64,000 bases of DNA from Snodgrassella alvi. GTDB lineage: Bacteria; Pseudomonadota; Gammaproteobacteria; Burkholderiales; Neisseriaceae. Positions 1 through 64,000 of the stretch are shown here, one piece after another. The position numbers were made by a program, and so were the translations under genes. How positions within the stretch are numbered: position 1 is the first letter of the stretch; each line of letters begins with the position of its first letter. A model generated the notes under the pieces. The model was given only the letters and a program-made list of their open reading frames with translations, did no database searches and was not told the origin of the DNA. Location of the stretch: assembly GCF_002777425.1 (NCBI RefSeq), contig NZ_MDVC01000002.1:1-64000 (forward strand). Direction: 5' to 3'.

Positions 1-286
1 ATAACTTATTCTTTGATTTTATTAATATATTAATTAAATTTTCTAAACAGATTCTTAACTTTTTTCTTTTTAAATCAATGAAAAATTTGCTTATATCTCC
101 TTTTTCGGTAAGTGTGAAATTATTCTTACATATGACTTAAACGTGATTATTTAATTTAATTATATGCTTTTGGTGTTAACAAAATACCAAAGTTATCATT
201 TATTTTCATACCCATGAAAATAAAGACAAAAATTAAAATCGCACAAGCGCACACTAATCTTCGTTCTTTCAGGAGAAGGTAGACAT
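1..286. other. AT-rich non-coding leader upstream of aspT
   Basis: No open frame with coding character is seen here. The stretch is strongly AT-rich and most plausibly holds the promoter and 5' leader of the aspT-asdA pair. It ends in a strong ribosome binding site (AGGAGAAGG at 271-279) eight bases before the ATG at 287. The piece of any gene to the left lies outside the window. Confidence 0.6.
167..192. promoter_or_regulatory. Inverted repeat upstream of aspT, possible operator
   Basis: CTTTTGGT and ACCAAAG face each other across a short AT-rich spacer about 95 bases before the aspT start. The position fits an operator or a weak hairpin, but no known binding-site consensus is recognised, so this is only a suggestion. 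Confidence 0.25.
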
Positions 287-1987
287 ATGTTGAATTGGGT
301 ATTGACTAATATTCAGGAATCGCCGGTTATTCTGCTGTTTCTGTCGTTAAGTCTGGGCTATTTACTGGGCAGTTTTCGCTTCGGTAAGTTTCAGCTCGGC
401 GGGGTTGCTGGCTCTCTGTTGGTGGCAGTAGTTTTAAGTCTGCTCAATGTTCACATTGATTCTGGTCTTAAAGCATTGCTGTTTACTTTATTTATTTATG
501 CTGTGGGTTATGAAAGTGGTCCCCAGTTTTTCCGTTCACTGGGCGTAAAAACCCTGCGTGAAATCTTTCTGGCGCTGTTCATTGCCATTACCGGTTTTAT
601 CACGGTGATGATTATGGCACGTCTGTTCCATCTCGATAAAGGTCTAGCTGCCGGTCTGGCTGCTGGTGGCTTAACTCAGTCAGCCATTCTGGGTACTGCT
701 GCTGATGCCTTGACACACATGGGGCTGCCAGCAGATCAATTGCAGCAATTGCAGGCTAATGTGGCCATTGGTTATGCGGTAACTTATATCTTTGGTTCAC
801 TGGGTGCAATCATTATCTGTATGAATGTGCTGCCAAAAGTGATGGGACGCGATATTCGCGATGATGCGGTAGCTGCCGAAGCTGAGCAACTGAAAGGTGC
901 CATGGCACTGGAAGGCAATCAGGGGATGGCAATTACGCAGATGGTTGGCCGTATCTATGTGGTTGAACGTGATATTCATAAAACCATTAAGGATATAGAG
1001 CTGGAAAATCTGGGTATTACCATCGAACGCATTAAACGTCATGGCAATCTGATCGATTGCACGCCGTCTACTGTGCTGAAAGCGGATGACATTATTCTGA
1101 TTGTTGGTCGTCGTGAAGCTGTTACTTCTGTCAGCACTTTATTTGGCCGTGAGCTGGATTCAGAACCTGGTCTGGAAGTGATTGTTGATACCAAGGATGT
1201 GGTATTCCGCAATCCTGAGTATGCCAATAAAACCATGGCTGAAATCCGTTCTAAAGTACATCTGAGTGACAATGACTTTGAAATTCAGCACGGTATCTAT
1301 CTGGTTGCGTTGCATCGCAACGGTCAAAAGCTGGATATCACTCCTGATACAGAATTCAAGCTGGGCGATGTGATGACCATTTACGGTTCTACCAGTGATA
1401 TTAATCGTGTCGTTCATATTATTGGCGCGCCGATTACTGTTAACAGTAAAACTGACTGGGCTTATCACGGTCTGGGTGTTGTGCTTGGCCTGATTATCGG
1501 TTGGGTAGTGGTTCGTGTTGGCAATATCCCGATTACTTTGGGTGCTGGTGGTGGTGCGCTGTTGTCTGGTTTGTTCTTCGGCTGGCTACGTGCCCGCAAA
1601 CAGACCTTTGGCAATATGCCGGTTGCCGCTTCCCAGTTTATGAAAGATTTTGGTTTGGCTGGTTTCGTGTCTGTAGTAGGTTTGCAGTCTGGATTACAGG
1701 CAATTACGACTATTAAAGAACATGGGTTGACTCTGTTTTTAATCGGTGTCGTGGTTACTCTGGTTCCGATGATTCTGGCTATTTTCTTTGGTCGCTATGT
1801 GCTCCGTTATGATAATGCAGCAGTGTTTGCTGGTGCTTTATCAGGTTCACGTAGTGCCAATCCTGCATTTGGTGAAGTTCTGGATAAAGCAGGTAATGCT
1901 ATTCCGACTACTCCATTTGCCGTTACATATGCATTAGCCAATGTGTTCCTGACATTGTTAGGACCATTGATTGTGGCTCTTGTCTGA
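287..1987 (+). CDS. aspT: Aspartate:alanine exchanger family transporter
   Basis: Inner-membrane antiporter of the AAE family, expected to import aspartate and export alanine electrogenically. The 566 residues show about five hydrophobic segments at the N-terminus (residues 1-185), a large soluble region with two TrkA_C/RCK_C-like domains (about 205-385), then another block of membrane segments. This is the family architecture and length (about 540-565). The start at 287 has an excellent Shine-Dalgarno. The next gene, 31 bases on, encodes the matching decarboxylase, so the aspartate/alanine specificity is supported by context. Without that neighbour it could only be called an AAE-family transporter. 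Confidence 0.92.
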   Translation: MLNWVLTNIQESPVILLFLSLSLGYLLGSFRFGKFQLGGVAGSLLVAVVLSLLNVHIDSGLKALLFTLFIYAVGYESGPQFFRSLGVKTLREIFLALFIAITGFITVMIMARLFHLDKGLAAGLAAGGLTQSAILGTAADALTHMGLPADQLQQLQANVAIGYAVTYIFGSLGAIIICMNVLPKVMGRDIRDDAVAAEAEQLKGAMALEGNQGMAITQMVGRIYVVERDIHKTIKDIELENLGITIERIKRHGNLIDCTPSTVLKADDIILIVGRREAVTSVSTLFGRELDSEPGLEVIVDTKDVVFRNPEYANKTMAEIRSKVHLSDNDFEIQHGIYLVALHRNGQKLDITPDTEFKLGDVMTIYGSTSDINRVVHIIGAPITVNSKTDWAYHGLGVVLGLIIGWVVVRVGNIPITLGAGGGALLSGLFFGWLRARKQTFGNMPVAASQFMKDFGLAGFVSVVGLQSGLQAITTIKEHGLTLFLIGVVVTLVPMILAIFFGRYVLRYDNAAVFAGALSGSRSANPAFGEVLDKAGNAIPTTPFAVTYALANVFLTLLGPLIVALV

Positions 1988-2000
1988 TATGTGCTTTTAA

Positions 2001-3611
<1,611 letters not shown>

Positions 3612-3631
3612 TTAATTTTACTGTAGCTTAA

Positions 3632-3665
3632 ATAGCAGCACCGTACTTTTCAAAGTACGGTGCTA
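3632..3665 (+). terminator. Hairpin downstream of asdA
   Basis: ATAGCA(GCA)CCGTACTTT pairs with AAAGTACGGTGCTAT, giving a strong stem with a three-base bulge and a tiny loop. The U-tract after it is weak, so it may be an imperfect terminator or a transcript-stabilising hairpin closing the aspT-asdA unit. Confidence 0.6.
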
Positions 3666-3782
3666 TTGCGTTTGCCTGCTCTGATGTGCAAATAAAATCC
3701 TGTTTAGGTTCGATATCTGGTCGTTAAAACGGTATAGTTTTGCCTTGTCAAAGCTGATTCGAATCCACGGAGGAGAGTAGGA

Positions 3783-4505
3783 ATGCATGTACATTTTATT
3801 ATTCACGAAGATTTTGAAGGTCCGGCAGCTTGCGAAGAGTGGGCAAAAAGCAGAAGGCATCACATTTCGTATTCACGCCTGTATCTTGGCGAACAACTGC
3901 CAGATTCTGCCGTGAATCTGGATATGCTGATTATTATGGGTGGCCCGCAATCACCTTTAACCTCAACTAAGGAATGCAGCTATTTTGATAGTAATGCAGA
4001 ACAAAAACTGATTACTAATGCTGTTGACAAAGGTAAAGCTGTATTGGGTATCTGTCTGGGCGCGCAGTTAATAGGGCAGGCACTGGGTGGAATGGTAGAA
4101 AACAGTCCCAATAAGGAAATAGGTTATTTCCCGATATATCTGACCTCAGCAGGTTTAACTGATGAACTTATTGCGCATTTTGGTAAGGAGTTAATTGTAG
4201 GGCACTGGCATGGAGATATGCCGGGCTTAACACCACAGGCACAAATTCTGGCTTACAGTGCCGGTTGTCCGCGGCAAATTGTGCGTTATGCACCTTTGGT
4301 ATATGGGTTTCAATGTCATTTGGAGCTGAATACAGCAGCAATCAATGCACTGATTGCACATTCCAGAGTTGATTTACATCATGCAGATACATACCCTTTT
4401 ATACAATCTGAACGGGAAATACAATTGTTTGATTACACGGCAATGAATCAGCAGCTATTTGTTTTTCTCGATAAATTTATGCAGCGATACCAGACGCAGC
4501 AATGA
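3783..4505 (+). CDS. Class I glutamine amidotransferase-like protein
   Basis: Resembles stand-alone GATase1 proteins related to the GMP-synthase amidotransferase domain. The 240 residues contain the nucleophile elbow GICLGAQ (Cys91), an oxyanion-region motif IIMGGPQSP near residue 50, and FQCHLEL with the catalytic His near residue 180. These suggest an active hydrolase releasing ammonia or acting on a gamma-glutamyl compound. No synthetase partner is adjacent, so the substrate is unknown. The start is supported by GGAGGAGAG just upstream. It appears to be transcribed alone: 170 bases and a hairpin separate it from asdA, and the next genes are on the other strand. Confidence 0.85.
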   Translation: MHVHFIIHEDFEGPAACEEWAKSRRHHISYSRLYLGEQLPDSAVNLDMLIIMGGPQSPLTSTKECSYFDSNAEQKLITNAVDKGKAVLGICLGAQLIGQALGGMVENSPNKEIGYFPIYLTSAGLTDELIAHFGKELIVGHWHGDMPGLTPQAQILAYSAGCPRQIVRYAPLVYGFQCHLELNTAAINALIAHSRVDLHHADTYPFIQSEREIQLFDYTAMNQQLFVFLDKFMQRYQTQQ

Positions 4506-4562
4506 AGATAGCTGAAAATTATCTGGTGTAAAAACAAATTCTGCTTAATATTTTATTGTGTT

Positions 4563-4919
4563 TTATTTAGGAAAGAATCGTGCAATGGCCGCCAGAGCCT
4601 GCTCTTTCAGGGCAGGTGTAATGACTGTCTGTAATTGCCTGCACACCATGGTAATCACTGCTATGTCATCAGTGAATCCGAATGGCCCAAGAAAATCGGG
4701 AATCAGGTCTATCGGGCTGAGAAAGTAGGCTAATGCACCCAGAATCAACATTTTGCTGCGTAATGGTGTCTCAGGTGATTTAAACAGCAGATATAAGGTA
4801 TATAGCTGCACGGCAACCGGTTTGCCCAGACGCAAGGCGTTCTTGGCCAGCTTGGCTAAAAAGCCCTGCTCATTAAACCAGGAATGGCGAACATTCACTC
4901 TTTTGGGTAAGAAATTCAT
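4563..4919 (-). CDS. DUF1232 (YkvA-like) small membrane protein
   Basis: The 118 residues carry the DUF1232 signature: a hydrophobic run followed by SPIDLIPDFLGPFGFTDD (about residues 68-85), then a second hydrophobic segment. Members are small membrane-associated proteins of unknown function, sometimes linked to stress or metal homeostasis. The C-terminus is short and basic. It lies 41 bases beyond the minus-strand sixA gene, so the two may be co-transcribed. No functional prediction is made beyond the family. Confidence 0.8.
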   Translation of the reverse strand: MNFLPKRVNVRHSWFNEQGFLAKLAKNALRLGKPVAVQLYTLYLLFKSPETPLRSKMLILGALAYFLSPIDLIPDFLGPFGFTDDIAVITMVCRQLQTVITPALKEQALAAIARFFPK

Positions 4920-4960
4920 AGCATCTGTGCTTTCGTGTTAATTGCTTATTTGTATACTGT

Positions 4961-5425
4961 TTACTTCAAAGCAGTGGGACACAAGGCTACTTTTAAACGA
5001 GCCTGATGGTGCTGCTGGTAAAAACGGATATCAAACCACCAGAAAGCCGATTTTTTTACCGCCCAGAATTGTTGTGGTAACCACACACCATTGAGCAGAT
5101 AGGCACAAAACTGGCCAATCCACGGCTGATGACCAACCCATATCTGGGTAGCAATTGGTGGCTGCTGTTGCAGAAATGTAGCCAGATTGAGCGGATGGCT
5201 GTCTGGATTAAGTAATTTATGCACAGATAAAGGCTGTTTAAGATAATTTGCAGTTTGCTGTGTCCGTACTGCTTCAGAGCAATAAACCTGAAAGTTGGCA
5301 GGCAAATGTTGCTGTAGCCACTGGGCGCTGAGTTTAGCCTGTTGCTGGCCTTTGTTTGTTAATCTGCGCGCCAGATCATCGCAGTTGTCTTCAGCTTCGG
5401 CGTGGCGCCATAAAATTAAATCCAT
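4961..5425 (-). CDS. sixA: Phosphohistidine phosphatase SixA
   Basis: Histidine-phosphatase-superfamily enzyme expected to remove phosphate from phosphohistidine on signalling or PTS-type proteins. The RHAE motif at the N-terminus (MDLILWRHAEAED) holds the catalytic His8, and a second His in WVGHQPW near residue 118 is the usual partner. At 154 residues it matches SixA, not the longer phosphoglycerate mutases. In E. coli SixA acts on the nitrogen PTS, which makes the presence of ptsN about 1.2 kb away on the other strand suggestive. Confidence 0.87.
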   Translation of the reverse strand: MDLILWRHAEAEDNCDDLARRLTNKGQQQAKLSAQWLQQHLPANFQVYCSEAVRTQQTANYLKQPLSVHKLLNPDSHPLNLATFLQQQPPIATQIWVGHQPWIGQFCAYLLNGVWLPQQFWAVKKSAFWWFDIRFYQQHHQARLKVALCPTALK

Positions 5426-5596
5426 ATCTTACTCTTTCGGATAATGGCATCAAAATACAGTGAGCTGTTATGCTTATGTTACAATTGTTTGGTTTGCAGA
5501 CAGCTATATGATAGTAGTGGCATCTTGATGGTTCTGGCAATGTTATACAGACTATCTTTGTGTTTTTTAATCAAGCATTAACATTGAAAGACTGGT

Positions 5597-6511
5597 GTGA
5601 ATCGATTTTCTGTTGAAGGGGAATTGGAGCACAAAAAGTGCTCGCGGCTTGTGGAGCGCCTCCATATTTATATGCAACTAATGCGTATAGACCGCCCAAT
5701 TGGCACATTACTGCTATTGTGGCCAACTTGGTGGGCATTATGGATTGCCGCAGATGGCCATCCGGACGGACTTCTCGTATTGTTGTTTACTATTGGTACA
5801 TTTTTAATGCGCAGTGCTGGTTGTGTGATTAATGATTATGCAGACCGCAATTTTGATGGTGCCGTTGAACGCACCAATCAGCGACCGTTTGCGTTAAAAA
5901 AAGTTACAAAAAAAGAAGCAATTATATTAACTATGGTGTTGTGTGCTCTGGCGGCGCTATGTTTGCTACCTATGAACCGGCTGACCTGGATGATGAGTAT
6001 TCCGGCGCTGTTTCTTGCCATAACGTATCCGTTTACCAAGCGCTTTTTTCCCTTACCACAGCTATATCTTGGTCTGGCATTTTCGTTTGGCATTCCGATG
6101 GCGTTTGCTGCTGTTAGCAATCATGTGCCGCTGATTGCATGGATTTTACTGGCGGCCAATACGTTATGGACTTTGGCTTATGACACCATTTATGCCATGG
6201 CAGATAAAGAAGATGATCTGAAAATTGGCATTCATACTTCTGCGATTACTTTCGGTGAACATGATATTACTGCGGCTATGCTGTGCCATGCAGGCTTTGA
6301 TGTACTGATGATTCTGGCTGGCTGGCTGATTCATGCCAGTTTCTGGTACTGGCTGGCTTTGCCGCTGGTACTCAGTTTGCAGTATTGGCAGTGGCTGAAA
6401 ATCCGTACCCGTGACCGTAAAGTATGCTTTACTATGTTTGTACGTAATAACCGGATCGGACTCATCTGGTTTACTGGGCTATTACTGCATTACTTACTGG
6501 GTAAAGCGTAA
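5597..6511 (+). CDS. ubiA: 4-hydroxybenzoate polyprenyltransferase
   Basis: Integral-membrane prenyltransferase that attaches the polyprenyl tail to 4-hydroxybenzoate in ubiquinone synthesis. Both Asp-rich Mg-diphosphate motifs are present: NDYADRNFD (residues 79-87) and DKEDDLKIG (203-211). Around them are about eight to nine hydrophobic helices. The start taken is GTG at 5597 with GAAAG six bases upstream; the conserved part begins near residue 26 (MQLMRIDRP), so the N-terminus is a little uncertain. At 304 residues it is slightly longer than usual (about 290). No ubiC neighbour is seen. Confidence 0.94.
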
Positions 6512-6657
6512 AGATTGAGAGCAGTATTGGAGACAGGCAAGTAACAAAATTTTTTGTAATTTGATTGTATTTGAATAAATTGCACATTATTCGGTGCAGT
6601 AAATATATCCTTAGCCGGATTGTTACAGCCAATGGTGCAATTTGATAGGAATTGAAA

Positions 6658-7119
6658 ATGAGCATGAGTTTAATTGGGGATATTTTACCGGTTTCACATG
6701 TGGTTCTGGATTTGAACGTAAGCAGCAAGAAACGCCTGTTCGAAGAAGCCGGTCAGTTGTTGTCTCAACAGGCAGGTCTTTCGCAGGAAGATGTGTTTAA
6801 TTGTCTGTTTGCGCGGGAAAAGCTGGGCTCTACAGCATTAGGTAAGGGCGTGGCTATTCCTCATGGTCGTACTGGCGCAGTGACAGATACCGTAGGCGCT
6901 TTTTTTCGGCTGCAAACACCCATCGCCTTTGATGCACCGGATGAACAGCCGGTTAGTATGGTATTTGTGTTGCTGGTGCCGGAAAATGCTTCAACCAGAC
7001 ATCTGAATGTGTTATCAGAACTGGCTGGAAAATTTTCACAGAAATCAGTACGCAATGCCTTGTTATCCGCAACCAGTGCCGAAAGTGTGCGCGAAATACT
7101 GGTAGCAGAACAGGTATAA
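6658..7119 (+). CDS. ptsN: PTS IIA-like nitrogen regulatory protein PtsN
   Basis: EIIA-Ntr phosphocarrier that relays PTS phosphorylation to regulate nitrogen, potassium or carbon functions. The 153 residues form one PTS_EIIA_2 domain, with the phosphorylated histidine at His69 in VAIPHGRTG. The ATG at 6658 is chosen over an upstream TTG because AGGA lies seven bases before it; a further ATG at 6664 is possible. It is first in a tight operon: hprK follows by 12 bases and rapZ overlaps hprK. The usual rpoN/hpf neighbours of other proteobacteria are absent here, as in neisserial genomes. Confidence 0.94.
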   Translation: MSMSLIGDILPVSHVVLDLNVSSKKRLFEEAGQLLSQQAGLSQEDVFNCLFAREKLGSTALGKGVAIPHGRTGAVTDTVGAFFRLQTPIAFDAPDEQPVSMVFVLLVPENASTRHLNVLSELAGKFSQKSVRNALLSATSAESVREILVAEQV

Positions 7120-7131
7120 GGACGAATTATC

Positions 7132-8094
7132 ATGCCCAGTATATCGGTACGGCGCTTATATCATGACAATCAGACCAAATTGAAACTTGCGTGGTCTGCT
7201 GGTACGGCTGGTGCGGATAATCGTATCAGTATTGATGCTGATAAGCCGGTACTGGCACTGGTTGGTCACCTGAATTTCATTCATCCCAATCAGGTACAGG
7301 TAATCGGGATTGCTGAAGTAGAATATCTGAATAAAATTGAGGCTGGTGAAATTAAAACCACACTCAATGAATTATTCGATTTAACTATGTCGCTGATTAT
7401 TGTTGCCAATGATTTGCCTGTACCATATATGTTGCGTGATTATTGCCATACGCATAATGTACCATTGCTGACATCCAAGACGGAAAGTCCTTTTCTGATG
7501 GATGTATTACGCATCTATCTGCAACGGGTACTGGCTGCATCTACAGTCAAATACGGTGTATTTCTGGACGTTTTTGAAGTCGGAGTATTGATTATCGGCC
7601 AGTCCGGACTGGGAAAAAGCGAGCTGGCGCTGGAACTGATATCGCGCGGACATGGCCTGGTGGCGGATGATGCAGTGGAACTGTATCGTATCGGCCCAGA
7701 AACGCTTGAAGGGCGCTGTCCGGCCTTGTTGAAAGACTTTCTTGAAGTACGCGGCTTAGGTGTGTTGAATATTCGGGCAATTTTTGGTGAAACTGCCGTA
7801 CGACCAAAAAAGCAGTTACAGCTGATAATCAATCTGGTACTGGCAGATGATAGTCATATGCAGCGAATAGACCGCCTGAGTATCAAAAGTGAAACAGAAA
7901 GTATTCTAAACGTATCTATTCGCAGTGTTACCTTGCCGGTAGCAGTTGGGCGCAATCTGGCCGTACTGGTAGAAGCTGCTGTCAGTAATTTCATTTTACA
8001 GATGCGGGGAAAAGACAGTACCAAGCAATTTCTGGATCGTCATAATTCCATGCTGCAAGAGGATGCTGTGAATCATGAGGATAGTATTGATTAG
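7132..8094 (+). CDS. hprK: HPr kinase/phosphorylase
   Basis: Bifunctional enzyme that phosphorylates and dephosphorylates HPr on serine. The N-terminal HPrK_N domain (about residues 1-130) is followed by the kinase domain. This contains the Walker A GQSGLGKS (156-163), the catalytic His in [10 protein letters not shown], and the family signature [16 protein letters not shown] (about 205-220). At 320 residues it is the normal length. The 3' end overlaps rapZ by 20 bases, implying coupled translation in the ptsN-hprK-rapZ operon. Confidence 0.96.
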
Positions 8095-8935
8095 TGGATT
8101 ATCCGGTTCCGGAAAATCTATTGCTTTGCGTTTACTGGAAGATGTTGGTTTTGTCTGCGTGGATAATCTGCCGGTAAAGCTTTTACCTGATTTGATTGAA
8201 CACTATGCTGCCAGCGATGTGGCACAGCTAGGTGTCAGTGTGGATATACGCTCTCGCTTTAATCCGGTTGAAGTGCTGGGGTTGGTAACCCGCTTGCGTG
8301 CTCAAAAACATCAGGTTGATTTGCTGTTTTTAACTTCTTCCGCGGCGGTATTGCTTCGCCGTTTTTCTGAAACACGCCGCAGTCATCCTCTGGCACAGGA
8401 ACACAAAACCTTAAGTGAAAGCGTTGCTGCTGAACAGCAATATATGTCCACTTTACAAAGATATGCTTATGTTATTGATACCTCTTTGCTGAATGTGCCG
8501 CAATTGCGCCGGCAGATTCAGCAATGGCTGCATCTGCCCGTGGCTCCGATGCGCGTAGTGCTGGAATCTTTTGGGTATAAATATGGCGTGCCTGCCGGAC
8601 TGGATTTTGTCTTTGATGTTCGCTTTCTGCCTAATCCCTATTATGATTTTCACTTGCGTCCTTTTAGCGGTTTAGATGAACCCGTCAGGACATTTTTTTC
8701 CCAGCAGCCAGTGATGGCAGAAATGATTGCAGAGTTAGCCGATTTTCTGCTGCGCTGGTTACCGCAGATGGAAAAAGAAAGCCGCAGCTATGTTAATATC
8801 GGTATTGGCTGTACTGGTGGTCAGCATCGTTCAGTTTATATCGTGGAAGCTTTAGCACAGCAATTAAATGCCTATTGCGTACTGGTGCGGCACCGGCAGT
8901 TAGAGTTAACTAATAATTCTGAAAAAACGGTATAA
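8075..8935 (+). CDS. rapZ: RNase adapter protein RapZ
   Basis: Nucleotide-binding protein; in E. coli RapZ binds the GlmZ/GlmY RNAs and controls hexosamine synthesis. In other lineages the name only indicates the family (formerly YvcJ/UPF0042). The Walker A is GLSGSGKS (residues 8-15), and the C-terminal signature [13 protein letters not shown] is intact. The 286 residues match the family length. It is the last gene of the operon with ptsN and hprK; an inverted-repeat terminator begins 19 bases after its stop. Confidence 0.94.
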
Positions 8936-8953
8936 TAAGAACAGTGAGTTATT

Positions 8954-8989
8954 CAGGCAGCCTGAAATTAGGCTGCCTGTGTGTTTTTT
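8954..8989 (+). terminator. Rho-independent terminator built from an inverted DUS pair
   Basis: CAGGCAGCCT (8954-8963), a six-base loop and AGGCTGCCTG (8970-8979) form a perfect 10 bp stem, followed by a T6 tract at 8984-8989. The left arm plus loop reads AGGCAGCCTGAA at 8955-8966, identical to a DNA uptake sequence dialect described for Kingella-type Neisseriaceae. Paired inverted uptake sequences acting as terminators are typical of this family. Confidence 0.9.
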
Positions 8990-9024
8990 GTATAAGAGTT
9001 TTGTGTATCAGACAAGGACAGTTT

Positions 9025-9948
9025 ATGGCTATTCAATGGTATCCCGGGCATATGAACAAAGCCAAAAAAGCCATTGCCGAACGGATTAAAAGCGTGGATA
9101 TGGTCATTGAGGTACTGGATGCCCGTTTACCGGCTTCTAGTGCCAACCCATTACTGGCAAAACTGTCTGGAGACAAACCCAAACTGAAAATTCTGAATAA
9201 ACAGGATTTGGCTGATCCTGAACGTACTGAGTTATGGCTGGCCGATTACCGTTCCCAGCCCAATACCAACGTACTGGCACTGGACGCATCAGAAAAACAG
9301 GCAGCCAGTAAGATTATTGCAGCCTGCCGCACTCTGGTGCCGAACCGTCATGGTTTGGACCGCCCATTAAGAGTGCTTATCTGTGGCATTCCCAATGTAG
9401 GTAAATCCACTCTGATTAATGGCATGCTGGGTAAACGCAGTGCTAAAACTGGCAATGAGCCAGGTATCACCAAAGCTGAGCAGCGGCTGATACTGGCCGA
9501 TGATTTCTGGTTATATGACACCCCCGGGATGTTGTGGCCAAAAATTATTGTTGAAGAAGCTGGTTATAATCTGGCCGCCAGTGGCGCTGTCGGACGTAAT
9601 GCGTTGGATGAAGAAATGGTAGCATTGGAATTACTGGATTATCTGCGCCGGCATTATCTGCCTTTACTCCAGCAGCGCTATCAGGCTGACCTGAGTGAAA
9701 GTCCGCACTGGCGTGATGACAACTGGCTGGACTGGATTGGTAGAAAACGTGGTGCCCTGTTAAGTGGCGGACGCATTGATTACCAGAAAGCTGCTGAACG
9801 CCTGCTTACAGATTTCCGTGACGGACTGATTGGCCGTATCACGCTGGAAACACCCAATCAATGGGCAGTGTGGCTGAAAAAGGGACAGCAGCACGAAGCG
9901 CAGCTTAAAGCTGAACGGGCAGCCAAAAAAGCAGCTCGTAAAGGTTAA
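9025..9948 (+). CDS. rbgA: Ribosome biogenesis GTPase YlqF/RbgA
   Basis: Circularly permuted GTPase that assists late assembly of the large ribosomal subunit. The G motifs appear in permuted order: G4 LNKQD near residue 57, then G1 GIPNVGKST near 126, then G3 DTPGM near 169. The N-terminus QWYPGHMNKAKKA is the family hallmark. The ATG at 9025 with AAGGA upstream is preferred over an open frame starting at 8944 that runs through the terminator. The 307 residues end in a basic Ala/Lys tail. It is separated from rapZ by the DUS-type terminator. Confidence 0.93.
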   Translation: MAIQWYPGHMNKAKKAIAERIKSVDMVIEVLDARLPASSANPLLAKLSGDKPKLKILNKQDLADPERTELWLADYRSQPNTNVLALDASEKQAASKIIAACRTLVPNRHGLDRPLRVLICGIPNVGKSTLINGMLGKRSAKTGNEPGITKAEQRLILADDFWLYDTPGMLWPKIIVEEAGYNLAASGAVGRNALDEEMVALELLDYLRRHYLPLLQQRYQADLSESPHWRDDNWLDWIGRKRGALLSGGRIDYQKAAERLLTDFRDGLIGRITLETPNQWAVWLKKGQQHEAQLKAERAAKKAARKG

Positions 9949-9998
9949 TCTTACATAGTCCATTGAAAACAGCATTTAAAGCGTTGAAACACATAACC

Positions 9999-10598
9999 AT
10001 GAATCATTCTGTTTCCATCGAAGCATTGATTGAAGCTGCATTACTGACCCAAAGTGAGGCGTTAAGCGAGCAGGTATTAGCAAGCTTGAGGGAGCCGCCG
10101 TTATCAGCAGAAGAATTAGGTGACATACTGTCAGCACTGCGTGAGCGCTGGCAGGAACGGGCGCTGAATCTGGTACATAGTGCAGAGGGTTGGCGTTTTC
10201 AGGTAATTAGTGCAGCTTATCCGCAGTTGGCCAGTCTGGATGTGCAGCGCACACCACGTTATTCGCGTGCGGTACTGGAAACATTAGCTATAATTGCCTA
10301 TCAGCAACCAGTAACACGCAGTGATATCGAAGCTATTCGCGGTGTTACAGTTTCCAGCAATGTTTTACAGACCTTACAGGACCGAGGCTGGATAGAGATT
10401 ATCGGGCAGCGGGATAGCGTGGGGCGGCCAAATTTGTGGGCCACTACAGCTACTTTTTTAAGTGATTTACAGCTGGAAAATCTAAGCCAGCTACCGCCTT
10501 TAACAGAATTGGGTGAATTGGTTTTACCCGATTTAAATGAACCTGCCGTGGCTCAAACCACCGCAGAAGAACCGTCTGATGACGGATTAGGAGTATAA
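9999..10598 (+). CDS. scpB: Segregation and condensation protein B
   Basis: Kleisin-associated winged-helix protein that works with ScpA and SMC in chromosome condensation. Two winged-helix domains are recognisable; RTPRYSRAVLETLAIIAYQQPVTRS is split by a conserved helix turn, and GRPNLWATT is the family C-terminal motif. The ATG at 9999 is preferred over an upstream TTG at 9963, but neither has a strong RBS. The 199 residues are normal. scpA is not next to it in this window. It is followed two bases later by rluB. Confidence 0.9.
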   Translation: MNHSVSIEALIEAALLTQSEALSEQVLASLREPPLSAEELGDILSALRERWQERALNLVHSAEGWRFQVISAAYPQLASLDVQRTPRYSRAVLETLAIIAYQQPVTRSDIEAIRGVTVSSNVLQTLQDRGWIEIIGQRDSVGRPNLWATTATFLSDLQLENLSQLPPLTELGELVLPDLNEPAVAQTTAEEPSDDGLGV

Positions 10599-10600
10599 CT

Positions 10601-11644
10601 ATGAGTCAAGCCAACAAAAAATTAACCAAGCGCCAGATACGTGATGGTGTGACCAACAAAAGCAGTAAGCCTACTGCCAGCAGACATACTGCCGGTAAAG
10701 CTAAATTTGCTTTTAAGCGCCAAAATGAATCCACTGTACGCTCTGCATTCTCACAGCCTGAAGCACAGGGCGGCACCAAAGTAAAAGTTCAGCGCGCCAA
10801 AAAACTGGTTCAGCGTACCCCAAATCAGGAAATTCTACAGCGTGCTCGGGTACTGAAAGAACAGCGTATCAATCTGGAAAAAATGGAACCAGTGCGTCTA
10901 CAAAAAGCACTTGCTGCTTCAGGTGTGGGCTCCCGGCGTGAAATGGAACAGTGGATTAGCCAAGGAATGGTGCGAGTTAATGGTAAAGTGGCTCAGTTAG
11001 GAGACAGAATTACCCCAGACGATGAAGTTTGTGTGCGCGGCTCAGCTATTAACATCAAATGGCCTGATCGTTTGCCGCGTATTATGGTGTATTACAAACA
11101 GGAAGGTGAAATTGTCAGCCGCGATGACCCTCAGGGGCGTGTCAGTATCTTTGACCGGCTGCCACAAACTGCCAGCAGCCGTTGGGTAGCGATTGGTCGT
11201 CTGGATATCAATACATGTGGCCTGTTGATACTTACCACCTCCGGTGAATTGGTAAATCGCTTCGCACATCCTAGTTTCGAAGTGGAACGAGAATATGCTG
11301 TACGCGTTCTCGGTGAGCTGAGTGATGAACAAAAACAAAGCCTGCTCAATGGGGTTGAGCTGGAAGATGGTATTGCCAAAGCACAACATTTGTGGGAACA
11401 GGGTGGTGAAGGTGCCAACAGATGGTACAACATTATCATTAAAGAAGGCCGCAACCGTGAAGTAAGACGTTTGTTTGAAAGTCAGGGACTGACTGTGAGT
11501 CGTCTGGTTAGGGTTCGCTTCGGACCGATTGCACTACCTAAAAGGCTAAAACGCGGCCAGTATTATGAATTTAATGAGTTTGAGGTAGCTAATATCATGA
11601 AATGGGCTGGTCTGTATCAATCTGATTCTGCAAGAAAAAGATAA
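10601..11644 (+). CDS. rluB: 23S rRNA pseudouridine synthase, RluB family
   Basis: RsuA-family enzyme predicted to make pseudouridine in the large-subunit rRNA (position 2605 in E. coli RluB). After about 95 residues of Lys/Arg/Gln-rich, low-complexity N-terminal tail comes an S4 RNA-binding domain (RLQKALAASGVGSRREME). The catalytic domain follows, with the active-site aspartate Asp202 in GRLDINTCGLLILT. The total of 347 residues is longer than typical because of the basic tail. It lies two bases after scpB, a conserved pairing in many bacteria. Confidence 0.92.
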   Translation: MSQANKKLTKRQIRDGVTNKSSKPTASRHTAGKAKFAFKRQNESTVRSAFSQPEAQGGTKVKVQRAKKLVQRTPNQEILQRARVLKEQRINLEKMEPVRLQKALAASGVGSRREMEQWISQGMVRVNGKVAQLGDRITPDDEVCVRGSAINIKWPDRLPRIMVYYKQEGEIVSRDDPQGRVSIFDRLPQTASSRWVAIGRLDINTCGLLILTTSGELVNRFAHPSFEVEREYAVRVLGELSDEQKQSLLNGVELEDGIAKAQHLWEQGGEGANRWYNIIIKEGRNREVRRLFESQGLTVSRLVRVRFGPIALPKRLKRGQYYEFNEFEVANIMKWAGLYQSDSARKR

Positions 11645-11883
11645 GTAGATAGCCTGCAATTTAATTAAATAACTACCCCAGTATATGTTATATCCGATTA
11701 ATAAATGTAGTAAATTTTTTACATTAAATTCTGCATTTATTGATTAATGTCAATAAAAATTGTAGTTTTATGTACTAATAGATTAAATAATTTGTATTAT
11801 TTTGCTAATCGGCGCAATATATACCTTGAATCGACTTTTGTATTGTTTGTCTAGTTGTCCATATTCAAGAAAATGGAGTCATA

Positions 11884-12375
11884 ATGATTTCACCAATGCA
11901 GGTGCCTGAAATTGAGCACCGTACATTTGAATTGACACATTACGATGGGGTAACACGCACCGTATATTGTACTGATGTAGAAACAGAGTTCCCTGATGGC
12001 TGTCTGATTACATCAACGACAGACCTGAAAGGTATAATTACACATGCCAATGAGGTATTTGTGCATATGAGCGGATGGTCGCGTAATGAGCTAATGGGTG
12101 CTGAGCATTATATTTTGCGCCATCCTGATATGCCGAAAGTGGCCTATAAGGATTTATGGGATACCGTGCAAAAAGGAAACAAATGGCATGGCTATGTCAA
12201 AAATCTGCGCAAAGATGGAGGCTTTTACTGGGTGTATGCCACTATTGTGCCAAATATCCGTGATGGTGTCATTCAGGGTTATACTTCAGTGCGGCGTAAG
12301 CCTTCACGAAGTAAAGTATTGGAAATGCAGAGTCTCTATGAGGGACTAATGAAAGAAGAACAGGGTAATTCATGA
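11884..12375 (+). CDS. Stand-alone PAS-domain protein, Aer-like
   Basis: The 163 residues are essentially one PAS domain (about 35-135) with no attached output domain. The sequence closely follows the PAS domain of the E. coli Aer aerotaxis/redox sensor: motifs like THANEVFVHMSGWSRNEL, LRHPDMP, DLWDTVQKGNKWHGYVKN and FYWVYATI. It probably binds a flavin, though that is inferred from similarity. The stop overlaps the next gene's start by four bases (ATGA), so the two are translationally coupled. What the sensor talks to is unknown; the PhnD-like partner is the obvious candidate. Confidence 0.85.
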   Translation: MISPMQVPEIEHRTFELTHYDGVTRTVYCTDVETEFPDGCLITSTTDLKGIITHANEVFVHMSGWSRNELMGAEHYILRHPDMPKVAYKDLWDTVQKGNKWHGYVKNLRKDGGFYWVYATIVPNIRDGVIQGYTSVRRKPSRSKVLEMQSLYEGLMKEEQGNS

Positions 12376-13121
12376 CTATTAATTTTCTGATTGCACCTGA
12401 TTTTCCCCCAGAATTTTATGCAGGCTGGCACTTTCTCAATACCCGCCTGCAACGGTTGATAGATGCACCTGTACATTTGTTTATGGCCACCAATGCTAAA
12501 GAAGAACAGCTGGAAATAGACAATGATAATGTTGATATCATCTATGCCAACCCATTTGACGCTGCCAAGCTGATTCGTGAGTTAGGCTATTTACCGGTAG
12601 TACGTCCAGTAAATTGTTTCGATGAAATGGTAATTGCCAGTGCTGCTGAAAGTGAAATTAAATCACTAAAAGATGTTAAGCCCGGCATGTCGATTCTGTG
12701 TACGGAAAATTATGATGTTAAGCTGATTGCTCTGCGCTTAATGGAAGCAGTAGATATAGAAGAGAATGACCTTACATGGATTAAAAGTGAATCATGCTCA
12801 GCAGTAGCCCGCGGACTGATTCAGCATGAGGCGGATATCGGTCTGTTTATGTCATCTGCTTACTATAAATTAACCTCAATCACCCGTAGCCGTTTAAATC
12901 TAATGATTGAAAGTAAAATCAATGACTTATATCACGTGATTTTGCTGCATCCTCGTAATGCCGGTATGCTTGAAACATTACAGAATGCATTTAGCTCCAT
13001 ACATGAAACGCCAGCTGGTGCAATGTTACTGGAAGATTTAGGCTTGAATGACGGGTTTGCTGTATTGAAGAAAGAAGAAGCTGAATTGCTGATTGACCTG
13101 ATTGAAACATTACGCGATTAA
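12372..13121 (+). CDS. PhnD-like periplasmic-binding-fold protein without signal peptide
   Basis: The 249 residues resemble the phosphate/phosphonate ABC transporter binding proteins (PhnD-like, type II periplasmic binding fold): VDIIYANPFDAAKLIRELG, VKPGMSILC-type and HEADIGLFMSSAYY segments. No signal peptide or lipobox is present, so it should stay in the cytoplasm, and no ABC permease or ATPase genes are nearby. It overlaps the upstream PAS gene by four bases. A cytoplasmic ligand-binding domain paired with a PAS sensor suggests signal perception, not transport, but the ligand is unknown. Confidence 0.8.
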   Translation: MTINFLIAPDFPPEFYAGWHFLNTRLQRLIDAPVHLFMATNAKEEQLEIDNDNVDIIYANPFDAAKLIRELGYLPVVRPVNCFDEMVIASAAESEIKSLKDVKPGMSILCTENYDVKLIALRLMEAVDIEENDLTWIKSESCSAVARGLIQHEADIGLFMSSAYYKLTSITRSRLNLMIESKINDLYHVILLHPRNAGMLETLQNAFSSIHETPAGAMLLEDLGLNDGFAVLKKEEAELLIDLIETLRD

Positions 13122-13154
13122 ACCTGTCGCAACCATTTTTATTTTATAATTGAA

Positions 13155-13196
13155 AACGCAACTTGTTGATGAAAACAGGTTGCGTTATTTTTTATA
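13155..13196 (+). terminator. Rho-independent terminator after the PAS/PhnD-like pair
   Basis: AACGCAACTTGTT pairs with AACAGGTTGCGTT (one G-U pair) around a short loop, ending at 13186, followed immediately by ATTTTTTAT. This closes the two-gene unit. Confidence 0.85.
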
Positions 13197-13243
13197 GTTG
13201 AGTAATGGTTATTCGTGTGAGTCACGCTAGTTTGCAAGCAAAA

Positions 13244-14227
13244 ATGAATTCGCCCAGATTATTTTTGGCACCCATGCAGGGGCTGATTGATGCACCCATG
13301 CGCGATTTGTTAACCCGTATCGGCGGCTTTGATATTTGTGTCACTGAATTTGTCCGTATTACTCATACCGTACATGGGCGTTCCATATGGCTAAAATACA
13401 TGCCAGAACTGACACATACTAATCAGACTCATGCTGGGACTGCCGTAGTAGTACAAATATTGGGCAGCCATGCTGAAAACATGGCGCAGAACGCCCGAAA
13501 AGTGGTTGAGCTGGGTGCTACGCATATTGATTTAAATTTTGGCTGTCCGGCACCCACTGTTAACCAGCATCAGGGTGGGGCAATCCTTTTACAGTATCCT
13601 GAAAAAATAGAGCAGATAGTGGCTACTGTGCGCCGGAATTTGCCTGCTGAAATCATGCTCAGTGCGAAAATGCGTCTGGGTTATGAGAATAAAGATTTGG
13701 CACTGGCCTGTGCTCAAGCCATAGAACAGGGTGGGGCAGGAGAGCTTACCGTTCATGCGCGTACCAAAACTGAAGGATATCGGCCGCCTGCACACTGGGA
13801 ATGGATTGCCCGTATCAGGCAGGCTATTAGCATTCCTGTTATTGCAAATGGCGATGTATTTACTCTGGCCGATTATCAGCAAATTCGTTCTGTCAGCGGC
13901 TGTACGGATGTGATGCTGGGGCGTGGTGCCGTTCAGCGGCCTGATTTAGCCCGACAAATTGCCGCTTATAATCAGGGAAAAATAATTCCTTCTTTGTCAT
14001 GGCCAGAAATTCTGCCGTGGGTTAATGATTTTTTTGACTGCTGTTGCAGTAAAGCTGCCACCAATGCTAACTATCCGGTAGCAAGGTTAAAACAGTGGCT
14101 GGCAATGCTAAAATTAACCTATCCAGAAGCCGGGCAGTTATTTACTCAATTACGTACTCTGACTACCATTGCAGATATCAGCCAGATTCTTAGTCAACAG
14201 CAAACAGAAAGCCAGATTACTGGATGA
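13244..14227 (+). CDS. dusC: tRNA-dihydrouridine synthase C
   Basis: FMN enzyme reducing uridine to dihydrouridine in tRNA. The TIM-barrel N-terminus RLFLAPMQGLIDAPMRDLLTR is typical of DusC, not DusA/DusB. The catalytic cysteine lies in FGCPAPTVNQHQGG, and VHARTKTEGY is the conserved FMN/tRNA loop. The ATG at 13244 gives a length of 327, close to the family; an in-frame ATG at 13205 would add 13 residues, and neither has a convincing RBS. The stop overlaps the next gene by four bases. Confidence 0.9.
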   Translation: MNSPRLFLAPMQGLIDAPMRDLLTRIGGFDICVTEFVRITHTVHGRSIWLKYMPELTHTNQTHAGTAVVVQILGSHAENMAQNARKVVELGATHIDLNFGCPAPTVNQHQGGAILLQYPEKIEQIVATVRRNLPAEIMLSAKMRLGYENKDLALACAQAIEQGGAGELTVHARTKTEGYRPPAHWEWIARIRQAISIPVIANGDVFTLADYQQIRSVSGCTDVMLGRGAVQRPDLARQIAAYNQGKIIPSLSWPEILPWVNDFFDCCCSKAATNANYPVARLKQWLAMLKLTYPEAGQLFTQLRTLTTIADISQILSQQQTESQITG

Positions 14228-15018
14228 AGCATAAAATTATTCAATCTGCCAGCAATAGTGAACTTAAACATTTAGCCCGTTTAATTGCTCAATCAAATTA
14301 CCGCCGTCAGCATCAGCTCGCCGTTCTGGAGGGAATACACCTTATTCAGACATTTATGCAGGCAGGGCATTCAATTCAAACGCTGTATGTACCGCAACTG
14401 CGCGAACATGACTATGAAATAGCTGCCTTAATAGCAAAAATGCCGTTGCAGAAAGTGGTACTGGTTGCTGATAATCTATTGGATAAAATCAGCGATTTAG
14501 TCAGTTCAAGAGAGCCTGTTGCAATAGTACAGTTACCAGAAAATACCGCTGCAACAGAAATTCAGGATGTCGTGCTGTTAGAGCGAGTGCAAGACCCTGG
14601 CAATGTGGGTACAATTTTACGCAGTGCGCTGGCTGCCGGTATTGATAATATTGTCCTGAGCAAAGACAGTGTTGATGTTTGGTCACCCAAAGTATTGCGT
14701 GCAGCAATGGGTGCGCACGCTTATCTGAATATTCAAACTGTTACAGATTTAGCTGCCTGGTGTGCTGATTACACCTGGCCATTGTATGCTACTGCATTAA
14801 GCACATCGGCCAAAAGTATCTATGCATTGAATCTGACTCAGCCTGCTGGCTGGCTGTTTGGTAATGAAGGCAGTGGTTTGAGTGCAAAAATACTACAAAC
14901 TGCATCCAGACACGTGATTATTCCGATGAGCGGGCAAACAGAATCACTCAACGTAGCCATGGCTGCAACTGTCTGTTTATTTGAACAACAGCGACAGCGG
15001 CTACAGGCAGGATGCTAG
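14224..15018 (+). CDS. TrmH/SpoU-family RNA 2'-O-methyltransferase
   Basis: SPOUT-class SAM-dependent RNA methyltransferase. The three knot motifs are present: VQDPGNVGTILRSALAAG (motif 1), FGNEGSGLS (motif 2) and IPMSGQTESLNVAMAA (motif 3). An N-terminal substrate-binding region of about 100 residues is also present. This layout matches the YsgA/TsnR-like group, not RlmB, but the target nucleotide cannot be read from the sequence. It is translationally coupled to dusC (ATGA overlap), so both probably serve RNA modification. Confidence 0.87.
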   Translation: MKHKIIQSASNSELKHLARLIAQSNYRRQHQLAVLEGIHLIQTFMQAGHSIQTLYVPQLREHDYEIAALIAKMPLQKVVLVADNLLDKISDLVSSREPVAIVQLPENTAATEIQDVVLLERVQDPGNVGTILRSALAAGIDNIVLSKDSVDVWSPKVLRAAMGAHAYLNIQTVTDLAAWCADYTWPLYATALSTSAKSIYALNLTQPAGWLFGNEGSGLSAKILQTASRHVIIPMSGQTESLNVAMAATVCLFEQQRQRLQAGC

Positions 15019-15166
15019 ATAATTAATATTTTTTATTGAACTGGCTGTTTTGATTGTCTTTAACCCTGAAATAAGGTGTTATCACAGGCAAACACGGCGG
15101 ACAAACGGCCAGTTTGATGTTATCCTGCAAATCTTCCAGAATGTGGATATATAAGACATTTCGAGC

Positions 15167-16750
15167 ATGAATAAACGAATTGTAACAATCATCGCTGCCA
15201 TTTTGGCAGTTATACTGCTTATTGCACTGGCTTTGCCTTATTATTTAGGAGCTAAGGCTCAGCAAAGTCTGGATCAACAACGCGCTTTACTGGCCAAAAG
15301 TCCTTTTCTAGTGATTGATAAACAAAGCTATCAACGTGGCTGGTTTACTTCCACAGAAACCATGCAGATACGCTTTAAGCCAAGTTTCTTTGCCGGAGTG
15401 CAGCAGCAGTTACCCGATAATGTGCGTACAGTACTGCAACAGCCAATTACTCTGGTTAATCATGTACAGCATGGTTTATTTGCAGGCAGTATTCATCCAG
15501 TACGCGCGCATGTAGAAACCGAATTGCGTTTCACTCCGCAAGCTCAGCAGATTCTGGCGCGTTTTTTCGGGCAGGAAGCACCAGTTAGACTGGAAAATAC
15601 GATTAATCTCGGCGGCAGCGGACAAATGCATGTTGCGATACCAAAATTCAATTACGAAGAATTGTCTGGTATCAAAATCAACTGGCAGGGGCTGGAATCA
15701 ACGATTGATTATGCTGAAGACTTTAACAGTTATGACAGCCATACCGTCAGCCCCGGGCTGGATATGGTTCTTGCCAGCAAAGGACGTGCTTCCTATCAGG
15801 ATTTGCAGCTTAATAGCCATACTGAACACGGTAAAACCTCACTCGCTTTAGGTAACAGCGATTTGCGTATCAAGGCCATTACCTTTACCTGGAACGATAC
15901 CACAGACAATACTATCCGTCTGGATCAACTGGTTAATTTGGTAACCAACTTACAGATTGGTGCCTTCATCAGCCCGGCTGGCAACAGCATGCCTACCAAA
16001 ATTATCATTCAAGATTTGAAACTGGCCACCTCTACTGAAGAAAAAGATCAATGGATTAACAGTAATGGTAAATTTGGCTTTGCCAAATTGCAGTATGGTA
16101 ATGATATTTATGGTCCGCTGGATATCGATGCCTCGGCTGAGCATCTGGATGCGGCCAGTCTGGTAGCAATCAATAATAAAATTACTCAGCTATCAAGCCA
16201 GAATCTGAATAATGAGCAGCTACGCGCAGCAATAGTAGAGGCAGTGCGCAATGAAGGACTGGGTTTATTTACTCATGACCCACTTCTCAAACTCAACAGT
16301 TTTAAACTGCAAATGCCGCAAGGACTGATTGATATACATGGTAGTTTGGGTTTCAAAAGCCTGCTTGCTTCCGATATGCAGCAACTGGGACTGATGCTGA
16401 ATAAAACCGAAGCAGAAATGGATTTCGCTATTCCTCAGGCCATTATGGAAAATTTTGCCATCAGTCAGGCACGGGCGCTGTTTACGGTGGATGCCAGTGC
16501 CGGCGGTGCTGAAGCTCTGGAAGATATTGACCAGACAATCCGCCTGATGATTGATAGTGCGATTAAATCCATGCAGGCACGTGGTTACATACAGGTAACC
16601 AATGGTATTGTGAAAACACATCTTAAATTAATCAATGGTAAAATTTATCTGAATGGCAAAATATGGAATATTGAACCTGAACCAGAGAATGAACCTGATT
16701 ATGCTGAATTGCCAGCTGCCTCAGCACCAGAAGCTGCCAATACTCACTAA
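15167..16750 (+). CDS. DUF945 (YdgA-like) family protein
   Basis: The 527 residues begin with a single N-terminal membrane segment (residues 5-27) and continue as a long soluble, probably periplasmic domain of the DUF945 family. Family features include the early QSYQRGWFTSTETMQI region and C-terminal IKTHLKL-like strands rich in Asn/Gly. Function is unknown; related YdgA/YihF proteins are inner-membrane-anchored. It is a single gene ending in a strong bidirectional terminator shared with mutL. Confidence 0.8.
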   Translation: MNKRIVTIIAAILAVILLIALALPYYLGAKAQQSLDQQRALLAKSPFLVIDKQSYQRGWFTSTETMQIRFKPSFFAGVQQQLPDNVRTVLQQPITLVNHVQHGLFAGSIHPVRAHVETELRFTPQAQQILARFFGQEAPVRLENTINLGGSGQMHVAIPKFNYEELSGIKINWQGLESTIDYAEDFNSYDSHTVSPGLDMVLASKGRASYQDLQLNSHTEHGKTSLALGNSDLRIKAITFTWNDTTDNTIRLDQLVNLVTNLQIGAFISPAGNSMPTKIIIQDLKLATSTEEKDQWINSNGKFGFAKLQYGNDIYGPLDIDASAEHLDAASLVAINNKITQLSSQNLNNEQLRAAIVEAVRNEGLGLFTHDPLLKLNSFKLQMPQGLIDIHGSLGFKSLLASDMQQLGLMLNKTEAEMDFAIPQAIMENFAISQARALFTVDASAGGAEALEDIDQTIRLMIDSAIKSMQARGYIQVTNGIVKTHLKLINGKIYLNGKIWNIEPEPENEPDYAELPAASAPEAANTH

Positions 16751-16766
16751 GCAGTAATGAAATCAC

Positions 16767-16800
16767 AAAACCCTCTTAATCAATTGATTAAGAGGGTTTT
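16767..16800. terminator. Perfect palindromic bidirectional terminator
   Basis: AAAACCCTCTTAATC and its complement GATTAAGAGGGTTTT abut with almost no loop. A-rich and T-rich ends flank the stem, so it can stop transcription from the DUF945 gene on the plus strand and from mutL on the minus strand. Confidence 0.9.
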
Positions 16801-16864
16801 ATAATAAATATCAAGTCAATGAATACTGCTGGTCAGCATAGCGTCACTAAACACTGGCAAAATA

Positions 16865-18793
16865 TTACTGTCCGCGTAAAAAGAGGGCATCCAAATCCTG
16901 CAAACGCAATTTTACCCACGTAGGACGACCATGATTACATTGATTTGCCCGTTCAGTCTGTTCCATATCCCGCAGCAAAGCATTCATTTCCGGTAGTGTC
17001 AATTTACGCCCGGCACGTACAGAACCATGACAGGCTAAAGTAGACAGAATACGATTTTCACGTTCCCGTATCACATCACTACTGCCAATGGTCATCAAGT
17101 CAGCCAGTACCTGCTGTACCAGTTGCTGAATGTCACTTTTAACCAGCATTGCCGGTACCGTATGAACCACCAGTTGCTGATTATTTTCAATGGTAATATC
17201 CAGACCATAATCATGCAAGGTGGTAGCATACTCGTTTGCCGAAGCAATTTCCTCATGGCTGGCAGTAAAGCGAACGGGAATCAGCAATGTCTGACTGCTT
17301 ACCTTGCCATTAGCATCGCGTTGTTGCTTCATCTTTTCATAATTTACACGCTCGGCAGTGGCATGCATGTCTACCAGAATCAATGCTTCTTCAGCCTGTG
17401 CCAGAATATAAATATCCAGTAGTTGTGCAATGGCGTAGCCTAGCGGGGGCGCATTTGTTTCATTTACCGATGTTTGTACCGGCACTTGTGCAGCAGAAAT
17501 ACCCCGCACCTGTTCCCAGTTTGCCAGTTCACTATCAATTTTTTCAGCATCAGCAGTAGCAACCTTGTCTGCCACTGATGTTGTTTCTGGCCTATACAGT
17601 TCAGCATAAGTATTCAGGGCAGCTTGGGATTCTTTTAAACTTAAGCTGCGCTGTACTGGTGTATGGCTACGGTGATAGGGCGCCGGTGCCTGTTTTGAGT
17701 CAGTTTTTTCTTGTGCAGGAAACAGTTGTTGTACACTGGCTGGCTGTTTGTGCATGATATCCGCCAGTACTGCGGCTGGCTGAGAAATGGATTCAGTCTG
17801 AGTAGCATTGGTGGCGGCAAGACATTTATTCAAAGCATGAAAAATCAACTGGTGCACAGCCTGACTCTGCCGGAAACGCACTTCGGTTTTGGTGGGATGC
17901 ACATTCGCATCGACATCTGTAGGCGGTAGCGTAAGAAAAAGCGCAAATGCCGGTGTTAATGCTTGATGCAAAACATCGTTATAAGCCTGTTTTACTGCAT
18001 GTAAAATGATTTTGTCACGTACAAAGCGCTGATTGACAAAAATGTATTGCTGACTGGTTTTTCCTTGCGCAAAAGTCGGTTTGCTAATCAGACCATGTAA
18101 ACGCATGTCATTTATTGCTTCATCCACATTTAGGCTGGCTGCGGTAAGATCTGCTCCCATAATGGCGGTGCAGCGCTCAGAAAGGGATTGTGCCGGTAGC
18201 GTGAATATATTCTTGCCGTTGTGCTGTAATTCAAAAGCTACATCAGGATGTGCTAAAGCCAGACGTTCTACCATGGTACGGCAATGAGCAAACTCGGTGC
18301 TTGGTGATTTAAGAAACTGGCGTCTGGCCGGTGTATTGAAAAAAAGTTCAACAACTTCTACTGTAGTGCCTGAAGCGTGTGCTGCCGGCTTGACAGCACT
18401 CAGCTTGCCATCTTCTGCATAAATCTGGGTAGCGTGGGTGGCAGTAGTAGTGCGGCTGGTTAAAGTCAGGCGGCTTACTGAAGCAATACTGGCCAGCCCT
18501 TCACCGCGAAACCCCATACTAACTACCTTTTCCAGATCCTCCAGTGTGCTAATTTTGCTGGTGGCATGACGATGCAAGGCAAGTGGTACGTCTGTCTCGC
18601 TCATGCCCTGTCCGTCATCAGTTACAGACAAGCGTTTAATGCCACCGGCTTCTAGCTGAATATCAATATGGCTGGCTCTGGCATCGAGACTGTTTTCAAT
18701 AATTTCTTTAAGCGCATTGGCCGGACGTTCAATCACCTCTCCGGCTGCTATTTGATTAATTAAATGATCGGGTAACAGATGTATCTGGCTCAT
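16865..18793 (-). CDS. mutL: DNA mismatch repair protein MutL
   Basis: Mismatch repair mediator. The N-terminal GHKL ATPase is clear: EVIERPANALKEIIENSLDA, DDGQGM and GFRGEGLASI. A long linker (about 340-450) leads to the C-terminal dimerisation/endonuclease domain. The metal motif there is DMHATAERVNYE, a DQHA(X)2E(X)4E match with Met in place of Gln. ACHGSVRAGRKL and CNHGRPT complete the endonuclease signature. So this MutL probably nicks DNA itself, as expected in lineages lacking MutH. Its 642 residues are normal length. Confidence 0.96.
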   Translation of the reverse strand: MSQIHLLPDHLINQIAAGEVIERPANALKEIIENSLDARASHIDIQLEAGGIKRLSVTDDGQGMSETDVPLALHRHATSKISTLEDLEKVVSMGFRGEGLASIASVSRLTLTSRTTTATHATQIYAEDGKLSAVKPAAHASGTTVEVVELFFNTPARRQFLKSPSTEFAHCRTMVERLALAHPDVAFELQHNGKNIFTLPAQSLSERCTAIMGADLTAASLNVDEAINDMRLHGLISKPTFAQGKTSQQYIFVNQRFVRDKIILHAVKQAYNDVLHQALTPAFALFLTLPPTDVDANVHPTKTEVRFRQSQAVHQLIFHALNKCLAATNATQTESISQPAAVLADIMHKQPASVQQLFPAQEKTDSKQAPAPYHRSHTPVQRSLSLKESQAALNTYAELYRPETTSVADKVATADAEKIDSELANWEQVRGISAAQVPVQTSVNETNAPPLGYAIAQLLDIYILAQAEEALILVDMHATAERVNYEKMKQQRDANGKVSSQTLLIPVRFTASHEEIASANEYATTLHDYGLDITIENNQQLVVHTVPAMLVKSDIQQLVQQVLADLMTIGSSDVIRERENRILSTLACHGSVRAGRKLTLPEMNALLRDMEQTERANQCNHGRPTWVKLRLQDLDALFLRGQ

Positions 18794-18840
18794 ATCTTGC
18801 CTGTAAGTTTTGAAATTAGCAGCAGAATAAAATTAAATAT

Positions 18841-19491
18841 CTAATTGTTTTTGTATGCTGTCTGCCTGTGCCGCAGAATCTCAATAATGGCCGGTAAAAA
18901 AGAAATGGCAATAATTATAACCAGTGCCAGAGAAAGATTCTGCTTAATAAATGGCAGATTACCAAAAAAATAGCCGGCATAGGAAAACAGCACTACCCAG
19001 ACAATAGCACCAATACAGTTGTAACGTAGAAAATGACCATAATGCATATGGCTCATACCGGCCACAAAGGGCGCAAATGTTCGTACAATAGGTACAAAAC
19101 GCGCAATAATAATGGTTTTTCCACCATGTTTTGCATAAAATGCCTGCGTTTTGTGTAGATAAACCTGCCTGAATAGCCGAGATTGTGGATTGGCAAACAG
19201 AAGCGCACCGAATTTCTTTCCAACTGAGAAATTTACCGCATCACCAATAATTGCTGCTGCCAGCAACAGTACCACCATCAAATGGACATTCATCTCGCCA
19301 ACAGCTGCTATTCCGCCAGCCGCGAATAACAAGGAATCACCCGGCAGAAAAGGCGTAACCACCAATCCAGTTTCGCAAAAAATCAAAACGAATAGAATAA
19401 CATAAATCCATACACCATATTGAGTAACAATAAATTGTAGATGCTGGTCAATATGTAAAATAAAATCTATCAGAGTGGAGATGATGTTCAT
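18841..19491 (-). CDS. DedA-family membrane protein
   Basis: The 216-residue integral-membrane protein has about five hydrophobic segments and the DedA/SNARE-associated motif [20 protein letters not shown] (about residues 41-60). A later [18 protein letters not shown] signature (about 130-147) is also present. DedA proteins are linked to lipid-carrier (undecaprenyl phosphate or phosphatidylethanolamine) flipping and proton-motive-force homeostasis. Within the family it resembles YqjA/YghB-type members. It lies 47 bases upstream of mutL on the same strand and could be read with it. Confidence 0.87.
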
Positions 19492-19633
19492 AAGTCATGG
19501 CGAGAGAGACAAAAGGAAGCATTTTAACGCAAAGCATTCCGTGACAGCAGTTATATGCATGTTAAAATCAAATTTATAACCTTCAGCCACAATTAAGGCT
19601 GATATAGACTAAATTTAATCTACTGAAGATATT

Positions 19634-21301
19634 ATGAGCCAATATGTGTACTCAATGCTGCGCGTAAGTAAAACCGTGCCGCCACAAAAACAGATTATCA
19701 AAGATATTTCCCTATCCTTTTTTCCAGGCGCCAAAATTGGTCTGTTGGGACTAAACGGTGCAGGCAAATCTACTGTACTGAAAATCATGGCTGGGGTGGA
19801 TACCGAGTTTGAAGGTGAAGCCATTGCAATGAGTGGCATCAAAATCGGCTACTTACCACAGGAACCACAATTAGATGCTGATAAAACTGTACGCGAAGAA
19901 GTGGAATCTGGACTGGGTGATGTAGCCGGTGCGCAGAAAAAACTGGAAGAAGTTTATGCCGCCTATGCCGAACCAGATGCTGATTTTGATGCGCTGGCCG
20001 AAGAGCAGGCACGTCTGGAGGCTATCATTACCGCTGGTGCCGGCGACAATATAGAACATCAGCTTGAAATTGCTGCTGATGCTTTGCGGCTGCCGGACTG
20101 GGATGCGCGCATTGGTAATTTGTCTGGTGGTGAAAAACGCCGTGTAGCCTTATGCAAACTGTTATTAAGCAAACCGGACATGCTATTGCTGGACGAACCT
20201 ACCAACCATCTAGATGCTGAATCAGTAGAATGGCTGGAGCAGTTTCTGGTTCGTTTCCCCGGTACTGTAGTTGCTGTAACACACGACCGCTATTTTCTGG
20301 ATAACGCCGCTGAATGGATCCTTGAATTAGACCGTGGCCATGGTATTCCGTGGAAAGGCAACTATAGTTCCTGGCTGGAACAAAAAGAAGCGCGACTGGA
20401 GCATGAAGCAAAAGCTGAAGCTGCACGTATTAAAGCTATGAAACAAGAGCTTGAGTGGGTACGCCAAAATGCACGCGGACGTCAGGCCAAATCAAAAGCT
20501 CGTCTGGCTCGCTTTGAGGAAATGAGTAATTATGAATACCAGAAACGCAACGAAACACAGGAAATTTTCATACCGGTGGCTGAGCGTCTGGGCAATGAAG
20601 TGATCGAATTTGAGCATGTCAGCAAAAGTTTTGGCGACAAATTACTGATTGATGATTTGAGTTTTAAAATTCCGCCGGGTGCCATTGTTGGCATTATTGG
20701 TCCCAATGGCGCAGGTAAATCCACATTGTTTAAGCTGATTACCGGGCAGGAACAGCCAGATCAGGGACTGGTGAAGATTGGGCAGACTGTTAAAATGTCA
20801 GTAGTAGACCAGAGTCGTCACGGCCTGCATGAAGATAAAAACGTGTTTGATGAGATTGCAGAAGGGCGTGATATTTTACAGGTGGGGCAATTTGAAATTC
20901 CGGCGCGTGCCTATCTGGGGAGATTCAATTTCAAAGGCAGTGACCAGAGCAAAATTGTCGGTAAACTTTCTGGTGGCGAACGTGGCCGGTTACATCTGGC
21001 TAAAACTCTGATTTCTGGTGGTAATGTACTATTACTGGATGAACCCTCTAATGATCTTGATGTGGAAACCCTGCGCGCACTGGAAGATGCATTACTCGAA
21101 TTTGCAGGCAGTGTACTGGTGGTATCACACGACCGCTGGTTTCTTGACCGCATTGCTACGCATATTCTGGCGGCTGAAGGTGAATCCAGATGGGTATTTT
21201 TTGATGGTAATTATCAGGAATATGAAGCAGACAAAAAACGCCGTTTGGGTGAGGGGGGCGCCAAACCCAAACGCATTCGTTACAAACCAGTAACCCGCTG
21301 A
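19634..21301 (+). CDS. ettA: Energy-dependent translational throttle protein EttA (ABC-F)
   Basis: Soluble ABC-F ATPase that binds the ribosomal E site and gates translation elongation according to ATP/ADP state. Two ABC domains are present with Walker A motifs GLNGAGKST (about 39-47) and GPNGAGKST (about 356-364), and signatures LSGGEKRR and LSGGERGR. The EttA-type arm and linker (RLARFEEMSNYEYQKRNET) lie between them. Its 555 residues are the normal length. It is a single gene followed by a large hairpin. Confidence 0.95.
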   Translation: MSQYVYSMLRVSKTVPPQKQIIKDISLSFFPGAKIGLLGLNGAGKSTVLKIMAGVDTEFEGEAIAMSGIKIGYLPQEPQLDADKTVREEVESGLGDVAGAQKKLEEVYAAYAEPDADFDALAEEQARLEAIITAGAGDNIEHQLEIAADALRLPDWDARIGNLSGGEKRRVALCKLLLSKPDMLLLDEPTNHLDAESVEWLEQFLVRFPGTVVAVTHDRYFLDNAAEWILELDRGHGIPWKGNYSSWLEQKEARLEHEAKAEAARIKAMKQELEWVRQNARGRQAKSKARLARFEEMSNYEYQKRNETQEIFIPVAERLGNEVIEFEHVSKSFGDKLLIDDLSFKIPPGAIVGIIGPNGAGKSTLFKLITGQEQPDQGLVKIGQTVKMSVVDQSRHGLHEDKNVFDEIAEGRDILQVGQFEIPARAYLGRFNFKGSDQSKIVGKLSGGERGRLHLAKTLISGGNVLLLDEPSNDLDVETLRALEDALLEFAGSVLVVSHDRWFLDRIATHILAAEGESRWVFFDGNYQEYEADKKRRLGEGGAKPKRIRYKPVTR

Positions 21302-21310
21302 TACCCTAAA

Positions 21311-21348
21311 GCCGGACAGGCTGATTTTAGTAATCAGATTTGTCCGGC
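21311..21348 (+). terminator. Hairpin after ettA
   Basis: GCCGGACA...CTGATT pairs with AATCAG...TGTCCGGC, forming a long two-part stem. The downstream sequence is CT-rich rather than a clean T run, so termination efficiency is uncertain. Confidence 0.6.
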
Positions 21349-21512
21349 CTATCTCTCTTAATCTCTATAGTTAACATTCATAATAATTAATGCTCTAAAC
21401 ATTGAAACTTTTCAATGGTCACCATACCGCAAAAGTACTTGAAAAACGCTGGTTCAGCACCATTTTCACATTCAATTTTATTGCATATTTTCAGGAAAGA
21501 TTGAGGCATTAC

Positions 21513-23960
21513 ATGGCTGAAGTTTATGATTCTCCTCCAGTGCAGCCAACTACAATGGCAATGTTGCCCCTGCGTGACGTTGTTGTTTACCCGCATATGG
21601 TATTGCCCCTGTTTGTAGGTCGGGAAAAATCCATAGCGGCTCTGGATGCAGCAATGGAGCATGACGAACCAGTATTCTTACTGGCCCAGAAAAATGCTGA
21701 TACTGATGAGCCGCATGCAGAAGATATGTATGCTATGGGTACAGTAGCCAGTATTCTGCAAGTGCTTAAATTACCTGATGGTACCGTTAAAGTATTGGTA
21801 GAAGGTTTGTATCGGGCCCAAGTACAGTATATCGATGAAAGTGGCCCATATGTCGAAGCACACATCGTTAAATGTGAAGATACTGATGAAGATACTCATA
21901 ATGATGAGGCGTTGCGTCGCACATTGTTATCCCAGTTTGAGCAACTGGCAAAATTAAACAAGAAAATTCCGGCAGAAGTGGTAACTACTATCCATGGAAT
22001 TGAACAGCTAAGCCGGCTGGCTGATACCATTGCTGCCCATTTACAGCTAAAACTGGATCAGCGCCAGCAGATTCTGACCATGGTAAATGTCACCGCACGT
22101 CTGGAGCATTTGCTGCACCTGCTTGAGTCCGAACTGGATATTCTTCAGGTGGAAAAACGTATTCGTGGCCGAGTGAAACGGCAGATGGAAAAATCGCAGC
22201 GTGAGTACTATCTGAATGAGCAGGTAAAAGCGATTCAGAAAGAACTTGGCGAAGAAGATGATGATCTGGCTAATCTTGAAGCACAGATTCGTCAGGCTGG
22301 TATGAGCAAAGAAGCTGAAGAAAAATGTCTGTCTGAATTCAAAAAGCTACGCATGATGCCACCTATGTCTGCGGAATCTACCGTCGTGCGTAACTATATT
22401 GATACCCTGCTTGAATTACCATGGAAAAAGAAATCCAAAGTCAGCAAGGATATTGCCAAAGCAGATCTGATTCTGAATGCAGATCATTATGGCTTGGAAA
22501 AGGTAAAAGAGCGCATTCTTGAATATCTGGCCGTACAGAAGCGCATGAACCAGCTCAAAGGTCCTATTCTGTGCCTGGTTGGGCCACCTGGGGTAGGTAA
22601 AACCTCACTGGGTGAATCTATTGCCAAGGCTACCGGCCGTAAATATGTGCGCATGGCACTGGGTGGGGTACACGATGAAAGTGAAATTCGTGGCCATCGT
22701 CGTACCTATATTGGCTCCATGCCCGGTAAAATTCTGCAAAACATGGCCAAAGCTGGTGTAAAAAATCCACTGTTTTTGCTGGATGAGATTGATAAATTAG
22801 GTAATGATTTTCGCGGTGATCCGGCCAGTGCTTTACTTGAAGTGCTCGATCCTGAACAAAATCATTCATTTTCCGACCACTATGCAGAAGTAGAGTTTGA
22901 TTTGTCGGATGTGATGTTTATTGCTACATCCAACAGCCTGAATATTCCTACGCCACTGCTTGACCGTATGGAGATTATTCGTCTTTCCGGTTATACCGAA
23001 GACGAGAAAATCAATATTGCCATGAAATATCTGGTAGCCAAGCAAACTAAGCAAAACGGTGTGCGTGAGGGTGAAATCCGCATCGAAGAATCTGCTGTGC
23101 GCGATATTATCCGCTATTACACCCGCGAAGCCGGTGTACGCTCACTGGATCGTGAAATTGCCAAGATTTGCCGCAAAGTGGTTATGAAGCAGGCTGTTGC
23201 AGAAGAGAAAGTGGGCACCGGTAAAGGGAAGAAAGCCAAATCCAAACCGGAAGAAATTATTATCAATGCCGACAATTTACATGATTATCTGGGCGTGCGC
23301 CGCTTTGATTATGGTGTGGCAGAAAATGAAAATCGTGTTGGACAGGTTACCGGTCTGGCCTGGACTGAAGTGGGTGGTGAGCTCTTAACCATTGAAGCCA
23401 GCAAGTTCCGTGGTAAAGGAAATATTCTACGCACCGGCAAACTGGGCGATGTGATGCAGGAATCTGTGAGTGCTGCATGGAGTGTTGTACGTTCCCGAGC
23501 TGAAAGTCTGGGTATTGAACCCGATTTTTATGAGAAAAACGACATTCATGTCCATGTTCCCGAAGGTGCTACTCCCAAGGATGGACCCAGTGCTGGTAGC
23601 GCAATCACTCTGGCTCTGGTTTCAGCGTTTACCGGCATTCCAGTACGTGCAGATGTAGCCATGACAGGAGAAATCACCCTGCGGGGTGAAGTACTGCCGA
23701 TTGGTGGCCTGAAAGAAAAACTGCTGGCGGCTTTACGCGGTGGTATCAAGCATGTACTGATTCCGAAAGACAATGTTAAAGATTTGGAAGAAATTCCGGC
23801 TAACATCAGTGAAAAGCTAACCATTCATCCGGTACAGTGGATTGATGAAGTGCTCAATCTGGGACTGGCATACCCGCCTAGCCCTTGGCAAAGTGTTCCA
23901 GAAGAGGGTGTATTAGCCAAGTCTACGACTAAGTCAACTACAAAAACCGTAAAACATTGA
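21513..23960 (+). CDS. lon: ATP-dependent protease Lon
   Basis: Cytoplasmic AAA+ serine protease degrading misfolded and regulatory proteins. The N-terminal substrate-binding LON domain starts at [21 protein letters not shown]. The AAA+ module has Walker [10 protein letters not shown] and Walker B FLLDEID. The protease domain has the catalytic Ser in [10 protein letters not shown] (about Ser693) and the catalytic Lys in [10 protein letters not shown]. The ATG at 21513 has GAGG upstream and matches family N-termini; an open frame extends 37 codons further but lacks homology. Its 815 residues are normal. Confidence 0.96.
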
Positions 23961-23965
23961 TATGC

Positions 23966-24005
23966 AGCCATTCACCAACACTAATTGGTGAATGGCTTTG
24001 TTTTT
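23966..24005 (+). terminator. Rho-independent terminator of lon
   Basis: AGCCATTCACCAA and TTGGTGAATGGCT form a perfect 13 bp stem with a six-base loop (23979-23984). It runs into TTTGTTTTT. Confidence 0.92.
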
Positions 24006-24039
24006 GGCCTGTTTTAACTCATTGCGTCTGTATCGATGC

Positions 24040-24069
24040 TTGACATAAAGAATTTGGCCTTGTTATAAA
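24040..24069 (+). promoter_or_regulatory. Sigma-70 promoter of hupB
   Basis: A consensus -35 TTGACA at 24040-24045 is followed, after 17-18 bases, by TTATAA/TATAAA at 24063-24069. The start of transcription would fall about 75 bases before the hupB GTG. A near-consensus promoter fits an abundant nucleoid protein. Confidence 0.8.
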
Positions 24070-24153
24070 GTAATCGTAATGTATTGTTCAGGCTCTACCA
24101 GACATGTGGTACCTGAAAATCATATGAACATAACAACAGAAAGGGACTTTATT

Positions 24154-24423
24154 GTGAATAAGTCTGAATTGATTGAAGCCATTGCCCAAGAGGCCGATTT
24201 ATCTAAAGCTTCTGCAGCGAAGGCACTAGACGGTATGATCAGCGCTGTCACCAATGCACTGAAAGGTGGCGATACGGTAACACTGGTGGGTTTTGGTACA
24301 TTTTATGTTGGTGAGCGTGCGGCTCGTGCTGGACGTAATCCCAAAACTGGTGAACCATTAGAAATCAAGGCCGCTAAAACGCCTAAATTCCGTGCCGGTA
24401 AAGCACTGAAAGACGCTCTTTAA
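24154..24423 (+). CDS. hupB: DNA-binding protein HU
   Basis: Abundant histone-like protein that bends and compacts DNA. The 89 residues begin [11 protein letters not shown] (GTG start) and contain the DNA-binding arm signature [21 protein letters not shown] (split at GERAARA). It ends in [11 protein letters not shown]. The GTG at 24154 with AAGGGA seven bases upstream is chosen over an upstream ATG, since it gives the exact HU length. The gene has its own strong promoter and terminator and sits directly after lon, a common arrangement. Confidence 0.96.
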
Positions 24424-24444
24424 TTTGAGGTTGCGTAATACATC

Positions 24445-24468
24445 AAGGCGGGATATCCCGCCTTTTCT
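24445..24468 (+). terminator. Rho-independent terminator of hupB
   Basis: AAGGCGGGAT and ATCCCGCCTT form a GC-rich perfect palindrome, ending in a short TTTT tract. Confidence 0.9.
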
Positions 24469-24575
24469 GTTGTCTGTCGTTTTTGTGCATATGCGCTTCA
24501 AACAGCATGGTTTAGCTTAACAAAAAACGCTACAATAGGAAGTATTATCTGCTTTAGAAAAGTTAACTGAATCTC

Positions 24576-26111
24576 ATGTTCCACATTGTAGAAAAATATA
24601 GAACACCGGCCCAGATTATTCTGGGTGTAATTTGCCTGAGTTTTGTGTTTGCAGGTGGTTATTCGCTGGCTGTCCCAGGTACTGATTACATCAGTAAAAT
24701 TGGTGATATTAAAATCAAAGTTAATGATGTTAATGATTTTCAGCGGCGATTACAGAATGCCTCCGGCAACTCAGTGAGCAAACAGCTTGCTTATGACAGT
24801 CTCGTTGATCAGGCCTATATTCAGCAAGGTGCCCATGATATGGGTATCAGCGTATCAATCGAACAGATAAAGCAGGTTATTGCATCCGATCCGAGTTTTC
24901 AGGAAAACGGAAAATTTGTTGAAGCCAAATATCGTGCATTTCTGCAACAGGCTGGCATGTCTGAAGAAGCGCTAGTAAATGGTTTGCGTCAACAGTATGC
25001 CATGCAAACCATGCTCAATCTGATGAAAGCTGGTAATCTGGTTAGTGATACACAGGCAACGCAGATGGTTAATCTGTTGCAGGCTGCACGCCAATCACAG
25101 ACAATCACTTTTCCCGCAGCAGATTTTGCTAGCAAGGTAGCCATAGACGACAGCAAGCTGAAAGCTTATTACGAAGCTAACAAAAAACAGTATTATCTGC
25201 CACAGGCAGTAAAATACGAATTTGTGCAGCTATCTGCCGCCGAACTGGGTGCTAAAGAGAATGTCAGTGAAGCAGAGTTGAAAGAAGCTTATGACCAGAT
25301 TCCAACTTCTGCCTCTGCACCCAAGCCAGCTCTGGAAGACGTAAAAGCACAGCTAACTCAGGAGATTCAGGCTCGTAAAGGCGTAGCGCAGGTAGCCAAA
25401 ATGAAAGAAAGTGTCAGTGATCTGGCCTTTAACAACCCTAAAACATTACAACCTATTACTGACAAGCTTGGCTTGCAGATTCACAAAGTTGATCAAGGCT
25501 GGATAACCCGTGATATGGCCAGCGCTGGTGGTATGCCGAAGGCCTTGCAGGATGTTTTGTTTGGCAATGATGTACTGGTTAAACGCTACAACTCTGAACC
25601 GGTTGATATTGGCAATGGAACATACTGGGTAGTGCGTGCTCTTGATGTACGCAAAGAACATCAGGCACCCTTTGCAGAAGTTAAATCACAGGTACAGCAG
25701 GATTATGTTGCTGTAGAAAGCAAAAAGCTTGCCACAGCAGCAGCCAAACAGGCTTTGGATGCCGTAAATAAAGGTACCAATTCCAACCTGTCATGGTCGC
25801 CCAGTGCTGATCTGACACCACAACAGGCCGTGGCCCTTATGTCCAAGGATGATTTCCAATCCTGGATTAAAGCCAAACCGGCAAATGGCAAACCAGCATA
25901 TATCATGCTCAAGGATCAGCAAAATCCGGTGCTGGTAAAAATTAATGCAATCATGCCACCACAGGATATGGGTAATGTTTTGCCACAGGCCAAACAGGTG
26001 ATCAGTCAGAGTCTGGCGCAAAATCTGGCAACCAGTAATCTGGAGTGGTTAAAGAGCCGTTATAAAATCAAGCAGGGCGTACAGAAACTGGAAACTGGTG
26101 ACGAGCAATAA
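24576..26111 (+). CDS. PpiD-like periplasmic folding chaperone (SurA_N domain)
   Basis: Inner-membrane-anchored periplasmic chaperone of the PpiD/SurA group. The N-terminal cytoplasmic stub MFHIVEKYRTPAQIILG leads to one membrane segment (about 13-34). This is followed by a SurA_N-type chaperone domain (about 40-180) and a C-terminal PpiD-like domain. At 511 residues it is about 110 shorter than E. coli PpiD. The central parvulin rotamase domain with its usual ASHIL-type start is not recognisable: the region around 225-260 goes straight into an Ala/Pro-rich linker. It may therefore be a chaperone without isomerase activity. A palindrome follows the gene. Confidence 0.85.
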   Translation: MFHIVEKYRTPAQIILGVICLSFVFAGGYSLAVPGTDYISKIGDIKIKVNDVNDFQRRLQNASGNSVSKQLAYDSLVDQAYIQQGAHDMGISVSIEQIKQVIASDPSFQENGKFVEAKYRAFLQQAGMSEEALVNGLRQQYAMQTMLNLMKAGNLVSDTQATQMVNLLQAARQSQTITFPAADFASKVAIDDSKLKAYYEANKKQYYLPQAVKYEFVQLSAAELGAKENVSEAELKEAYDQIPTSASAPKPALEDVKAQLTQEIQARKGVAQVAKMKESVSDLAFNNPKTLQPITDKLGLQIHKVDQGWITRDMASAGGMPKALQDVLFGNDVLVKRYNSEPVDIGNGTYWVVRALDVRKEHQAPFAEVKSQVQQDYVAVESKKLATAAAKQALDAVNKGTNSNLSWSPSADLTPQQAVALMSKDDFQSWIKAKPANGKPAYIMLKDQQNPVLVKINAIMPPQDMGNVLPQAKQVISQSLAQNLATSNLEWLKSRYKIKQGVQKLETGDEQ

Positions 26112-26120
26112 TTTTCATCA

Positions 26121-26148
26121 TTGACCTTATAAATTTTTATAAGGTCAA
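26121..26148 (+). terminator. Palindrome after the ppiD-like gene, possible terminator
   Basis: TTGACCTTATAA and TTATAAGGTCAA form a perfect 12 bp stem with an ATTT loop. There is no T run after it, so it could equally be a protein-binding palindrome. Confidence 0.45.
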
Positions 26149-26221
26149 TATCGTCTGATAACCTGCTGCTGTATTGTGTTGCATACTGTCTGATTCATAT
26201 TTTCGCAGTTTAAGGATTGTT

Positions 26222-27571
26222 GTGTTGTATACCAGTTACCATGCCATTACGGGTGAGGTTCTGTTCAACCGTAAAAGTCTGACAAAAGCTGAATTCGAGC
26301 TACAGTATCAGCAACTGGCCCGACAACAACATGGCTTTGCCAGCGAAAATGTACAAACTCGTACCCGCCGTTTACTTGCTTTTGCTCAGCGTCTGGAACA
26401 GGCCAAAGCCGAGCTGGCCTATCAGATTTGTATTGAAGTAGGGCGCTGTTTGCGCGAATGTGAAGCAGAAATCAGTAAATCAATTGCATTAATCCGCTAT
26501 TACGCCCATCTGGCACCTGAACTACTGGCACATAAAACCATTGCTACACAGGCAAGCCTGAGTCAGGTGCGTTTTGAGCCATTGGGTACTGTACTGGCCG
26601 TTATGCCGTGGAATTATCCAGTATGGCAGATTCTGCGTTTTGCCATTCCGGCTTTATGTGCGGGCAACGCCTGTCTGGTAAAGCCGGCTCCTTCAGTAGG
26701 CCAAATCAGCCAGATGCTGTTTGATCTGATAGGTAATGACTTACCTTTACAACTGACTTGGCTAGATAATGATGATATCGAGTATGCCATTGCACACACA
26801 CAGGCACTGGCTTTTACTGGTTCTACTCAGACAGGACGTTATCTTGCTGCACTGGCTGGCCGGCATCTGCGTAAATGCGTCATGGAGCTGGGTGGAAGCA
26901 ATGCATTCATTGTATTAAATGATGCAGATGTGAAACAGGCCGCTTCAGAGGCGTGTTATTCGCGTTTTCGTGATGCCGGACAATCCTGCAATGCAGCCAA
27001 ACGGCTTATAGTTCATAATGAAATTGCAGAAGATTTTCTTGCGGCGTTGCAGCAGCATTGTCAACAATTGCAGATGGGTGAACCATGGCTGCCAACGACC
27101 ACTTTAGCACCACTACACCGGCAGGATTTACGTACAGCTGTCCACACACAGGTACAGGATGCGCTGGCTCATGGTGCGCAATGTCTGCTTGGGGGTGAAA
27201 TTCCAAGCGATATGCCTGGCTGGTTTTATCCTGCCACTATATTGGATAAAGTAAATCCGGATTGTCGCGTATACAATGAAGAGGTATTTGGACCAGTGGC
27301 TATTATCCTGCGTGCGCAAGACAATGCCCATGCACTGAAGCTGGCCAATGACAATCCTTTTGGTCTGGGCGCCAGTATTTATACGCAAGATGCCTATTTA
27401 GCATGGCAGTTTGCCGAACAGTTAAATGTAGGGAGTGTATTTATCAATCGCCATACCAGCAGTGATTTGCGTTTACCGTTTGGCGGCGTAAAAGATTCTG
27501 GATTCGGGCGTGAATTGTCTGAATTTGGTATCTATGAATTTGTTAATATTAAAACTTACTGGCAAAAATAA
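26222..27571 (+). CDS. NAD(P)-dependent succinate-semialdehyde dehydrogenase-like enzyme
   Basis: Aldehyde dehydrogenase superfamily enzyme oxidising an aliphatic semialdehyde to the acid. The glutamate base lies in VMELGGSNAFIV, and the catalytic cysteine in DAGQSCNAAKR. The cofactor loop ALAFTGSTQTGR is also present. The sequence is most like the Sad/GabD group that handles succinate semialdehyde. The start is GTG at 26222 (or TTG at 26225) after AAGGA; either gives about 449 residues, slightly short of 460-480. No gabT or transporter is adjacent, so the physiological substrate is inferred. Confidence 0.85.
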   Translation: MLYTSYHAITGEVLFNRKSLTKAEFELQYQQLARQQHGFASENVQTRTRRLLAFAQRLEQAKAELAYQICIEVGRCLRECEAEISKSIALIRYYAHLAPELLAHKTIATQASLSQVRFEPLGTVLAVMPWNYPVWQILRFAIPALCAGNACLVKPAPSVGQISQMLFDLIGNDLPLQLTWLDNDDIEYAIAHTQALAFTGSTQTGRYLAALAGRHLRKCVMELGGSNAFIVLNDADVKQAASEACYSRFRDAGQSCNAAKRLIVHNEIAEDFLAALQQHCQQLQMGEPWLPTTTLAPLHRQDLRTAVHTQVQDALAHGAQCLLGGEIPSDMPGWFYPATILDKVNPDCRVYNEEVFGPVAIILRAQDNAHALKLANDNPFGLGASIYTQDAYLAWQFAEQLNVGSVFINRHTSSDLRLPFGGVKDSGFGRELSEFGIYEFVNIKTYWQK

Positions 27572-27681
27572 GTGGCTAAGGCTGATAGTGATTGCACTGT
27601 TTGAAAAAAAATGTAATAACGATAGAAATAATATTTATTGCATAAAATAATGACACTGCTTAGTGAAAAGGGATAAAAATC

Positions 27682-28446
27682 ATGTATGTGGCCAGACGTT
27701 TTTACTGGTTCGTACTCGCAATAATACTCATTCTGATAGCGATAGTGTGGCAGATTAAATCGCACAAACACAAGACTGTGTATTTTGATGCAAATAGTCA
27801 GGTTGTTCAAAAACAGTCTGAAGTACAACATGTGCAACAATTTCATGATAATGGCAATCATATCGATGTACAGGAATTTTCTGATCCGGCTAAAAGCAAA
27901 TACAGTGATAGCTATGCCTTACCTATAGATAAACTGCAACAGTTTATTCCGGCCATGAAAGAAGGCAAATTACAGCTACAGTATCCAGATGGCCATAAAA
28001 AAATACAGGGTGACTACAAAAACGGCAAGCCTGTTGGGAAATGGCATACTTGGTATCCCAATGGTCAGAAGGCAATTGAAATGAACTGGCAAAAGGGTAT
28101 GCCGAATGGCCGTACTTTAAGCTGGTATGAAAACGGGCAAAAACGTGGGGAGCTGTATTTTGTTAATGGTAAGGCTGAAGGCCGCTGGCAGCGCTGGTAT
28201 TCAAATGGCCAGATAAAACAGGATATGAACGTACATCAGGGTGTAGTTCAAACCATGACAACATGGGATGATAAAGGACATCTGCTTGCCGATGTGGCTA
28301 TACATAATAATAAGGTAAGTGGTGTAGTGCTGAGCTGGTATGATTCCGGTGCTAAAAAAAGTGAATCGATATTTGAAAAAAACGAATTGATACGCAAAAC
28401 CGAATGGGATGAAGACGGCTTGATCGTTGATCTGGATGACAATTAA
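27682..28446 (+). CDS. Membrane-anchored MORN-repeat (YwqK-like) protein
   Basis: One N-terminal membrane segment (about residues 8-24) precedes a region of unknown fold, then about five or six MORN_2-type repeats (about 95-250). Examples are YKNGKPVGKWHTWYPNGQK and YENGQKRGELYFVNGKAEG. Such repeats occur in YwqK-type proteins that databases often label antitoxins, but no toxin gene is adjacent here, so that label is not supported. The protein probably faces the periplasm. Its 254 residues are encoded in a stand-alone gene. Confidence 0.75.
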   Translation: MYVARRFYWFVLAIILILIAIVWQIKSHKHKTVYFDANSQVVQKQSEVQHVQQFHDNGNHIDVQEFSDPAKSKYSDSYALPIDKLQQFIPAMKEGKLQLQYPDGHKKIQGDYKNGKPVGKWHTWYPNGQKAIEMNWQKGMPNGRTLSWYENGQKRGELYFVNGKAEGRWQRWYSNGQIKQDMNVHQGVVQTMTTWDDKGHLLADVAIHNNKVSGVVLSWYDSGAKKSESIFEKNELIRKTEWDEDGLIVDLDDN

Positions 28447-28464
28447 ACAATATTCCTAAACCAA

Positions 28465-28761
28465 TTATTTAAAATAAATATCCTTATGTAATGCACAGCG
28501 TGGATTGAATGATGCCTGACAAAATGGGCAGGTATATTGCTGATATTGCTCATAAGTCAGAAGACTTTTGCACTTACCGCATATAACTGGCTTGCTGTTT
28601 GCAGTTACCATAGGAACAAACTGATGGTCACATAGCTGGTCATGACATTTAAAACAGGCATAATATTGCTTACATTGGCCACATTGAAGTGCGGCAATAT
28701 CATTTTCATTATGATAATGTACACAGCGACCACATGAATCAGTTTCAATTCCTAAAATCAT
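28465..28761 (-). CDS. CHY-type zinc finger protein
   Basis: The small Cys/His-rich protein (98 residues from the ATG at 28761; a TTG at 28776 would add five) has the CHY zinc finger pattern. RCVHYHNENDIAALQC, CGQCKQYYACFKCHDQLCDH, ICGKCKSLLTYEQY and CPFCQ supply at least four metal-binding pairs. The family includes the yeast mitochondrial import helper Hot13 and bacterial proteins of unknown role. It faces the plus-strand MORN gene tail to tail across an 18-base gap. Confidence 0.8.
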   Translation of the reverse strand: MILGIETDSCGRCVHYHNENDIAALQCGQCKQYYACFKCHDQLCDHQFVPMVTANSKPVICGKCKSLLTYEQYQQYTCPFCQASFNPRCALHKDIYFK

Positions 28762-28899
28762 ATTCTTATTTATCAATTCTATTTAATTTGAATATATTAT
28801 AATGAAATTGCCGGCTTTATCAATTAACAGGCTAGTATCAACTAAAGCGACATAATTATTATACGCAAGCACATATATCTAAAGGCTGAAATTGTAAAA

Positions 28900-28928
28900 A
28901 AACCGAATCCTTAAAACAGATTCGGTTT
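28900..28928 (-). terminator. Rho-independent terminator of icd
   Basis: AAACCGAATC and GATTCGGTTT pair around a nine-base loop. On the minus strand the stem is followed by TTTTTTAC, as expected for an intrinsic terminator of the icd transcript. Confidence 0.85.
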
Positions 28929-28950
28929 GTCATGACTAAGTAGCTTTAGA

Positions 28951-30189
28951 TTACATGCGTTCAATTAAAGCCTTGCCGAATGCAGAGCAGGAAACTTCTT
29001 TTGCACCTTCCATCATGCGGGCAAAATCATAAGTAACGATTTTATCAGCAATGGCTTTTTCAATAGAAGCATTCACCAAGTCTGCTGCTTCTTTCCAGCC
29101 TAAATGACGCAACATCATTTCAGCAGACAGAATAAGGGAGCCCGGATTAACTTTGTCCTGACCAGCATATTTGGGCGCTGTACCATGAGTAGCTTCGAAG
29201 ACAGCGTATTCATCAGAAATATTGGCACCCGGAGCAATGCCAATACCGCCTACCTGTGCTGCTAAAGCATCAGAAATGTAATCACCATTCAGATTCAGGG
29301 TGGCGATCACATCATATTCAGCCGGGCGCAACAGAATCTGCTGCAAGAAAGCGTCGGCAATACAATCTTTAATAACGATATTTTTACCAGTTTTCGGATT
29401 CTTGAATTCACACCATGGGCCTTCACCAATTAAAGTGGCACCAAATTCATTTTTAGCCACTTCATAGGACCAGTCACGGAAACCGCCCTCGGTGAATTTC
29501 ATAATGTTACCTTTATGAACAAAAGTAACGCTGTCACGGTCGTTATCAATAGCATAACGGATGGCAGCACGAGTCAGGCGCTGTGTACCTTCTTTGGATA
29601 CTGGTTTGATACCAATACTGGAAGTTTGCGGGAAACGGATTTTGGTAACACCCATTTCGTTTTGCAGGAAATTGATTATTTTTTTGGCATCTTCTGTTTC
29701 AGACAGCCATTCAATACCAGCATAAATATCTTCGGTATTTTCACGGAAAATAACCATGTTCACCTTGCTTGGGTCTTTCAGTGGAGAAGGTACACCGGTG
29801 AAATACTGTACAGGACGAACACACTGATATAAATCCAGTTGCTGGCGAATAGCAACGTTCAGTGAACGGATACCTCCGCCAACAGGGGTAGTCATCGGCC
29901 CTTTGATGGCTACTTTATATTCTTTGATGGCTTCCAGTGTTTCATCTGGTAACCACACATTTTCACCATAAACTTTAGTCGCTTTTTCGCCAGCGTAAAC
30001 TTCCAGCCAGACGATTTTTTTAGCGCCGTTATAAGCTTTGGCTACCGCAGCGTCAATAACCTCTCTCATCACTGGTGTAATGTCAACACCAATACCATCG
30101 CCTTCAATAAAGGGAATAATAGGATCATTCGGGATGGCTTGACCGGAAACGATTTTATGACCTTCTGTCGGCACTTTAATGTGACTCAT
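28951..30189 (-). CDS. icd: NADP-dependent isocitrate dehydrogenase
   Basis: TCA-cycle enzyme oxidising isocitrate to 2-oxoglutarate with NADP. The isocitrate-binding serine segment [17 protein letters not shown] is intact, as are [13 protein letters not shown] and NLNGDYISD. The NADP-type adenine-binding segment [18 protein letters not shown] carries the Lys-Tyr determinant of the E. coli-like enzyme. Its 412 residues are the normal dimeric-type length. Start is clear: ATG at 30189 with AGGAGTTACC just before. The conserved Ser leaves room for AceK control, but no aceK is seen here. Confidence 0.96.
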
Positions 30190-30223
30190 GGTAACTCCTG
30201 TGATGTTACTTTTTCTGATGGGT

Positions 30224-30311
30224 GACTACATACTTCCGTTTGTAGTCTGTCAAACTAATTATCCTTTATTTTGTTAACTTAGGCCAGAGAAATGTAGTTT
30301 GATGTAGTCGT
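30224..30311 (-). promoter_or_regulatory. Inverted repeats upstream of icd
   Basis: GACTACA at 30224-30230 faces TGTAGTC at 30241-30247. Further out, TGTAGTCTGTCAAACTA (from 30241) is roughly mirrored by TAGTTTGATGTAGTC (30295-30309). The repeated TGTAGTC/TTTGA words between icd and dinB look like regulator binding sites in the icd promoter region, but no known regulator consensus is recognised. Confidence 0.35.
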
Positions 30312-30367
30312 AAATCTGCTTTAGGCAGAAGAATGCAGATACAGTTAGCATTTAGGCCAAAATTTGT

Positions 30368-31438
30368 TTAGTAAGTGTTCCCCGGCGCCCATAAATCGGA
30401 TTGATACTCGTGCTGATGAAAGTGGCTGATACCCAGACCTATCAGTCGAAATAGGGCGCTGTCGTTAGGCATGCGTTTAAGTAAATCCTGTCCGGCAGCA
30501 ATCAGAGCAGGAGCATCTGGTAAAGGCGACGAATAAGTTTGGGAGCGGGTATAAATCTGAAAATGTGTATTTTTTAATTTCAATGTGACACAACTACCTT
30601 GAAGCTGTTTATATTGCATGTTCTTAACCAGCGTCTGCGCCAGTTCAGGCAGATGATGGGCTATTTCAATCAGATTTTCGTTATCATTCAGCGTAATTTC
30701 AGTAGAAATTTGCTGACGGTCGCGTTCAGCCGTCACTTCACGGTCATCGCGGCCTTGAGCCAAATCAAACAGCCGGTAACCCCAGCGGCCAAAATGGTGC
30801 ACTAAAACAGATAGGCTTACCTGACTCAGATCGCCTACTGTCGTCCAGCCTAAGGCGCGCATTTTTTGTTCGGTAACTTTACCGACACCGGGAATTTTGC
30901 CTAATGGCAGATTGTGTAAAAAGGCCATAACCTGTGCAGGTGCGATAACAAACTGGCCATTGGGTTTACGCCAGTCGGAAGCAATTTTAGCCAGAAATTT
31001 GTTGGGCGCAATGCCTGCCGAAGCTGTCAAGCCAGTTTCAGCCAGTATAGCGGCGCGTATTTCGCGCGCAATATCACGTGCATAGGGTAATATTCCCTGA
31101 TAGCTGGTTACATCCAGATAAGCTTCATCCAGTGATACAGGTTCAATCTGTTGAGTATAGCGGCTAAAAATACTGTGGATGTGCTGTGATACAGCGCGAT
31201 ATTTACTGAAGTCTGGTGGAATATAGATTGCCTGAGGACATAAGCGTTTGGCCGTGGTTACGGCCATGGCTGAATGTAAACCATACTTGCGTGCAGCATA
31301 TGAAGCAGCACAGATAACCGATCTGGGCCCATCCCAGGCAACCACTACGGGCTTGTTCTTTAGTTCAGGACGGTCGCGCAATTCTACTGACGCGTAAAAG
31401 GCATCCATATCAATATGGATTATTTTTCGTTCTGACAT
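30368..31438 (-). CDS. dinB: DNA polymerase IV
   Basis: Y-family translesion polymerase. The metal-binding carboxylates are in HIDMDAFYASVEL (Asp10) and SLDEAYLDV (near residue 103). The HhH thumb segment PGVGKVTEQKMRALG and a little-finger domain complete it. At 356 residues it is normal. No C-terminal beta-clamp motif is obvious beyond the final hydrophobic stretch. Its start codon lies immediately after the stop of a GyrI-like remnant. No LexA-type operator was recognised upstream. Confidence 0.94.
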   Translation of the reverse strand: MSERKIIHIDMDAFYASVELRDRPELKNKPVVVAWDGPRSVICAASYAARKYGLHSAMAVTTAKRLCPQAIYIPPDFSKYRAVSQHIHSIFSRYTQQIEPVSLDEAYLDVTSYQGILPYARDIAREIRAAILAETGLTASAGIAPNKFLAKIASDWRKPNGQFVIAPAQVMAFLHNLPLGKIPGVGKVTEQKMRALGWTTVGDLSQVSLSVLVHHFGRWGYRLFDLAQGRDDREVTAERDRQQISTEITLNDNENLIEIAHHLPELAQTLVKNMQYKQLQGSCVTLKLKNTHFQIYTRSQTYSSPLPDAPALIAAGQDLLKRMPNDSALFRLIGLGISHFHQHEYQSDLWAPGNTY

Positions 31439-31439
31439 A

Positions 31440-31673
31440 TTACCCTGTGCGATATAGAATGAATGTTTTCAATTTATCCTGTTCTGTATTGGTCGAAACT
31501 GATAAACTGATATTTTCATTAATATTTTTAATGATTTTCAATTCATTAAATAAAATAGAATCCAATAATTTTTGTATTGTACTATTTTCGCTGGTATATG
31601 AACCAATATAGAGAATGTAAGCTACCTTACCGTACTGCCATTTTTCAAGTTTTACTTTATTAATGTCAGGATT
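31440..31673 (-). pseudogene. 5'-truncated remnant of a GyrI-like effector-binding protein
   Basis: Reading the minus strand from 31673 to the stop at 31440-31442 gives an open frame of about 77 codons without a plausible start codon. A TAA lies directly in front of it. The peptide carries KLEKWQYGKVAYILYIGSY, closely resembling the second half of GyrI-like/AraC effector-binding domains. It ends EQDKLKTFILYRTG, like the family's PEKLKTILRYPV end. About half of a normal GyrI-like protein is missing. It fills most of the 334-base gap before the zinc-ribbon gene. Confidence 0.6.
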
Positions 31674-31776
31674 TTACCTGCATCAACGCTATGGCAATTT
31701 TACTATCTTTTTTGAAAAATATTCCCGTTCACTTTATACAATTTTGATTCTAAGTTTATTGCATTAATTTATAGTT

Positions 31777-31992
31777 TTAGCTATTTTTTGGTAATTCAAA
31801 TCTAGCTCCGCAGCTAGTACATTTATTGTTTCTAACAGTAAATTTATTGCAATTAGGACATTTAGACCCTCTACCGCCAGTACCTTCATGAGGACTTATG
31901 ATCATTTCATAGCCGCACTTTGTACATTTACGTCCAGTAGGTGTAGAGAAAAATGTGTATTGTGCACAATTAGGGCATAATTTACCAGCCAT
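31777..31992 (-). CDS. Small double zinc-ribbon protein
   Basis: The 71 residues are nearly all zinc ribbon. Four CxxC pairs are arranged as two ribbons: LCPNCAQY with KCTKCGYE, and KCPNCNKF with KCTSCGAR. A Gly-rich joint (EGTGGRG) separates them. Such proteins may bind nucleic acid or act as metal or redox modules; no specific function can be claimed. AAAGGA lies seven bases before the ATG. A perfect 22-base TA palindrome lies just upstream at 32005-32026. Confidence 0.7.
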   Translation of the reverse strand: MAGKLCPNCAQYTFFSTPTGRKCTKCGYEMIISPHEGTGGRGSKCPNCNKFTVRNNKCTSCGARFELPKNS

Positions 31993-32004
31993 TTTTTAAT
32001 CCTT

Positions 32005-32026
32005 TATATATATACGTATATATATA
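32005..32026. promoter_or_regulatory. Perfect 22-base TA-rich palindrome in the zinc-ribbon gene promoter
   Basis: Alternating TA steps centred on a single CG (TATATATATAC on each strand) form a perfect palindrome only 13 bases before the zinc-ribbon start codon. It overlaps the place where a leader would lie. It could be an operator, a -10-like element or a cruciform-prone sequence. Confidence 0.45.
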
Positions 32027-32071
32027 ATATATTTTTTAGCACAGTACAACTATATTAACGAGATTAAAAAC

Positions 32072-32104
32072 AGGCACCAGCAATAAATAACATTGCTGGT
32101 GCCT
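32072..32104 (-). terminator. Rho-independent terminator of the lipoprotein gene
   Basis: AGGCACCAGCAA and TTGCTGGTGCCT form a perfect 12 bp stem around a nine-base loop. On the minus strand the stem leads into TGTTTTTAATC. Confidence 0.88.
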
Positions 32105-32120
32105 AGTTTGCAATTATGGA

Positions 32121-33185
32121 TTAATGTAATGCGTAGCCACTCAGATACTTAATGCGTTCATTAGTCATCTGTGTGTCACATTCCAGCCGTAGAAATTCTG
32201 CATGAGTCGGTGTGTCTGCTTTAGCAGCTTTTTCCTGACATTGACTGTTCTTGCGAGCTATCCATTTCTGTTCTTCCTGCTGTAACGTTTTGCGTACAGT
32301 ATCATCAAGATTACGCCAGTGAGTATTAATAACACTGTTGGCGTTGCGGTTATTATCCCGAGCCAGTTGCAATTGATTAGCCGTAATCTCGGTTGGTTTA
32401 CTGCTGTTTTCTGAAATTTTGCCTGCATTATTGCTGCTATCGGCTTGATTGTTGCTGTTTATAGCAGGTATATGGCCGTTAAGAATGGCACTGGCCATTT
32501 GCGCAGTCGGACTTAACTGGTCTATAGGCGAAACTTTTGCATTAGGATTGGTAATCAGAGTAATGGCATCAGCGCGATTGTAGGTATGGCCGGCAATGAC
32601 TACTGTATCTTTGATACCATACGGCAGCAGAGCATTACCTAAAACGGTACCTAATGTTTGAATACCTGCCTGATCGAAATTGCTGGCAGCACTGGTAGCT
32701 GAAGCCGCATTGGTATTGCTGGCAACGGGAGCATATTTAACAGGCTTGGTGAAAACACTGTCATGTAGAGTAACTTCATTGCCCTGCAACTGCTGATTCA
32801 GATGTGCAATGAAATCTGATTTACCAAATAACAGCGGTGCATTAGTTTGAATTTGCTGCCAGATATTGGCCGGTACCGTAATCTTTAATTCACTGCTGCA
32901 AATTGGATTACCATTACTGTCCTTATCTAACTTACCATCTGATAAAGCAATATTCAGTTCATGGCTGGCACCGATTACTTTTTCAGCATCCACAAACTGG
33001 CGGCTGTCATTTTGGGCAAACTGGCGCGCATTGTTATCAATACCGGTTTGCAGGGTTTGCTGAATCTGGTTGCGTAACTGTTCACTATTACAGCTTAATT
33101 GCGGTGATGAGGTTGAATCATCCCGTGAACAGGCGGCCAGAGAAAGAACACTGATGATGCTGTACACAAGTATGCTTTTTTTCAT
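32121..33185 (-). CDS. Putative lipoprotein with LprI-like C-terminus
   Basis: The 354-residue protein begins MKKSILVYSIISVLSLAACS, a lipoprotein signal peptide with lipobox LAAC (Cys19). The middle is Ser/Asn/Ala-rich and weakly conserved. The C-terminal 65 residues (WRNLDDTVRKTLQQEEQKW... to YLSGYAL) contain two cysteines and resemble the DUF1311/LprI-like lysozyme-inhibitor module. An outer-membrane or periplasmic role is likely, and lysozyme inhibition is only a guess. It is a single gene with its own terminator. Confidence 0.7.
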   Translation of the reverse strand: MKKSILVYSIISVLSLAACSRDDSTSSPQLSCNSEQLRNQIQQTLQTGIDNNARQFAQNDSRQFVDAEKVIGASHELNIALSDGKLDKDSNGNPICSSELKITVPANIWQQIQTNAPLLFGKSDFIAHLNQQLQGNEVTLHDSVFTKPVKYAPVASNTNAASATSAASNFDQAGIQTLGTVLGNALLPYGIKDTVVIAGHTYNRADAITLITNPNAKVSPIDQLSPTAQMASAILNGHIPAINSNNQADSSNNAGKISENSSKPTEITANQLQLARDNNRNANSVINTHWRNLDDTVRKTLQQEEQKWIARKNSQCQEKAAKADTPTHAEFLRLECDTQMTNERIKYLSGYALH

Positions 33186-33299
33186 GATTGTTTCCTAAGC
33201 ATTGATAATGAATATAGACAACATGATTACAAATAACCCAGCTTTATTATGCTGCGCATGTAATTTTTAATCATTTGATTTTACTAAAAAATACAAAAA

Positions 33300-33323
33300 A
33301 AGCCTGAAACATGTTCAAGCTTA
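33300..33323 (-). terminator. Rho-independent terminator of the M14 peptidase gene
   Basis: On the minus strand AAGCTTGAA and TTCAGGCTT pair (one G-U) around a short loop and run into TTTTTTT. Confidence 0.8.
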
Positions 33324-33341
33324 GGATACAACATGTGGAAA

Positions 33342-34472
33342 TTAACGCAAACTATCAAGCATCGCATAGATCGGGCTTAGAATTGCTTCACCCAGACGCA
33401 GAGAACGCTGTCCGTTCCAGCCAAAGTCATCGTCTGGCCACTGATGGTTATCCTTAAATGGCATTTCCAGGGTGTAGGCTAAACATTTAAAAGTTTCACC
33501 AATATAAGATGTAGCCATATTCAGATTTGCCTCGCCCGGTGCATGTTTTTCATAACCATATTTATCCTGAAAATCTGGGCTGGCCATCAGAAAGGCATGT
33601 TTGAACTGTTCCTGTAATGTATGCAGACGCTCATCAAAAGAGGGTATGCCCTCATTGCCGGAAAGAAATACATAGGGAATAGATTCATCTCCATGAATAT
33701 CCAGAAATAAATCGACGCCGGTTTCATGCATTTTTTGACGAACTACCAAAACCTCTGGGCTGCGCTCCATGCTGGGCTGTAACCATTCACGATTTAAATT
33801 AGCACCGGCTGCATTAGTGCGCAGATTTCCTAATGCAGAACCGTCTGGATTCATATTAGGAACGATATAAAAAGTGGCTTGATCCAATAGTGCGCGAGCA
33901 GTTGAATCCTGATGATCAAGCAAACGATTGAGTAATCCTTCGATAAACCATTCTGCCATGGTTTCGCCCGGATGCTGGCGTGCAATAATCCATATTTTCA
34001 GATCACTGGCTGCCTGATTACCGATAGTTAATAAATTAATATCGCGTCCTTGCAGTGTACTGCCTAAGTCTTCTATCTGGCACAGTCCGCTACTTTGCGA
34101 ATCGCCAAGTAAATTAAGGTGCTGTTCATAGGAATACGGTTCAAAATAAGCGTAATAAACACTGTTTGCCAATGGTGTGTGATTAATACTGAGTATTCCG
34201 TTTTCGTAAGTAGTAGGAACGCGAAACCAGTTGACGCGATCATAAGAACACATTGCCTCATAATCTTCCCAGCCGGCTGGGTAGGCAGATTCAGCAGCAT
34301 TGATAAAGTGTAGCTGAAGATTCTGGTAGGCTACACCCTGAACGCGGAAATAAAACCATTGACGAATATTGGCTGCGTTGTCTTTTGGTAATCTCAGTTG
34401 AATATTGTCAGGATTTTGAGCATCTACAATTTCAATATTGCCGCCATCAAACTGGGTACTAATTTTAAGCAT
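33342..34472 (-). CDS. M14-family zinc carboxypeptidase (cytosolic carboxypeptidase-like)
   Basis: The N-terminal beta-sandwich (about 1-120) with WFYFRVQG is typical of the cytosolic carboxypeptidase-like M14 group. The catalytic domain follows, with zinc ligands in RQHPGETMAEWF and LDIHGDE. The substrate carboxylate-binding NPDG...NLNREW segment and the catalytic glutamate in YTLEMPFKDN are both present. At 376 residues it matches bacterial homologues of eukaryotic deglutamylases. No signal peptide is seen, so it is cytoplasmic. The physiological substrate in bacteria is unknown. Confidence 0.88.
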   Translation of the reverse strand: MLKISTQFDGGNIEIVDAQNPDNIQLRLPKDNAANIRQWFYFRVQGVAYQNLQLHFINAAESAYPAGWEDYEAMCSYDRVNWFRVPTTYENGILSINHTPLANSVYYAYFEPYSYEQHLNLLGDSQSSGLCQIEDLGSTLQGRDINLLTIGNQAASDLKIWIIARQHPGETMAEWFIEGLLNRLLDHQDSTARALLDQATFYIVPNMNPDGSALGNLRTNAAGANLNREWLQPSMERSPEVLVVRQKMHETGVDLFLDIHGDESIPYVFLSGNEGIPSFDERLHTLQEQFKHAFLMASPDFQDKYGYEKHAPGEANLNMATSYIGETFKCLAYTLEMPFKDNHQWPDDDFGWNGQRSLRLGEAILSPIYAMLDSLR

Positions 34473-34620
34473 GAAACCACTTTCATATGAGCCACTAATT
34501 TAAATTAGGTATATTGTATTCTTTTTGTAGCTGATTTTCGATGTCGAATATATATCTTGCTGGTTGAAAGTATTGTTATCGCCTGCGAGCTTATATTATC
34601 GGTGTTTTCAGAGTAGTCGG

Positions 34621-35304
34621 CTAGTGTTGTGCAGAGGAAAATATTGGTTCAGGCTTGCCTAAAAATTTGGGTTGTTTGTGTTTGATATATAGATCACTAA
34701 CAGCTTTGACTCGTGCTAAGATTTCACGGAATATTACTTTTGCATAATTCTTGCCGGTTGGAGCGGCTACTGCATAGCATTGCGCATCTAGTTGATGTTT
34801 TCGGGAAATAAGTATGGCGCGGTCACAATGAAAACTTTGCGTAATAATGGTAAAACTGTTTACCTGAAAAATTTTTTCGGCTCGAAGGATAGAGTCTAAA
34901 GTCCTTAACCCACCATAATCCAGTGTCATGGATGAAGCTGGAATACCTGCTCGAATCAAGTCTTGCTGCATAGTTTCTGGTTCATTGTAGTTTTTGCGGG
35001 AGTGGTCTCCACTCAAAAGCAAATGTTTAATTTTTCCCTGTTGGTAAAGTTTGACAGCGCCTTCAATACGATATTGGTAAAAAGGATTTAGTTTGCCATT
35101 GCGCAGATATTTTGCCGTACCTAATATAAGACCTACAGTGCGAGGACTGAGTTGATTGCTGTCTGTGAATGTATAAGGTGCAGCCTGTTTGCTTACCCAA
35201 TGATAAAGAAGTATCAGAAAAATAATGATGGCTATTATGCTATAAAAGGTATATTTAGTGATTCTTTTTAATAAAGTTATAGTCATATAACTAAAGCTCA
35301 GCAT
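34621..35304 (-). CDS. SanA/YdcF-family (DUF218) membrane protein
   Basis: One N-terminal membrane segment (about 20-42) precedes a DUF218 domain with VGLILGTAKY, FYQYRIEGAVKLYQQGKIKHLLLSGD and TQSFHCDRAILI, the pattern of E. coli SanA. SanA-type proteins influence envelope permeability to large antibiotics such as vancomycin. The start could be ATG at 35304 or, six codons later, at 35286. Its 227 residues are normal. It is monocistronic. Confidence 0.83.
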   Translation of the reverse strand: MLSFSYMTITLLKRITKYTFYSIIAIIIFLILLYHWVSKQAAPYTFTDSNQLSPRTVGLILGTAKYLRNGKLNPFYQYRIEGAVKLYQQGKIKHLLLSGDHSRKNYNEPETMQQDLIRAGIPASSMTLDYGGLRTLDSILRAEKIFQVNSFTIITQSFHCDRAILISRKHQLDAQCYAVAAPTGKNYAKVIFREILARVKAVSDLYIKHKQPKFLGKPEPIFSSAQH

Positions 35305-35568
35305 TAATTGGAATGCGTCTTGCAGAATAAATGATAATGGTTATTTATGTCAATGATATAGTCTGTTTGGCGTTAAAGAGCAAATAGATGATATTGATGT
35401 GAATTGATTCTGATTTATTTGTTAATATAAAAAAATTTTTTGTTTGCTATAAATTCTTCGGCGCACTTGGGCACATTCCGTTAAAATAAGCAGTTATTTC
35501 TGGTTTTCCGGTATCGGGTATTAAGATACTGGGATACTATTGATTGAATTAACTAATCATTGGCTTGC

Positions 35569-37359
35569 ATGAACAATATACGCAATTTCTCCATTATCGC
35601 CCATATTGACCATGGGAAGTCTACACTGGCTGATCGTTTCATTCAGTATTGTGGTGGTCTTGAAAATCGGGAAATGAGTGCTCAGGTACTCGATTCCATG
35701 GACATTGAAAAAGAACGCGGCATTACCATCAAGGCACAAACAGCAGCCTTGCAGTATAAGGCGCGTGATGGGCAGATTTATCAGCTCAATCTGATTGATA
35801 CCCCGGGACATGTAGACTTCTCTTATGAAGTATCGCGTTCACTGTCGGCCTGTGAAGGTGCATTGCTTGTGGTGGATGCTTCGCAGGGTGTAGAAGCACA
35901 AACTGTAGCCAATTGCTACACTGCAATAGATCTGGGCGTAGAGGTACTGCCGGTACTGAACAAGATTGATTTACCGGCAGCGGAACCAGAGCGGGTAATC
36001 GAAGAAATAGAAGATATTATTGGCATTGAAGCCATGGAAGCTGTGCGCTGCTCGGCTAAAAGTGGTATCGGTATTGAAGATGTACTGGAAGAAATTGTCA
36101 AGAAAGTACCCGCGCCTACTGGAAAGGCTGATGCACCATTAAAAGCATTAATTATTGACTCATGGTTTGATAATTATGTTGGCGTGGTGATGCTGATACG
36201 CATGGTGGATGGTACCGTGCGCCTGAAAGATAAAGTCCGCTTCATGGCCACGGGTGCTGAAACGCAGGTCGAACAGCTAGGCGTATTTACCCCGAAATCT
36301 GTGCAGAAACAGGAGTTAAAAGCGGGTGATGTAGGCTTTCTGATCACTGGGGTCAAAGAATTGGGGTCGGCTAAAGTGGGTGATACCATTACTTTGGCAC
36401 GTGAACCGGCCAGTGAACCTTTACCCGGCTTCAAAGAGGTGCAGCCACAGGTGTTTGCTGGTCTCTATCCGGTAGAAAGCCACGATTATGATGCGCTACG
36501 CGAAGCGCTGGAAAAATTACAGCTTAATGATGCGGCGCTGAAATTTGAGCCGGAGGTTTCTCAAGCGCTGGGTTTTGGTTTTCGCTGTGGCTTTCTCGGC
36601 CTGTTGCATCTGGAAATTGTGCAGGAAAGACTAGAACGCGAATTTGACATGGATTTGATTACCACTGCGCCGACAGTGGTATATGAAGTGTTGCTGAAAA
36701 GTGGCGAACGCATTGAAATTGAGAATCCATCCAAACTGCCGGACATCGGTACGCTTGATGCGATTTATGAACCCATTATCACTGCAACTATATTGCTGCC
36801 GCAGGAATATGTAGGTGCAGTAATGACACTATGCAACCAGAAACGCGGCGTACAGAAAAATATGCAGTATATGGGGCGGCAGGTAATGCTGACTTATGAT
36901 ATGCCGATGAATGAAGTGGTAATGGATTTCTTCGACAAACTGAAATCTACTTCGCGCGGTTATGCTTCACTGGATTATGAATTCCTTGAATTCAGAGCTG
37001 CGGATTTGGTGAAACTGGATATTCTGGTGAATAGTGAAAAGGTTGATGCGCTAAGTCTGATTGTGCATCGCAGTAATTCAGTTCATCGCGGCCGGGAACT
37101 GGTAGCAAAAATGCGTGAACTGATTCCCCGTCAGATGTTTGATATTGCTGTACAGGCGGCAATAGGCGGTAAGATTATCGCCCGCGAAAATGTTAAGGCG
37201 CTGCGCAAGAATGTGCTGGCTAAATGTTATGGCGGTGATATTACCCGCAAGAAAAAATTACTGGAAAAACAGAAAGCCGGTAAAAAACGCATGAAACAGG
37301 TAGGCAATGTGGAAATTCCGCAAACTGCCTTTCTGGCGATTTTGCAGGTTGGAGATTAA
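35569..37359 (+). CDS. lepA: Elongation factor 4 (LepA)
   Basis: Ribosome-associated GTPase that back-translocates or remodels stalled ribosomes. G1 [10 protein letters not shown]3 DTPGHVDF, G4 NKIDLPAA and the unique LepA C-terminal domain ([18 protein letters not shown]) are present. Starting at the ATG at 35569 gives 596 residues, the family norm; an in-frame TTG three codons earlier is ignored. It is followed after three bases by lepB, the conserved lepA-lepB operon. Confidence 0.96.
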
Positions 37360-37362
37360 TAC

Positions 37363-38349
37363 ATGTCGAATACGATGATTATAGGTGCAGCAGTACTTCT
37401 GGTACTGGGTATTCTGCTGTTTTTCAAGAGCGCAAAAGTGCGTGAGGAAAATGGTGAATGGAGTGGCGCATTGCAATGGGGCTATCTGCTGATGCTGGTC
37501 GGTGCTTTTGGCCTGTTATCAACACAGATAAGTTTTACCGCAGTATTGTTACTATTTGTGCTGTTCACCGGTATCGCCTGGTTTGTACACCGGCGCCGGC
37601 AGAAAAAGAATCCCAGCCAGATGGACGATAATCACTTTACCGATTATATGAGTGGTTTTTTCCCTATCATTCTGCTGGTGTTTATACTGCGTACTTTTGT
37701 GGCAGAACCTTTTCAGATTCCATCCAGCTCAATGCGCCCGGGTTTGATCTCCGGTGATTTTATTCTGGTGAATAAATTTGTGTATGGTATTCGCCTGCCG
37801 ATTCTGAATAATGTACTGATTCCGGTAAGCAAAGTTGAGCGCGGTGATGTGATGGTATTCAATTATCCAGAAGATACACGGATAAACTATATCAAACGGG
37901 TGATTGGTTTACCGGGTGATGTTGTCACTTATAAGGATAAAACGCTGACAATCAATGGTAAGGTAGTCAACGATATTGATGAGCAGAAGCTATACAACTA
38001 TGCAGAGCAGGTACCCAATTTTGGCACAATGCCAATTCAGGCTCAGCAAGTGACTGAACAGCTTGATAATAAATCGGTTGAAGTGTTAAAAATGCCACAA
38101 CAGCCTTCAGTTATTCTTCAAGGTGTACGGTCTTTCCCCAATCGTGAGTTGTGTACCTATTATCCAGATGGCAGTGGATTCAGTTGTACAGTTCCGGCTG
38201 GAAAATACTTCATGATGGGTGACAACCGCGATAACAGTGAAGACAGTCGCTACTGGGGCTTTGTAGATGACAGGCTGGTTGTAGGCAAAGCGTTTCTGAT
38301 ATGGCTGAATATGGGTGATATGAAACGAATCGGCACCAAAATTCAGTAA
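37363..38349 (+). CDS. lepB: Signal peptidase I
   Basis: Inner-membrane serine protease that removes signal peptides from exported proteins. Two or three hydrophobic segments at the N-terminus (about 5-22, 35-75 and 98-115) precede the catalytic core. The nucleophile is in PSSSMRPGL and the lysine base in YIKRVIGLPGD. The box MMGDNRDNSEDSRYWGFV completes the set. Its 328 residues match betaproteobacterial enzymes. It is co-transcribed with lepA and closed by the hairpin at 38361-38385. Confidence 0.95.
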   Translation: MSNTMIIGAAVLLVLGILLFFKSAKVREENGEWSGALQWGYLLMLVGAFGLLSTQISFTAVLLLFVLFTGIAWFVHRRRQKKNPSQMDDNHFTDYMSGFFPIILLVFILRTFVAEPFQIPSSSMRPGLISGDFILVNKFVYGIRLPILNNVLIPVSKVERGDVMVFNYPEDTRINYIKRVIGLPGDVVTYKDKTLTINGKVVNDIDEQKLYNYAEQVPNFGTMPIQAQQVTEQLDNKSVEVLKMPQQPSVILQGVRSFPNRELCTYYPDGSGFSCTVPAGKYFMMGDNRDNSEDSRYWGFVDDRLVVGKAFLIWLNMGDMKRIGTKIQ

Positions 38350-38360
38350 TGTCTGATTTC

Positions 38361-38385
38361 AAGCGCAAGATTCAGTCTTGCGCTT
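38361..38385 (+). terminator. Hairpin after lepB
   Basis: AAGCGCAAGA and TCTTGCGCTT form a perfect 10 bp stem with a five-base loop. Only a short T stretch follows, so termination may be partial, letting rnc be read through. Confidence 0.65.
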
Positions 38386-38479
38386 TGTCTATGCGGCAAT
38401 GCTATATTGATTCTGATAGCACAGATTGATTAAAGAGTCTTGCCTGAAAGATAATTAATTCATTATTAAAGAAGGTTAA

Positions 38480-39205
38480 ATGAAAAAAACTGATGTACGG
38501 CATGAAAATGCTTTGGGTTATGTTCAAAAAATGTTTGGCTATCACTTTAAGCAATCAAAATTATTGCAACAGGCATTGACTCATCGCAGTTACAGCGCGT
38601 TACACAATGAGCGGTTTGAGTTTATTGGTGACTCAATTTTGAATTATTCTGTAGCCAAAATGCTGTTTGAGGCGTTTCCACGCCTGACAGAAGGTGAACT
38701 GTCCAGAATGCGTGCTAATCTGGTGAATCAGGAAACACTGGCACAAATTGCAACTGAATTAAAAGTAGGTGATGCTCTGTTGCTGGGGAGCGGCGAATTG
38801 AAAAGCGGCGGCTTTAGGCGTCCGTCCACATTGGCAGATGCAATGGAAGCATTGTTTGCCGCTGTGAGTTTTGATGCTGATTTCAATACAGCCGAAGCTG
38901 TGGTACGCCGTTTATATGCAGAACGAATCCGGCATATCAATCCGCAGAATAGTGGTAAGGATGCAAAAACACGGTTACAGGAAGCCCTACAGGCAAGGCA
39001 TATGCCATTGCCCAAATACAGAATTGTAGATCAGATTGGTGATGTGCATGATCAGCAGTTTGTTGTGCAATGTGATTTGGGGGAAACTGGTTTTCAGACT
39101 GAGGCTGCCGGACATAGCCGACGTGAAGCAGAACAGCAAACGGCACAGACTGCTCTGGCTTGGTTAGAAAAGAATTTTCCGTCAGCAAAAATCCGAAAAA
39201 AATAA
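38480..39205 (+). CDS. rnc: Ribonuclease III
   Basis: Double-strand-specific endoribonuclease for rRNA and mRNA processing. The catalytic signature ERFEFIGDSILNYSVAKMLF is intact, with the second acidic cluster in TLADAMEALFAA. A C-terminal dsRNA-binding domain spans about 160-235. Its 241 residues are normal. AAGAAGG precedes the ATG. Unlike most relatives, the next gene is not era: two accessory genes intervene. Confidence 0.95.
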   Translation: MKKTDVRHENALGYVQKMFGYHFKQSKLLQQALTHRSYSALHNERFEFIGDSILNYSVAKMLFEAFPRLTEGELSRMRANLVNQETLAQIATELKVGDALLLGSGELKSGGFRRPSTLADAMEALFAAVSFDADFNTAEAVVRRLYAERIRHINPQNSGKDAKTRLQEALQARHMPLPKYRIVDQIGDVHDQQFVVQCDLGETGFQTEAAGHSRREAEQQTAQTALAWLEKNFPSAKIRKK

Positions 39206-39230
39206 ATTATCAACCATAATCGGTATACAG

Positions 39231-40112
39231 ATGAGATTTTTATGGTTTCTTGCCCTGTTACTAAGCCATAGTATATGGGCAAAAACAGTGTATTCTCTTG
39301 ACGAAGTCTATCCCAATATTAACCATTCCGCTGGTCGGGAATTTGTTGCAGAGGAGCTGGGGGGTGTAAAGCCAGTTGATTATCTTGGCCGTGATTTTTT
39401 TTCAAAATCAGATGAATTTAAAAAAATTCTGGCTTTAGTCGATGCGAAGAAGGCAGGTGAGGAAAACTGGCATTTTGCGGGCATTAAGGCATGGCCAAGT
39501 CAACCTGATACCTATATTTTTATAGCCTGTTCAAGTATTCAGAAAGATGATAACGATCACTGTCATTATTTGGAAAAAGGTAAAACAATCATCGCTGTGT
39601 TGCATTTTGATCAGATAAAAGGCTTCTCATTGATGGCTAAGCCATGGATTGAAAGCGGCACTGATCTGGAAAACAGTGGCTTTCTTCTGAATAATGATTC
39701 AGGTGAGCAGGTTATTGGAAATCCGAGGCGTTATGATTTTGCTCCATATCGATTAAGCTCGGATGTATTAGCTTTTGGTGTACGGCATAATACATCTACA
39801 GGCTATGCAGGCGGAGGAGCTTTTGATGAATCGGTAACATTATTTGCTGTGATTAATGGTGAATTACTGCCAGTTTTCAATGCACCGACGTATCACTTTG
39901 CTAATTATGCAGGAGACTGGCATGAAGATGGTACACGTGACCATGAACTTCATGAAAATGTTTATATTATTAGAATTCTGTCAACGTCTCATTCAGGAAT
40001 GAAAGATATTCTGTGGCCGGAAAAGGGTAACGCAAAAAAGGTATCTATGATATATCATTGGAATAAGCTAGAGAAAAGGTATACTCCTGTTAAAAAATCA
40101 ATTATTCAATAA
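39231..40112 (+). CDS. Hypothetical secreted protein
   Basis: Not recognised. The 293 residues begin with a Sec-type signal peptide (MRFLWFLALLLSHSIWAKT, cleavage likely after WA). The mature part is rich in Asp, His and aromatic residues, for example NYAGDWHEDGTRDHELHEN near residue 225. Two cysteines occur close together (near residues 98 and 107). It lacks a clear RBS and starts 25 bases after rnc. Together with the next gene it interrupts the usual rnc-era order, and codon use looks more AT-biased than in rnc. Confidence 0.65.
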   Translation: MRFLWFLALLLSHSIWAKTVYSLDEVYPNINHSAGREFVAEELGGVKPVDYLGRDFFSKSDEFKKILALVDAKKAGEENWHFAGIKAWPSQPDTYIFIACSSIQKDDNDHCHYLEKGKTIIAVLHFDQIKGFSLMAKPWIESGTDLENSGFLLNNDSGEQVIGNPRRYDFAPYRLSSDVLAFGVRHNTSTGYAGGGAFDESVTLFAVINGELLPVFNAPTYHFANYAGDWHEDGTRDHELHENVYIIRILSTSHSGMKDILWPEKGNAKKVSMIYHWNKLEKRYTPVKKSIIQ

Positions 40113-40244
40113 CGAAAATTGAGCTGTTGATTAGCCAGTGTCAAGTATTCCAGTATGGGCAAATATCATCCAATTCACTGGAAAATCGGTACTCCCTGTA
40201 AAAGCACTCAGATTACTTAAGCATTTATATCGATAAGGAAAAAA

Positions 40245-40766
40245 ATGATTAACAGGCAAAAGGCAATTTCCAAAACGCTGGCTGAGCTACCTGGTAATGT
40301 CACTCTGGTTGCAGAAAAATTAGATTATCTGGATTGCCAAAAGAAAGAAATCTGTAAAAATATTACGGCATATGAGGCTTATAAAATGATGACATCCCAT
40401 CAGCCTGAATGGTTGAGGATGTTATTTAATCTTAGGGATATAGTTGTCAAACCGGCAGGCGTGCGGGCTATACAAGGGTTTACTAATCTGGATGAGGACA
40501 AGTATAAATCCGGCCAGATAAATACAGCTCATTTTTTTACCATAACTGAAGACACTGCGGATAAGCTTACTTTGATTGTGAAAGATTCGCATTTGGACGT
40601 TTGCCTATGCTTGCGGATTACTGAGAATACTTCTAATTCTAGTAAAAACATGCTTTATCTGGTTGCATCAGTAAGAAATCATAATTTTTGGGGGCGTTTA
40701 TATATGCTGCCTGTTTCAATACTTCATCCGTTTATTGTCCATAAACTATTTGAAAATATTGATTAG
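40245..40766 (+). CDS. DUF2867 family protein
   Basis: The 173 residues match the DUF2867 pattern: an early LDYLDCQ segment, LRDIVVKPAGV in the middle, then HLDVCLCLRI and a C-terminal NFWGRLYMLPVSILHPFIVHKLF. The family function is unknown; these proteins resemble SRPBCC-like small-molecule-binding domains. AAGGAAAAAA precedes the ATG. It is the second of two accessory genes between rnc and era. Confidence 0.75.
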   Translation: MINRQKAISKTLAELPGNVTLVAEKLDYLDCQKKEICKNITAYEAYKMMTSHQPEWLRMLFNLRDIVVKPAGVRAIQGFTNLDEDKYKSGQINTAHFFTITEDTADKLTLIVKDSHLDVCLCLRITENTSNSSKNMLYLVASVRNHNFWGRLYMLPVSILHPFIVHKLFENID

Positions 40767-41071
40767 TCAAGTTGTAAGAGTCTAATTTGTAAAATGTAAT
40801 TTGCTCTAAGCCTTATGTGTAGCACGTCGGCAATGCTGATGTGCTGATGATGCAACAATACGGTATAAAATGGGTAAAGAAAACTTGCAGAATAAGCAAT
40901 TATTCAGGAATACACTAGTTTCTATTTTTAACTATGCAGATTCATAGCCTATAATCTGTTTTTGCAACGTTGAATTGGTGACTTTTTTGCCTTGTTAAAT
41001 TCCATATTTTGGAATGCTCCAGTTTATTTTTAGCCACGCTGTGGTTATTTTGTACCTTTTAGAAAGAACGT
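40767..41071. other. Non-coding gap between the DUF2867 gene and era, with a hairpin
   Basis: No coding signal is seen. An inverted repeat at 40821-40845 (AGCACGTCGGC against GCTGATGTGCT, with G-U pairs) may be a weak terminator for the accessory pair. The rest is AT-rich and probably holds the promoter of era, which here cannot rely on rnc transcription as directly as usual. Confidence 0.45.
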
Positions 41072-41995
41072 ATGTCTGAAGTGCCCAGTCACAATTATCC
41101 ATCCCCGTCAGATAATTTTCGCTGTGGGTTTGTTGCCATTGTCGGCCGCCCGAATGTGGGAAAATCTACATTAATGAATCATCTTATTGGTCAGAAAATC
41201 AGTATTACCAGTAAAAAAGCTCAGACTACCCGCCATAGAGTTAATGGTATTTATACCGATAATGAAGCGCAATTAATATTTGTTGATACGCCGGGCTTTC
41301 AGACTTATCACCGTAATGCACTGAATGACCGTTTGAATCAGAATGTGACTGAAGCAGTAGCCGGTGTGGATGTAATTGTTTTTGTGATTGAGGCATTACG
41401 CTTTTCTGATGCGGATCGCGAAGTATTGCAGCAATTACCGCAGCGTATTCCCGTGGTGCTGGTGATTAATAAAATAGATAAGGATAAGGCAAAAGACCAA
41501 AGTGTTATGCAGGCTTTTATTGAAGAAGTACAGCAGGCTTTTACTTTTACCAAGGTGGCACTGGTGAGTGCCAAGCATGGTTTGGGTGTTGCCCAACTGG
41601 TACATATGCTCAAACCCATGTTGCCACAGGGAATTCCGCTTTATCCTGAAGATATGGTAACAGATAAATCGGCACGATTTCTGGCTATGGAAATTGTGCG
41701 CGAAAAGCTGTTTCGCTATCTGGGTGAAGAGCTGCCATATGCTATGAACGTTGAAGTGGAACAGTTTGCCGAAGAGGATGGGCTATACCAGATTTATATT
41801 GCAGTTCTGGTGGATAAAGACAGCCAGAAAGGTATTCTGATTGGTAAAGGCGGGGAAAAACTGAAAAAGATTTCCACTGAAGCACGTCTGGATATGGAAA
41901 AGCTGTTTGAAACCAAAGTATTTTTAAAGGTTTGGGCAAAAGTAAAATCCGGCTGGGCTGACGATATTCGCTTTTTACGTGAATTGGGCATGTAA
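41072..41995 (+). CDS. era: GTPase Era
   Basis: Essential small-subunit assembly GTPase. G1 GRPNVGKST, G2 TTRHRVNGI, G3 DTPGF, G4 NKIDKD and the KH domain loop IGKGGEKLKKI near the C-terminus are present. The N-terminal 15 residues (MSEVPSHNYPSPSDN) are a short poorly conserved extension. Its 307 residues are normal. AGAAAGAACG precedes the ATG. It normally follows rnc, but here 1.87 kb separate them. Confidence 0.95.
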   Translation: MSEVPSHNYPSPSDNFRCGFVAIVGRPNVGKSTLMNHLIGQKISITSKKAQTTRHRVNGIYTDNEAQLIFVDTPGFQTYHRNALNDRLNQNVTEAVAGVDVIVFVIEALRFSDADREVLQQLPQRIPVVLVINKIDKDKAKDQSVMQAFIEEVQQAFTFTKVALVSAKHGLGVAQLVHMLKPMLPQGIPLYPEDMVTDKSARFLAMEIVREKLFRYLGEELPYAMNVEVEQFAEEDGLYQIYIAVLVDKDSQKGILIGKGGEKLKKISTEARLDMEKLFETKVFLKVWAKVKSGWADDIRFLRELGM

Positions 41996-42173
41996 GGTTT
42001 AATAAATATAAGTATTTATCTGCCCAGATGCCGCTGTACAGGCAAGAAAACAGTTTTCTCAGTTTGCGCAGATATTTTGTTAATATAGAAATATTTTGAT
42101 ATCCTTGACATGTATTTATTTGTAAATGTAATCAAACATTGCTCTGCATCAGCTAGCAGATAGTAGTGGGTTT

Positions 42174-42734
42174 ATGCTTTTAAATATTCTGGACTTTGTA
42201 CATGCCAGTATTCAGCAAGTAGTGCAGGCTGGCGATACGGTGATAGATGCCACAGCGGGTAACGGGCACGATACTCTTTTTCTGGCCACATGTGTTGGCG
42301 AACAGGGTAAGGTAATGGCCTTTGATATCCAGAAAGCTGCATTGCAAGCAACCAGTAAAAGATTGGTCAATGCAGGCATGAGTGAACGGGTTGAGCTGAT
42401 TGAGGCCGGACATGAGCATCTGGATGATTATATTGAGGGTGAAATTAGTGCCATCATGTTTAATCTGGGCTATTTACCGGGAGCAGACAAAAACTGTACT
42501 ACTACAGCCACTACAACACTGAAAGCCATTCAGGCCGGATTAGCTCATCTGGCGATTAATGGGGTGCTGGCGGCGGTTTTATATCCGGGGCATGAGCAGG
42601 GCAGAATTGAAGCTCACGCAGTACATGAATGGGCTGCCAGCTTACCCCAACAGCAGATAGCAGTATTAAAATATGCTTTTATTAATCGGGTGCATAATGC
42701 GCCATACGCTTTGTTATTGCAAAAGCATGCATAA
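42174..42734 (+). CDS. Class I SAM-dependent rRNA methylase-like protein (YtqB type)
   Basis: The 186 residues form a Rossmann methyltransferase with SAM-binding motif VIDATAGNGHDTLFLA (about 23-38). The family motif MFNLGYLPGADK (about 95-106) and PGHEQGRIEAHAV follow. Homologues are annotated as rRNA methylases (YtqB/MraW-like), but a recent alternative is tRNA wobble-uridine methylation (MnmM). The substrate is not resolved from sequence. It is followed after 32 bases by the DUF815 gene. Confidence 0.82.
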   Translation: MLLNILDFVHASIQQVVQAGDTVIDATAGNGHDTLFLATCVGEQGKVMAFDIQKAALQATSKRLVNAGMSERVELIEAGHEHLDDYIEGEISAIMFNLGYLPGADKNCTTTATTTLKAIQAGLAHLAINGVLAAVLYPGHEQGRIEAHAVHEWAASLPQQQIAVLKYAFINRVHNAPYALLLQKHA

Positions 42735-42766
42735 AAACCACGAGTTTAAGCAAAAGGAAACTAGAG

Positions 42767-43630
42767 ATGAAACGCAGGGAACTGATAGAACTGGCTGCCA
42801 CTGTATTACAGCGGCTGGACGCCATCTTACCACCATTAGCTCAGGAGCCAGACTGGACGGCGGTTGCTTATCGCTGGCATAGGCTGGGTAATAAGGGCAT
42901 TCTGGAAAGCCTGCCCCATCCACACACTTTTGCCCTGAACTGTCTGGCCGCAGTAGATGAACAACGACGCCAGCTGGTGCGCAATACCGAACAGTTTCTT
43001 GCTGGCCGGCCAGCAAACAATGTATTAATGACTGGTGCGCGTGGTACGGGTAAATCATCATTGGTTAAAGCGTTATTGCATCAATATGCTGCTCAGGGCT
43101 TACGTTTGGTGGAAGTGGATAAAAGTGATTTGCTCACTTTACCCGCGTTGCTTACTATGCTGGCGCAACGGCCAGAAAAATTTATTCTTTTTTGTGATGA
43201 CTTGTCGTTTGAAGACGGCGACAATGCTTATAAAGCACTGAAAACCACGCTGGATGGTGGCTTGTCACAGCGCTGTGACAATGTACTGGTTTATGCTACT
43301 TCCAATCGTCGGCATCTGATGCCTGAATATATGGCCGACAACCTTGCACAGACTGGTAGTGGTGGCGAAGTTCATCCACAGGAGGCGGTAGAAGAAAAGG
43401 TATCATTATCTGATCGCTTCGGTTTGTGGCTGAGCTTTTATCCATTCGACCAGAGTGCCTATTTGCAGGCAGTAGAAAACTGGCTGGAAGAAGCTGGTTT
43501 ACACTTGGATGACATGGCCAGACGTGCTGCACTTAACTGGAGCCAGAGTCGTGGCAGTCGCTCGGGCAGGGTGGCTTGGCAATTTGTCTGTGACTGGGTC
43601 GGGCGGGAACCACAAGAAAGAAAAGTTTGA
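42767..43630 (+). CDS. DUF815 family AAA ATPase
   Basis: The 287-residue P-loop protein matches DUF815 (COG2607). Walker A is GARGTGKSS (about 86-94), and Walker B is LFCDDLSFE (about 143-151). ATSNRRHLMPEYM is a sensor-like segment, and the arginine-rich RAALNWSQSRGSRSGRVAWQF C-terminus is characteristic (residues split by the motif). The function is unknown despite wide distribution in proteobacteria. It may share a transcript with the methyltransferase 32 bases upstream. Confidence 0.85.
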   Translation: MKRRELIELAATVLQRLDAILPPLAQEPDWTAVAYRWHRLGNKGILESLPHPHTFALNCLAAVDEQRRQLVRNTEQFLAGRPANNVLMTGARGTGKSSLVKALLHQYAAQGLRLVEVDKSDLLTLPALLTMLAQRPEKFILFCDDLSFEDGDNAYKALKTTLDGGLSQRCDNVLVYATSNRRHLMPEYMADNLAQTGSGGEVHPQEAVEEKVSLSDRFGLWLSFYPFDQSAYLQAVENWLEEAGLHLDDMARRAALNWSQSRGSRSGRVAWQFVCDWVGREPQERKV

Positions 43631-43700
43631 TTTTTTCTGCGTGAAGATTTTTATTGGTTCTTCAATTTGAAAAAATAATATAATTAATTATGTAGTAGAT

Positions 43701-44001
43701 TTAATAAATCTTTTTGTAATAATTTATTTTTATATATATTGTTAATGAATTATCTTGAACAATATATAAATAATCATTTGTTGTTTTTCCTTTCAACTGT
43801 ATAAAAGATTTATCTTTCTTTTTTGTTCCTTCATAATAAACATTATCACAATCTAATTCTCCTTCTTTACAACAAGAAACTATTTTAATTGTATATCTCG
43901 CTGATTCATAATTATTGGTATATAAACAATCACGAGTAAGTTCTTCTGCGGAACAAGTGAAAGACAATAAATACGCTGTATTTCAGACAAATTTTTGTCA
44001 T
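43701..44001 (-). pseudogene. Frame-broken small secreted protein gene
   Basis: From the ATG at 44001 the minus strand encodes MTKICLKYSV, the start of a signal peptide. The frame then runs to an early stop. The long open frame ending at 43701 (SFTCSAEELTRDCLYTNN...) is one base out of register. Removing one base between about 43968 and 43985 would give a signal peptide ending TCSA before EELTRD, and a mature protein of about 80 residues with several cysteines. Either the gene is dead or the sequence carries an indel. The product is not recognised. The base composition is very AT-rich. Confidence 0.6.
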
Positions 44002-44027
44002 GGTTAATTCTGCCAGTATAAGTTTAT

Positions 44028-44448
44028 TTAATTCTTAAGCTTTACAGGATGCAATATGGCTTTCTTGTCAAAATAATATTCTCCATTTGGCGCAGTAATT
44101 AAATTCCATTTTAAATTATGCCTCTGTAAAGTAATGATTGCTATACCGTCTTTGCCACCAAAAGTACTATCAAAATGAACTTTAATTTGATTATTCGCCA
44201 GCTGGGATTTGAATTTTATATGACAATCTATTTTATTACCAAAATGAGCAATTGAGCACAACTGTCCCGCTACGGTATCATCGGTATTTATTGTTAACTG
44301 TATTGAAAAAGTACTATATGGTATTTCGCTATTATCTAAATAAATTTTATTGTTTCAAAGTCCTTTAATATTTACAGCATGTACGCTTCCTGAATGAAAT
44401 ATAAAAAAAAGAGAAAAGGAATAAATAGCGTATAAAACCACGCTTCAT
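44028..44448 (-). pseudogene. Second frame-broken secreted protein gene, with an A8/T8 tract in its signal peptide
   Basis: The ATG at 44448 starts MKRGFIRYLFLFSFF, then the frame is lost. A homopolymer of eight A on the plus strand (44403-44410) lies within the hydrophobic core. With seven, the reading continues into a signal peptide ending SGSVHA and VNIKGL. An in-frame TGA at 44355-44357 then interrupts a frame that is otherwise open to 44028 (NNKIYLDNSEIPYSTFSIQ... to HPVKLKN). Two lesions make this a pseudogene in the present sequence. The protein is not recognised and shows no clear similarity to its broken neighbour. Confidence 0.65.
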
Positions 44449-44510
44449 GGGTTTTACCTTTTGATAATTATCTTCTTGTTTTAAGCTGCTTTATATAAAT
44501 CAGCAAAAGC

Positions 44511-45863
44511 TTAATTATCAAATAAATCAGACTGAACTTTGGGCGGAGCCACCTGTACACGGCGTTCACCCGCAGCAAAGCGAATATTTAGATACTGGCC
44601 GGTTTTCAGTTTACTGCTATCGCTAATAACCTGTCCGCGCTGATTGGTTACTACGCTATAGCCTCTGGCCAGAATCTGCAATGGTGAAACAGCCTCCAGC
44701 ACGGAAGCTTGCTGTTGTAGTCGCTGCTGTGCACGCAGCAGAATATGATGCCAAAATTGCTGTAACTGCTGTTTGCGGTAGGCGAGTGCCTGCTGCGCAT
44801 GAGTAGTTTGTGGCCGCAAGCTATTTAAGCTGCGCTGTTGCTGTAACAGATTTTGCTGTTGCTGTCTGATCTGACGTTGCATGCTTTGCTTTAACTGGCG
44901 TTGCAAGTCTGATAGTTGCTGCTGCTGTTGCTGCCAGTTTTGTTGCGGGTGTTTTAACTGGCGCGCCACCCAGTCGAGTTTCTGTGAAGCATCGTAATAG
45001 CGCTGTTGTAACAATTGGTGAATGCGGGTTTGCCATTGTGCAACAGTACGTCGCAATTGCGCCATATCCGGGCTGACCAGTTCTGCGGCCGCAGTAGGAG
45101 TAGGTGCGCGCACATCAGCAGCAAAATCGGTCAGGGTAAAATCGGTTTCATGGCCAACGCCGCTAACGGTAGGGATAGTACTGGCGGCTACAGCCCGTAC
45201 TACAATTTCTTCATTATAAGACCATAAATCCTCAATACTGCCGCCACCACGGCAGATAATCAGTACATCTGCCTGCGCATGCTCGTTGGCAGTGGCAATG
45301 GCAGATGCAATCTGCTGTTCACTGCCGGCTCCCTGTACCGCAGTCGGATAGACAATCACGCTGATGCCGCTATGACGCCGACGTAAAGTTGTCACCACAT
45401 CACGCAAAGCTGCTGCGGCCAAACTGGTGACCACACCCACCACTTTCGGATGGGGCGGTAATAGGCGCTTACGCTGAGGGGAAAATAAACCTTCCGCAGT
45501 TAATTGTTGCTTCAGGCGCTCATAAGCTTCATATAACTGTCCCAAGCCCTTATGCCGCACGGCATTGATGATAATTTGAAATTCACCACGGGCTTCGTAA
45601 ATACTGATTTTTCCGGCTACTTCAAGGTCATCGCCTTCCTGTAAAGGCTGGCTAAGTTGCTGTGCCACGCCTTTAAATAGTACGCATCTGACCTGTGCAC
45701 GGGCATCTTTTAAAGAGAAATAATAATGTCCGCTGGCGGCACGGGTAAGATTGGAAACTTCACCGCCTATCCACAAACCAACCAGATTCTGTTCGAGTAA
45801 TTGCCGGGCACATGCATTAAGTTCCGAGACACTTAATGCAGCTGGAGCAAAGAAATCAGACAT
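44511..45863 (-). CDS. xseA: Exodeoxyribonuclease VII large subunit
   Basis: Catalytic subunit of the single-strand DNA exonuclease used in repair. An N-terminal OB-fold (LWIGGEVSNLTRAASGHYYFSLKD) is followed by the catalytic region with VGVVTS, DVLIICRGGGSIEDLW and SGVGHETDFT. A long Gln-rich coiled-coil stretch (about 275-390) and a C-terminal ILARGYSVVTN domain complete it. The ATG at 45863 fits family N-termini, giving 450 residues; an ATG four codons earlier is possible. xseB is not adjacent. Confidence 0.93.
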   Translation of the reverse strand: MSDFFAPAALSVSELNACARQLLEQNLVGLWIGGEVSNLTRAASGHYYFSLKDARAQVRCVLFKGVAQQLSQPLQEGDDLEVAGKISIYEARGEFQIIINAVRHKGLGQLYEAYERLKQQLTAEGLFSPQRKRLLPPHPKVVGVVTSLAAAALRDVVTTLRRRHSGISVIVYPTAVQGAGSEQQIASAIATANEHAQADVLIICRGGGSIEDLWSYNEEIVVRAVAASTIPTVSGVGHETDFTLTDFAADVRAPTPTAAAELVSPDMAQLRRTVAQWQTRIHQLLQQRYYDASQKLDWVARQLKHPQQNWQQQQQQLSDLQRQLKQSMQRQIRQQQQNLLQQQRSLNSLRPQTTHAQQALAYRKQQLQQFWHHILLRAQQRLQQQASVLEAVSPLQILARGYSVVTNQRGQVISDSSKLKTGQYLNIRFAAGERRVQVAPPKVQSDLFDN

Positions 45864-45971
45864 AAAAAACACCATTATTTCGAGTGATTTTGTGGTGTAG
45901 ATATTATACGACCTTTTTTACTGGGTTTCAGTTCTGTATATACACCGTGGTATAGTGCCATTTTGTCGTTT

Positions 45972-47039
45972 ATGAGCAGAATTATGAGCTGGATAGCCGG
46001 TTTGATACAACGCCACTGGCAACATCCACAGACAGGGCTGACCATACTGTTATGGCCGCTGGCACGGGTTTTTCAGATAATAGCGATGCTGCGCCGCTGG
46101 CTTTATCGAATCGGGCTATTGCCTAGTAAGCGGCTGTCTTGCCCAGTAGTGGTAATCGGCAATATTCATGTTGGTGGCGTGGGTAAAACTCCCTTAGTGG
46201 CTGCATTAGTGCAGGCGTTGCAGCAGCGGCAGATTAAAGTTGGTATCATCAGCCGCGGCCATGGGCGTTCCAGCAAAGATACGGTAATTATCAATGCCCG
46301 TACTACGGCTTCAGAAGCCGGAGATGAACCGCTGATGCTGTTTCAGCAAACTCAGGCACCGATTGCCGTTGCCAGTACACGCGAGGCTGCGGGTAAAGCA
46401 CTATTACAGGTACACCCGGATTTGCAGCTTCTGCTAAGCGATGATGGCCTGCAACATTATGCTCTCAAGCGGGATATGGAAATTGTGGTGTTTCCAGCGG
46501 CGGATATTGGTAAAACAATGGATTTGCTACCCAATGGCCCGTTGCGTGAATCACTTGGCCGTTTGCACCTGGTTGATGGCGTAATATTCAGCCAGGGCGA
46601 TGCAATAGCCATGCAGCGAGCACAGCGGTTTGGCATGCTAAAAACACAGTGGTGTGGCTACAGCACATTAAATTATGCTGATTTTTATTGCCTGAACCAG
46701 CCGCGGCAGACTGCTCAAGCAATAGAGTTTGCAGGCAGGCATTGTGCGGCCATCGCTGCTATTGGCCGACCAGAGCGTTTTTTTCAGGCATTACAAACTT
46801 TAGGCATTGATTTGAAGCAAACCATTGCGTTGGACGACCATGCCGTGATTAAACCAGCAGACTGGCCTGAGGCGGATGTGATATTTATTACCGAAAAGGA
46901 TGCAGTTAAGCTGACTATGCCTTTGCAACATAATATCTGGGTTTTGCCTCTCTCGGCTCAAATCTGCCCCGATTTGGCTGAATTTATTCAGTCGCGATTA
47001 CAATTGCGCAGTACTGCTACAATAAAAACGTTATCGTGA
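45972..47039 (+). CDS. lpxK: Tetraacyldisaccharide 4'-kinase
   Basis: Inner-membrane kinase that adds the 4'-phosphate in lipid A synthesis. An N-terminal hydrophobic anchor precedes the Walker A GNIHVGGVGKTP (about 63-74), followed by SRGHGR and the catalytic SDDGLQHYAL. Starts at ATG 45972 or 45984 are both possible; the former gives 355 residues. Neighbours Trm112, kdsB and adk follow in the same direction; kdsB also serves lipopolysaccharide synthesis, giving a functional cluster. Confidence 0.93.
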   Translation: MSRIMSWIAGLIQRHWQHPQTGLTILLWPLARVFQIIAMLRRWLYRIGLLPSKRLSCPVVVIGNIHVGGVGKTPLVAALVQALQQRQIKVGIISRGHGRSSKDTVIINARTTASEAGDEPLMLFQQTQAPIAVASTREAAGKALLQVHPDLQLLLSDDGLQHYALKRDMEIVVFPAADIGKTMDLLPNGPLRESLGRLHLVDGVIFSQGDAIAMQRAQRFGMLKTQWCGYSTLNYADFYCLNQPRQTAQAIEFAGRHCAAIAAIGRPERFFQALQTLGIDLKQTIALDDHAVIKPADWPEADVIFITEKDAVKLTMPLQHNIWVLPLSAQICPDLAEFIQSRLQLRSTATIKTLS

Positions 47040-47318
47040 TGAAAAAGATGCCATAAACACTGGCTACTGGTAAAATTTCTGTAAATTGTTCACACAGCAT
47101 TTATGGATTGTACAGACTGGTTTGGCTGGTATTGCAGGCGAGGAATTTCTCTTCAGGCCGAATATTTCAGCGTACCCTGTATCGCCATTTCAATATATGG
47201 TAAAGTCATTCATCGATGTTATGTGTAAATTATTAACTGGCAATGCCTCATTCAGACATCAGACTGAATGAAAAACGATAGATATCGCTTACCACTGTTG
47301 TGGTACTAAGGACAGAAA

Positions 47319-47507
47319 ATGGATCAAAAATATCTGGATATTCTGGTATGCCCCCAATGTAAGGGAAAACTGCAATGGCATGCACAGCAACAGGAGTTGT
47401 GGTGTAAGGCTTCGCGGCTGGCTTATCCGGTTAAAGACGGCATTCCCTATATGCTGGTAAATGAAGCGCGTGAATTATCTGACGAAGAATGTACAGCCGA
47501 CGCATGA
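47319..47507 (+). CDS. Trm112 family protein
   Basis: The 62-residue YcaR-like protein has a zinc-ribbon-type [10 protein letters not shown] near the N-terminus and the conserved [11 protein letters not shown] segment. In eukaryotes Trm112 activates methyltransferases; the bacterial role is unclear, but the gene is constantly found between lpxK and kdsB. Here it overlaps kdsB by four bases (ATGA), indicating translational coupling. The 279-base gap upstream to lpxK has no coding sign. Confidence 0.87.
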
Positions 47508-48271
47508 GTGATTTTGTCGTATTGATTCCGGCACGCCTGTCTTCCAGCCGCCTGCCAAACAAGGCTTTAGCTGATATTCATGGTAAGCCGATGGTGGTGC
47601 GGGTGGCTGAGCGCGCCCGCTCAAGTAAAGCCAGTAAAGTCGTTGTGGCCACAGATCATGCAGATATTCAGGCTGCGTGTCAGGCTCATGGTATTGAAGC
47701 CGTATTAACGGCCACAGACCACGAAAGCGGCACCACACGTCTGGCTGAAGCGGCCAGCATCTTAAATTTGGCCGAAAATGACTGTGTAGTTAATGTGCAG
47801 GGTGATGAGCCCCTGATTGAACCGGAACTGATTAATGCAGTGGCCGCACAGCTACAGCAAAGCTGTGCCCCAATGGCTACAGCCGCACACTTATTAACTG
47901 ATTACGCAGATTTTATTGACGCCAATTGTGTTAAGGTAGTGCTGAACAGCCAGCACAATGCATTGTATTTCAGCCGCGCAGCCATTCCTTGGCCGCGTGA
48001 GCTGATGCGCAGCGGTGCCGAAATGATGCCGAAAGATATACCGGTATATCGTCATATTGGTATTTATGGCTATCGGGTACAATTTCTGCACCAATATTCT
48101 GATTTGACACCATCCCCACTAGAGCAGGCTGAATCGCTCGAGCAGTTACGGGTGTTATGGCATGGTTTTAACATCGCGGTACAGATCACCCCCCAAGCGC
48201 CAGCGGCGGGGGTTGATACGATGGCAGATCTAGAACGGGTACGTGCCAGTTGGCCGGATATACACAAATAA
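47504..48271 (+). CDS. kdsB: 3-deoxy-manno-octulosonate cytidylyltransferase
   Basis: Activates Kdo with CTP to CMP-Kdo for the lipopolysaccharide inner core. The signature [22 protein letters not shown] lies at the N-terminus, broken between RLSSSRLP and [14 protein letters not shown] and PWPRELMR are the substrate-binding segments. The ATG at 47504, overlapping the stop of the Trm112 gene, matches family starts and gives 255 residues. It is part of the lpxK-trm112-kdsB envelope cluster. Confidence 0.94.
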
Positions 48272-48307
48272 ATATGATTATTTACAGTATATTAAATTAA
48301 AATATAG

Positions 48308-48973
<666 letters not shown>

Positions 48974-48983
48974 TATTCTACTC

Positions 48984-49032
48984 AGGCTGTCTGTTGCGAA
49001 TTTAATTTTAATCGCAGGCAGCCTTTAATTTT
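48984..49032 (+). terminator. Terminator of adk with uptake-sequence-like arms
   Basis: AGGCTGTCTG (48984-48993) pairs with CAGGCAGCCT (49015-49024; one G-U pair). Inner GCGA/TCGC pairing extends the stem, followed by TTTAATTTT. The arms resemble the Kingella-type uptake sequence core GGCAGCCT but neither has the full 12-mer. Confidence 0.75.
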
Positions 49033-49102
49033 GGCTACAATGTGCCAATACTTTTCCAAACATATATGGCTGGATAAAATATTCAGCCGCGGAGACTTGG
49101 GT

Positions 49103-49633
49103 ATGAATATTGCCAAAACTATGTTCGCAACTTTGCTGCTTGGTGTATGTGCTCTGGCACTGGCACGCAAGGAAACCCTGTATAACGAACATTATATTGG
49201 CCCGGATGAAAATCAGGCATGGGAAGAACATGCTGTGCCGATGCCAGCCTATCCAACAGGTAACGAACAGTGGGCTGATCTCTATATCAGCCAGACTTAT
49301 ACAGGCCAGCCAAAACTAATGCTGAACAGTATTCATATTAATACTGACCATACAGTACATTATATTCTGAACCAGCAGTCTAAACAGGGTATCAATAATC
49401 TCTCTGCCGAAGCCATCCATTGCCCCACACGACGTATGAAAGTATTTGGATTTGGTGATGATGTCAATAAACGCTGGATACAGCCGCGCAACAGTCAATG
49501 GAAAGTAATCGGTACCACCCTGAATGAGCTGGATAAAGTACGCTCAGTGCTGTATCAGACTTTCTGTGAAGACGGATTGCCACGCAATCAGCAGGAACTA
49601 ATGCAACGTATTACTACCCGCGCCATGCGCTAG
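49103..49633 (+). CDS. CNP1-like family secreted protein
   Basis: A Sec signal peptide (MNIAKTMFATLLLGVCALALA) leads to a CNP1-like domain (PF08750-type). Features are QAWEEHAVPMPAYPT, DLYISQTYTGQPKLMLNSIH and AIHCPTRRMKVFGFG, with two cysteines probably forming a disulfide. Function is unknown; the family is betaproteobacterial. The ATG at 49103 with GGAGA upstream is preferred over an open frame starting at 49031 because only it gives a signal peptide. Length is 176. Confidence 0.82.
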   Translation: MNIAKTMFATLLLGVCALALARKETLYNEHYIGPDENQAWEEHAVPMPAYPTGNEQWADLYISQTYTGQPKLMLNSIHINTDHTVHYILNQQSKQGINNLSAEAIHCPTRRMKVFGFGDDVNKRWIQPRNSQWKVIGTTLNELDKVRSVLYQTFCEDGLPRNQQELMQRITTRAMR

Positions 49634-49645
49634 ACAGGATTAATC

Positions 49646-50434
49646 GTGGAATGGTTCAGTGATGCTCATATCTGGAGGCTGTTAATCATCGGTTTTAGTG
49701 CCGGTTTGATGGATGCTGCTGTAGGAGGTGGCGGGCTGTTGCAGATACCCGGGCTTTTTAATGCTTTACCAAAACATACCATTGTGCCTATTGTCATGGG
49801 TGTCAATAAATTTGCATCAGCCAGTGGTACGCTGGTAGCAGCCGTACAATACACTCGACGTATACCTGTACCATGGGCAATGCTGTTGCCAGCAGCTGTG
49901 CTTGCGTTTGTTTTTTCCTATCTGGGCTCGCATATTGTGGTGTATCTGCCCACAGCATGGATGAAACCGTCTATTCTGGTTATTTTAATTGTGATGGCGG
50001 TTTATACTTTTCTCAAAAAAGATCTCGGACAGGTTCAGCGCCGGAGCCATCTTAGTCGGCGCGAATATGTTTTTGGTCTCTTTATGGGGGCATTAATCGG
50101 CCTTTATGATGGTATTTTGGGCCCCGGTACCGGCAGTTTGCTGGCTTTTGTATTTGTGCGCTTTTTTGCCTTTGATTTCATTACGGCAACCGCCTCATCC
50201 AAAGTCATCAACCTGACAACCAATCTGGCCGCGCTGGCTTTCTTCATTCCAAATCAGTACGTGGTGTGGCATTGGGCAATTCCACTGGCTGCTGCCAATT
50301 TAACAGGCGGATTAATCGGAAGCAGACTGGCTATGGTTGGTGGCAGTGAATTAATACGCAAAGGATTCATTATCGTGTTATGTATTATGATTTGCAGCTT
50401 TGGCCGTGATTTACTTATGTCTTATTTTAAATAA
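49646..50434 (+). CDS. TauE/SafE-family sulfite or organosulfur exporter
   Basis: The 262-residue integral-membrane protein has about eight hydrophobic segments and the TauE/SafE repeat motifs GLMDAAVGGGGLLQIPGLF (about 16-34) and IGLYDGILGPGTGSLL (about 151-166). Family members export sulfite, sulfoacetate or related anions, but substrates vary. It starts 12 bases after the CNP1-like gene, so the two probably share a transcript. Confidence 0.87.
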   Translation: MEWFSDAHIWRLLIIGFSAGLMDAAVGGGGLLQIPGLFNALPKHTIVPIVMGVNKFASASGTLVAAVQYTRRIPVPWAMLLPAAVLAFVFSYLGSHIVVYLPTAWMKPSILVILIVMAVYTFLKKDLGQVQRRSHLSRREYVFGLFMGALIGLYDGILGPGTGSLLAFVFVRFFAFDFITATASSKVINLTTNLAALAFFIPNQYVVWHWAIPLAAANLTGGLIGSRLAMVGGSELIRKGFIIVLCIMICSFGRDLLMSYFK

Positions 50435-50478
50435 TATATTTTTGTATATCATGCTTGTAGTATGTCGTAGTTGCTTGT

Positions 50479-51252
50479 TTATATCTCTGTACTGCCAGCA
50501 GATATATCTGTTATTTGAATAGATTGGCGTTTGTGCCGGAAAAATTGCTGCAATAATTCTTTGGATTCAGCCGCCAGTACACCGCCCAGAATTGCGGTGT
50601 GCGTATTAAGCTGGCGGTTGGCAAATAAATTAATCACACTGCCAGCAGCACCGGTTCTGGTTTCAGCAGTACCATAAATTACTCTTTTCACTCTGGCCTG
50701 TATTAAGGCGCTGGCACACATGGCACAAGGTTCCAGAGTAATATATACATCACAGTTTTGTAAGCGATAATTGCCCAGCGTGCTACTGGCTGCTGCCAGT
50801 GCCTGAATTTCAGCATGGTGGCTGACATTATGGTCGGTAATACAGCGATTATAGCCATAACCAATAAGATTATTTTCGTATACCACAACTGCACCTACCG
50901 GCACTTCATTCAGTAGCTGTGCCTGCTGCGCTGCATGTAATGCCTGTTGCATCCAGTATTGCATGATTTTTGCAGACGGAAACAGGGCTACAGGTGGATG
51001 CTGCTTTATCTGTTGACGCCAAAATGTTTTCTCTTCGGCGCTAAAGCTCTGCGCGGTACGGTTTTCCACTAAAGCGATAAATTGCCATAACACGCTTTCA
51101 GTACTACTGGTGCTAATGTTTTTAAACTGTAAAAAAGCGGTAATAGCACCACGCTGCTGCAAATCTTCTACGCAATGTATGTCAAGCTGTTTAAGAATGG
51201 CTATGGTTTTAGGTGCCAGCGGTGGTGTTGTAAGTGGCGTATTCATAAGCAA
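50479..51252 (-). CDS. tadA: tRNA-specific adenosine deaminase with N-terminal TfoX_C-like domain
   Basis: Deaminates the wobble adenosine of tRNA-Arg to inosine. The C-terminal deaminase domain (about 105-250) carries the zinc/catalytic motifs HAEIQAL and PCAMCASAL. The N-terminal ~75 residues (LAPKTIAILKQLDIHCVEDLQQRGAI...) resemble the C-terminal helix-hairpin domain of TfoX; such extended TadA proteins are known in Neisseriaceae. Length 257 against about 160 for the plain enzyme. The first 57 or so codons are duplicated as a decayed copy at 53049-53214. Confidence 0.93.
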   Translation of the reverse strand: MLMNTPLTTPPLAPKTIAILKQLDIHCVEDLQQRGAITAFLQFKNISTSSTESVLWQFIALVENRTAQSFSAEEKTFWRQQIKQHPPVALFPSAKIMQYWMQQALHAAQQAQLLNEVPVGAVVVYENNLIGYGYNRCITDHNVSHHAEIQALAAASSTLGNYRLQNCDVYITLEPCAMCASALIQARVKRVIYGTAETRTGAAGSVINLFANRQLNTHTAILGGVLAAESKELLQQFFRHKRQSIQITDISAGSTEI

Positions 51253-51590
51253 AGAGAATGATTGATGCCTGTTATCCTACTATAAATCTGGCCAATCATG
51301 AAAAGGGAATTTGATATGTAGACGGTGTGATAATTACTGATCATCATGGTGGTTTGGGCGTGTGCTGGCTGAATATTATCTGATTCAGAAAATCAAGATT
51401 GTTTGCCTGATGCACCATGGCTAGCGCAAGCTGCCGGAAGGAGTACTGTAATATGTAATTGATTTGGCCGATACTGAGATTCAGGCCATATGACGACAAT
51501 TGGCCAGCAAGCAAAACGATCTAGAAAACAAGGATGATATGGTTTTGATTAATAATACCGGCCTAATGGAATTTAATGTACTGATAAGGC
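51080..51590. repeat. Left copy of a diverged ~510 bp direct repeat flanking bioB
   Basis: This segment holds the 5' part of tadA (intact), the intergenic spacer and the 5' part of an SDR gene (decayed). It lines up along its whole length with 53049-53560. The copies share stretches such as CTTCTACGC, CAAGCTGTTT, GAATTTGATATG, GGTTTGGGC and GAAAACAAG, with many substitutions and a few small indels. Confidence 0.85.
51316..51590 (+). pseudogene. Decayed 5' fragment of the SDR gene
   Basis: It aligns with the first ~92 codons of the intact SDR gene at 53284. The start region is GAATTTGATATG in both, but here the second codon is TAG and further stops and indels follow. Similarity fades after about 51590, so roughly 60 percent of the gene is absent. 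Being the inferior duplicate of a nearby functional gene, it is not expressed as a protein. Confidence 0.85.
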
Positions 51591-51802
51591 TAAAACAGCA
51601 CCACTTAACAAATTCCCGCCCATCAAAGAGGCGTGATTAAATCTATTCGGTAAAATTGTATTTTGTTTCCTTCTTCGTTTAGTACCTTGTAGAAATTTGT
51701 ATTACATCAGAATGATTAGCTAATTTTAAATAGTGATTGGCCATTGATTTTCACTCATGAATCTTCTGCTTTGCTTGATGAACAGGTAAATATAACTCGT
51801 GG
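51591..51802. other. Unassigned AT-rich spacer between the SDR fragment and bioB
   Basis: No gene or similarity to neighbouring sequence is seen. It may be further decayed sequence, or DNA that arrived with bioB. No clear terminator for the minus-strand bioB was found in it. Confidence 0.4.
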
Positions 51803-52852
51803 TTAAGCATTGGTACTATCGTTAAACATACTAGTTTGATCTTGCTCAATAATAGCTTGCTCTATAGCGGCTTGATGCACTTCATCGCCATAATCTTGTC
51901 GTGGTTCTGGCCTAATCCCTAATTTAATAAGTAATGCCTGATCTTTTTCTATCTGGGGATTAGCTGTTGTTAATAATTTATCTCCATAGAATATAGAATT
52001 AGCGCCTGCTAAAAAGGCTAGTGCTTGGGTTTGCTCATTCATTTGTTGCCGTCCTGCCGATAATCGCACATAGGATTTAGGCATCATAATACGGGCGACA
52101 GCAAGCATTCTGATAAAATCAAACGGGTCTATATCTGGTTCATTTTCCAGAGGTGTGCCTTTAACTTTAACTAAATTATTAATGGGAATGCTTTCTGGAT
52201 GTTCTGCTAAATTAGCTAACTGGATTAATAAATTAGCACGATCTTTAACTGATTCTCCCATCCCCAGAATACCACCTGCGCAAATTTTCATACCTGCTTC
52301 TCTCACATGAGCTAATGTCTGTAATCGATCACTGTAAGTATGAGTGGTGATGATATGAGTATAAAATTCTGGTGAAGTATCCAGGTTGTGATTATAGTAA
52401 TCTAGTCCGGCATCGGCCAAGGCATAGGCTTGATCTGGTGATAGTTTACCTAAGGTCATACAAGTTTCCATGCCTAATGCTTTCACACCCTTTACCATCT
52501 CTAAGACATAAGGCATATCTTTAGCCGTAGGATGTTTCCATGCAGCACCCATACAGAAACGGGTGGAACCTATTGCTTTAGCTGCTTTGGCTTTTTCTAT
52601 GACCTTTTGTACCTCAAGTAATTTTTCTTTATCTAATCCTGTATTGTAATGGCCGGACTGAGAGCAGTATTTGCAATCTTCCGGGCAGGCACCTGTTTTG
52701 ATTGATAATAAGGTTGAAACCTGTACCTCATTTGAATTGAAGTATTGTCGGTGTACAGTTTGAGCCTTAAAAATAAGATCATTAAAAGGTAATTGAAATA
52801 ATTTCATAACTTCAGGCAGAGCCCAGTCATGACGAATAGTGCCCAAGGACAT
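51803..52852 (-). CDS. bioB: Biotin synthase
   Basis: Radical-SAM enzyme inserting sulfur into dethiobiotin, the last step of biotin synthesis. The radical-SAM cluster motif [10 protein letters not shown] (about 53-62) is intact. [23 protein letters not shown] and the Arg-containing [10 protein letters not shown] supply the cofactor and second-cluster ligands. Start ATG at 52852 with AAAGGAAAC; an upstream ATG lacks support. Its 349 residues are normal. The other bio genes are not here. The gene is visibly richer in A/T than its neighbours and lies between two copies of a 510 bp repeat, both signs of acquisition. Confidence 0.95.
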
Positions 52853-53048
52853 AATAGTTTCCTTTAGTAGCAAGCTTGAGATTAGCAATACAACATAGTA
52901 TTAAATGCTATATAGCCAACCATTTTAAGTTGTAAAATCTACATGAAACGGGGATAGATTTACGGACGGATGCAGTTTTCTGTTTGTGCTATACTGTTTG
53001 TTATCTGAAGTTAAAATACGTCTGAATTGGTTTTCTCCCAGTACCAGA

Positions 53049-53214
53049 AATTGCGATAATACGCTATCAATTCTGAATATACTAATATTTTTTTAAATGA
53101 TAAACAGATTGTTTTGTGCCGCGCTGCTGTAAATCTTCTACGCTATATATCAAGCTGTTTTAGAATAGTTATGGTTTTAAAGGCCAGTGGTAGTGTAGTT
53201 ACCGGTATGTTCGT
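53049..53214 (-). pseudogene. Decayed 5' fragment of tadA
   Basis: On the minus strand this corresponds to about the first 57 codons of tadA (51080-51252), with words such as GTAGAAGATTTACAGCAGCG retained. The start codon position is changed, and indels (for example in the run of T at 53089-53095) destroy the frame. It lacks the whole deaminase domain. Confidence 0.8.
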
Positions 53215-53560
53215 CGGCCATGGATTTGCCTGATATCCAGTGTCACTCTACAAATCTGGTTAATCTTGAAAAAGGAATTTGATATGCAAAATTGTGTGAT
53301 TATTACTGGCCATAGTCGTGGTTTGGGCCGCGCTCTGGCTGAATACTATTTAGCTCAGGAAATCAGGGTTGTTGGCCTATCGCGGCATGGCTGGGACAAT
53401 CCGCCGGAACGATTACTGCAATATGCAATTGATTTTGCTGATGCAGAGGCGATGGCAACATTAGTACAATCAGCTAGCTGGCAGAATAATCTGGAAAACA
53501 AGAATGAAGTAATTCTGATTAATAATGCCGGGATGGTGGAACCAAATGCACTGGCCGGCC
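53049..53560. repeat. Right copy of the ~510 bp direct repeat flanking bioB
   Basis: Counterpart of 51080-51590. Here the tadA part is decayed and the SDR part is intact, the reverse of the left copy. Both copies are almost the same length (511 and 512 bases), which argues for a single duplication event, not chance similarity. Confidence 0.85.
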
Positions 53561-54000
53561 AGCAGGACTATGATGCAATTATCACAGCCGTAACGGTAAA
53601 TATTGCTGCGCCATTATTGTTAACCAATGCCGTGATTGCGGCTGCCACCAAAGCCGACATTCGTATTGCTCATATCAGTAGCGGCGCTGGCCGCCATGCG
53701 ATAGCAGGCTGGAGTGTTTATGGTGCTACCAAGGCTGCATTGGATCAGCATGCAGCGGTAGTGGCTGCTGAGAAGCATCCGCACGTGCGTATTGCCAGCA
53801 TTGCACCTGGGGTGGTGGATACGAATATGCAGCAGAATATTCGTTCTGCCGATGTAGAAAAATTTCCGCTGGTACATAAATTTATTAATTTAAAAGCGAA
53901 AAATCAGTTACAGAGTGCTGAAGATACGGCACAACAAATTGCTGCCATGATTGCAGCCGAAGATTATGGCCAACAGACTCAGCGTGATGTGCGGGAATAA
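53284..54000 (+). CDS. Short-chain dehydrogenase/reductase
   Basis: Classical SDR oxidoreductase of 238 residues. The dinucleotide-binding motif is TGHSRGLGRALAEYY (about 8-22) and NNAG lies near residue 84. The catalytic Ser is in HISSGAG and the Tyr-Lys pair in YGATKAALDQH. It is closest in style to sepiapterin/benzil-reductase-like members, but substrate is unknown. ATG at 53284 with AAAGGAATTTGAT is chosen. A decayed copy of its first third lies at 51316-51590. Confidence 0.88.
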   Translation: MQNCVIITGHSRGLGRALAEYYLAQEIRVVGLSRHGWDNPPERLLQYAIDFADAEAMATLVQSASWQNNLENKNEVILINNAGMVEPNALAGQQDYDAIITAVTVNIAAPLLLTNAVIAAATKADIRIAHISSGAGRHAIAGWSVYGATKAALDQHAAVVAAEKHPHVRIASIAPGVVDTNMQQNIRSADVEKFPLVHKFINLKAKNQLQSAEDTAQQIAAMIAAEDYGQQTQRDVRE

Positions 54001-54048
54001 ACAGGGGTTTGTTATAATAGCTCCTTTTTTGCTTTGCCTGTTAATTTC

Positions 54049-55140
54049 ATGACGACTGCCGCTTACGAACAACAACTGTCTGATAAACAACTTTATCTGG
54101 ATAATTTATTTGCAGACTGTGCTTTCCCACCGGTGCAGGTTTTTACTTCACCTGCATCGCATTACCGGATGCGTGCCGAGTTTCGCATCTGGCATGATGG
54201 GGATGAGTGCAGTTATGCCATGTTTACGCCGGGTGAAAAAGCCAGTGCCAGTAATGTACGCAAGTTGCGTAATTTTACTATTGCTCATGAAAATATTAAT
54301 TCACTGATGCCAAAGCTGTTGGATAGCATACAGGCCAATGAGCTGATAAAAGCACGGCTGTTTCAGGTTGAGTTTTTAACCACACTGGCAGGTGACACGC
54401 TGGTAACGCTGATTTATCACAAAAAATTGGACGATAGCTGGGTTCAGGCGGCCAGAATATTGGCAGCCGAACTGGGTATTCGGATTTTGGGACGCAGTCG
54501 CGGACAGAAAGTAGTTCTGGAACGGGATTATGTTATTGAGCGGTTAACTGTTAATCATGAGGTGTTTCAGTACAAGCAGCTAGAAGGTGGTTTTACTCAG
54601 CCTAATGCAGAAGTATGTCAATCCATGTTGAGTTGGGCTACGAATGTGGCGCAAGCGATTAATAGCGGAGACTTGCTGGAACTGTATTGTGGCAATGGTA
54701 ATTTTACTCTGCCTCTGTCCCGCCATTTTCGCCGGGTGCTGGCTACAGAAGTATCAAAAACCTCCGTACAGGCTGCGCGTTGGAATATTGAAACTAATCA
54801 GATAAATAATATTGCTTTGGCTCGGCTGTCGGCCGAAGAGTTTACTGAGGCTTATACCGGTGTCAGGGCTTTCCAGCGTTTGGCGAGCGAGCAGATTTAT
54901 CTGGCTGATTATCAGTTCAGCTCGGTTTTTGTGGATCCGCCACGAGCTGGTATTGATCAGGCAACGCTTGAATTATTGCAAAAATTTGACAATATCATTT
55001 ATGTATCGTGTAATCCTGTCACTTTGCACGAAAATCTGCAAATACTTCTAACTACGCATGAAGTTAAGCGAGCGGCGATGTTTGACCAGTTTCCTTTTAC
55101 ACCACATATTGAATCGGGTGTGTGGCTGCAAAAGCGTTGA
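54049..55140 (+). CDS. trmA: tRNA (uracil-5-)-methyltransferase TrmA
   Basis: SAM-dependent enzyme making m5U54 in the T-loop of tRNA. The SAM site is LLELYCGNGNFTLPL. The catalytic nucleophile is in YVSCNPVTL, and DPPRAGID and FTQPNAEVCQSML are RNA-methyltransferase signatures. No iron-sulfur cysteine cluster precedes the domain, which separates it from RlmD/RlmC. ATG at 54049 gives 363 residues, like the E. coli protein; a TTG at 54034 is less likely. Confidence 0.94.
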   Translation: MTTAAYEQQLSDKQLYLDNLFADCAFPPVQVFTSPASHYRMRAEFRIWHDGDECSYAMFTPGEKASASNVRKLRNFTIAHENINSLMPKLLDSIQANELIKARLFQVEFLTTLAGDTLVTLIYHKKLDDSWVQAARILAAELGIRILGRSRGQKVVLERDYVIERLTVNHEVFQYKQLEGGFTQPNAEVCQSMLSWATNVAQAINSGDLLELYCGNGNFTLPLSRHFRRVLATEVSKTSVQAARWNIETNQINNIALARLSAEEFTEAYTGVRAFQRLASEQIYLADYQFSSVFVDPPRAGIDQATLELLQKFDNIIYVSCNPVTLHENLQILLTTHEVKRAAMFDQFPFTPHIESGVWLQKR

Positions 55141-55233
55141 TTAATCAATTATTGATAATAGTCGGTTTAATCCAGTGCTCTGAATTTTAAAACGCTCTGA
55201 TTTAACTCTCATCATCAATGATGATTTCGATAA

Positions 55234-55267
55234 AAAAAACTGCCTGACAGCTATCAGGCAGTTTTTT
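55234..55267. terminator. Bidirectional terminator between trmA and aspS
   Basis: AAAAAACTGCCTGA and TCAGGCAGTTTTTT form a perfect 14 bp stem with a CAGCTA loop. A-rich and T-rich ends allow it to end both the plus-strand trmA and the minus-strand aspS transcripts. Confidence 0.93.
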
Positions 55268-55281
55268 ATTGAATAAAGCAA

Positions 55282-57090
55282 TTAATTCTGTTCTTCAGTT
55301 TGAGCTTTCTGACGTAAGCGCAAGCCTAATTCACGCAGTTGTTTTTCATCTACATGATTTGGTGCATCTACCAGCAAGTCCTGTGAACGTTGGGTTTTCG
55401 GGAAAGCAATAACGTCACGAATGGAGTCAGCACCAGCCATCAGGGTAACCAGACGGTCCAGACCGAAAGCCAGACCACCATGAGGTGGCGCACCGAATTT
55501 CAGGTTGCTTAGGAGAAAACCGAATTTATTCTGTTGTTCTTCTGGTGTAATTTTTAGTGCAGCAAATACTTTTTCCTGAATATCAGCACGATGGATACGG
55601 ATGGAACCACCACCGATTTCCCAGCCGTTTAATACCATATCATAAGCACGGGCAAGGCATTGTTCGGGTGCATTTACCAGTAAATCTTCGTGGCCAGTCT
55701 TGGGTGCAGTAAACGGGTGATGCATGGAAGACCAACGTTGTTCTTCCTCATCATATTCAAACATGGGGAAATCAACTACCCATAATGGGCGCCATTCTTC
55801 GGTAAAGTAACCATTGGCAGCACCGTGTTCATGGCCAATTTTGACACGCAGGGCACCAATGGCTTCGTTCACAACTTTAGCCTTGTCTGCGCCAAAGAAA
55901 ATGATATCGCCATTCTGGGCACCGGTTTTTTCAATAATCGACTGCAATGCGCTATCAGACAGGAATTTCACAATCGGAGACTGCAAGCCGCTGTCTTCGC
56001 CATTGTTTATCTTGCTGGTGTCGTTAACCTTGATATAAGCCAGACCTTTGGCACCATAGATGCCTACAAACTCGGTATAAGTATCTATTTCCTTGCGGCT
56101 TAATCCGGCGCCATTAGGTACACGCAATGCCACAACTCGGCCGTTTTTCATGTCGGCAGCAGCACGGAATACTTTGAATTCTTCCGTTTTCATAACATCA
56201 GTGAGCTCGGTAAATTGCAGGTTTACCCGTAAATCCGGTTTGTCTGAACCATACAGGAACATGGCGTCGTGCCAGCTCATGCGTGGGAAAGTGGGTAAAT
56301 CGACAGATAATGCTTCCTGAAATACCAGTTTAACCATGTTTTCAGTGATATCCATGATTTCGTTCTCGCTAAGGAACGAAGTCTCCAAGTCAATCTGGGT
56401 AAACTCAGGTTGACGGTCGGCACGTAAATCTTCATCACGGAAACATTTAACAATCTGGTAGTAACGATCAAACCCGGCCACCATCAATAACTGTTTGAAT
56501 AATTGCGGTGATTGGGGTAACGCAAAAAATTCACCCGGGAATACACGGCTAGGTACCAGATAGTCACGGGCACCTTCCGGAGTAGAGCGGGTAAGCATCG
56601 GTGTTTCGATATCAATAAATCCCTGACTGTCCAGATAACGGCGCACAGCCATGGCCACACGATAGCGTAGGCGCAGATTATTCTGCATTACCGGACGGCG
56701 TAAATCGATTATCCGGTTGGTGAGGCGAACATTTTCGCTAATGCCCTCGTCATCAATCAGGAAAGGAGGGGTAGCAGCGGTATTGAGTATTTCTATTTCC
56801 TTGGCTAACAGTTCAATGCCGCCAGAAATCATTTTGTCGTTTTTGGTGCCATCTGGGCGTGCACGAACACGGCCAGTAATGCTCAGTACATATTCATTAC
56901 GGGCAGAATCGGCCAGAGTAAATGCCTCTGGTGTATCAGGGTCAATCACAACCTGTACGATGCCTTCGCGGTCACGCAAGTCAATAAATATTACACCACC
57001 ATGGTCGCGACGGCGATGTACCCAGCCTTTTACGGTGACGGTCTGGTCGAGATATTGCTCGTTAATTAAGCCACAATAGTTGGTTCGCAT
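55282..57090 (-). CDS. aspS: Aspartyl-tRNA synthetase, probably non-discriminating
   Basis: Class II synthetase charging tRNA-Asp. It has the bacterial form: N-terminal OB anticodon domain, a catalytic core with [20 protein letters not shown] split by QLFKQLL, a GAD insertion domain, and motif 3 [15 protein letters not shown]. Its 602 residues are normal. In the anticodon domain, [10 protein letters not shown] carries His30 and Gly in the loop, and a Gly in MISGGIEL. That is the pattern of the non-discriminating AspRS characterised in Pseudomonas, which also charges tRNA-Asn for GatCAB amidation. Confidence 0.95.
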
Positions 57091-57161
57091 TTTAATGCCT
57101 TTGTTGCAGTGATTACGGTTAATTGTGTCATCAGGAATATCATCCCGGTCAAAGCCCGGTG

Positions 57162-57878
57162 CTAGTGTGGTTTGGCTGGTTTGTGTAGCGGGAAAATAGC
57201 CTGTAATGACTGTTTATGTGGGGGTTCGTCTGGCTGTACCATGCCCAGCGAAATAACATATTTCAGTGCATCGTCCACGCTCATGTCGATTTCGCGTACA
57301 TCTTTACTATTGACCATAATATAGTAGCCACCGGTAGGATTGGGCGTAGTTGGCACATATACAGAAATGTACTCATTTGCCGGCGTGTCGCCAGCCTGAT
57401 GTGGCAGGGCAGATGCAATGTTATCCGGTATATGGCCAGATACAAATCCGATCGTCCAGATGCCTGGCTGCGGAAAAGGTATCAACACCGGTGTTTTGAA
57501 CGACTGGCGCGAATCTGACAATAATGATTCAGATACTTTCTTGACGCCCGAATAAATGCTTTTTACGACAGGAATGCGCCCCCAAAATGCATCCCAAGCA
57601 GCTAATATTCTGCGTCCGAGCATATTGGCTGCCAGTAAGCCAGTAAAAAATACAATGATAAGCGCAGCCAGCAAACCTATACCATGGATTTTGAAACCTA
57701 AAAATGCCTGTGGTTGCCAGCGTGCCGGTAAAATGTTGACGAGCTGATCTGCCATGCCAATGATATAACTGATTACCCAAATTGTCACAATAATGGGCAG
57801 CCATACGAGCACGCCAGTGAGCATGTATTTTTTTAAGGATTTTTTCAGTTTTCCGCTCTCGGCAGGCTGTTGCGCCAT
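57162..57878 (-). CDS. DUF502 family membrane protein
   Basis: The 238-residue protein has two hydrophobic segments (about 18-40 and 65-88) and the DUF502 signature region [22 protein letters not shown] and [20 protein letters not shown] (each at or under family consensus; functions unknown). ATG at 57878 follows family N-termini; an open frame upstream extends it 26 codons without support. It lies directly upstream of aspS on the same strand (71 bases), so the two probably form one transcript, an arrangement common in betaproteobacteria. Confidence 0.85.
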
Positions 57879-57956
57879 GGTGTAGTTAAATCCTTTTAAT
57901 CTAGTCAGCTTACGATTATCAAATTTTATATTATACCTACATTTGGTTGTTTTCAC

Positions 57957-58467
57957 AGTGGCTATTACTGATGTTAATTAAATTTAATTTTAGGCGGGTA
58001 GTTTTGCAAATATAAGCTGTCTCTATCTGGGCAGGCTTGTGATTAATCTGATGCGAGTGAGTAATCGATCGGGGCAAAAATCAGTTTTGTGAATACTTTG
58101 CTATTTATAGTTAAATCTGAGTATTGATGTCCGCTGTCTTGTATAAGCTATTATATGATTTACTTCCATTTAACTGTTTGATTATTTGATGCAAAGATGA
58201 TTGCTGTAGCTAGTGTTTACCCATATATAAAATAAGCAGATGAAAATCGGTTAATTACTGACTAATGCCTGAGTGGCTTTAAGATTGAACTGATTCAGTC
58301 GATAACACATAGAAAAATAATTATAAGTTTTCTGAGATTAATTTAGAATTATACCGATTAAACCATGAATAAATTACAAAGACATTTTATGTTAATTTAT
58401 TTGGTATAATGTATGTAGTATAAATATAAAATTAATTATATCTTTTTGGGGAATTGTAGCTGTTTAT
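57957..58467. other. AT-rich divergent intergenic region upstream of the DUF502 gene and comEC
   Basis: No coding or RNA gene is recognised in about 500 bases. Reading frames are short and full of stops. It should hold divergent promoters for the DUF502-aspS unit and for comEC. Confidence 0.5.
58402..58410 (+). promoter_or_regulatory. Extended -10 element upstream of comEC
   Basis: TGGTATAAT at 58402-58410 is a perfect extended -10 (TGnTATAAT) 58 bases before the comEC start. No convincing -35 is seen, as is common for extended -10 promoters. Confidence 0.5.
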
Positions 58468-60732
58468 ATGGCGAAAATCCGTTTTGCCTGTGCATGGTTA
58501 CCATGGTGGGTTGTGGGCGTCTGTGGGTCTTACTTATTACCTCAGTCTGTAATTTTGCCATGGCTAAGTGCTTTGTTTATTCTGGCTGTATTGATTGTGT
58601 GGCCTGGCTGGCAATGGTGTCGTTATGGCTGTGCAATTTGCGCTGGCGTGATATTTGCATTATGGCGTACCGATATGATATTGCAACAACAATGGCCATT
58701 AACGGATAAAGCACAGTTACAAGATGTTGTGATTAAAGTCACGGATATTCCCCAGCAGAATCAGCAGCGCAGCCGCTTTGTGGCTCAGGTAAGTTTACCC
58801 AACGGCCAACAGCAGCAATGGTTATTAACGGATTACACAAAACAGCAATGGCTGCCGGGCAGCAGATGGCAGGTAAGGGCAAAAGTACGTGCGATTATCG
58901 GCGAAACCAATAAGGTTGGTTTCAATCAGGAAGCCTGGGCGCTGGCCAATCATATTGGTGCGATGGCTACAGTCGTCAAAGGGCAGCGTAAAGCATTACC
59001 AGCTACATCTGGCTGGCTGGAATGGCTGGCACGCTGGCGTCTGTGGTGTAGCGCACGCTGGCAGGCACAGGCTCAGACTTACCCGCAGGGTGTAGCCTTG
59101 CTCAAAGCGCTTGCTGTCGGTGAGCAGTCTGCATTACCTGCAGCCGCCTGGCAAATATTTCGCCCACTTGGATTGAATCATCTGGTTAGTATTTCCGGCC
59201 TGCATGTAGGTATGCTGGCCATGCTGGCTGCATGGTTATGTGGTAAATGTTTACAGTATTTACCCGTACGCATTCACCAGCCATGGATATACACCCGCTG
59301 CACGGCTGTGCTGACAGCTATTCTTTATAGTGCACTGGCCGGTTTTGCTGTTCCCACTCAGCGCAGTATGCTGATGATTATTATTCTGGCCTTAACTTGG
59401 CGACGCGGGTATTTGCGTGCCTTTCAGGTATGGTGGTTAACGATAGCGATTGTATTGCTGTTTGACCCTTTGGCTGTATTAAGTGTTGGATTCTGGCTGT
59501 CTTTTCTGCTGGTTGCTGTGTTGATGTGGGCTGGTGACGGCTATGGCCATAGTGCTAAATGGCGTCAGTTAGTACTGGCACAATGGGCAGCAGGGCTGGC
59601 TTCGGTTGTACTGGTGGCTTTTTGCTTTGGTTCGGTACCGCTCATATCGCCGCTGGTAAATGCACTGGCTATTCCCTGGTTCACGCTGGTACTGGTGCCA
59701 TTGGCCTTACTGTCATTGATTATACCAGTGGATATATTGCGTACTCTTGCCGCCTATCTGAGTGAACAAACCATGTGCCTGCTACACTGGGTAGCTGGCT
59801 ATGCTCCTGAATATTATCCGGCACATGCTCCTTTGGCGTTATGGCTGCTGGCGCTTATTGCTGTTTTGCTGTTGCTACTGCCACGCGGGTGGTATTTACG
59901 TCCATTATGTCTATTGATTTTACTTTTATTGCTCAGCTATCGACCACCGCGTCCTGCTCAGGGTGAAGCAGTTATCAGGGTATGGGATGTTGGGCAGGGT
60001 TTGGCTGTAAGTATCAGTACAGCCAAACATGAATTATTGTTTGATACTGGCACTGCCTATGCAGCGCAATCTGCCTTGTTGCCCAATTTACGTGCTGCTG
60101 GTATTAAACGGCTGGATACGCTGGTTCTGTCTCATAATGATAGTGATCATGATGGTGGTGCAACGCTGATTAAGCGGCACCTGCAACCACACAGTATTAT
60201 TGCTGGACAACCACAAGCATATTCTTTTCCAGTGCAAGCATGTAGAGGTGGTTCAAACTGGCAATGGGATGGGGTATGGTTTGAGTTTCTTAATCAGCCG
60301 GTGGTGGCCAAAAGCGGAAAAAATGAATATAGCTGCGTGTTACGTGTTGTGAGTGCCGATAAAGCCATCCTGATTACTGGTGATTTGGGCAAAAAGGGAG
60401 AGCGTACTTTAATGGCTGCATATAACGAAAATTTATTCAGCCAGATTTTAATTTTAGGCCATCATGGCAGCCGTCATTCCAGTGATATGAATTTTATCCG
60501 TACAGTGGCGCCACAATATGCTGTTGCCAGTGCTGGCTTCGCCAATCCATATGGCCACCCGCATGTTCAGGTACAGCAGTTGCTGCTACAGGAGGGTATT
60601 ACCCTGTTGCGCACAGACCGGATGGGAGGCATGCAAACTACTTTATCGGCACGGCCGGTGCGCTGGCAGCTATTACACACTTATCGGCCTTACTGGCAGC
60701 GCAAGCCGGTAGTAGAGATTATGCCAAAATAG
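58468..60732 (+). CDS. comEC: DNA uptake channel protein ComEC/Rec2
   Basis: Inner-membrane channel that carries transforming DNA into the cytoplasm. A DUF4131 N-terminal region with membrane segments and an OB-like part (about 1-200) precedes the competence domain, which has NHLVSISGLHVGM and AVPTQRSMLMI. Several membrane helices follow. The C-terminal metallo-beta-lactamase-like domain (about 505-740) has SHNDSDHDGG and LGHHGSRHS, with the metal-ligand pattern largely kept. Its 754 residues are full-length and uninterrupted, so natural competence is plausible, in line with the uptake-sequence-like motif at 8955. Confidence 0.94.
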   Translation: MAKIRFACAWLPWWVVGVCGSYLLPQSVILPWLSALFILAVLIVWPGWQWCRYGCAICAGVIFALWRTDMILQQQWPLTDKAQLQDVVIKVTDIPQQNQQRSRFVAQVSLPNGQQQQWLLTDYTKQQWLPGSRWQVRAKVRAIIGETNKVGFNQEAWALANHIGAMATVVKGQRKALPATSGWLEWLARWRLWCSARWQAQAQTYPQGVALLKALAVGEQSALPAAAWQIFRPLGLNHLVSISGLHVGMLAMLAAWLCGKCLQYLPVRIHQPWIYTRCTAVLTAILYSALAGFAVPTQRSMLMIIILALTWRRGYLRAFQVWWLTIAIVLLFDPLAVLSVGFWLSFLLVAVLMWAGDGYGHSAKWRQLVLAQWAAGLASVVLVAFCFGSVPLISPLVNALAIPWFTLVLVPLALLSLIIPVDILRTLAAYLSEQTMCLLHWVAGYAPEYYPAHAPLALWLLALIAVLLLLLPRGWYLRPLCLLILLLLLSYRPPRPAQGEAVIRVWDVGQGLAVSISTAKHELLFDTGTAYAAQSALLPNLRAAGIKRLDTLVLSHNDSDHDGGATLIKRHLQPHSIIAGQPQAYSFPVQACRGGSNWQWDGVWFEFLNQPVVAKSGKNEYSCVLRVVSADKAILITGDLGKKGERTLMAAYNENLFSQILILGHHGSRHSSDMNFIRTVAPQYAVASAGFANPYGHPHVQVQQLLLQEGITLLRTDRMGGMQTTLSARPVRWQLLHTYRPYWQRKPVVEIMPK

Positions 60733-60803
60733 CTTCTGAACGGCATAATATACTGGCGTATAATGATAAATGTCCGTTAACTGGCTGGATAGAAGGAATT
60801 AAT

Positions 60804-61232
60804 ATGCATTGGCGTAGAATTTTCACTTTGGGCTTGATGGGCTTAGTGCTGGCTGCTTGTGCTACACCGGAACAAAAAGCTGCCCGGGCGGCAGCGGAAA
60901 AAGCTGCTGAACAGAAGCTGAAGCTGGATTTGGCATCACAATGTGATGCACGTACTGCCGAATTGATGCAGGCACAAATGCAAAATCCGGCATTTTTTTC
61001 TGACCCTGCCAATGCGAAAATAGCGGAAGAATATCGGCAAAAGGTTAATCTGCCGATTTTTCAGAGTTGTTACAGACTGGCTTGGGACAACTATGTGAGT
61101 AAGATAAGGTTACAACAGGCGCGAGACTGGGCAATGCAGCGCAGATGGGATGATGATATGAACTGGATGATGTTTAGGCCACGCTGGTGTCGCAGCACCC
61201 ACAATGGACGTTCATATGTATACCGCTGCTGA
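60804..61232 (+). CDS. Small lipoprotein of unknown function
   Basis: The 142 residues start MHWRRIFTLGLMGLVLAACA, a lipoprotein signal with lipobox LAAC (Cys19). An Ala/Lys-rich helical stretch (EQKAARAAAEKAAEQKLKL) follows, then a region with scattered cysteines (CDARTAEL, FQSCYRL, RWCRSTHN, YRC at the end) that may form disulfides. No family is recognised. A good RBS (AGAAGGAATTAAT) precedes the ATG and a terminator follows directly. Confidence 0.7.
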   Translation: MHWRRIFTLGLMGLVLAACATPEQKAARAAAEKAAEQKLKLDLASQCDARTAELMQAQMQNPAFFSDPANAKIAEEYRQKVNLPIFQSCYRLAWDNYVSKIRLQQARDWAMQRRWDDDMNWMMFRPRWCRSTHNGRSYVYRC

Positions 61233-61242
61233 TAGCGAAATA

Positions 61243-61272
61243 AAACAGGCAGGTAATACCTGCCTGTTTGTT
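61243..61272. terminator. Bidirectional terminator between the lipoprotein gene and lolA
   Basis: AAACAGGCAGGT and ACCTGCCTGTTT form a perfect 12 bp stem with a three-base loop. Flanking A and T stretches suit both strands. Confidence 0.88.
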
Positions 61273-61284
61273 TAATTGTGCTTG

Positions 61285-61899
61285 CTACTGGGTCAGTACA
61301 TCGACACCTTTGGGTGGTGTAAATTTAAACTGACTGCGGTTAAATTGCGGATGGGTATTGATTTTGCTGAATGTGATGGTGGTTTGATTACCAAAACTGT
61401 CTTTTAGCTGCATGTTGGCCAGATTGTCGCCACGAAAACCGATACGAATATTCTGATAACCGGTATTACTGCGTTTCGGTATGGCGCGTACATAATCGAC
61501 ACCATCGCTGCTGCCATCATCTGACAGGGAATAATTGGCATTCAGTGCTGATTTATTGGAAAGAATGGCTGCTGGCGAATCACCAATTGTCTGGTTCTGC
61601 TCTTGTTTGGTTACCTGAGCCAAATCCTGATCATATAACCAGACAGTCTTACCGTCGCCGACAATTGTCTGTTTATAAGGCTGCGTGTATTCCCAGCGAA
61701 AGAGCCCCGGGCGTTGAATGGCAAATGTCCCGGATGTTGTTTGCGTGCGTTTTTTGCTGTGAACTGTCTGGGTGAACTGGCCAGAAATACCATCTGTATC
61801 TGAATTAAATTTTTGCAGGGTGTCTAAACCACCTGCACTAACCAGTACACTGCTGATAGCCATAATGCCACTAAGCACAGCTTTACTCAAAATTCGCAT
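61285..61899 (-). CDS. lolA: Outer-membrane lipoprotein carrier protein LolA
   Basis: Periplasmic chaperone that shuttles lipoproteins from LolCDE to LolB. A Sec signal peptide (cleavage near ISSVLVSAG) precedes the open-barrel domain with ISGQFTQTVHS, GTFAIQRPGLFRWEYTQPY and GDGKTVWLYDQDLAQVT. The Arg in FRWEY corresponds to the lid-contacting residue of E. coli LolA. Its 204 residues are normal. It is a single gene here; its usual partner ftsK is not in the window. Confidence 0.93.
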   Translation of the reverse strand: MRILSKAVLSGIMAISSVLVSAGGLDTLQKFNSDTDGISGQFTQTVHSKKRTQTTSGTFAIQRPGLFRWEYTQPYKQTIVGDGKTVWLYDQDLAQVTKQEQNQTIGDSPAAILSNKSALNANYSLSDDGSSDGVDYVRAIPKRSNTGYQNIRIGFRGDNLANMQLKDSFGNQTTITFSKINTHPQFNRSQFKFTPPKGVDVLTQ

Positions 61900-62273
61900 T
61901 AATCACTCCTTTGCTAAACTATTAATGAATATTTTAGCTGTTCGCGGCTAAAGTTGAAACAGAAATTGCTTGTTTGGCTACTTCTGCACAATAGTGCTGC
62001 AAACAGGCAAAACCATTTTAGTAAATCAAGTGGCTATTTTAAATGATATCTTATGCATCTCAGGCAAGTAACCGGTTTCCTGAGGGGGCTAAAATAAAAT
62101 TACAAATTAATAATATTAATTATTAGTTTGTATAATAAATTACTTTTTAATTATATTTAAAGATTAAAGCAATATTGGCGTGGGTGCCATATAAGTAAAG
62201 TAATCATGCAATAGGATTCTAATAGAAAAAATCGTAATCCTATTAACTTTTCCATCAGCATGGATTGATCAAT
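61900..62273. other. AT-rich gap between lolA and the DUF1090 gene
   Basis: No coding frame is seen. TTAATAATATTAATTATTA around 62105-62125 is a low-complexity near-palindrome. The region probably contains the lolA promoter and the 3' end of the DUF1090 transcript. Confidence 0.45.
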
Positions 62274-62687
62274 TTACTGCTTGGCTGCCTGCTCAAAACG
62301 GGCAAAGTTCTGTTTTGCCTGTTGAAGTTTTGCCTTATTCTCATTCAGTTTATTTTGCAGGTCAGTAATTTTGTCACTGTCGCCTTTAGCCTGAGCTTTG
62401 TCCAGCTTGCGCTGGGTTTCATTAATTTTATTGGTTAACTTATCGATTTTCTGGGTATATTTCTGCCGCAAATCTTCGTTGCTACAGTTTTGGGCAATAT
62501 CGGTTTTCTGGATATTTAGACGATTAATTTGTTTCTGATTATTATTGGCACGAGCATATTGTAATTGCTTCTCAATCTGTTGCTGCTTTTCTTTACAGGT
62601 TTGCCAATTGTCATCTGCTATGGCAGGAAATGTGGCTGACAAGGTCAGTGCAAGTAGGGTACCTTTAAGCGTGCGTGAATAATTCAT
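62274..62687 (-). CDS. DUF1090 (YqjC-like) periplasmic protein
   Basis: A signal peptide ending near FPAIA precedes about 112 residues of highly charged, coiled-coil-like sequence rich in Lys/Gln/Asn (for example CKEKQQQIEKQLQYARANNN). Two cysteines (CKEK and NCSNEDL) match the DUF1090 family; E. coli YqjC is the reference. Function is unknown. The ATG at 62687 is preceded by AAAAGGATAA. Nothing else in the immediate neighbourhood suggests a role. Confidence 0.8.
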   Translation of the reverse strand: MNYSRTLKGTLLALTLSATFPAIADDNWQTCKEKQQQIEKQLQYARANNNQKQINRLNIQKTDIAQNCSNEDLRQKYTQKIDKLTNKINETQRKLDKAQAKGDSDKITDLQNKLNENKAKLQQAKQNFARFEQAAKQ

Positions 62688-62840
62688 ATATTTATCCTTT
62701 TCATGTTAAAGATTTTATATTGTAAAACTATTAGGTGATTTCCACTATATGCAAAGTAAAATCTATCTAAATGATGGTTTATTTTGCTCGTGCAGGCCAT
62801 GTATACTGAACTGTAATTTACTTTATGCCTGTTTTTGAAA

Positions 62841-63692
62841 ATGTCTATTGCTGCCTTGCTGGAATCTGCCTTATTAAGTTGTTTGCCCGATGAAAAATGT
62901 GCCCTGAGCAATGCGGCACAACAGTTATGTTTACAAACACCAGCTAATGCATTGCAACGGGATGAAACTGCTGTAATTAAAGATTTTCGTTTTGCTGGCC
63001 ATCCGGTGCGGCCAACGCTGGTGCCGCCAGCCAAAGTCAAAAGTCGCAAGTTTACGACAGCGGAGGGTTATGCAGCCTTATTGCATGCAGTTTGTCACAT
63101 TGAGTTTAATGCAATCAATCTGGCGCTTGATGCTGCCTATCGTTTTCGGCTGTTACCAGAAGAATTTACTCGCGATTGGGTGCGGATTGCTGCCGAAGAA
63201 GCACATCATTTCCAGCTTATGCGGCAGCGTTTACAGGCCTTGGGCTACGATTATGGTGATTTTTCCGCGCATAATCATTTGTGGGATATGGCTTATAAAA
63301 CCGCATTTGATCCACTGTTACGCATGGCTCTGGTGCCCAGAGTACTGGAAGCGCGTGGGCTGGATGTTACTCCGGGAATGCGTACTAAAATAGCGCAAAA
63401 GGGAGATGATGCCACTTGTGCCGTTTTGGATATTATCTATCGCGATGAGGTGGGGCATGTGCAGGTGGGGAATTACTGGTATCAGTATCTATGCAGACTG
63501 CGCGGTTTGGAACCATTGGCTTTATTCCGGCGCTTACTCAGTCGCTATGATTTATTTATTTTTCGTGGCTATGTGAATATTGATGCACGTGAACAGGCCG
63601 GTTTTTCGCGCTTTGAACTGGATATGCTGGAAAATTTTGAGCAAAACCGCCAGTCTAATGTACATAGCTGGCGGCAGGCTCTGCAAAATTAA
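62841..63692 (+). CDS. DUF455 family ferritin-like protein
   Basis: The 283 residues form a ferritin-like four-helix bundle with likely diiron ligands: HIEFNAINLALDAAYRF (Glu), AAEEAHHF (Glu and His) and RDEVGHVQVGNYWY (Glu and His). The family is predicted to contain a MiaE-like oxidase fold, but no enzymatic role is proven. ATG at 62841 is chosen over a TTG two codons earlier. It ends in an inverted repeat facing the znuA-like gene. Confidence 0.83.
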   Translation: MSIAALLESALLSCLPDEKCALSNAAQQLCLQTPANALQRDETAVIKDFRFAGHPVRPTLVPPAKVKSRKFTTAEGYAALLHAVCHIEFNAINLALDAAYRFRLLPEEFTRDWVRIAAEEAHHFQLMRQRLQALGYDYGDFSAHNHLWDMAYKTAFDPLLRMALVPRVLEARGLDVTPGMRTKIAQKGDDATCAVLDIIYRDEVGHVQVGNYWYQYLCRLRGLEPLALFRRLLSRYDLFIFRGYVNIDAREQAGFSRFELDMLENFEQNRQSNVHSWRQALQN

Positions 63693-63695
63693 AAG

Positions 63696-63745
63696 CAAAC
63701 GCATAAACCAGGCACATAAGTTGATTGGGCTATGCGTTTGTTTGC
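63696..63745. terminator. Bidirectional terminator between the DUF455 gene and the znuA-like gene
   Basis: CAAACGCATA (63696-63705) and TATGCGTTTG (63731-63740) form a 10 bp inverted repeat with a 25-base loop, followed by TTTGCC. The long loop makes it less certain than the others. Confidence 0.5.
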
Positions 63746-63749
63746 CCGC

Positions 63750-64000
63750 TTATTTCATGGCAGCACTTAAAGCATTGACATTATAACGGAACATATCAAT
63801 ATAAGTTGCGGCGGGTGCGCCTTTACTCAGTGCATCAGAATACAGGTGGCCGCTAATTCTGGTTTGGGTTTCACTGGCAATCCGCTGTACCATTTTTGGA
63901 TTTTTAATATTTTCAATAAAAATGGCTTTAATATGGTCACGGCGAATCTGATTGATGATTGCTGCTACCTGTCGCGCAGACGGTTCTGCTTCTGTGCTTA
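63750..64000 (-). CDS. ZnuA/MntC-type metal ABC transporter substrate-binding protein (C-terminal part)
   Basis: The last 82 codons of a minus-strand gene enter from the right edge. The peptide reads VAAIINQIRRDHIKAIFIEN, then QRIASETQTRISGHLYSDALS and ends NVNALSAAMK. The Ile-rich KAIFIEN and ASETQ segments with the late Asp are typical of cluster A-I zinc/manganese-binding proteins such as ZnuA, MntC and SitA. The metal cannot be told from this fragment. It is cut by the window end. Confidence 0.8.
   Translation of the reverse strand, partial: STEAEPSARQVAAIINQIRRDHIKAIFIENIKNPKMVQRIASETQTRISGHLYSDALSKGAPAATYIDMFRYNVNALSAAMK

Follow-up and report, generated by a model that had tools for sequence, protein, structure and literature searches.

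How did bioB, a single gene of the biotin pathway, come to lie between tadA and a gene for an SDR family oxidoreductase in Snodgrassella alvi, with a copy of the tadA-SDR junction on either side? Here, we address this question by analyzing a 64-kb stretch of the genome (positions 1 to 64,000 of contig NZ_MDVC01000002.1; referred to as the window) and the corresponding locus in 14 genomes of the genus. We consider it probable, if well short of certain, that, in one illegitimate event, a fragment consisting of a promoter and bioB was caught where the two copies of a small tandem duplication join and that bioB was kept for dethiobiotin salvage.

The original prediction from the DNA sequence was that an event that inserted bioB into a plain tadA-SDR junction, thereby splitting it, also duplicated this junction. 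A second copy of the junction does flank bioB in the same orientation, and blastn, MAFFT, and dinucleotide shuffles all support that the two copies are homologous. Based on blastn, profile searches, and MAFFT, the left copy spans positions 50977 to 51585 (with ends uncertain by ~10 bp) and the right copy 52949 to 53555. The copies are identical at 412 of 600 columns in blastn (E 3e-85) and at 417 of 609 aligned bases in MAFFT (176/265 in the tadA part, 45/69 in the spacer, and 196/275 in the SDR part), in line with the many substitutions noticed previously. Chance similarity of the two copies is ruled out by shuffling: for the left and right side alike, 0 of 300 dinucleotide shuffles reached the repeat score of the window. 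The repeat is longer than the 510 bp first proposed, as its tadA side extends to ~codon 90, giving ~610 bp; this leaves a unique stretch of ~1.36 kb (51586 to 52948) between them instead of ~1.46 kb. Past codon 90 of either gene, scores for further repeats were inside the shuffle range in six genomes; the joints have decayed too far for microhomology to be legible.

As also noticed previously, tadA is open and the SDR gene dead in the left copy, while the SDR gene is open and tadA dead in the right copy. Intact tadA (50479 to 51246, minus strand) is an ORF above the NCBIfam cut-off for TadA, with a TfoX_C-like extension (aa 10-74) and a deaminase domain in Pfam; the intact SDR gene (53284 to 54000, plus strand) was recognized as an ORF and by sequence and domain searches. 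The dead piece on the left, SDR' (51316 to 51585, plus strand), corresponds to the first ~90 SDR codons and has 52-53% amino acid identity to SDR aa 13/14-90/91. Its counterpart on the right, tadA' (52949 to 53212, minus strand), corresponds to the first ~90 tadA codons, based on three tblastn pieces matching tadA aa 2-90 and an nhmmer score of 133.5 bits. In both, every one of the three frames read contains at least three stops. This arrangement had been explained by reciprocal decay of redundant gene ends; however, because both dead pieces end near codon 90, they appear to have been truncated from birth, and no reciprocal loss is needed. Most likely, SDR' and tadA' were fragments when they arose.

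The only ORF of at least 60 aa in the unique stretch is bioB, and six inverted-repeat pairs were detected, not one of which brackets the insert; this agrees with the earlier report of neither a transposase nor inverted ends. With no transposase ORF, no bracketing inverted repeat, and a duplication of ~610 bp, the locus is not of the IS or transposon type; direct copies here and a single target in relatives fit an illegitimate tandem duplication. bioB (51803 to 52852, minus strand) encodes a biotin synthase of 349 aa and scores 410.7 bits against TIGR00433 (cut-off 225). It is 75-78% identical to 40 Pseudomonadaceae-group loci, the best among the matches listed. In the bioB tree, the 11 genus sequences form one clade (SH-aLRT 99) adjoining the 40 Pseudomonadaceae-group rows with a joint support of 99, and the family-type bioB of G012 and G015 is distant from this clade. 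Judged by identity and phylogeny, the insert is foreign, horizontally acquired, and of the Pseudomonadaceae type. Relocation of bioB inside the genome was rejected, as the native-type gene is just 56-58% identical and on a distant branch. All 11 genus sequences have kept the CxxxCxxC, YNHNLD, and SAGR motifs, and dN/dS is 0.03-0.10 in six pairs (dS being saturated in the far pairs), demonstrating purifying selection. Because dS of bioB is of the same order as that of the flanking genes, bioB seems to have been inherited since its capture, and a recent spread inside the genus was rejected on the same ground. The 3' flank of the insert (51586 to 51802) has no match to the rest of the SDR gene beyond the shuffle range; in three flank frames judged by eye, it lacks bioF remnants 3' of bioB of the kind present in L109, L112, and L113.

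Upstream of bioB, we identified a putative BirA-operator-like box, ATGTAGATT-N14-GGTTGGCT (52914 to 52944, minus strand), which is probably a decayed remnant of the donor box; with 6/17 mismatches, it does not on its own exceed shuffles. The same box is clear in G009 (2/17 mismatches; 0/300 shuffles as good), and TTGTAAACC-N(13-16)-GGTTGACA with at most 3/17 mismatches is present in 39 of the 40 Pseudomonadaceae-group loci. In 11 of 11 genus loci, the distance between the best box and the bioB start is 91-93 bp; these loci are related and do not represent 11 independent observations. Shuffles matched the box in 111/300 cases in G000, 92/300 in G010, 249/300 in G001, and 259/300 in G006, the other loci being intermediate. 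In the biotin ligase of G005, Pfam detected no HTH domain.

bioB lies between tadA and the SDR gene in 11 of the 14 genomes, i.e., in all 11 full loci; in a twelfth (G004), the contig breaks off within bioB, beside tadA. The two others, G011 and G012, have an uninterrupted junction with no bioB there, and tadA and the SDR gene are single copy, with 103 and 105 bp between the matched parts. The empty site predicted for relatives lacking bioB is, therefore, present in both; together with the foreign insert, it bears out the splitting of a plain junction. Both repeats are clear in six of the 11 full loci and weak or absent in five (G005, G007, G013, G001, and G006). Four loci share their junction ends: in G000, G010, G008, and G009, SDR' ends at SDR bp 270, 270, 270, and 258, respectively, and tadA' reaches ~bp 250-275 by profile and bp 271, 312, 314, and 250 in pairwise comparisons. 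Among the five weak loci, the right-side profile detected weak remnants in G005, G006, and G001 (score reached by 0/300, 2/300, and 6/300 shuffles, respectively); those in G007 (21/300) and G013 (17/300) are unsupported, the control profile giving 12 and 10 there. On the left side, the profile detected nothing in G005, G007, G001, G006, and G004, and the match in G013 spans just 16 positions (7/300). In the pairwise test of the five loci, G005 alone stands out (left 2/300, right 13/300).

Based on these data, we propose that the capture took place in an ancestor shared by 12 of the 14 genomes: a short fragment from a Pseudomonas-like bacterium, containing bioB alone and its own BirA-type promoter/operator, would have been caught between tadA and the SDR gene. 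The fragment ends would have joined near SDR codon 90 and tadA codon 90, most simply on two sister copies of a replicating chromosome, and the fragment would thereby have become the joint of a ~610-bp tandem duplication. The outer tadA and SDR genes would stay whole, while the inner pieces, fragments from birth, would decay; with this decay, the homology for excision of bioB would be gone. A tadA-spacer-SDR junction can be duplicated in full only as long as nothing interrupts it, so the simplest view is that bioB was inserted in the very event that duplicated the junction.

The strongest competitor, which we regard as unlikely but deserving of serious attention, is a two-step history, in which bioB was cleanly inserted at the junction or inside the SDR gene in the ancestor of the 12 genomes, and the repeats arose later, in the sub-clade of the window, by recombination with the junction of a bioB-less relative. 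The five loci without clear repeats fit this history, as do the tadA' pieces, which nest with the sub-clade of the window, and the left/right divergence of ~31%, which by a rough estimate is not above the depth of the sub-clade (dS 0.5-0.7 to G009). However, an outside junction must then have been joined illegitimately twice, to the left and to the right of bioB, the weak right-side remnants in G005, G006, and G001 are collinear, and early gene conversion would be expected to give the same tree. Dating by copy divergence, as originally suggested, is unreliable, since the copy tree rejects neither origin: the p-AU is 0.448 for an origin that predates the tested bioB-bearing lineages (11 of the 12 are in the tree) and 0.373 for an origin grouped with the sub-clade of the window. 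Analyzed separately, the tadA pieces nest with this sub-clade and G007/G013/G004 (93/97); the SDR pieces are spread over the tree, with those of G002/G003 beside G007/G013 (86/91).

Convincing bioA, bioF, bioC, and bioD genes were found in only one of the 14 genomes, G012. The same genome has the only bioD match and the only bioA match above the cut-off (405 bits; others at most 328 bits); the 324-bit match in the window genome, the one match scanned further, is a PRK07480 aminotransferase. For bioF, the best match, 389.7 bits in G012, falls short of the cut-off of 426, and no other genome exceeds 29.8 bits. Of the genomes, G005 and G007 each consist of a single contig, and G006 (60%) and G003 (86%) are incomplete. 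BioY is present in 12 of the 14 genomes (not found in G012 or the 60%-complete G006) and biotin ligase in all 14. By locus and gene content, this would be the known "BioB-only" (A1) dethiobiotin-salvage state, built on an acquired bioB. We suggest that selection has maintained bioB for the conversion of external dethiobiotin into biotin in a cell without the upstream steps. We did not accept G011 as proof that the pathway was lost first and bioB gained later: its BioY adjoins other genes than that of the window genome, so its pathway loss may be independent, and G011 and G012 may branch in either order.

An unknown BioB reaction is raised as one possibility for BioB-only bacteria in the available text of PMC9561691. 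That the captured BioB catalyzes something other than the conversion of dethiobiotin to biotin would also fit the apparent absence of the rest of the pathway, but the full-length equivalog match to BioB, the three conserved motifs, and the presence of BioY and a ligase make this improbable. Least probable is the original model of a circular or concatemeric molecule carrying the junction and bioB and integrated by one homologous crossover: it yields the same repeat-insert-repeat geometry, but it requires a donor in which the tadA-SDR junction of the recipient is already fused to a Pseudomonas-type bioB, an extra, unobserved step, and the Neisseria-type DNA uptake word GCCGTCTGAA occurs 0 times in the 64-kb window (in which the commonest 10-mer occurs only six times), arguing weakly against that uptake route.

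Returning to the capture of bioB in a single event, a broader reading, somewhat less likely than its opposite, is that the genus lost the whole pathway and regained its last step from a Pseudomonas-like donor; it would then have become a dethiobiotin scavenger through acquisition instead of erosion, with the capture still legible and bioB locked in by repeat decay. BioB-only genomes are usually taken to have a half-eroded pathway. This locus suggests that bioB can also be newly acquired on its own, which would change how partial vitamin pathways are read, and it hints that dethiobiotin is traded as a nutrient in the community of this bacterium. As related species keep the empty site, the filled site, and a decay series, the locus makes it possible to study how one foreign gene enters a chromosome with no mobile element involved. 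We found no prior account of this capture among the titles and abstract openings listed on Snodgrassella biotin, auxotrophy, bioB transfer, and dethiobiotin salvage, a search with most subscription papers outside its scope; the word biotin is absent from the stingless-bee symbiont paper PMC10128065.

Among known systems, the closest in gene content are the A1 variant, a biotin pathway consisting of BioB and BirA only (PMC6593275), and the desthiobiotin auxotrophs (PMC9561691), which, in the sections of these sources available, retain no more than the last enzyme and the ligase, in most cases together with BioY, with dethiobiotin salvage proposed; for bacteria retaining bioB, such salvage is stated in PMC9561691 to have been shown experimentally. 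In those accounts, as far as they were accessible, the lone bioB is a leftover after loss, whereas here it was acquired, is of the Pseudomonadaceae type, and has no native-type counterpart left. For the soybean cyst nematode, too, biotin synthase is linked with horizontal transfer from bacteria in the available part of PMC6909392, the recipient being eukaryotic. In structure, the locus resembles the illegitimate tandem duplication around a transferred gene in PMC11111574, from the portion seen a direct duplication without long end homology and tied to a new gene; however, that duplication switches on a silent gene of laboratory strains by capturing a promoter, while in our locus the joint is occupied by the foreign piece, which seems to have come with a promoter region of its own. 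In mechanism, we see a parallel in the transformation-driven interchromatid integration that generates merodiploids in Streptococcus pneumoniae, in which, according to the accessible text of PMC3784515, a short piece of incoming DNA connects two different places on sister chromatids, giving a tandem duplication. The mechanism validated there uses homology and repeats and spans ~100-900 kb, in contrast to ~0.6 kb and no visible homology here; the same text also describes one 3.3-kb duplication without flanking repeats.

The window carries tadA (50479-51246, minus strand), bioB (51803-52852, minus strand) and an SDR gene (53284-54000, plus strand), in this order. As originally noted, the same segment, comprising the tadA interior, the tadA-SDR spacer and the SDR start, flanks bioB twice in the same orientation; the left (~50977-51585) and right (~52949-53555) copies, 1.36 kb apart, share 412/600 identical columns by blastn (E 3e-85) and 417/609 by MAFFT. 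The length originally given, ~510 bp, was too short; the repeat spans ~610 bp since, based on protein and profile matches, the tadA side runs to about codon 90. Past the repeat ends, similarity between the insert flanks and the remaining tadA and SDR sequences is within the shuffle range. The dead pieces (SDR start on the left, tadA start on the right) contain stop codons in each of the three frames read. TadA (50482-51246) has, N-terminal to its deaminase, a domain similar to the TfoX C-terminal domain (PF04994, aa 10-74, E 7e-8), which is also present in the TadA homologue of G015, a genome of another genus (E 7e-7); the duplicated tadA piece roughly matches this extension.

We compared this site among 14 genus genomes, including the window's own (one genome per species). 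bioB lies between tadA and SDR in 11 of them, and in G004 the sequence breaks off inside bioB, beside tadA. As expected from the original prediction, tadA and SDR adjoin each other in both genomes lacking bioB at the site (G011 and G012, with 103 and 105 bp between the matched parts). Both fragments are found in six of the 11 bioB loci (G000, G010, G008, G009, G002 and G003); using profiles from functional copies, 12/12 gaps in these six outscore all 300 shuffles, and swapped control profiles give no match in these gaps. The SDR fragment extends to SDR bp 270 in G000, G010 and G008 and to bp 258 in G009; the tadA fragment of these four genomes, in the same order, reaches ~bp 250-275 by profile and bp 271, 312, 314 and 250 by pairwise alignment. 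Both fragments are shorter in G002 and G003. A weak tadA-start match lies just upstream of SDR in G005 (0/300 shuffles), G006 (2/300) and G001 (6/300); right-side tadA matches in G007 (21/300) and G013 (17/300) are unsupported; the corresponding control-profile values are 12 and 10. On the left side, the profile finds no match in G005, G007, G001, G006 and G004, and a match of only 16 positions in G013 (7/300). The dead stretch has received inserts in two genomes: a ~1.2 kb IS-like element (L063:5337-6546; one ORF matches HTH_Tnp_1, and a second, short one has weak rve similarity under the Pfam cut-off) splits the left SDR fragment of G008, and a DUF1706 gene (PF08020; L066:2763-3293) lies between SDR fragment and bioB in G009.

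The inserted bioB is of the Pseudomonadaceae type. In a one-genome-per-species scan covering 84,980 species (candidate rows limited to 593, of which the best 80 were retained; records close to the window's genome may be missing), the best 40 of 593 loci comprise 38 Pseudomonadaceae records, a gammaproteobacterial MAG and a record labelled Pantoea, with 75-78% identity. In a 112-row tree, the 11 genus bioBs form one clade (99) adjoining these 40 Pseudomonadaceae-group loci (joint 99), and the family's own type (G012, G015) is distant. The base composition has shifted: GC is 0.38-0.40 in the genus (11 loci) and 0.60-0.64 in the Pseudomonas group (five loci). In 39/40 Pseudomonadaceae-group loci (best 40 of 593), a sequence resembling an operator, the BirA box TTGTAAACC-N-GGTTGACA, occurs with ≤3/17 mismatches. 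For each of the 11 genus loci, the best box is found at a distance of 91-93 bp from the bioB start. It has two mismatches in G009 (0/300 shuffles); six further loci have 4-5, and the remaining four have 6-7. The window is one of these four, and its box scores no better than shuffles. The detectable tadA fragment starts 93-97 bp from the bioB start in G000, G010 and G008, i.e. 1-5 bp past the box, and 118-122 bp from it in G009, G002 and G003. These positions argue that, besides bioB and its promoter, the captured piece probably held little more than some short 3' flanking sequence.

All 12 genomes with bioB fall into one clade (100/99), within which branching varies by gene set. Synonymous divergence of bioB resembles that of neighbouring genes (far pairs are saturated); thus, bioB has been vertically inherited since the ancestor of these genomes. 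The six fragment pairs cluster together (80/79; five of six, 98/97). The copy tree rejects neither of two placements: an origin that predates the bioB-bearing lineages included (p-AU 0.448; all but G004) or one grouped with the window's sub-clade (p-AU 0.373). tadA pieces alone nest with this sub-clade plus G007/G013/G004 (93/97) and SDR pieces alone are scattered; these single-piece trees speak for a younger duplication or early gene conversion. By argument rather than measurement, we prefer insertion and duplication as one event, because, once split by bioB, the junction is no longer available to be copied in one piece.

Such an event could have occurred if a foreign fragment joined two different points of sister chromatids, thereby becoming the piece that links the two copies of a small tandem duplication; repeat-insert-repeat without a transposase would then be expected. 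The tadA and SDR fragments were most likely truncated from the start, so that their decay calls for no explanation and the reciprocal decay of redundant ends originally proposed is not supported; fragment decay also took away the homology for excision. Interchromatid integration in pneumococcal transformation, homology-based there, is a precedent for sister-chromatid joining (PMC3784515), and tandem duplications in laboratory bacteria are one for homology-free duplication around a transferred gene (PMC11111574). Single-crossover integration of circular DNA would instead demand a donor carrying the tadA-SDR junction. The Neisseria DNA uptake word, GCCGTCTGAA, occurs 0 times in the 64 kb window (1-64000).

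The bioB product matches the BioB equivalog, the three motifs checked are kept in 11/11, and dN/dS is 0.03-0.10 in six pairs. In a search for bioF, bioA, bioD and bioC, only G012 of 14 has convincing genes, clustered there. bioD has any match in 1/14 and bioA one above cut-off in 1/14; a 324-bit bioA match in the window's genome was rejected as a different aminotransferase. bioF and bioC exceed the strict cut-off in 0/14 (G012, 389.7 and 160.8 bits; others, at most 29.8 and 78.3). Among the 13 other genomes, two are single-contig, and G006 (60%) and G003 (86%) are incomplete. BioY is present in 12/14 and biotin ligase in 14/14; the G005 ligase (L231) is a fusion with type III pantothenate kinase, with no HTH by Pfam at its N-terminus. 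BioY lies between hslU-like and glnK-like genes in the window's genome (L240:5624-6214) and, with a different length, beside a clpB-like gene in G011 (L239:5222-5743; neighbours named by eye), perhaps reflecting two separate gains. Given this different BioY location, pathway loss in G011 may be independent, and either the loss of the pathway or the gain of bioB could have come first.

BioB, ligase and BioY without convincing bioF/A/D/C correspond to the gene set A1 of PMC6593275, counted there in 169 genomes, and to the 'desthiobiotin auxotroph' of PMC9561691, which states that the precursor relieves auxotrophy in bacteria that have kept bioB. By this analogy, the lone BioB most likely turns imported dethiobiotin into biotin. 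What is unusual here is that the native type is absent and the lone bioB is foreign.
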